A stretch of DNA of 25,098 bases from a virus: positions 1 to 25,098 of IMG/VR virus record IMGVR_UViG_3300006923_000113, one strand, 5' to 3'. The position numbers and the translations under genes were made by a program. Numbering within the stretch: the first letter of the stretch is position 1; each line of letters starts with the position of its first letter. The notes beneath the pieces are model-generated. The model worked only from the letters and a program-made list of their open reading frames with translations, ran no database searches and had not been told where the DNA came from. This document shows positions 1 through 25,098 of this stretch, piece by piece.

Positions 1-2462
1 ACTCTCTTCATCATCGCAACAACATATTCTACATGGCACCTCCTAACCAGCACGGTATCTCCATCGTCAGAGGAGAAGGTTCTAATAGCTAGCGCTGAAG
101 CTAGTCGTGCAATTTTTAGTCGTTGAGAGCCCCGATCGACGATTGGTATTTGATCAGAGTACTCCTCACTAAGCTCTTGCGCACAGTCTAGTATGTACTC
201 CGGCTCTTGTATCTCAACTTTGGTTCTAGTCCAACCCCATAGGATAAGGCTCTTGCAAAGTGCAGCGGTGTGGGTATGCTCGACTTGCGGTCGGTTCTTA
301 GTTATGTGGTTGAGCTCTTTGATATCAATGTCGTCTCTAGCTACAGCCAACACAAGATCAAATCTACGAATATCTTCCAATGCTCCAATCAATTCTTTGA
401 CGGCCTCAACACCATAGTTGTAGCTAGAAAGGGGGTTATCAAAGCGTGGATTACTCAGTGCCAGCAGTCTAGTTCTAGCATGAGTTCTTCGTTTCTCGAT
501 CTTAGGAATCTCCGCTATGCCGCTTGAACGCATGTCAGTTAGCCTAGAGATAACCTCTACTGGCGCACCCTTTAGCTCTTCAAGTATTACTAGACGACGA
601 TCGTGTGTAGGTATCACTCCCCAAGACACAAACCACTTGGTTCCCATCTGCTGCAAGCCTCCAAGCAAGCCCGCTACAGTGGCGTTCTTGCATTCTACCT
701 TTTCCCCTAAACGATAGAACTGCTGCATCGAGATAGCTGTCTCTGATTTGCCTTGAGCAGAGTCTCCAATGACAAGTGTTTCCACCCAACCTTTAACTCT
801 CTTGCCATCAAAGTCAATCCACAAGGGAGAGTGATACGTTAAGTCAACAGCCAAGTGGATATCACGTCGAAGGAAGATCTTCGTGACGTTGGCCTCTAAG
901 TCAGTGTACAGTGCGTCTAGCTTCTTGTCTAACCCTTCAAGCGTCCACTCGTCCGGTTGAAACATCTTCAGCGGAGTAGTGTCACCCGCTTTGTAGCTAG
1001 ACAGTGCGTCCTCAGAAGTTTTGTATTTTGATATTACCAGCGTCTGTTTTTGGTCTTTAGGTGACGGCCACAGGCGACCTGTAAGCGTATAGTTTTCATT
1101 CAAGTCCATTCCATCACCAATGCAAATTGCAGGCATCATGGATCGAGAATTACTTTCTGAAGTCATCTCTAACTTCGGAGATATACGAATGTCTTCAGCG
1201 TTATAGGACTCAGCAACTTCAGCGTTGAAAGTCTTGCAAGACATGGGCACTGATAGTCCTGACATTATTGCAGCTCTCATGCCCTGCTTACTAGTTGACA
1301 CTAGCTCAAGTATTGATTCAGACTCTGGATGAATATGAACTAGCTCTCCGTCTGGTGTATTGTACAGCGGACAGATAGCGCACTGGCTTTGATTCTTGTC
1401 ACACGTTGGTAGGATAGTTTTTGGTACAGCGTATGGGGTTGAGTCCATAGCTGCAATCGTTGCTTCAATCTCCATGCGCTTCGAGATGTTATTGGCGTGC
1501 ATCGCCCTACACAGTTCAGTCTTAATTGGTTTTTCGTTGTCATCGATTTGAGTAACACGTGGCGCCCACTGCTCAACGTCTTTCAACAACGGCTTTAGCT
1601 TACCACCCTCAGTAGCAATGTAGTCGTTGATGTCTCCCTTAGGGTGCTTGTCCATGTCCAATGGTAGATGTAGAATTCCGACCCACTCGGCTAGTCTATG
1701 AAGCAGTGCAGCATATGTTTCGCTAGCCTTGCGTCCAGCCATATCAACGTCCATACAGACGTAGATTTTCTTGTCTGCAAAGTGTTTAGCCAACATGGGC
1801 GACCACTTACCTTCACCAGCAGTAACACATACAGCACCGATAGAATACTGGTTCAGCTCAGCAGCAGCGACCATAGCCTTAACTTCACCACCACATAGCA
1901 TGATGACATTGTACTTCATCTGATCTATTGGGAACAGCCTTGGTTGACCATGGCCACGCATGTTCCTCATCTTCTGATCGCCCGGTGCTCCAGGCAGATA
2001 CTTACGAATGTTGACGAACATACCCGACTCGTTCTTGATAGGAATCGTTACCCTACCATCGATCTCACCAATACGGTACTTGCGTATCAGAGCGGCGGTC
2101 ATGCCACGTGCAATCAGTGCCTTCTTGAGTGGACCCGCCATGTCGATTCTAGCGTGGTACTTCTCGATAACGTCTGCGTTAATGGTCTTTGCAGTCTCGA
2201 GGTGGTACCGCTTGGCTAGCTCTTGTATAACTAGCTTACGATCTGTGTTTAGCACACGAGCCATGAACGACACGATGTCGCCCCTAGCGTTGCACTCACT
2301 GGCTTGACAGAAGAACTCTCTTGTTTCTATGTTAATGAAGCAAGAAGGCGAGTTATCTCCATGGAATGGACACTTGCACTTAACGTTAGAATCATCACTC
2401 CACTTGAAGCCAACTCCAATCGTCTCCAGCTCAGCCAACACGTTGATGTTTTTAATCGACAT
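1..2462 (-). CDS. DnaG-type primase fused to MCM-like AAA+ helicase (C-terminus beyond window)
   Basis: The frame is open from ATG at 2462 to base 1 (820 residues, no stop), so the C-terminus is missing. The order of domains is as follows. A CHC2-type zinc motif has C31, H34, C52 and C57 and is followed by GDIVSF. A TOPRIM domain has E193 in LCGGEVKA, D238 and D240 in CMDVDMAG, and KGDINDY at 276-281. A Cys cluster at C354, C361, C364 and C409 lies in an OB-fold-like region. The AAA+ motor has Walker A GDSAQGKSE at 566-574, Walker B LVILEEL, MCM-type sensor 1 ARTRLLALSNP ending near 672, an arginine-finger RRFDL at 699-703, and a sensor-2-like R781. The expected role is to unwind the phage fork and make RNA primers. 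T7-like phages pair this primase with a DnaB/RecA-fold helicase, but here the motor reads as MCM. No strong Shine-Dalgarno site precedes the ATG. The primase call is firm and the MCM call is strong by motif. Confidence 0.9.
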   Translation of the reverse strand, partial: MSIKNINVLAELETIGVGFKWSDDSNVKCKCPFHGDNSPSCFINIETREFFCQASECNARGDIVSFMARVLNTDRKLVIQELAKRYHLETAKTINADVIEKYHARIDMAGPLKKALIARGMTAALIRKYRIGEIDGRVTIPIKNESGMFVNIRKYLPGAPGDQKMRNMRGHGQPRLFPIDQMKYNVIMLCGGEVKAMVAAAELNQYSIGAVCVTAGEGKWSPMLAKHFADKKIYVCMDVDMAGRKASETYAALLHRLAEWVGILHLPLDMDKHPKGDINDYIATEGGKLKPLLKDVEQWAPRVTQIDDNEKPIKTELCRAMHANNISKRMEIEATIAAMDSTPYAVPKTILPTCDKNQSQCAICPLYNTPDGELVHIHPESESILELVSTSKQGMRAAIMSGLSVPMSCKTFNAEVAESYNAEDIRISPKLEMTSESNSRSMMPAICIGDGMDLNENYTLTGRLWPSPKDQKQTLVISKYKTSEDALSSYKAGDTTPLKMFQPDEWTLEGLDKKLDALYTDLEANVTKIFLRRDIHLAVDLTYHSPLWIDFDGKRVKGWVETLVIGDSAQGKSETAISMQQFYRLGEKVECKNATVAGLLGGLQQMGTKWFVSWGVIPTHDRRLVILEELKGAPVEVISRLTDMRSSGIAEIPKIEKRRTHARTRLLALSNPRFDNPLSSYNYGVEAVKELIGALEDIRRFDLVLAVARDDIDIKELNHITKNRPQVEHTHTAALCKSLILWGWTRTKVEIQEPEYILDCAQELSEEYSDQIPIVDRGSQRLKIARLASALAIRTFSSDDGDTVLVRRCHVEYVVAMMKR

Positions 2463-2490
2463 AGGATCGTTTCTAGTTAGGGGTTACTAA

Positions 2491-2563
2491 GAGACTAAGC
2501 GGGAATCGAACCCGCTCTACAACCGTTAGCCTCCGAAGGTTTTACTCTTCAGCCTCTTCGTCT
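2491..2563 (-). other. tRNA-like 3' half (T-arm and near-complete acceptor stem)
   Basis: Read on the minus strand, the segment has a perfect 5-bp T-stem (GCGGG/CCCGC) around the canonical loop TTCGATT. It is followed by TTAGTCT, which pairs 6 of 7 with AGACGAA at exactly the distance expected for a 73-nt tRNA. No D-stem or 5-bp anticodon stem forms, U33 is absent and no CCA follows. The 5' half is coding sequence of the gene ending at 2542. It is therefore not a normal tRNA. It could be a decayed tRNA, the tRNA-3'-end identity block of an attachment site, or a structured leader of the primase gene. Confidence 0.35.
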
Positions 2564-2781
2564 TGCGCTATGAACGCTTCAACCTCCCCTGCTTCATCAA
2601 ACGGAACGTTCATCGCAGCCTTAACAGCAGCGATAGTTCGCTCCATCAAGGTCGCTTGAGTCTGAACGGTCACTTGTCGTGGGCCATCAATTCTGATGAA
2701 GCCACGAAGCTTGAAAACGGTCTCAAACGGAAAGTCGCTTGAGTTTTCACAGTCAACAGTTGATTGTTGCATGTGGGACAT
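2542..2781 (-). CDS. small acidic protein, function unknown
   Basis: This 79-residue protein starts at ATG 2781. It has the best ribosome site in the window, AAAGGAGG ending five bases before the ATG, which suggests high expression. The C-terminal end is acidic (about DEAGEVEAFIAQDEEAEE). The middle has alternating hydrophobic and polar residues that could form beta strands (FKLRGFIRI, RQVTVQTQATL). It lies between a candidate ssDNA-binding protein and the primase-helicase. An acidic tail in this position would suit a replication accessory protein that contacts partners, but that is inference. I do not recognise a family. Confidence 0.75.
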   Translation of the reverse strand: MSHMQQSTVDCENSSDFPFETVFKLRGFIRIDGPRQVTVQTQATLMERTIAAVKAAMNVPFDEAGEVEAFIAQDEEAEE

Positions 2782-2792
2782 GGGTACCTCCT

Positions 2793-3605
2793 TTAGAAGT
2801 TAGGTTTTGCTTCAGGCACTACTTCGCCTTCTACTACACTGTCAGGTCCTTCATCCATGTCCACTACGATCTTGCCAAGATCATGCGCTTCTTTGAACTC
2901 AAGGAACATTGCTTGCCGTGCTGCGAACTCTTCAGCAGTTGCGAAGGGCTCAACAGTTTGTGGATTCGAGATTCGAATACCGTACCAGTCGTTACCACCA
3001 TAGTTCTTGTAGTAAGACTTGGCTTCAAATTGCATGGACGCAAGTGGAATGCCTTTTCCTCTCATCTGAATAAGTTGAGAGAAGTTGGTTCCGTCTTGAT
3101 GCTGTGCCTTAAAGAAAGACATAACAATAACTCCACCAGCCATAGGGCCGGATAGAACTTGCACCAAGTAGTTGAGGTGCTCACAGTATCGCCAGAAGAT
3201 GTCTTTTCCTCTGTGCTTCTCTGGATACAGCTCTTCACGTAGTTTAGGATTGCGGGTCCTAAGCGCAAGGTCACTTGCAGGGTCAAGCGAGCGCTCAGCA
3301 ATGGTATCTAGCTGATCCTTCAGCTCATACGGGTTCCACTTACACCACTCAGGCCACCAGAACAATGGGGCAAACGCAAAGGTCTCTCCCATAGGGCTCA
3401 TCATGGAGTTAGTGGGCGTCACAATCAAGTCTCCGATATCGAAGTTCTCAAGCAAGGCAGAGCCCGCTTGTTTCTGAACAATCTTTAGTCGCGGAGGCTT
3501 AACGAACTTGCCTACGTCTTCTGTACCAGTCTCACCGGTAAATTCGGTTAGGTACGAAGGCGCTGCGGTCACTTTAGCCAACTCGTTCTTTTCTGCTTCA
3601 GTCAT
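2793..3605 (-). CDS. conserved phage replication-region protein, possible ssDNA-binding protein
   Basis: This 270-residue protein starts at ATG 3605 behind AGGA. After a short charged N-terminus comes PPRLKIVQKQ at about 37-46. Then follow a stretch that sets up a beta-rich core (LIVTPTNS, GETFAFAPLFWW) and a central segment rich in aromatic residues. The C-terminal 40 residues are acidic (DMDEGPDSVVEGEVV). The layout of beta-rich, aromatic core plus acidic tail and the position directly upstream of the primase resemble phage single-stranded-DNA-binding proteins. No signature motif proves it, so the function is inference. The CDS itself is well supported by length, ribosome site and spacing. 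Confidence 0.8.
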   Translation of the reverse strand: MTEAEKNELAKVTAAPSYLTEFTGETGTEDVGKFVKPPRLKIVQKQAGSALLENFDIGDLIVTPTNSMMSPMGETFAFAPLFWWPEWCKWNPYELKDQLDTIAERSLDPASDLALRTRNPKLREELYPEKHRGKDIFWRYCEHLNYLVQVLSGPMAGGVIVMSFFKAQHQDGTNFSQLIQMRGKGIPLASMQFEAKSYYKNYGGNDWYGIRISNPQTVEPFATAEEFAARQAMFLEFKEAHDLGKIVVDMDEGPDSVVEGEVVPEAKPNF

Positions 3606-3614
3606 TCTGTGTTC

Positions 3615-4163
3615 CTACTTTGTTAAAGGTGATTGTTTTCGTCTAAGCAAAAGGCTGTAAACTGGGTACGTTTTTGTCACGTCCAATCCCGGTGGCAGGG
3701 CTCGTCCTTGCTCAGTCAGGGTTGATACGTGGTCTACAAACTTTGGCCAATGTATCTGGGCTATGCCAGTGCTCCAAACCTCCTTCTCTATACCCAAGTG
3801 GTCCATGAGAAGCGCATACTCCTCAGGGTTTTTCTTTGGTGACGGGATATGCGCTGCCATCTTCAAGCTAGGCGTTGCAGTTACCCACGGTGTTTTGATG
3901 TTGCCCGCTTTAGACCGAGGATCATTAGGTGGTAGACTAACCAGTATTAAGCAAGCGATGTTCTCGACTTTCTTCTTAAGCCGCTTTGAGACGCCTTCCA
4001 TAGACTTGAGCTTCTCTTGCACTTCACGCATACAGAATGCTGTGTCTGCAAGTTCTTTCAAATCATCGGCAGGTGGGTCTTCATCGATTGTTAGCATGAT
4101 TTTCATCACGTGATCATGGGCCTCGTCTAGTACCTTAAACGCGTCAACGAGTTCTTTCTTCAT
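3615..4163 (-). CDS. unassigned protein with helical, charged N-terminal half
   Basis: This 182-residue protein has its start codon overlapping the stop of the preceding gene as ATGA (4160-4163), so translation is probably coupled. Residues 1-70 are strongly helical and charged (LDEAHDHVMK, REVQEKLKSMEGVSKRLKKKVE) and could form a coiled coil. The C-terminal half contains a proline-rich linker and WSTGIAQIHWPKFVDHV. No catalytic motif is seen and I do not recognise the family. It sits between the SNF2 helicase region and the candidate ssDNA-binding protein, which suggests a part in DNA metabolism. Confidence 0.8.
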   Translation of the reverse strand: MKKELVDAFKVLDEAHDHVMKIMLTIDEDPPADDLKELADTAFCMREVQEKLKSMEGVSKRLKKKVENIACLILVSLPPNDPRSKAGNIKTPWVTATPSLKMAAHIPSPKKNPEEYALLMDHLGIEKEVWSTGIAQIHWPKFVDHVSTLTEQGRALPPGLDVTKTYPVYSLLLRRKQSPLTK

Positions 4164-4468
4164 TTCAGTCTCATGTGCTTGTAGACGCGGTCTCTTGCGT
4201 CGAAGTTTAGTATCGAAGTGTGCTCAAACCTACAGGCCGCAACCCCTAGCATCAACGCTACCTTCGCAACGGAGCCAGTGGCAGCTATGTAGTCCTCGTC
4301 AGGATCATACCTCATGTCTAGTAGCTTCATCAAAATCGACCCACGTATCCGCTCGTCGAAGAGCGAGGGCCTCTCTTCACCCGTTCGATACAGGTACGTA
4401 ACTTCTCCGTACGTCGCGGCTGCTGCCACATCATAGTCAACGGGCTCGAACAGTATTACTTTAGCCAT
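4160..4468 (-). CDS. unassigned 102-residue protein
   Basis: ATG at 4468 lies inside the end of the SNF2 gene (overlap of eight bases), behind an AAGGTG site. The sequence includes a short alpha/beta-like segment (MAKVILFEPVDYD) and a helical middle (GSILMKLLDMRYDPDEDY, SVAKVALMLGVAAC). No catalytic or metal motif is visible. The tight overlap on both sides supports a real gene in the replication operon. Function is unknown. Confidence 0.75.
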   Translation of the reverse strand: MAKVILFEPVDYDVAAAATYGEVTYLYRTGEERPSLFDERIRGSILMKLLDMRYDPDEDYIAATGSVAKVALMLGVAACRFEHTSILNFDARDRVYKHMRLK

Positions 4469-6398
4469 TGTTTAGCACCTTTGATAGCACCTTCCGTAGG
4501 TCACTCATCTCAATTGCGTTGGTGATCTTATCAAGAACCGCAGCTCGGATGTCTTCGTCAATAGTTTGTGGAACGCAAAGATCAGTGATCCTTACTGGTA
4601 CTCGAGTACCAACTCTGTGTGGTCGGTCTTCGCTTTGATTGCGTAGAACCATTGACCAGTTTTGACTGTAGTATATGACGTGATCACAGTTACTCTTGTA
4701 GTCATCAGGCTTCAGTGGGTCGTGTCCAAGAAGTGTGATACCAGTTGAAGCAGCAGCGGGGTTGGCCAAGAAGACAGTGCAGTTAGGATCTGTATTGAAC
4801 GCTTCTACAGCAGCAAGCCTATCATTGTAAGACGTGGCGCCGTAGTATGTAACGTGTCCAATGCCTTCAGCGGTTAGCCGTTTAGAGACCGTTTCAATGT
4901 CTTGGATCCAACAGGCCCACACGATAGACTTAGAGTTTACGTCCCTTTCCTTTAGCATCTTGATCAACGCTTCAAGCTTAGGATTGGGCTCTATGGGGTC
5001 CACAGAGCGAGCCTGCTCGATATTCCCGTCCTCGTCTATAATCTCTGGGTACACAATGAACCCAGAAGTAACCTGCGCTAGCTTGAGTAGCTTGGTCAGA
5101 ATGTTCTGTACGATCAGCTGCTTGCCAGGTCCATCGTTAGCCATGTCAATCTCGATCTCTTCCGCTAGCTGCTCGGCTAGGTTCTTGTAGATCGCCTTCT
5201 GAGGCTTAGACATTTCGACTTCAACAACGTCATAGATCTTGGTTGGTAGATCAGGTAGGGCTTCTGCTTTACGAACGATGAATGATAGTCGAGCCATGCG
5301 TTCTTGCATGAAGGCTTTGTTCTGCAATCCAACTAGCTTCTCGAAGCCGTTAGCTCCAGTAACGAATTGGCCGTAGAACCTCTTGAACGCCCTAAAGTTA
5401 GTGAAGCCACTGTAGCCACGTCCAAGCCACTCAAATTGCATGTACAAGTCTAAGGCTGAGTTCGTGATAGGCGTTCCCGTCAGTCCCAGCCGCTTCTTGC
5501 AGATATCACGCAGTGCCAACATCGCCTTGGCTCTTTTGTTCCCCGGCGTCTTGAAATAGTGAGCTTCGTCCGCTATCCCGATGTCCCACTCCACTTTAGT
5601 GATATAGTCTAGGCTCATCTTCAGCGTGTCGTAGCCAACAATCACTACAGTGGTGGTATTGTGGTGGGATTTTTTGATTGTAGCTCGTAGCAGCTGCTCG
5701 ACTCGTTGCATCTTTGTTCCACGAAGGCAGACCACTTGGTGCTGCTCAGTAGCAAACTTTTGCATCTCAGTTTCCCAATTGAGGCGAACGTTGTTCGGAC
5801 AAACAACAATGACTCGCTTCATGTTCTTGGGGTCTGGGTTTCGCATAACAAAGTTACAGACAGTCGCAATGGCAGAGGCCGTCTTGCCAGTACCTTGCTC
5901 CATCCAGTATGCGTAGCCATCAGTTGCAAGCGCGTTCACGGCTGCAAACTTTTGATGGCGAATGAGTGGATACTCAGGATTGTCCACAACGCCGTGGTCA
6001 CCAAGGTCGATGTCTTCACCATCCTTGTAGCGCTTAAACAGCTCGGCTTGTGTGGCTCCGTTGACAACAAACGCAATGCGTGTCTTGAAGTGGAGCTCGG
6101 TAAGCTCGTCAGCAAACTTGATCTTGTCTCTCCAGAGTGAGAAGATAATCATAGCGCTGAAGTCCGTGGCACCTACTTGATAGGTGTTGTCTGGCAAGGG
6201 CCTACACTCAGGCAACCTTGTCCACCAAGAACCAGTTGCGGTCCATGACACACTGTAGTCCCCTTCACCGAACACTCGACAATGGTAATTGTCTTCGTCA
6301 GCGAGGCGGATCCAAATGCGGTCAGTGGGCCGCAAGCGTATTGGCTCAAGCAGCGCTTTAGACGCGTCGCTATAAGCGAGCATAGAAACATCCGACAT
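4461..6398 (-). CDS. SNF2-family DEAH helicase / DNA translocase
   Basis: The protein has 645 residues. I choose ATG 6398 over ATG 6410 because GAGGGATACTATG gives a good Shine-Dalgarno site only for the inner start. The ATP-binding loop is EQGTGKT (167-173), followed by the motif Ia region VIVVCPNNVRLNWE. The DEAH box is at 277-280 and motif III LTGTP at 306-310. The second RecA-like lobe (about 475-600) carries SIVWACWIQDIETV, the motif V segment ANPAAASTGITL and motif VI QSEDRPHRVG (588-597). These order and spacing features are those of superfamily 2 Snf2-like proteins, which move along duplex DNA using ATP. In phages such proteins are thought to serve replication, recombination or displacement of bound proteins. 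The N-terminal 145 residues are not recognised and may bind DNA. Confidence 0.93.
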   Translation of the reverse strand: MSDVSMLAYSDASKALLEPIRLRPTDRIWIRLADEDNYHCRVFGEGDYSVSWTATGSWWTRLPECRPLPDNTYQVGATDFSAMIIFSLWRDKIKFADELTELHFKTRIAFVVNGATQAELFKRYKDGEDIDLGDHGVVDNPEYPLIRHQKFAAVNALATDGYAYWMEQGTGKTASAIATVCNFVMRNPDPKNMKRVIVVCPNNVRLNWETEMQKFATEQHQVVCLRGTKMQRVEQLLRATIKKSHHNTTTVVIVGYDTLKMSLDYITKVEWDIGIADEAHYFKTPGNKRAKAMLALRDICKKRLGLTGTPITNSALDLYMQFEWLGRGYSGFTNFRAFKRFYGQFVTGANGFEKLVGLQNKAFMQERMARLSFIVRKAEALPDLPTKIYDVVEVEMSKPQKAIYKNLAEQLAEEIEIDMANDGPGKQLIVQNILTKLLKLAQVTSGFIVYPEIIDEDGNIEQARSVDPIEPNPKLEALIKMLKERDVNSKSIVWACWIQDIETVSKRLTAEGIGHVTYYGATSYNDRLAAVEAFNTDPNCTVFLANPAAASTGITLLGHDPLKPDDYKSNCDHVIYYSQNWSMVLRNQSEDRPHRVGTRVPVRITDLCVPQTIDEDIRAAVLDKITNAIEMSDLRKVLSKVLNNG

Positions 6399-6429
6399 AG
6401 TATCCCTCATTTCGTTAAATAATATTGAC

Positions 6430-7029
6430 TCACTTATCCATCGGCGTGAAGAACTCTGACTTCACAAAAGTTTGGAAGTTTATGAGTAAAGGCGCTCGAC
6501 GTTCTGAGCAGTATGCGACCGCTTGAGCAATCACAGACGTTAAGGACTCTCCGTCACCAACGTGCGTCTCTCCATGCTTGATGGCGTAGCCTGACGCTGC
6601 TTTTAACACCTCACATGTCAGTTGGTATGACACAGGTGGCTTGGTCGGTGTGACGACCGCGGTTGCTGCCTTCCGCATCTTTTTGTGGTTGTCAACAGCC
6701 TTACGAAGTGCAAGAGGTATTCCGTCTGAGTAACACTCTAAGGGCTTAGCTCCGAGGTTCTTTGCAGCCAGCTTCCACTTTAGTCCATGCCCTTTGCCTA
6801 TGCCAACTTGAGCATGTGCAATCTCATGCCGTATAGTGTCTTCGACTTCTTCGTTGAGGTCTGTGAACACCCAGTCGCTTACTGCAACTGTTTTATCACT
6901 GTAGGTACAAACACCAAGACGGTCTAAGCTTGCAGGCCCAGTCTCAACCATAAAGGTCCAGCCTACTAGGTCAAGACTGTCTAGTAACTCATATGCCAGT
7001 TTTGCCGCTGACTCGTGAGTATGTACCAC
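6430..7029 (-). CDS. SprT-like zinc metallopeptidase domain protein
   Basis: The protein has 199 residues and starts at GTG 7029, which shares a base with the preceding TAG stop (TAGTG) and so is probably coupled. Zinc ligands H68 and H72 lie in HEIAH, with E69 as catalytic base. A third likely ligand, H81, is in the GHGLKW segment that follows HExxH in SprT/Spartan proteins. The N-terminal 60 residues match the usual small alpha/beta lead-in (GWTFMVE, TVAVSDWVF). The C-terminal 100 residues, with a Thr/Pro linker, are not recognised. SprT-type enzymes cut proteins crosslinked to DNA. A role in clearing phage DNA is inferred from the neighbouring SNF2 helicase. Confidence 0.85.
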   Translation of the reverse strand: MVHTHESAAKLAYELLDSLDLVGWTFMVETGPASLDRLGVCTYSDKTVAVSDWVFTDLNEEVEDTIRHEIAHAQVGIGKGHGLKWKLAAKNLGAKPLECYSDGIPLALRKAVDNHKKMRKAATAVVTPTKPPVSYQLTCEVLKAASGYAIKHGETHVGDGESLTSVIAQAVAYCSERRAPLLINFQTFVKSEFFTPMDK

Positions 7030-7178
7030 TAGCTGTACCAGCGTTCGTAGGTCACACAGCAGTGCTTGGCTTTCTTACCGCTGCCACAGGCACAGCGCTG
7101 GTTGCGAGGTTGGCGCACTTTGTAAACCCGCTTATCGACTTTAGGTTTAGGTGGCGTTGCTTCTGTTTCTTCTTCCAT
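7029..7178 (-). CDS. small SEC-C zinc-motif protein
   Basis: The protein has 49 residues. I place the start at ATG 7178 because TGGAGATACTATG gives a clear ribosome site; a longer upstream reading lacks one. The N-terminus is acidic and then Lys/Pro-rich. The C-terminus holds CACGSGKKAKHCC (residues 29-41), a textbook SEC-C zinc motif (CxCxSGxxxxxCC). In bacteria this motif occurs at the end of SecA and in many unrelated proteins as a small protein- or nucleic-acid-contacting module. It is the first gene of the replication operon and is coupled to the SprT-like protease, so it may act as an adaptor for it; that is inference. Confidence 0.85.
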   Translation of the reverse strand: MEEETEATPPKPKVDKRVYKVRQPRNQRCACGSGKKAKHCCVTYERWYS

Positions 7179-7272
7179 AGTATCTCCAGTTAAAGTTAGA
7201 AACGTCTTACACAATGTTATCGGCTTACAATCGCGACGCAACACAGAAAATCTATAAAATTAACTGACGACG

Positions 7273-7307
7273 CCTCACAGCCAATCTAAGGACTTAAGGC
7301 TGTGAGG
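7273..7307 (-). terminator. long hairpin between tail operon and replication operon
   Basis: A perfect 10-bp inverted repeat (CCTCACAGCC/GGCTGTGAGG) flanks a 15-nt loop that can itself close partly. It lies 46 bases after the last tail gene. On the minus strand the U-rich run (TTAATTTTAT) begins only about nine bases after the stem, so it is not a classical intrinsic terminator. It may be a weak terminator or an RNA-processing site. The remaining bases up to 7179 hold a poor candidate promoter (TTGCGT, then TAACAT 16 bases later) and the Shine-Dalgarno site of the SEC-C gene. Confidence 0.5.
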
Positions 7308-7352
7308 GGTGTAATCACACGACCGATAGTATAGGTATCCGAGTTGGTGCCG

Positions 7353-8699
7353 TTATGGCAGCCCCAGTAGCACTTCCCAGTCGTAGGTTGGAGTAACTGC
7401 GCCATAGCCATCCGTATCATCCACACCGCGTATGACGACCGAGCCCGTCTCGGGTGATACAGTTGGCGTACCGGATATCTCACCGGTTGTTGCGTTGAGA
7501 GACAAGCCAGTTGGTAGAGCGCCAGAGTCGATGGTGAAGTTGTCAGGAGTGTACTGGGTACCATTGATGTCTGTTGGTGACTCAGAGACAGCCGTCGCTG
7601 TATCGAACTGCCACTCTTTACCAGCGCTAGGCGAACCAATCGGATTAGCGTAGTGCAAGTCTCGTACATCATGGATCTCCCATGCAAACTCACCGGTGTA
7701 GCAGTCAGTAGCGCTGGTATCACTAGTAGCCCTAATACCATAAGTACCTGTAACAGTAACGGCCTGTGTGGCTGTACCTGTAAGCGCGCCAGTAGTGTTG
7801 TCTAGTGAGACTCCAGTTGGCAGCGAGCCATGAGTGATAACGTAGTTGTCGAACGTATCACCGTAAGTGGTGGGTAGGTTCCAGTTCGCGGGTATAGCTA
7901 CGTTCCTAGCAAAGATAATGTTCTCGAGGTTAGGTGCGAACCACTGGTAGTCTACTATAACGCCCTCGTCAGTGTAGTTGCGCATCGGGTATGTGAGAGA
8001 GTCGGTTGCAGTGGTCAGTGAGACTTCACTAATCTTCGCCGCCGCGCCTGTCGATGCAGAGTCATACTGCACAGAAGTAACCTTGTAGCTAGCTTGGCAG
8101 TCTCGCCAGAGTGAGTCAGTGAGGCCTGTTAGTGACACGGTCTTAACTAGCGTAGTGTTGAAGTACCACTTAATGGTTATGTCAAGATCAGCGTCCCAGC
8201 TGACCTCAAAGCTCATAGCGTCGTTGTTCCACTGTGCGCCTAGATCGTAGTTGTATGTCTGCTGGCCCAGCGTAGGATCGACCCACCTGCACTGCAATCG
8301 TCCCGAGTTGCCTGAAGTACGCGTGGCTCTGGCTTGGACCTGGTTACTTAGGCCTATGTCTATGAGCGCACCTACAAGTGTAGGGCTGCCACCCGGGTCG
8401 TCTCGGTTAGTGGGGATCTGGTCAAGCTTGCACTCTAGAGTAAACGTCGTAGCGTTTTTACGAAAGTCTAGCAGTCTAAGGTGTCTCCACACATACCCAG
8501 TGTCAAAGGAGCTGGCGCCAACGCCGCTGACGTTATCTCCAAATAGCTCTAGTGAGTCCGTGCTGTCCCACTCTAAGTGCTTCACGTACATCTCACGGTG
8601 TGCGCCAAACAGTGTAGTGAAGTCCGACGTGAAGTTCTCTTCGCAAAGCCACTTATTGCAGGTTGTGTCACAGCAACACATTCCAATTCCAATTCCCAT
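7353..8699 (-). CDS. adsorption/tail surface protein with lectin-like region and two Ig-like (He_PIG) repeats
   Basis: The protein has 448 residues and starts at ATG 8699 behind CGGAGATACTAATG. A Cys cluster at 8, 9, 10, 14 and 19 opens the protein. Residues about 20-235 look like a beta-sandwich of the concanavalin/LamG kind. Two related segments, GSLPTGVSLDNTTGALTGT (291-309) and GALPTGLSLNATTGEISGT (393-411), carry the LPxGLSLxxxTGxxxGTPT signature of the putative Ig (He_PIG) family. Such domains on phage particles usually bind cell-surface sugars. It is the last gene of the structural operon. Tail tip or fibre placement is inferred from gene order. Confidence 0.85.
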   Translation of the reverse strand: MGIGIGMCCCDTTCNKWLCEENFTSDFTTLFGAHREMYVKHLEWDSTDSLELFGDNVSGVGASSFDTGYVWRHLRLLDFRKNATTFTLECKLDQIPTNRDDPGGSPTLVGALIDIGLSNQVQARATRTSGNSGRLQCRWVDPTLGQQTYNYDLGAQWNNDAMSFEVSWDADLDITIKWYFNTTLVKTVSLTGLTDSLWRDCQASYKVTSVQYDSASTGAAAKISEVSLTTATDSLTYPMRNYTDEGVIVDYQWFAPNLENIIFARNVAIPANWNLPTTYGDTFDNYVITHGSLPTGVSLDNTTGALTGTATQAVTVTGTYGIRATSDTSATDCYTGEFAWEIHDVRDLHYANPIGSPSAGKEWQFDTATAVSESPTDINGTQYTPDNFTIDSGALPTGLSLNATTGEISGTPTVSPETGSVVIRGVDDTDGYGAVTPTYDWEVLLGLP

Positions 8700-8710
8700 T
8701 AGTATCTCCG

Positions 8711-9556
8711 TTAAGGTAAGGTCGGCCTAGTCCAAGCTGTGAACGCAGCAAAGGACGTTCCAGTGTTCGCGCAGTCTACTGCCAGAACCTCGGCTCCGTC
8801 AAAGTGTGTGTCCACACCAACCAGGTGATCCCCATCAGATCCGATGCCTGTCATGAAGTACGAGTTGAAGACTTCAATGTCTATGTTCATGTCTACGAAA
8901 TCCCCTGCATTAACACCGTCCGTAGCTCGCATGACTATAGAGCAAGTTGAGGTACCCGCTGCCGCGCCCACGCGAGAGTTCAGTCCTGCAACTGGAGTAG
9001 TGACAAAGCACTGGCGTTGCAGTGTAGTTCGTACAACCCACCATGGTCTTAAGTCACCGTCAACGACCGGGTCGTTAGTACGCTCTATTGCAAAGAAGCC
9101 ATAACCTCCTTCAACGAGCTCATAGCTGTCCAAGCGTGGCCCAACGACAGTCATCTTAGTGACGTCATCACAGAGCATCTTGAGTGGTGCGTTTAGGGGT
9201 ATCTCTGTGCCCCATCCGACGCCATCCTCAAAGATTGCAGTAGGTCCGTTTGTGTACAGTGGGCGTTCAGCTCTTACTCGAGCGACACCTAGCGGAGCTG
9301 CAATGCCAGCTTTGTTCCACGCGACGTCCCAAGCTGGAGTGTTCTCCATGTCAAGCATGAACACTGAGTAAGGCGGAATGTACTCATCAGCCGTGAACAG
9401 GACAGGCGCTGCTTTGGCCATGTTACCTGTGGGAGCTATAGAGTTAGCCCCTGCGAGTCCTTGTACGGACTGCATAACGGCGTTCCACTCCATGTGATGA
9501 AGTTGGTCACCCTTTGCTTTGGTCGACAGCGTATGTAGTGAGCGTTTTTTAGCCAT
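8711..9556 (-). CDS. distal tail or minor structural protein, unassigned
   Basis: The protein has 281 residues. Its ATG at 9556 overlaps the preceding stop as TAATG. It begins with a basic N-terminus (MAKKRSLHTLSTKAKGDQLH) and continues as a beta-rich protein with many Gly, Thr and Val residues (GYGFFAIERTNDPVV, PWWVVRTTLQRQCFV). No enzyme motif is seen. Its place after the tape measure and before the lectin/Ig protein suggests a tail-tip or fibre-attachment component. The family is not recognised. Confidence 0.8.
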   Translation of the reverse strand: MAKKRSLHTLSTKAKGDQLHHMEWNAVMQSVQGLAGANSIAPTGNMAKAAPVLFTADEYIPPYSVFMLDMENTPAWDVAWNKAGIAAPLGVARVRAERPLYTNGPTAIFEDGVGWGTEIPLNAPLKMLCDDVTKMTVVGPRLDSYELVEGGYGFFAIERTNDPVVDGDLRPWWVVRTTLQRQCFVTTPVAGLNSRVGAAAGTSTCSIVMRATDGVNAGDFVDMNIDIEVFNSYFMTGIGSDGDHLVGVDTHFDGAEVLAVDCANTGTSFAAFTAWTRPTLP

Positions 9557-10335
9557 TAGAATAAGAAGTCTGACATGTCTGAGGGTGGCACACTGAGGTA
9601 AGGATCAGCACTTGGATCCGCGTCGCCTGCAATGTAAAGCTGATCATATAGACCAGTGTCACTTCGCCAGTAGGTGTTCCATCCGTTTGAGTTAAGCAAG
9701 AATGTTAGTGTTAGGTCCCAACCTTGATAACCGTTGGTTGTGATAGTCCTAGTCATTACTGGAAGCGTGTATGCAAGGGTCTCTGGTGCAAACGTTAATC
9801 CAAGCGTTGAGCTGTAGTACGTGTACTTGTTGCACGTGTCGATTAGAGTTAACAACGTCAGTGGCAGCGGAGGTGCAACATTATATAATGTTCGAACAAG
9901 CTTGCCCATCATCATCTTCTTAGACGGAGCCTCTCCTTCAATCAACGCGTCCCCGTCTGGAGCTCCCCATCTAAAGTTCTTGTGGTCTAGCACGATGTCA
10001 ACGCCAGCTGGCTCTAAAGACTCACTCATAAGATCGGCTTCAGCGCCCGACGAGTAACCAACATCAATGACAGCAGTGTCGTAAGTGATCGACTGCCCAA
10101 CTGTAGTACCACATGACTCTAGTGGCTTGACTGAGCAAGTTGTTGCTCGTGGTCTAGCTGGACCCACTCCGCTTGGCCACATTCTGCGGTTGCCGAGTAT
10201 GTCTTGCACCACAAGGTGGCGGCTGTTGTAAGCACAGTGCAGCTGAACAGACGCTGCGCCAGATGCTTCAACGTCATGATCCTCTGTGGCGGTACCAGGA
10301 ACCTCGTAAACTGTGTATGCACTATAAGTTGCCAT
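9556..10335 (-). CDS. probable distal tail protein
   Basis: The protein has 259 residues. Its ATG at 10335 shares the stop of the tape-measure gene (TAATG). In siphophages the gene directly after the tape measure normally encodes the distal tail protein that caps the tube, and the size (about 250 residues) fits. The sequence is rich in beta-type residues and ends with an acidic, Ser/Pro-rich tail (DADPSADPYLSVPP). I see no direct motif, so the assignment rests on position and length. Confidence 0.7.
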   Translation of the reverse strand: MATYSAYTVYEVPGTATEDHDVEASGAASVQLHCAYNSRHLVVQDILGNRRMWPSGVGPARPRATTCSVKPLESCGTTVGQSITYDTAVIDVGYSSGAEADLMSESLEPAGVDIVLDHKNFRWGAPDGDALIEGEAPSKKMMMGKLVRTLYNVAPPLPLTLLTLIDTCNKYTYYSSTLGLTFAPETLAYTLPVMTRTITTNGYQGWDLTLTFLLNSNGWNTYWRSDTGLYDQLYIAGDADPSADPYLSVPPSDMSDFLF

Positions 10336-12107
10336 TAAGCCAACCCAAACCCTTTCTTATTCGCTAACTCGTTTGTGTTCAAATCGATAGCCTCTGTGTT
10401 TCTCCACAGCGCTGATTCGAGTGTAGGGGATGTCAGAGTGCCACCTGATACAGACGCCAACCCTCCCGTTGAGGGTGCTTGCATGATGGTGCCTCCAATA
10501 TTCGGTTCTGTTGAGGTCTTCAAGCGCAGGTCTTTCTGAGTGTCTTTCTGAGTCTTGAGCGTAGTATCAATGCTTGTCAGTAGTTTGACCATTGTTACTT
10601 GTGGATCTCTACTGGCAGCAGCTTTCTGAATGCGCTTGAAGGTTGTGCCAACGTCCTCGAGGTTGCCTTTGCTCGTTGCTTTGCTCTTCTTCTTTCTGTC
10701 TGGTGGATCAACGTCGGCTTGCTTCACGTCTGGCGCGTCTGGCGCTTCAGGCGGCTTGGTTGTGAACGCAGCGATAGCGCCCATGTATCCCTCTAGCCCT
10801 GCACCCATCAGTGTGTTGTTGTCAAGCAAGTTGGCCATAGCTACACCAAGATTGTTCTTCAGCACAGTCTCAACGGGACCGATCTTACGCTTGGCTATGC
10901 CTGGCAGCTTGGTTAAGGATATCTCAAGCCCGTCTGCTAGACCCTTCCACTCCCAGTTGGTTGTACCTCCTCTGAGTTTTACTGCGAGCCACACAAAGAA
11001 CGAGTTTAGGTTGGTCTTTGCGTTCTGAAACACATTCGCGAGGTTGGCCGCCATCTGACTCATTGCAGACTGGAAGTTAACTGCGAACCACACTACCTGA
11101 TCCATCAGCACCTTAGTGAACAAGTGTATAACGGTATTGACAAACACGGATGTCTTGTACGTAATGTAGGCGAACCCAAGTGAGAAGCCTTCGACCATGT
11201 TCTCCCAGATCTGGGCGGCTATTCCAGCAACAGCACCAACGCTACCGACGAACCCTTGCAGCACCTGATCAGCCAGCCACTTCAGTGCGTTACCAACGGC
11301 GAATATGGTACCAGACCATTCCTCCATCTTGCCCGCACCGGTCTCTAGCCCAGCGATCATCTGGTCTAAAACCGAGCTCAGCCAGAATAGGGTAGGCCCG
11401 AGAACTTTGCCAAGCCGCTCTGATACGTCCAAGGCTCGGTTACCTAGTTGTTCCCACTTCCTAGTAGCGTTTGACACAGCGCTTGCAGCTCCACCAAACT
11501 CAGACTCCAGTTCTTTAAGAATGATAGACTGGGCCGTGTAGATGTCGTTGGCAGCCATAGCCACTTCGATACTTTTAACCTGAGCGTTAGTTAGCTGTAC
11601 ACCAACACGACGTAAAGCGATAACACCTTTGATGGGGTCTTGCAACGCTTTACCCACTTGGATAGCGGCACCTTTAAGATCTGTGCCTAGCACCTCCGAC
11701 ATGTCCTCAATAGCCAGTGCAGCCCTAGAGAACGTGTCACCGCGGATGTTCTTAAACGTGGCAAGCACAGCCAGCATGTTAAGGATTACCTCGTCACCTG
11801 TCCCTGTGACAAACTGCAATGATGCTGCAAGCTCCTTCATCTTGTCCATAGTCCAACCAGCAGCCGTGCCAGTAGACCTCACCACAGCTCCCAGTCGGGC
11901 CTCAGCGGCCATCTGGTCTTTGTAGTTTTGCTTAACTGCTGTCGTCATTGCAAAGAACTTACGTGAGAGGATGACGAGCCCGACACCAATGAAAACTTGG
12001 CTTACTCGCCTTCCCCACTTACGTATCATCCTTTGAGTACCAGTAAGGCCTCGCCTAAGCCTACTCGTGTCTAGCTCTGCATCTATTGTTACGGTTCCGG
12101 CGGCCAT
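10335..12107 (-). CDS. tail tape-measure protein
   Basis: The protein has 590 residues, the longest complete gene of the tail block, and follows the two-frame tail chaperone as in lambda-like phages. It starts at ATG 12107, overlapping the previous stop (TAATG). The N-terminal 200 residues are helical with the usual tape-measure pattern (basic start, a hydrophobic helix VFIGVGLVIL near 38-47, then Ala/Lys/Glu-rich helices). Hydrophobic helical stretches continue in the middle (about 230-370). The C-terminus is Lys/Asp-rich then low complexity. At about 0.15 nm per residue it predicts a tail near 90 nm. It winds inside the tube and sets tail length. Confidence 0.9.
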   Translation of the reverse strand: MAAGTVTIDAELDTSRLRRGLTGTQRMIRKWGRRVSQVFIGVGLVILSRKFFAMTTAVKQNYKDQMAAEARLGAVVRSTGTAAGWTMDKMKELAASLQFVTGTGDEVILNMLAVLATFKNIRGDTFSRAALAIEDMSEVLGTDLKGAAIQVGKALQDPIKGVIALRRVGVQLTNAQVKSIEVAMAANDIYTAQSIILKELESEFGGAASAVSNATRKWEQLGNRALDVSERLGKVLGPTLFWLSSVLDQMIAGLETGAGKMEEWSGTIFAVGNALKWLADQVLQGFVGSVGAVAGIAAQIWENMVEGFSLGFAYITYKTSVFVNTVIHLFTKVLMDQVVWFAVNFQSAMSQMAANLANVFQNAKTNLNSFFVWLAVKLRGGTTNWEWKGLADGLEISLTKLPGIAKRKIGPVETVLKNNLGVAMANLLDNNTLMGAGLEGYMGAIAAFTTKPPEAPDAPDVKQADVDPPDRKKKSKATSKGNLEDVGTTFKRIQKAAASRDPQVTMVKLLTSIDTTLKTQKDTQKDLRLKTSTEPNIGGTIMQAPSTGGLASVSGGTLTSPTLESALWRNTEAIDLNTNELANKKGFGLA

Positions 12108-12283
12108 TAGGTTCTATTCGCTTTCCATTGGAGGTACTCCTCGTGTGTGGAGAACTCCTTTGTTTCGTTAAGTGGGTTGTCATCGTTGTGAATGAAAGCG
12201 TACGCAACAATCTGTTGGTGCGGTGTCATATTTGCGATGTCCTCGAACGTCCAATTGTAGTTAGAAGACAAAGCAACGTACAT
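12107..12283 (-). CDS. tail assembly chaperone, second frame (T-like)
   Basis: This 58-residue reading frame is too short to stand out alone. ATG at 12283 lies three bases after the stop of the upstream chaperone and in the -1 frame relative to it. Its stop overlaps the tape-measure start. The segment NWTFEDIANMTPHQQIVAYAF resembles the short downstream chaperone pieces of siphophages. It may be made as a fusion to the upstream protein by a -1 shift, or by re-initiation. No good Shine-Dalgarno site precedes its ATG, which favours a fusion or coupled translation. Confidence 0.7.
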   Translation of the reverse strand: MYVALSSNYNWTFEDIANMTPHQQIVAYAFIHNDDNPLNETKEFSTHEEYLQWKANRT

Positions 12284-12285
12284 GC

Positions 12286-12294
12286 TTATTTTCG
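12286..12294 (-). other. candidate -1 frameshift / termination-reinitiation site
   Basis: The last codons of the upstream chaperone read CGA AAA TAA. The lysine tRNA on AAA can re-pair perfectly one base back (AAA), which places ATA AGC ATG next and opens the downstream frame. The site is preceded by a purine-rich AAG-repeat tract. It is not a canonical XXXYYYZ heptamer, so re-initiation at the nearby ATG is an alternative. Confidence 0.45.
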
Positions 12295-12837
12295 CTTCTT
12301 CTTCTTCCTTCGCTTCCTCTTCCGCTGTTTTGACTTTCCCAGTTCTTTGTTCCGTTGCTCCTCCGCTTCTCGCTTTACTGCAAGGGCTGCAAGCTTCTCT
12401 GACTTGAAGTTGGAGATGTTTACTTGTGAAACTACCTCGTTGATGCGATCAATGTTCACTGGGTGCAAACAAAGCATTCGCAGCTCCTCAGGGGTCCTGT
12501 CAATAACTCGACAGTGCGTGTGAAGCAGCTTAGCTATGCCGCGGGGTGTCGCCATCATGGTCGCGCCTCTGCCACTCATCCATGATAGAGTTGCAGCAGC
12601 GGCGTGTGCCAGTGATAGTTCAGCAGCGCGCTCAGCCTCCGTGATGTCTTCTTCCTCCCTCAACGACTTACGAACAGCTCGTAAGTACATGACTCTCAAC
12701 CACTCGTCTAAGTGGTCGATGTCACGATCGGTCAGTGGGGTTACAGTTAGGGATAACTCCCCAACATGCTCACCATCCTCGTTGTAGTCTTCTAAGACAA
12801 TAGGAATGCCTGCGCCTGATAAATTTGATTTGGCCAC
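12286..12837 (-). CDS. tail assembly chaperone, first frame (G-like)
   Basis: The protein has 183 residues and starts at GTG 12837 behind CGGAGAATAAAGTG. It sits between the major tail protein and the tape measure, the fixed position of tail chaperones. It has an N-terminal beta part (GELSLTVTPLTDRDIDHLDEW), a helical Ala-rich middle (LSLAHAAAATLSWM) and a very basic end (RKRKRRKKKKRK). Such proteins coat the tape measure while the tube grows, and the longer frameshift product recruits tube subunits. With a -1 shift at its stop the product would be about 243 residues. Confidence 0.85.
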   Translation of the reverse strand: MAKSNLSGAGIPIVLEDYNEDGEHVGELSLTVTPLTDRDIDHLDEWLRVMYLRAVRKSLREEEDITEAERAAELSLAHAAAATLSWMSGRGATMMATPRGIAKLLHTHCRVIDRTPEELRMLCLHPVNIDRINEVVSQVNISNFKSEKLAALAVKREAEEQRNKELGKSKQRKRKRRKKKKRK

Positions 12838-12848
12838 TTTATTCTCCG

Positions 12849-13697
12849 TTAGGGTGTTGTGTCAGTTCCCCAGAATGGGTCTGCTGCGCCCGGTGCTGTG
12901 ATAGTACCAAGAGTAACGTTGAAACCGTTCATTGAGAAGTTAATTGTACGTCCGATAAGAGCTCCCGAGTCCGTATCAGCTGTTAGACCTGCGTAGCCCA
13001 TAACGTGACCCCACTGCAAGTCCCAGAAGTCCGTACCATCAATGTACAGTCTTAATTTCACGTCTGTACCTTGTGCTGGCGCGTTGGTCAGGCCGTCTCG
13101 TACATTGCACTCTTGCGTTAGCGCTACAGTCCAGTCGATCTTTCCAGCTTTCCTCTTTGTCCAGCATTTCCCTGCAACCGAAGTTGAGGAGTTGACGTAC
13201 GTCTGAACGTCTGAGGTTAGGGTGAAGACACACTGAGAGACGTCCGCGAACGCTGTTGTATCGTTCTTAATCTCTACGCCACAGATAGCTTCTGCAATGA
13301 CGTCTGTTGAGTCTGTGGTTGTACCGAGCGCCCAAGACAAAGCTCCGTCACCTCCGAAGGTGATAACATAGCTAAGAACACTAGCACCTGAGAAGTCCCA
13401 CGTGATTGCTACAGACGAGACTACCGCTGTTCCAGATGCAGTCCAGCCGTTTCCGCTAACGTCGTCTTCGGGTGCGGTATAGCCAACGAATGAGAAGGAT
13501 TCTCCAGCGAGGTAGGGAGGTAGTCCACCGTGTCCGGTGACGGTACCTGTCCAATCGTGTACGCCTTTGGAGCGACCAGTACCACACTGCAAGTTGCTAG
13601 TTGTGTACGCGGTAGCTGCGTTGCTTTCCTCTATAGTCCAGCCCTTGGTTGTGCTGGTGCTGCCTACGACGGCAAATTTTCCACTGTGTGGTGGCAT
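12849..13697 (-). CDS. major tail (tube) protein
   Basis: The protein has 282 residues. I place the start at ATG 13697 because GTAGGAGCACAGTAATG provides a ribosome site and the start overlaps the preceding stop (TAATG); a longer GTG start at 13766 would overlap the previous gene by 70 bases. The sequence is beta-rich with repeated Gly/Thr/Ser and Trp (KGWTIEESNAATAYTT, GVHDWTGTVTGHGG, RKAGKIDWTVALTQECNV, DGTDFWDLQWGHVMGY). It lies after the tail terminator and before the chaperone, as expected for the subunit of the tail tube. Confidence 0.8.
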   Translation of the reverse strand: MPPHSGKFAVVGSTSTTKGWTIEESNAATAYTTSNLQCGTGRSKGVHDWTGTVTGHGGLPPYLAGESFSFVGYTAPEDDVSGNGWTASGTAVVSSVAITWDFSGASVLSYVITFGGDGALSWALGTTTDSTDVIAEAICGVEIKNDTTAFADVSQCVFTLTSDVQTYVNSSTSVAGKCWTKRKAGKIDWTVALTQECNVRDGLTNAPAQGTDVKLRLYIDGTDFWDLQWGHVMGYAGLTADTDSGALIGRTINFSMNGFNVTLGTITAPGAADPFWGTDTTP

Positions 13698-14197
13698 TAC
13701 TGTGCTCCTACTAAGTCTGAGGTTTGAAAGTGAAGGTGTACGTTGAACTGTGTAACAGTGTGCCACCCGTTTACGCCACGCTTTAGGTTCGCGTCGCTAA
13801 TACCGTTGGTTGTGCTTACGAGTTCTACTCGCTTCACATATGATTTGTCGTTCCATTGTAACGTGCCCAGTGTCTCAGGCCAGTTTGCTAGCAGACACAA
13901 GAGTAGAAACTCGATTGGTTCTGCAACCTTTGTATAGCGCATCGAACCTGTCGATACGATCAACTCGTATTGTCTAACTATGTGTGTTCCGGAGGACGTC
14001 GCTTTTAAGTTGCCCTCTACAGTCCCATTACACGCTAGCACGACTTCCGGCAGGTTGCCAGCTTGGACGCTGCCTCGTATGGGGTTCTTACGCGAGTTGA
14101 ACGCAACTATGTTGTTCTCTTTAACGTAGCTTCTAAAGTTACTTGCGTTCTTTAGGCTGCGTACTACCTCATCGTAGATTGCTGAGTATGGATTCAT
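13697..14197 (-). CDS. probable tail terminator / minor tail protein
   Basis: The protein has 166 residues. ATG at 14197 overlaps the preceding stop (ATGA), so it is coupled to the gpG-like gene. It starts with a helical segment (MNPYSAIYDEVVRSLKNASNF). The core alternates strands and helices (HIVRQYELIVSTGSMRY, PIEFLLLCLLANWPETL) and the end (HTVTQFNVHLHFQTSDL) resembles the last strand of tail-terminator folds. The gene order gpG-like, this gene, tube, chaperone and tape measure supports a role in capping the tube. No sequence motif proves it. Confidence 0.7.
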   Translation of the reverse strand: MNPYSAIYDEVVRSLKNASNFRSYVKENNIVAFNSRKNPIRGSVQAGNLPEVVLACNGTVEGNLKATSSGTHIVRQYELIVSTGSMRYTKVAEPIEFLLLCLLANWPETLGTLQWNDKSYVKRVELVSTTNGISDANLKRGVNGWHTVTQFNVHLHFQTSDLVGAQ

Positions 14198-14679
14198 TTG
14201 TTGTTCTTATCTACTACCTGCTTAAGTGCCTTGTTCATTACCGCTGACATCTTCTTCTTGATGTCACGTGGTACACTTGGCACTATAAGTCTAGCTGGTA
14301 GTGTTGCGTTGCCGAGTTCATGTGCCCGCACTAAGTTCACCAACGACATTCCACTGTGGTGGCCCATGTCATTCGGGATGCCCATAGCTATTCTAATGTT
14401 CTTTACCTTTGGTTGTTCCAGTTTAGCAGAGAGCTTCAACTTGTCTATAAGTGAGCCTCGCTCTTGCAGTATCGCTGCGTGTCCTTTTTGTCTTACCGTT
14501 GATGGGGCTAGTGGCGTCCAGTTGCCTCCACCAAGTGAGTACTTGTAGAAGCGCTTTATCATAAAGTCGTTGTACAAGTTGCCTGCGCGCTTGATGCCTA
14601 CCTGTAGTAGTACATCACTGTCTACAGTCCTTGACAGATTCTTTATGCCCTTGAAGTTGTAAGTTATTAGTGTTTTCAT
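14194..14679 (-). CDS. tail completion / virion morphogenesis protein, Mu gpG / HK97 gp10-like
   Basis: The protein has 161 residues. I choose ATG 14679; a TTG two codons upstream lies inside the terminator's T-run. The pattern NWTPLAPSTVRQKGHAAIL, a GSLIDKL segment and the RAHELGNATLPAR segment near residues 110-122 match gpG/gp10-type neck proteins (W-x-P-L-s-x-x-T, then H-x-x-G ... LPaR). These join the head connector to the tail. No Shine-Dalgarno site precedes it, because the terminator ends five bases before the ATG. Its yield is therefore probably low, by read-through. Confidence 0.85.
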   Translation of the reverse strand: MKTLITYNFKGIKNLSRTVDSDVLLQVGIKRAGNLYNDFMIKRFYKYSLGGGNWTPLAPSTVRQKGHAAILQERGSLIDKLKLSAKLEQPKVKNIRIAMGIPNDMGHHSGMSLVNLVRAHELGNATLPARLIVPSVPRDIKKKMSAVMNKALKQVVDKNNK

Positions 14680-14683
14680 GACC

Positions 14684-14721
14684 AAAAAAGAGCCGACGTG
14701 GCAAGTGGCACCACGCCGGCT
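14684..14721 (-). terminator. intrinsic terminator after major capsid gene
   Basis: An 11-bp stem (AGCCGGCGTGG with CCACGTCGGCT, one G-U pair) and a 9-nt loop are followed by CTTTTTT on the minus strand. It starts 25 bases after the major capsid stop and its T-run ends five bases before the next start codon. It should separate strong head expression from the tail genes, with tail transcription by partial read-through or antitermination. Confidence 0.88.
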
Positions 14722-14745
14722 AATGTCTCAATCCTTCCAGTACTA

Positions 14746-15723
14746 CTACACGATCGTGACCTTTAACAATGCAGCAGGCCGAGTAGGGATGAACAAGGGG
14801 TTAGATTGAGAGTGGAGATACATTCCTTTGTCAAGAGGCATTGCTTCCTTCATGACATAGATCTTTTTACCCTTAGTATTGACAGCGGCCATTGTGTCGG
14901 CTGGTGCTGCAATATGCTGGAAGATCTTTGGTCCTTCGACCACGACTCGTCCTACGTCCCGAGGGATGTAGTACTTAGTGCCAAGTGAGTACCGGTACTC
15001 TTGCCAGTTGATTCCCCATAAGCTGAAGGCAGCTCGAGGATCAGAACGCAAGTGAGCGCCATCTCGCCATCGTTGGTACGCATCAGTAACTTCGCTGTCT
15101 GCGATGAACAAGTCCCAAGCTTGGTCGCCCATGTAGACCGTAACACCGTTGTAAGGTGTAGCACCTAGAGCGTCATCAAGTTCGCGGGTGATCTGTGCAG
15201 CCTTAGCCCGTAGGTCACCGGCGACAGAGGTGTCCATTGCAATGACAGTTTCTGTAATACCAAACTCAGTGAAGTAGTTGTGGATTACAGAGCCGTCAGC
15301 GTCATACACGACGCCTTGGATAGCACCAGCTCGGTGGTATTCCCAAGTAGCTTCGTGGTCAGCTCGAAGGTCTTCCATTCGCTCGTCGATCTCTTGAGTC
15401 ATTGACTCGAGTTGGCCTTCAGCGCCGAACTGTCGTACGCCTTGAATGTCCTTAGCAAGGATTTGCGCATCGTGTGGAAGGTGAGGAACGGTGAAAGAGC
15501 GCATTCTACGCTTCTTGCCGCCTTTCAATTTAGGTTGACTGCCGCGAGCTGCTGAGTTGATCAACTGGAGCGAGCCATGCTTCTCTTCAATCAAAGCGGT
15601 TTCTGTACGAATACCTTTGAAAGAGAAGTGGCGAGCTAGTCGACCCTCGTTGGCTGGCTGCATGTTGATTGATTCAGTGAGCGAAACGTCCGAGAACGCA
15701 TCGTCATTAAAAATGTCAAGCAT
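14746..15723 (-). CDS. major capsid protein, lambda gpE-type (Phage_cap_E)
   Basis: The protein has 325 residues and starts at ATG 15723 with TGGAG eight bases upstream. The order decoration protein then E-type capsid is that of lambda. Matching features are the N-terminal LLDIFN/DAFS-like lead, the conserved GSLQLINSAARGSQP turn, the FTVPHLPHDAQILAKDIQGVRQFG region, the EIDERMEDLRADHEATWEYHRAGAI helix and the C-terminal GKKIYVMKEAMPLDKGMYL and SNPLFIPTRPAALLKVTIV parts. It forms the HK97-fold shell. A terminator follows directly, consistent with heavy expression. Confidence 0.9.
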   Translation of the reverse strand: MLDIFNDDAFSDVSLTESINMQPANEGRLARHFSFKGIRTETALIEEKHGSLQLINSAARGSQPKLKGGKKRRMRSFTVPHLPHDAQILAKDIQGVRQFGAEGQLESMTQEIDERMEDLRADHEATWEYHRAGAIQGVVYDADGSVIHNYFTEFGITETVIAMDTSVAGDLRAKAAQITRELDDALGATPYNGVTVYMGDQAWDLFIADSEVTDAYQRWRDGAHLRSDPRAAFSLWGINWQEYRYSLGTKYYIPRDVGRVVVEGPKIFQHIAAPADTMAAVNTKGKKIYVMKEAMPLDKGMYLHSQSNPLFIPTRPAALLKVTIV

Positions 15724-15758
15724 TTGCTAACTCCAGTTGGGTGTTAATAAGGATGGGA

Positions 15759-16184
15759 TTAAGTAGTTTGAGTTTCAGTTTCGTCCTGTGAGGACTTAAC
15801 CGCGATGTCACCACTCATACCTAGGTAGGCGGTAACCAACGTTGCTACTGTAAAGGAGGTACCAGCGACGTCAGCAGCAGGAAGCTCGTCTTCATTGATG
15901 AGCGCCGGGCCGCGTGTAATAACTGCGTACTCTTTAGTCGAGGTTGCAGCAGTCGTTAGTGTGACTTTCTCTTTGGCATATACAATGCCTTCTGCGTTGG
16001 CTTCGTCAGTTGCCAGAACGAATTCCATTGCAGTGCCGTTAAGCTTAACTGGTTGGCCGAGAATCTCGACGTCAGTCATTGCAGTAGCGGCAGGTGCTTT
16101 GAGCTTGTAGCTCTTAACCGAGGTGCGCTCATCGAGTGAGCTAAGAACGTCGCTCACTTTGTTTGTGGAGTTTACGGTTGCCAT
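15759..16184 (-). CDS. head decoration protein, lambda gpD-like
   Basis: The protein has 141 residues and starts at ATG 16184 with AGAGGA upstream. It has a small beta-rich core with TLTTAATSTKEYAVITRGPALI and a middle NGTAMEFVLATDEANAEGIVYA, a layout typical of gpD-type trimeric cement proteins. It lies directly before the major capsid gene, the usual position. It would bind the expanded shell and stabilise it against internal DNA pressure. The C-terminus is acidic and Thr-rich. Confidence 0.8.
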   Translation of the reverse strand: MATVNSTNKVSDVLSSLDERTSVKSYKLKAPAATAMTDVEILGQPVKLNGTAMEFVLATDEANAEGIVYAKEKVTLTTAATSTKEYAVITRGPALINEDELPAADVAGTSFTVATLVTAYLGMSGDIAVKSSQDETETQTT

Positions 16185-16205
16185 GTGATCCTCTTGGGTT
16201 AGGGG

Positions 16206-17234
16206 TTAGCTGCGCTTCTGCTTGGCTTTTGCCAATCGAGTTAGGCAGTTGTCTGTTTTAGTGTCAGTCTCTTTGCGTTGGCTAGAGAATGCCAAGACTT
16301 GAGGACCAGTTTTGGAACCTGGAATTAGAGTTTCGTTTTCTTTGAACGCTTCAATAATAACATCAAAGTCATCAACACGATTTGGATCGTTTGAGTTCAG
16401 AGACAGCGAGAGCACTTCTGTGTTATCAATATAGCGTGCTGCAAGCTTCTTACTCACAGCCTCACAAATCTGGCCGTCAGCGACGAGCTGGCTTAGTTCA
16501 AGACCACGTGCCTTCTTTGCCATGTTCAAGATTCCAGCGGGAAGTGCGGGCGCGTCTGGAGCAGGTTGTAGGGATGCTGCCAATTCAGTTTGTTTGACGA
16601 GTCCTTCAGAGAGTGAAGAAAACCGATCCTTAATCGATTCACCGATCATCTCATCAGTATCCGAGTCTGATGGTGCCAAGCCAAGAGCGATGGCAAGTTC
16701 ACGTAACATAGGTTTGTCCTTTGGTTTGGGAACAACGGAGGATGCTGCGATCGTTTGCCACTTTCCTAGATCAGGAACAATGGGATAATCGGTCAGAGCA
16801 ATGTGTGTGATGGGTCTACGATAGACTCCACCTTTAATTGTATTTGGATGTTCTGGTGGAGAGTACAACGAGACTTGAGAGTCCGAGAACCGCTGCTTGG
16901 CTTCTAGGTCCTTAAAGCGGATTGCAGCGAACAACGAGATACGTCCCTTCTCATCAGCGCGTTTAGACAGTCCCATGACTTGTCCTCTGCGAAACGAAGG
17001 AAGTACGTTGTGCTCTTCGGGGAGCGGAACTTCAACACCGTCTTCAGTGAAGCGTGCGAATTGCTCAACCCAGTTGTCAATGTCATCCTCATCAACTTCG
17101 TGCCAAGTGCCCTTTGCGTCTTGGAAGCGGCCAACATAAATCACTTGCTTCTCAGCAAGCAGAGTGTCGTCTTGACCGAAGATGAATGCGGATGAGTCTT
17201 TTGCGTCTAGCGCGAATGCAAATTGTAGTGCCAT
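16206..17234 (-). CDS. prohead protease-scaffold protein, Mu gpI-like
   Basis: The protein has 342 residues and starts at ATG 17234 with GAGG five bases upstream. The N-terminal ~165 residues look like a capsid maturation protease: PLPEEHNVLPSFRRGQVMG (possible catalytic H75), RISLFAAIRF, QVSLYS (possible nucleophile S122 or S125) and ITHIALTDYPIVPD, which matches the last conserved strand of such enzymes. The remaining ~175 residues are helical and charged, as in protease-scaffold fusions. It would template the prohead and then cleave itself out. Its ribosome site lies in a perfect hairpin (17238-17269). Catalytic residues are tentative. Confidence 0.8.
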   Translation of the reverse strand: MALQFAFALDAKDSSAFIFGQDDTLLAEKQVIYVGRFQDAKGTWHEVDEDDIDNWVEQFARFTEDGVEVPLPEEHNVLPSFRRGQVMGLSKRADEKGRISLFAAIRFKDLEAKQRFSDSQVSLYSPPEHPNTIKGGVYRRPITHIALTDYPIVPDLGKWQTIAASSVVPKPKDKPMLRELAIALGLAPSDSDTDEMIGESIKDRFSSLSEGLVKQTELAASLQPAPDAPALPAGILNMAKKARGLELSQLVADGQICEAVSKKLAARYIDNTEVLSLSLNSNDPNRVDDFDVIIEAFKENETLIPGSKTGPQVLAFSSQRKETDTKTDNCLTRLAKAKQKRS

Positions 17235-17237
17235 AGT

Positions 17238-17269
17238 TACCTCAAAAGCTCTATACCGGTTTTGAGGTA
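17238..17269 (-). promoter_or_regulatory. hairpin sequestering the Shine-Dalgarno site of the protease-scaffold gene
   Basis: In the mRNA, TACCTCAAAA pairs perfectly with TTTTGAGGTA around a 12-nt loop. The second arm contains the GAGG ribosome site of ATG 17234, and the arm ends three bases before the ATG. No T-run follows, so a terminator is unlikely. Folding would lower initiation, and translation or a ligand could open it. Confidence 0.7.
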
Positions 17270-17281
17270 GAACGTCGGTGG

Positions 17282-17707
17282 TTAACTAGATTTTCTTACG
17301 AATGGCGCGTCAGTATTGTCCTGAATGGCTGCATCAAGAATGATCTCACCCTTGATGATCTCGTCCATTACTCGTTCGGCCTCTTTAAACTTGTGGCGCA
17401 AGTTATCACGTGTGCGGTCTTCGTCGTCCAGCATTCTGCCGTAGTATAGGTAGTAACCTGCAAGGTCTGCTGCAATGTCCATGATGACGCCTGGAAGTGG
17501 TGTCTCATCAGTGAATGGTATAGCGAAGTTACGTCGTTGCAGTCTAGCATTGATTCGCCTAAAGGCACGAAGTCGCGCCCACGTTATGCGGGCAGTGATC
17601 TTCGTGTGATCTTCTAGAGCGTCAAGGTCTGCCCAATCTCTAATGTTGCTTCCGCCGTACACGTCCTCAACATCTTGTCTCGTGCAGTATTCTGTAAGAT
17701 CAGCCAT
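17282..17707 (-). CDS. head-tail connector, DUF1320 (Mu gp36)-like
   Basis: The protein has 141 residues and starts at ATG 17707 with TAAGGA upstream. The sequence starts LTEYCTRQDVEDVYG and has the helical core TKITARITWARLRAFRRINARLQ, then FAIPFTDETPLPGVIMDIAADLAGYYLYYG. This matches the DUF1320/gp36 pattern of helices, a short loop with Pro, and a second helix pair ending in Y-L-Y. Such proteins sit between portal and tail. It lies before the capsid genes here, while gp36-type genes often lie after the capsid. Its first 16 coding bases equal those of the gene ahead of it. Confidence 0.75.
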   Translation of the reverse strand: MADLTEYCTRQDVEDVYGGSNIRDWADLDALEDHTKITARITWARLRAFRRINARLQRRNFAIPFTDETPLPGVIMDIAADLAGYYLYYGRMLDDEDRTRDNLRHKFKEAERVMDEIIKGEIILDAAIQDNTDAPFVRKSS

Positions 17708-17718
17708 TTAGTTGTTCC

Positions 17719-18129
17719 TTAAGCGATTTGAGTGCCTCGTACCCGAAGGTCGATTTCAGCAAGGGTTGTTGTGTTTGCATAGATGACTTCGGTCACCCAA
17801 GCAGTGGAGATAAGATCAGAGAACACTGCCAGCTTACCGGCAGTAGCCGAAACGTAGTAAGTGGTTCCAGCTACCATAGTTGCGCCTGAGACGTACTCCA
17901 AGCTTTCTTGTAGCCCAAAGTACTCATCAGCCAACACTGTATCAAAGCTTATGCCAGCACATGTCGCTGCAGCTTCAGAGGTATTGATCGCTAAGTAGTA
18001 CTTGTCGTCTGCTGTATTAAGGTACACAGCCTCACCAGCGTCTATGGCTTCTCCAGCCTGCTTTGTTCTTGGTCTTTGATTAACAGAGCCGCGTCTGACG
18101 TTTGCGGCGGTTACTGTAAGATCAGCCAT
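17719..18129 (-). CDS. head surface or fibre-type structural protein (DUF2190-like)
   Basis: The protein has 136 residues and starts at ATG 18129 with AGAGGAGAC upstream. It has a beta-rich repeat-like sequence: AGEAIDAGEAVYLNTADDKYYLAI, then EYVSGATMVAGTTYYVSATAGKLAVFSDL and a closing ATTLAEIDLRVRG-like strand. The GATMVAGTTYYVSATAGKLA part is the recurring signature of small phage decoration/capsid-fibre proteins. It lies ahead of the head genes and could be a trimeric surface protein. Family-level assignment is moderate. Confidence 0.75.
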   Translation of the reverse strand: MADLTVTAANVRRGSVNQRPRTKQAGEAIDAGEAVYLNTADDKYYLAINTSEAAATCAGISFDTVLADEYFGLQESLEYVSGATMVAGTTYYVSATAGKLAVFSDLISTAWVTEVIYANTTTLAEIDLRVRGTQIA

Positions 18130-18144
18130 TGTTAGTCTCCTCTA

Positions 18145-18158
18145 GTGCTCACGAGCAC
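18145..18158 (-). repeat. small palindrome between lipoprotein and surface-protein genes
   Basis: GTGCTCGTGAGCAC folds into a 5-bp stem with a CGTG tetraloop, five bases upstream of the AGAGGAG ribosome site at about 18134-18140. It may shape initiation of the surface-protein gene or mark RNA processing. It is too short to be certain. Confidence 0.35.
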
Positions 18159-18169
18159 CCGTTAGTGCC

Positions 18170-18397
18170 TCACGCACGCCCTTTGAAACGGTTGAAGCGG
18201 TTAAACCAGTCGCGTCCTTTGAAACGGTTAAACCATTTGCCTCGTTCAAGCTGGAAGCGGTCAAACTGGAAGCGCTCAGCCTCAACTTCTGGCACTGGTT
18301 CTTCGTAGACTCCAGGTGACGAAGGGGCTGGCCGACACGCTCCGAACGTGAGGACGGCTCCCAAGATTAGTATGTAGGTTACTTCGTATAGTTTCAT
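18170..18397 (-). CDS. small lipoprotein with Phe/Arg-rich repeated tail
   Basis: The protein has 75 residues and starts at ATG 18397, one base shared with the preceding stop (TGATG), with GGAG upstream. A hydrophobic stretch (residues 7-20, YILILGAVLTFGA) runs into C21, a lipobox-like site (F-G-A-C; F at -3 is unusual). After it come Pro/Ser-rich residues 22-40 (RPAPSSPGVYEEPVP), then a cationic aromatic tail: ERFQFDRFQLERG, then GKWFNRFKGRDWFNRFNRFKGRA. The tail is a repeat of FxRFKGR/WFNRF units. It should be anchored in the outer or inner membrane facing the periplasm. Shape and size recall outer-membrane spanins, but no partner is identified. Membrane disruption is an alternative. Confidence 0.75.
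   Translation of the reverse strand: MKLYEVTYILILGAVLTFGACRPAPSSPGVYEEPVPEVEAERFQFDRFQLERGKWFNRFKGRDWFNRFNRFKGRA
18178..18234 (-). repeat. tandem coding repeat in lipoprotein tail
   Basis: Two copies of a roughly 23-base unit encode WFNRF...FKGR. One copy contains a 9-base insertion (NRF duplicated). Nearby RFQFDRFQLERG units are looser relatives. The pattern suggests recent slippage or duplication within the tail. Confidence 0.6.
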
Positions 18398-19089
18398 CAG
18401 CTGACTCCATTAAGTGAGAGTGGTGTGTTGTCAAGAACGCTTTGAAACGCCATTGCAGAAATAAAGATTGATCCCTCACGATTGATCCATGACTCGATTA
18501 CTACTCCAACCATTTTGCCATTACGAATAACACATCCGCCTGACATGCCGCCTTGTACGAATGCTGTTGACTCAACGTAGCAGAAGAAGTCGTCTCGGTA
18601 CACAGGTCTAGACGCAAATCCCTCAACGATTCCATGTCGTTGAACTTCATGTTCGCCCCATGCAAAGCCAGAGATAAAGTGCTTGTCTCCGACTCGAAGC
18701 GGAGCGTAGTCCATTTCGATTGGAGCGATACCAATGTCTTCAGACACGGTCAAACGGACCACGTCCAAGCCTTGGACGATCGGACCAATCTTTAGCTTAA
18801 GCATTCGCGTCCCGATCTGGACTTTATACGAGTAGTCTGGGTTGTCTACAACATGCAAAGCGGTTAGTAACGTCCTAGTGTCGATTACGGTGCAGGATCC
18901 AGCAGGCTCCTCACGTACGTTACCCTCGTAGGTCGGGATGCATCGAAAGATCCTTAACGTCTTCTTAGCGGCGTCCATGTCGACTACGTCTACTGACGGA
19001 ACGAACAACCTCGAGGTTGGGCGAGCGGAAGCAACGTGCAGTACCGAGACAGTGCACAACAGAGCGAGGAGTAGTGAGAGCTTTTTCAT
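18397..19089 (-). CDS. exported trypsin-like serine protease
   Basis: The protein has 230 residues and starts at ATG 19089 behind AAAGGACACTATG. A signal peptide is clear: KK, then a hydrophobic core LSLLLALLCTVSVLHVA, with cleavage near ASA-R (20-23). The catalytic triad of a chymotrypsin fold is visible: H79 in TALHVV, D109 in GLDVVRL, and S183 in GGMSGG. Extra Cys residues occur at 50, 66, 170 and 186. It should act in the periplasm or outside the cell. Phage proteins normally use cytosolic head proteases, and the head protease here is a separate gene (17234). Targets are unknown. It may serve lysis, host-surface change or exclusion of other phages. Confidence 0.9.
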   Translation of the reverse strand: MKKLSLLLALLCTVSVLHVASARPTSRLFVPSVDVVDMDAAKKTLRIFRCIPTYEGNVREEPAGSCTVIDTRTLLTALHVVDNPDYSYKVQIGTRMLKLKIGPIVQGLDVVRLTVSEDIGIAPIEMDYAPLRVGDKHFISGFAWGEHEVQRHGIVEGFASRPVYRDDFFCYVESTAFVQGGMSGGCVIRNGKMVGVVIESWINREGSIFISAMAFQSVLDNTPLSLNGVS

Positions 19090-19101
19090 AGTGTCCTTTC
19101 G

Positions 19102-19998
19102 TTAGATGACCGAGTACCAGTCATCAATTTTGCATGAGGGTATAACGTAGAAGTCGTGATAGTTTCTACAACGGAACGCTTGTTCCATCGTCATCAGTCC
19201 GAATCCTCCGTCACCCCAGCTGGCGTCTTGCGGTCCATAAATATGGCTGCGAGTTGGACCCCAGCTATTACGTAGGTCGGGATGAACGATGTCATCGCCT
19301 CCAACCCATTTCGCAGACTGAAACAAGCTAGCGTGATTGCCAGGTCCCTTGCCAGACTGTATGTATCCGTTACGCAATCGCATTGAAGCCTGTGTGACGT
19401 CCCATGCCATTACGACAGGTAGGTCTAAGGCTAGTGCAGTAGCGATAGTTTGTTTGAACGTATCGTAGTCTTTTGATACTACAAATGGTTCGTGTGTTAT
19501 AAACCGTGATGCTTGCAGGTTAGCAAGTCGCAGGGTTGTTTGTGGCAGCCTACGTGAGTTGTAAGCCTCCTGTGGTATTACTGCAAGGCTTGTTCCGTCC
19601 GGCCCACTTTGCAGTGTTGTTGGCGCTACGCCTTTCTTACTGGCGAAGCGCATTCCATCATCGAGCATTGAGCCGGCGTCTTTGCCTCCGTTAATGTTCA
19701 TGTACAAGTAGTTGTCAGATAGTGGAACGTGCTTAAAGCCTTGCTTCCATCGCGCCTGGTACATCGAGCCTACAGCAGCCGACGCGTTACACTTACCAAC
19801 GCTACCTTGGTTGATCATCCACTTAGCCATTACTTCACGCATAAACTTGTATCTACTCACTCTGTCAGTGAGCAGCCTCTTGATCTGCGCGTCGTCCAGT
19901 AAGTCAATCTCTGGATAGGATCGGAAGCTAACCTTCATAAGTGGAGGCGTAGCTAACAGGCCCGTACCGACTTCAATTCCGTTTGGCAGCTTAAACAT
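19102..19998 (-). CDS. papain-like (C1A family) cysteine protease
   Basis: The protein has 298 residues. I choose ATG 19998; AGGAG lies seven bases upstream and overlaps the end of the previous gene. Papain signatures are in order: Q64 in QGSVGKC gives the oxyanion Gln, C70 is the nucleophile, H222 lies in GNHASLF, and N244 lies in RNSWG. WGDGGFGLMTMEQ matches the family's WGxxGY-M strand. The disulfide Cys before the nucleophile is replaced by V67. There is no signal peptide or pro-domain signature in the first 50 residues. It could process virion or injected proteins inside the cell. C1A proteases are uncommon in phages, and the adjacent portal gene may be its context. Confidence 0.9.
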   Translation of the reverse strand: MFKLPNGIEVGTGLLATPPLMKVSFRSYPEIDLLDDAQIKRLLTDRVSRYKFMREVMAKWMINQGSVGKCNASAAVGSMYQARWKQGFKHVPLSDNYLYMNINGGKDAGSMLDDGMRFASKKGVAPTTLQSGPDGTSLAVIPQEAYNSRRLPQTTLRLANLQASRFITHEPFVVSKDYDTFKQTIATALALDLPVVMAWDVTQASMRLRNGYIQSGKGPGNHASLFQSAKWVGGDDIVHPDLRNSWGPTRSHIYGPQDASWGDGGFGLMTMEQAFRCRNYHDFYVIPSCKIDDWYSVI

Positions 19999-20362
19999 CA
20001 AAGTCTCCTAGAGTTGGGAACGCCATTACTTGTAATACGCTACCGTCCTTCACGACTGCCATGAATGGAACGGTTAATCCCGACGCTCGTGCCTTAGCGA
20101 CTAGTGCTTTGGCTGCGAACTGATCATCGTCGAGAATTGTGAGGCTCTCGTAGCCCCACCAACTAACCGCTTCTCGTGCTCTGCGTATAACCATCTCTTG
20201 CTCCACTGTGGGAGACATGTTTTCGATAACAAACACAACGTGGCTGCCCTCAATAACTGGCTGTTTTGTTGGTGCCTGCAGCTGACTGACTATAGCGCAG
20301 ACGCACACCAGCGCGAGAAGGACCCACGCTAGTGATATATCGGTGTTTAGTATGTTCTTCAT
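19991..20362 (-). CDS. membrane-anchored thioredoxin-fold-like protein
   Basis: The protein has 123 residues. I place the start at ATG 20362: it overlaps the upstream stop as ATGA and has TAGGAC upstream. A longer start at 20431 has no site and would extend into the previous gene. One membrane helix lies at 11-27 (LAWVLLALVCVCAIVSQ). Residues 39-123 look thioredoxin-like: HVVFVIENM strand, ALVAKARASGLTVPFMAVV with a cis-Pro-like VP, and VKDGSVLQVMAFP. There is no CxxC pair, so redox catalysis is unlikely. It may act as a membrane-bound docking or scaffold protein. The fold call is tentative. Confidence 0.65.
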   Translation of the reverse strand: MKNILNTDISLAWVLLALVCVCAIVSQLQAPTKQPVIEGSHVVFVIENMSPTVEQEMVIRRAREAVSWWGYESLTILDDDQFAAKALVAKARASGLTVPFMAVVKDGSVLQVMAFPTLGDFDV

Positions 20363-20640
20363 AATAGTCCTAACCTTTTGCCAATCCACGCAACAACGAC
20401 CGCGACACACAGGATGCCAATGGCAAGCCATATGAGCCCTTTGCCGACGCGCTCTAGCAAGTCGCCTCTAAATATTCGTTCTCTACGCTCCGGCTGGTAG
20501 TCATCGTAGGGGACAACGAATGGGTTACGTCTAAACCGATCACCGAAACCCTCGAGCGACGGTACTGAGTTCGCTGGTATAGATAGCACGGCGACGTACA
20601 TCCCTATCACAAACAGCATTGAAGATAGTATGGGTCTCAT
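20359..20640 (-). CDS. two-helix membrane protein
   Basis: The protein has 93 residues. ATG at 20640 overlaps the portal stop (ATGA), so translation is coupled. A first hydrophobic segment at 4-22 may be a membrane helix or a signal peptide (cut after PANS possible). The middle is basic and polar (GDRFRRNPFVVPYDDYQPERRERIFRG). A second helix lies at 68-86 (GLIWLAIGILCVAVVVAWI) with a short basic tail (GKRLGLL). Size and topology could suit a holin, but nothing else supports that and no endolysin is adjacent. Confidence 0.75.
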   Translation of the reverse strand: MRPILSSMLFVIGMYVAVLSIPANSVPSLEGFGDRFRRNPFVVPYDDYQPERRERIFRGDLLERVGKGLIWLAIGILCVAVVVAWIGKRLGLL

Positions 20641-21941
20641 TCTGTTGGCTCCTTACCTGTCATCTCCTCAACTAGAATCTCGAGGGCCTTGTTAGCTCCG
20701 TCGTGGGTTGGGATGTTCAGCTTGTCTCGTAGCGTTGTCATATTAAGGTTTGGAACTTCTTCAGCGAATCCTCTTGGGTCTTGTAGGATACGTGTGTAGA
20801 GATCCTTCAACATCTGCTGCTGAAAGTCTGCAAGAGGCGCGACAACTACTCGCACTTTGTTCTCGTACAGGCCTTGGCCATAGTTGACGCTAAGGTACTG
20901 ATTGACCGCATGCCAGTTGAGCTGCTCTACTAGGTGCTCGTGTCTTAGCTGAACGTTAACCAATGCGAAGGTTCCGTGCTCTCCAGCTTCCGCCTTAGTG
21001 CCGAATTGGCCTTGCAGGATTGAGCGCTCCGGGAATCCAAAAGCGCGGACTAGCAGGTTGTCAAGGTACATCATTCTATCATTGAAGGGCACTTGAGAGC
21101 CGTACGCGGTGATTAGCTCGATCTCCCACGCATCAATCTGCTTAGCAGACTTTGCGTCCAGTCCAGTGAGCTGGCCAGAGAGCTTGCGAGGGACCGCCAT
21201 GCGACCAGAAGACTCTAAGCTGTCTAGAATCTCGATAGCAATGTCGTAGTTGTCGATCTCTTCGCCGCCTCTTAGTGACGAGCCGATTGGGTAGTGAACG
21301 ATCCAGTGGGCGCCAGCGACTTTTTGGTCGTAACGCTTTGCGGACTCGTTAACTAGTTGCTTATCGTCATAGGTTTGCTCGGCTGCGAACATGTCAGCCT
21401 CACCATAGTGGTACTGTCCTTCAACCCCTGTGTTGAACAGCAGGGAGTACTTGCGGTCAAGCTGAACTTCAGTGGTGGTGTCAACCGTAGCTTGCTTGAA
21501 CCCGTTGAACGAGCCCTCATTAGTGATGCGAATCTCAGTCAGATCCTGCAAGAGCGGTTTGAACCTAACGACAGACTGTTCGCCGTCTTTGTAACCCCAG
21601 ACCTTCTCATAGCCTTGCCATCCCCAATCAATCATACCTGTTAGGCCCGTACGGATTAGGTGTGTACGGTGTAGCTGGATCCAGTCGTTGGTAGCTCTGA
21701 TGACTTCCTCAGGCACGCCGACGTCTCCTTCAACAGACCACGTGGTCATCATCGGAGGAGCGACTGCCGCACCGCGCACGAGCCGTATGGTAGGCTCTCT
21801 GCGCATGGCACGTACCTTTGTGCCCCAGTCTGACACGTTCAGCGTAGAGGTCTGAAACGTTAGCTCATCACTGTACGCTGACGAGTTGTAGAAGTAGAGT
21901 TGCTTGCCTGTTTTAGGCCTTCTAATTTTATCGGTTGCCAA
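20637..21941 (-). CDS. portal protein
   Basis: The protein has 434 residues. The start is a TTG at 21941 inside the terminase gene, with AAGG seven bases upstream; no ATG or GTG lies nearby in frame. It directly follows the large terminase, the usual place. Portal-like features are the hydrophilic N-terminal lead, an Arg/Trp-rich stem (WIQLHRTHLIRTGLTGMIDWG), a helical segment at about 225-300 (YDIAIEILDSLESSGRMAVP) and an Ala/Gln helix near the end (AVNQYLSVNYGQGLYE). It forms the dodecameric ring through which DNA enters and leaves. Confidence 0.87.
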   Translation of the reverse strand: MATDKIRRPKTGKQLYFYNSSAYSDELTFQTSTLNVSDWGTKVRAMRREPTIRLVRGAAVAPPMMTTWSVEGDVGVPEEVIRATNDWIQLHRTHLIRTGLTGMIDWGWQGYEKVWGYKDGEQSVVRFKPLLQDLTEIRITNEGSFNGFKQATVDTTTEVQLDRKYSLLFNTGVEGQYHYGEADMFAAEQTYDDKQLVNESAKRYDQKVAGAHWIVHYPIGSSLRGGEEIDNYDIAIEILDSLESSGRMAVPRKLSGQLTGLDAKSAKQIDAWEIELITAYGSQVPFNDRMMYLDNLLVRAFGFPERSILQGQFGTKAEAGEHGTFALVNVQLRHEHLVEQLNWHAVNQYLSVNYGQGLYENKVRVVVAPLADFQQQMLKDLYTRILQDPRGFAEEVPNLNMTTLRDKLNIPTHDGANKALEILVEEMTGKEPTE

Positions 21942-23217
21942 TGTGCACCTTGCTTACTTGTAAGACCTCTTGCACTACAGGTGGCCATAACGTGTGGATG
22001 ATGTAGCCGAGTGCATCTGAGGAGTGTCCGCGGTCGCCATGATCATCTGCTGACCTTGTTCCAGGCTTATAGCTTCTATTTACCAGATCATCGATAAGAT
22101 GTTGGCAGTTTTCTGAAATATAACATCGGACCTCCCCTAAGGCGTTTTTGAGCAGCGCGTTTGTGGCCGCAAACCTGTCAATTATGCTAGGGTTGGAGTC
22201 AGGGTAGTGGATATCACGATTCTCAAACCTAGAGTCGTTTAAAATTTGCGCGTAGTCTGAGAACGCGGCAGCGGTCTTTCTGGCCCTAGAGGATGCGTCC
22301 CCAAAGAAGTGCCAGCCTGCCGTGTGGTTCTCGTACCGGTGGTTAAGCTCGTTAAGTGCAGCTTGAGTGTTAGAGTTACGCAGGTCGAGCTCGTCGAATA
22401 CGTGTAACGAGTTCCCGTACTTGTGACATATAACCCAGCGCATTGGATCAACGTTAAAGTCGGAGCCTACAATGATAGGCTCGTCTGGATTGTACTTGAT
22501 GTTGCCTTTGATGTTCTTGTCTGACATAGAGTGAAAGATCATGCCTGAGATCGATTCCCAAGATGCTCCGTATTGCTCTGCGTAGTCTCGCTCATCAAGG
22601 TTCTGCTTAGCAAACCTTAGTTGCTCTGCGGTAAGGATCGATTCTGACTGCCATGTGAACGCCGTCACGTCCGGATCAGTCTGGGCTGAGTCGTAGAACT
22701 TCTTGAACTCTTGAGCGCCAGGGCCGAATCTTTTTGGTACGCCAATCCTCCAACACCACGCTTCGCGGTGAGACAGCGCCGGTAATACACTAATATCGAA
22801 TGTCTTTGGTTTCTGGTCACTAGACTCATCAATAACGCACCCGTCCCATTGTTCACCTTCAATACGCTGAGGCTTGTCCATTCCTACAACATAAAGCTTA
22901 GTGTCAAAGATAGTTGCGATTGATAGTTCTGTTTCCGAGATTCCGTCCTTTCGAATCCACTCCTTAGGCACCAACGCTTTAATGTGTTCCCATGCTACAC
23001 GTTTCGCTTGGTCACGGGTTGGTAGAGCGTAGAAGTAAATTGGATTGTGCGTATAGTGCTTCGGTTTGTAGGACAAGAACCTAACGATGCGCCGTCTGGC
23101 GAGTTCAGTTTTACCTGAACCACGACCAGCGACTACCGCAGCGAATCTTGTCTTGCAGTTCCAAAGCTCGTTCTGCACTGGATGGTACCTTAAGGTGGTC
23201 CACTTGTCAGTTAGCAT
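21928..23217 (-). CDS. terminase large subunit (TerL)
   Basis: The protein has 429 residues and starts at ATG 23217, one base after the previous stop. The ATPase has Walker A GRGSGKTE at 31-38 and Walker B CVIDES at 127-132 (E131 is the catalytic carboxylate). The C-terminal RNase H-like nuclease shows D253 in GSDFN, D307 in FFGDAS and D401 in HSSDALGY. It cuts concatemeric phage DNA and pumps it into the prohead through the portal. No small subunit is recognised next to it, although two short unassigned genes lie upstream. Confidence 0.95.
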   Translation of the reverse strand: MLTDKWTTLRYHPVQNELWNCKTRFAAVVAGRGSGKTELARRRIVRFLSYKPKHYTHNPIYFYALPTRDQAKRVAWEHIKALVPKEWIRKDGISETELSIATIFDTKLYVVGMDKPQRIEGEQWDGCVIDESSDQKPKTFDISVLPALSHREAWCWRIGVPKRFGPGAQEFKKFYDSAQTDPDVTAFTWQSESILTAEQLRFAKQNLDERDYAEQYGASWESISGMIFHSMSDKNIKGNIKYNPDEPIIVGSDFNVDPMRWVICHKYGNSLHVFDELDLRNSNTQAALNELNHRYENHTAGWHFFGDASSRARKTAAAFSDYAQILNDSRFENRDIHYPDSNPSIIDRFAATNALLKNALGEVRCYISENCQHLIDDLVNRSYKPGTRSADDHGDRGHSSDALGYIIHTLWPPVVQEVLQVSKVHIGNR

Positions 23218-23218
23218 A

Positions 23219-23917
23219 TCAGCTTAGTACCTCGAATGTGCCCTCACCAGGAACGAACGAACTCGTGCCATCGGTGACGGTTAGTTTAAACGTATATTGG
23301 GCGCCAACTCCCAGACTACTGGTATCTGACTCAACCAAAGTGACAAGAACAGCTTGGTTAGGCCCAGCAGCATCAAACACCTCCACAGTCGTAACCGAGA
23401 AGGCTGCGGAACCATCAAGTCTATCAACAACCACAAACGAACCAGCTGTGAATCCAGTAAGATCGGTGTCGTTAGCATCAACGAGCCAACGCTTCTTGCT
23501 ATGCGCCACGCCCACGCTGTTGTAGTCCGCACCGCGGTGGACCTTAACGTATTGATCATGATAGTCCTCGGTCTTAACCTGTACGATTGGGTTACTAAGT
23601 AACGAAAGAATCTCAGCGATGTCCTCCGCAGCCTCTGAACCGGGCACGGACCTAAACCCACGCTCTACCGCTTCGTACGTTGCAGTGTCTGCTAAGGTCA
23701 CAACCTCCCACACTGCAACTGAAGCTGTTCCATACAGCGCATCCAGTAGATACTCTGCTGCAGGTAGGTCGGTGTAAGCGGCTAGGTACACGCCCTTCCT
23801 GTTCGTTGCTTCTGTTGCAACTACTGAGTCCACCTCAACGTCCGACGCTATCGCGAATACTTTCGCGGTAAGCGTCAGGCCTGAGGGAGCTACGAATTCT
23901 ACTGTTTGTGTTGCCAT
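23219..23917 (-). CDS. probable virion structural protein, beta-rich
   Basis: The protein has 232 residues and starts at ATG 23917. The N-terminal ~85 residues are a beta domain (TQTVEFVAPSGLTLTAKVFA, then NRKGVYLAAYTDLPAAEYLL and VAVWEVVTL) of the kind that occurs on phage fibres and baseplate-type attachment proteins. A helical segment (AAEDIAEILSLLSNP) follows, then further strands, ending SFVPGEGTFEVLS. It lies immediately upstream of TerL. A head-fibre or fibre-attachment role is inference. Confidence 0.75.
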   Translation of the reverse strand: MATQTVEFVAPSGLTLTAKVFAIASDVEVDSVVATEATNRKGVYLAAYTDLPAAEYLLDALYGTASVAVWEVVTLADTATYEAVERGFRSVPGSEAAEDIAEILSLLSNPIVQVKTEDYHDQYVKVHRGADYNSVGVAHSKKRWLVDANDTDLTGFTAGSFVVVDRLDGSAAFSVTTVEVFDAAGPNQAVLVTLVESDTSSLGVGAQYTFKLTVTDGTSSFVPGEGTFEVLS

Positions 23918-23920
23918 GGG

Positions 23921-24301
23921 TTATACGTCCTCTTGAGTGTAAAGTGAGCCGTCTTTGTTGTATTCGATGGTCACAGGTGGCATCAACCTAGTTAGATCGA
24001 CGGCCTCCGCTTGGCCTAACGAGGTTGCAATAGCTACGAGCATCTGGACCCTAGCGTATGCAACCCCCATGAACGCCTGGGCGTCCGTGCCCATTGCAGC
24101 CAGGATCTCCAAGCCACTCGGCTTGCCGCCTTCTGTGGAAGGGTTGCCCTCTTCGTCACGATTCCGAAACCAGAACCTGTCGGAAGCTGAATACGCATCG
24201 CTCAGTAACTTATCAAAGGTTTTGTTTGCTTCGAGAAGAAAGCCAGCGGCTAGCAGCTCCGCTTCTGGAGTCTCGTTTACTTTTTGTGCAAATAGTGGCA
24301 T
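23921..24301 (-). CDS. unassigned 126-residue protein
   Basis: I place the start at ATG 24301, behind AAGGAACACTAACATG. A longer start at 24382 has no site and reads through the gap. The protein is largely helical and Ala/Glu-rich (AELLAAGFLLEANKTFDKLL, GTDAQAFMGVAYARVQMLV) with an RNRDEEGNPSTEGGKPSG loop in the middle. It precedes the terminase by one gene. A small terminase is conceivable from size and place, but no DNA-binding helix-turn-helix is evident. Confidence 0.75.
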   Translation of the reverse strand: MPLFAQKVNETPEAELLAAGFLLEANKTFDKLLSDAYSASDRFWFRNRDEEGNPSTEGGKPSGLEILAAMGTDAQAFMGVAYARVQMLVAIATSLGQAEAVDLTRLMPPVTIEYNKDGSLYTQEDV

Positions 24302-24344
24302 GTTAGTGTTCCTTAGCTGGTGTGAGTGTTTGATTAAGATTTCT

Positions 24345-24509
24345 CTAGCTTTGGTCGAACTTCGGTTCGCTGTCCTCAACATTCTTGATTAGCGAAGAAA
24401 GAAGTTCCGCCTTCTCCTGCAACTCCAAGAACTTTTTAACCGGCTCTAGAGTAGCTAGGGTTTGAAGTTGAATTGAGATGATTTGAAGTTGTTGTTTATT
24501 TTCGTCCAC
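24345..24509 (-). CDS. small coiled-coil-like protein (GTG start)
   Basis: The protein has 54 residues and starts at GTG 24509 behind AAGGAAAAAACTGTG. It is Gln/Leu/Glu-rich with a helix-forming pattern (QQLQIISIQLQTLATLE, KKFLELQEKAELLSSLI). Without it the 228 bases between neighbours would be empty. The ribosome site and charged, compositionally consistent sequence support it. Function is unknown. Confidence 0.65.
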   Translation of the reverse strand: MDENKQQLQIISIQLQTLATLEPVKKFLELQEKAELLSSLIKNVEDSEPKFDQS

Positions 24510-24529
24510 AGTTTTTTCCTTATTAAAAG

Positions 24530-25098
24530 TTAACCTGCTGAAATTGTCGCGACTCCGCTATTGTTCCAAAGCCTACCAGCTACGAGCGGGTCTGATGTTG
24601 GTAAGCCAGTGAAGTCTACGTTTGCTGCCATGACTACGTCGCCAGTGACATCTAATTCGCCAGTAACGTTTGTGTCGCCAGTCTCGACAGTTGTAGCTGC
24701 CGTGAGAGTTAACGAGTCGTTGGATCTAATCTCCCTCGCACAGACTTTACGCCAGTTGTTGGTAGATAAGCCGCTATCAAGGCTGTTGTCAGTGCTAGGG
24801 AACTGAACCCTGTCGATCCTCATGCCAGTGCTCACAGCAAACATCAGCGAATTACCACCAACTTTAAATGAGATGGCTGTATTCTTGACTTCGACGAAGG
24901 TGTTTGTGGGATCACCACCTGCATAACGAACGATGTCGCTAGAGGTAGCATGGGTTCCCGCCGACTCAGCGTATACCTGATGACGACCTGCTACGGATGC
25001 GTCAAAAGTCAGCCTGTTATAATTGCTGGCATCCGTGTATGCGTAGTATGCAGACATACTTGCTTGAGAAGACCCAATTAGATCTAATTTTCCTGCAC
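24530..25098 (-). CDS. fibre-like virion protein, C-terminal part (5' end outside window)
   Basis: The frame is open past the window edge (GKLDLIGSSQAS precedes ATG 25057), so that ATG is internal and the gene begins outside. At least 188 residues are visible. They contain the phrase NNWRKVCAREI, a version of the LGxxxxxWRxVxA segment that recurs in phage tail-fibre and virion proteins. Then come TLTAATTVETGDTNVTG / DVTGDVVMAANVDF repeats. The end SDPLVAGRLWNNSGVATIS is common at the C-terminus of marine phage structural proteins. Likely a fibre or appendage component. Confidence 0.8.
   Translation of the reverse strand, partial: AGKLDLIGSSQASMSAYYAYTDASNYNRLTFDASVAGRHQVYAESAGTHATSSDIVRYAGGDPTNTFVEVKNTAISFKVGGNSLMFAVSTGMRIDRVQFPSTDNSLDSGLSTNNWRKVCAREIRSNDSLTLTAATTVETGDTNVTGELDVTGDVVMAANVDFTGLPTSDPLVAGRLWNNSGVATISAG

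Follow-up and report, generated by a model that had tools for sequence, protein, structure and literature searches.

Which function could bring two predicted proteases, two membrane-directed proteins and a putative lipoprotein together among the head genes of a phage? The question is raised by five open reading frames (ORFs) on the minus strand of an IMG/VR virus record of 25,098 bases (hereafter the window, i.e. the whole stretch of DNA that was analysed), which are flanked by a portal gene on one side and by the gene for a cement-like protein on the other (table 1).

Table 1. Features of the block and its two flanks in the window (aa, amino acids).
Feature	Coordinates	Strand	Length	Characteristics
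portal	20637-21941			weak Portal_Mu match
gene 1	20359-20640	minus	93 aa	hydrophobic segments 1-23 and 61-79
gene 2	19991-20362	minus	123 aa	one N-terminal hydrophobic segment (3-32); thioredoxin fold (modelled)
gene 3	19102-19998 (ATG; or TTG at 20001)	minus	~298 aa	papain-like (predicted); no hydrophobic segment
gene 4	18397-19089	minus	230 aa	signal-like N-terminus; trypsin-like (predicted)
gene 5	18170-18397	minus	75 aa	lipobox-like LTFGAC (hydrophobicity scan)
cement-like protein	17719-18129			other flank of the five-ORF block

A five-gene block and its conserved core

The block is present as a first-pass annotation of this DNA had described it (18170-20640, minus strand). The same annotation had all of its genes coupled by overlaps, which holds for the ATGA junctions read from the sequence at portal/gene 1 and gene 1/gene 2, for an overlap of 8 bases between genes 2 and 3 (if gene 3 starts at its ATG) and for the TGATG junction of genes 4 and 5, but not for genes 3 and 4, which are separated by a gap of 12 bases. 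The five ORFs recur, with 99-100% protein identity, in a near-identical contig (L001), and this contig alone was returned when relatives of the window's lineage were sought with the portal, the terminase and gene 4; the relatives obtained with the window capsid were distant phages. Elsewhere in the window, two ORFs at 6430-7244 are the likely carriers of a SprT-like protein and of a SEC-C motif protein (Pfam).

Alignment-based scans of IMG/VR recovered 31 contigs containing a relative of gene 3, L001 among them; the representatives compared share 37-50% identity with the window protein. In the window, as in 30 of the 31 contigs, a homologue of gene 2 lies directly upstream of the papain gene and overlaps it; the last one (L054) begins inside the papain gene, so that its upstream flank is missing. 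Every papain relative with an intact flank is adjoined by such a homologue. The pair is under purifying selection, with dN/dS values (Nei-Gojobori, where synonymous sites were unsaturated) of 0.07-0.12 for the papain gene and 0.13-0.24 for its partner. As this pair is found under purifying selection in about 30 diverged contigs, the block appears to be more than a product of chance. In the relative that was examined most closely (L002), the portal belongs to Phage_portal_3 and the capsid to DUF6260, unlike the Portal_Mu-like portal and Phage_cap_E capsid of the window; the pair has therefore either been transferred between distant phages or been retained in them. An in-frame TGA flagged in three relatives was dismissed, being the terminal stop.

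The idea that the five genes form one system fared less well. Across relatives, linkage is seen for genes 2 and 3 only, and the five-gene unit is rejected on this ground; the conserved unit consists of these two genes alone. The order expected in related phages is thus kept for genes 2 and 3, but the other three are scattered, replaced or without relatives: the trypsin-like gene lies elsewhere, a CXXC gene takes its place beside the papain gene, and no relatives of genes 1 and 5 were detected beyond L001. Scattering or independent replacement of the genes, which the first-pass annotation had itself set against its proposal, is accordingly observed in part.

No match to the pair was found in 50,697 phage records or in 72,556 plasmids, and two short-pattern scans of 84,980 species genomes, by which distant relatives would be missed, did not find relatives either. 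An alignment scan with the gene 2 protein returned contigs that were already known and none further, and no paper describing the pair was found in the literature.

A papain-family protease coupled to a pseudo-thioredoxin

Taken alone, the gene 3 protein gives a sub-threshold match to Peptidase_C1 (Pfam, E 0.078). A profile built from 11 of its relatives matches xylellain (3ois) at 3.7e-6, the best PDB match by sequence, and this alignment pairs the papain active-site glutamine, cysteine, histidine and asparagine of the gene 3 family. These four residues (Gln64, Cys70, His222 and Asn244 in gene 3, numbered from the ATG at 19998) are invariant, and in the same order, in 15 papain-like sequences. 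The papain assignment is secured by the profile match together with this invariance. Gene 3 is thus predicted to encode a papain-family (C1) cysteine protease, combining the active-site residues with a modelled papain fold, as the top Foldseek match of its AlphaFold model is again xylellain (E 1.4e-11).

The protein shares its fold and its Gln/Cys/His/Asn motifs with xylellain and the papain-family (C1) proteases, and differs from xylellain in its identity of only approximately 20%, in being encoded by a phage and in its coupling to the membrane-anchored gene 2 product. Papain-type enzymes are already known in phages, as C1A peptidases of uncultured Caudovirales are held in the viral structure library; in a comparison made by structure alone, leaving gene neighbourhood aside, these have the same fold over nearly the full length (e.g. 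A0A6J5QDM8: 26% identity, TM-score 0.75). Some structural neighbours in this library are named lysins or peptidoglycan-binding.

The gene 2 protein was modelled by AlphaFold with a pLDDT of 79.5, and its Foldseek matches are thioredoxins, with TM-scores of approximately 0.4-0.5. The CXXC redox motif is absent both from the window protein and from its aligned relatives, and we therefore refer to it as a pseudo-thioredoxin, that is, on the basis of its model, a membrane-anchored thioredoxin fold without CXXC. Lacking this motif, it is predicted to be unable to perform thiol redox chemistry.

Variable companions of the pair

The usual order in relatives runs from the capsid gene through small membrane proteins, the pseudo-thioredoxin and the papain-like protease to a CXXC-containing lipoprotein or membrane-anchored protein, followed by more head and tail genes. 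The gene after papain in these phages thus encodes a protein whose C-terminal part is thioredoxin-like, a likeness that rests on the motif and on reading of the sequence, with a weak profile hint (phrog_22, E 0.14), and not a trypsin. The window block has an exported trypsin-like protease and a short lipoprotein at this place, and contains no CXXC gene. In three relatives (L004:8876-9355, L020:8876-9352 and L053:8885-9364), the CXXC protein carries a dense cysteine stretch (CPCEDCTCKDCKC) before the thioredoxin-like part, which is reminiscent of a metal-binding motif. At two other loci (L018:5353-6651 and L022:2422-3666), the small membrane genes of the cassette are immediately preceded by a tail-fibre-like gene of the RGTTSAW repeat type.

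Gene 4 matches Pfam Trypsin_2 (3e-11), with a predicted triad of His79, Asp109 and Ser183, and a hydrophobicity scan finds a signal-like segment at its N-terminus; it is therefore predicted to encode an exported trypsin-like serine protease. An exported trypsin-like protease is also present in four of the eight large relatives (52-70 kb), at a large distance from the pair (in G002, at 58345-59010, against 21836-22741 for papain); its relationship to gene 4 is weak but detectable (E 2e-4), and its catalytic triad is conserved. The trypsin-like protease therefore accompanies the pair repeatedly without belonging to the unit as a fixed component. Both gene 4 (6e-6) and the G002 protein (8e-6) match the phage proteases of phrog_9683; a gene of this type is unlinked to papain in the relatives and directly downstream of it in the window. 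The papain-like, trypsin-like and thioredoxin-fold assignments of the first-pass annotation are hence borne out, the first through relatives and xylellain, the second through Trypsin_2 and the third through AlphaFold and Foldseek.

The two remaining genes are smaller. Gene 1, with its two hydrophobic segments, is holin-like by size and topology, and no credible family match was found for it among Pfam and PHROG profiles. Gene 5 has prolines after the lipobox cysteine and the size of an outer-membrane spanin, and Pfam, PHROG and defence/NCBIfam profiles likewise gave no credible match. Downstream of the cassette in relatives, two small proteins (L009:10040-10318 and L004:9333-9689) combine a hydrophobic segment at the N-terminus with a tail that is coiled-coil-like; they are candidate spanins or holins, for which no convincing family match was found.

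A possible role in lysis

The most likely role of the cassette is envelope-directed, and with modest confidence we place lysis ahead of entry and exclusion. The block was first described as a set of envelope-directed proteins, which fits the membrane- or export-directed products but not the gene 3 papain, predicted to have no signal peptide. Our best reading is that of a lysis-type cassette with a papain-family protease in the position of the endolysin; it is a tentative one, to which we attach somewhat less than an even chance. Among the three functions initially put forward (processing, lysis or exclusion), lysis is thus the best supported, though by indirect evidence and not as the work of a single five-gene system.

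Starting from what was computed (the gene pair, the folds, the conserved catalytic residues, the purifying selection and the recurrence across unrelated capsids), we infer topology, activity, timing and the role in lysis as follows. The core would be an inner-membrane protein with a redox-dead thioredoxin fold, predicted to face the periplasm, translationally coupled to a papain-family protease. The genes of this pair lie in the late (head) operon, where small membrane proteins and an accessory are encoded as well; the accessory is a thioredoxin-like CXXC protein (lipoprotein or membrane protein) in relatives, and in the window the exported trypsin-like protease with the short lipoprotein. Made late and in the cytoplasm, without a signal, the papain would reach the envelope once the small membrane proteins had permeabilized the inner membrane; the anchored pseudo-thioredoxin may position or control it, and its cleavage of envelope protein or peptide targets would lead to phage exit. 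The CXXC partner may keep the thiol of the protease, or its target, reduced, a step that the exported serine protease might replace or supplement in the window.

The arrangement resembles a Gram-negative lysis cassette at the position known from P2, whose holin, endolysin and spanin genes lie between head and tail genes (PMC3091744). With a P2-type lysis cassette (holin, endolysin, antiholin and Rz/Rz1 spanins) the block shares its position, the small membrane proteins and a soluble enzyme, as well as, in gene 5, a short proline-containing lipoprotein (PMC3091744). It differs in that no peptidoglycan hydrolase was recognized, that the enzyme is of the papain family, and that the small proteins, holin- or spanin-like in size, topology and position, have no holin or spanin family match, which argues against the lysis reading. 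Cysteine-dependent lysins exist: the pseudomurein endoisopeptidases PeiW and PeiP are phage wall-lytic enzymes that, as predicted for gene 3, depend on a cysteine and that require a reductant, and differ in belonging to another family, with a Cys/His/Asp triad, and in their archaeal hosts (PMC4592898). For the N5 domains of mycobacteriophage LysA, the matches were placed by the authors in the large papain family (PMC3314691).

Six-frame searches of the window and ten relatives gave no credible match to Amidase_2, Phage_lysozyme, CHAP, NLPC_P60, Peptidase_M23, SLT, Peptidase_M15_4 or Amidase_3, and no peptidoglycan hydrolase is listed by Pfam among 66 proteins from G002 and 22 from the window. 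G008, for which the Pfam scan gives 25 of 52 families, was left out of this argument. A CHAP match in G003 (E 0.003, below the cut-off, in a frame of 84 aa on the strand opposite to the late operon) was judged to be due to chance. The lack of credible matches in the window and the ten relatives is suggestive only. These records may be incomplete, and many of their genes are of undefined function, so that a hidden lysin may be present in these contigs, which would weaken the case for lysis. As no recognizable peptidoglycan hydrolase was found, the block, which may work like a lysis cassette, is not classed as a known one. A further point against lysis is that enzymes of the xylellain type cut protein. 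Since the closest characterized enzymes of papain-like fold do so, not peptidoglycan but a protein of the envelope could be the target.

Alternative roles

A location beside head genes would suit a virion protein equally well. In this case the papain-like enzyme, and perhaps the trypsin-like one, would be carried in the virion and, as the genome is delivered, cut a protein barrier such as an S-layer or a protein wall; in its favour, phages whose capsids are unrelated have these genes placed among their head genes. However, a membrane segment in the conserved partner and neighbouring genes for membrane proteins or lipoproteins would be unusual for components of a virion, and we consider such an entry function unlikely.

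Remodelling of the envelope or superinfection exclusion, in which proteins placed in the envelope during infection would cleave or modify receptors or further envelope proteins of the host, appears no more probable than entry and no less so. The signal-like N-terminus of gene 4, the lipobox of gene 5 and the exported trypsin-like protease encoded elsewhere in the genome of relatives all agree with it, but the core papain has no signal and sits in a late operon. Moreover, no described defence protein or system was matched over its length (PADLOC, NCBIfam); the PADLOC, NCBIfam and Avs1b matches of gene 4 were rejected, as they extend only over the generic protease domain that it has in common with longer proteins.

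A more specific form of the lysis reading would replace peptidoglycan hydrolysis by proteolysis and disulfide reduction: the papain-family protease, the anchored pseudo-thioredoxin and the CXXC thioredoxin-like lipoprotein (or the exported serine protease) would together disassemble a disulfide-bonded protein wall. This analogy is based on the disulfide-rich envelopes of planctomycetes (PMC3035269, PMC2754498). We regard it as improbable, and a planctomycete host is a guess. Later work has found peptidoglycan in planctomycetes.

Processing of head or other structural proteins, in which the papain-like enzyme would mature a virion protein, could explain why its gene lies near the portal gene in the window, or between capsid and connector genes in relatives. 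Yet neither gene 3 nor gene 4 matches a prohead protease family (Pfam, PHROG profiles), the relatives possess a separate DUF2213 gene upstream, and the membrane-anchored partner is universal. DUF2213 is a head-protease family. Head maturation is thus disfavoured and very unlikely, in agreement with the initial view that these proteases have another task. The separate head protease gene proposed for the window itself is only weakly backed, by a phrog_328 match of the gene at 16206-17234 (E 0.018). The least plausible reading, which we hardly credit, is that of auxiliary redox genes protecting the infected cell, as proposed for thioredoxins and glutaredoxins of freshwater phages against oxidative stress (PMC6802176), for the universal partner has no CXXC and is coupled to a protease, and the window block has no CXXC gene.

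Hosts and implications

The two pattern scans of species genomes, when used to seek a host, found no relative, and the window tail-gene query found no match. Matches to the window portal came from mixed hosts, as did those to the terminase, with flavobacterial phages near the top. Two tRNA genes were detected; tRNAs and counts of ribosome-binding sites were uninformative on the host.

A coupled protease/pseudo-thioredoxin pair is thus carried by about 30 environmental contigs and was not found in the cultured phage records searched. If the cassette is a lysis system, it would be one of few in which the endolysin role falls to a papain-family protease, and it would indicate hosts with a protein-dependent envelope. 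Should it instead serve in entry or in exclusion, it would still offer a first handle on the way in which these uncultured phages deal with the envelope.

Two minor features were noticed in the relatives. Short tandem repeats with periods of 37 and 38 bases occur at the start of G001 (L055:1-150) and of G007 (L082:1-90), and G002 contains several similar HNH-endonuclease-like genes, possibly mobile (51307-52068, 54865-55653 and 63054-63884; loci L061 and L062).
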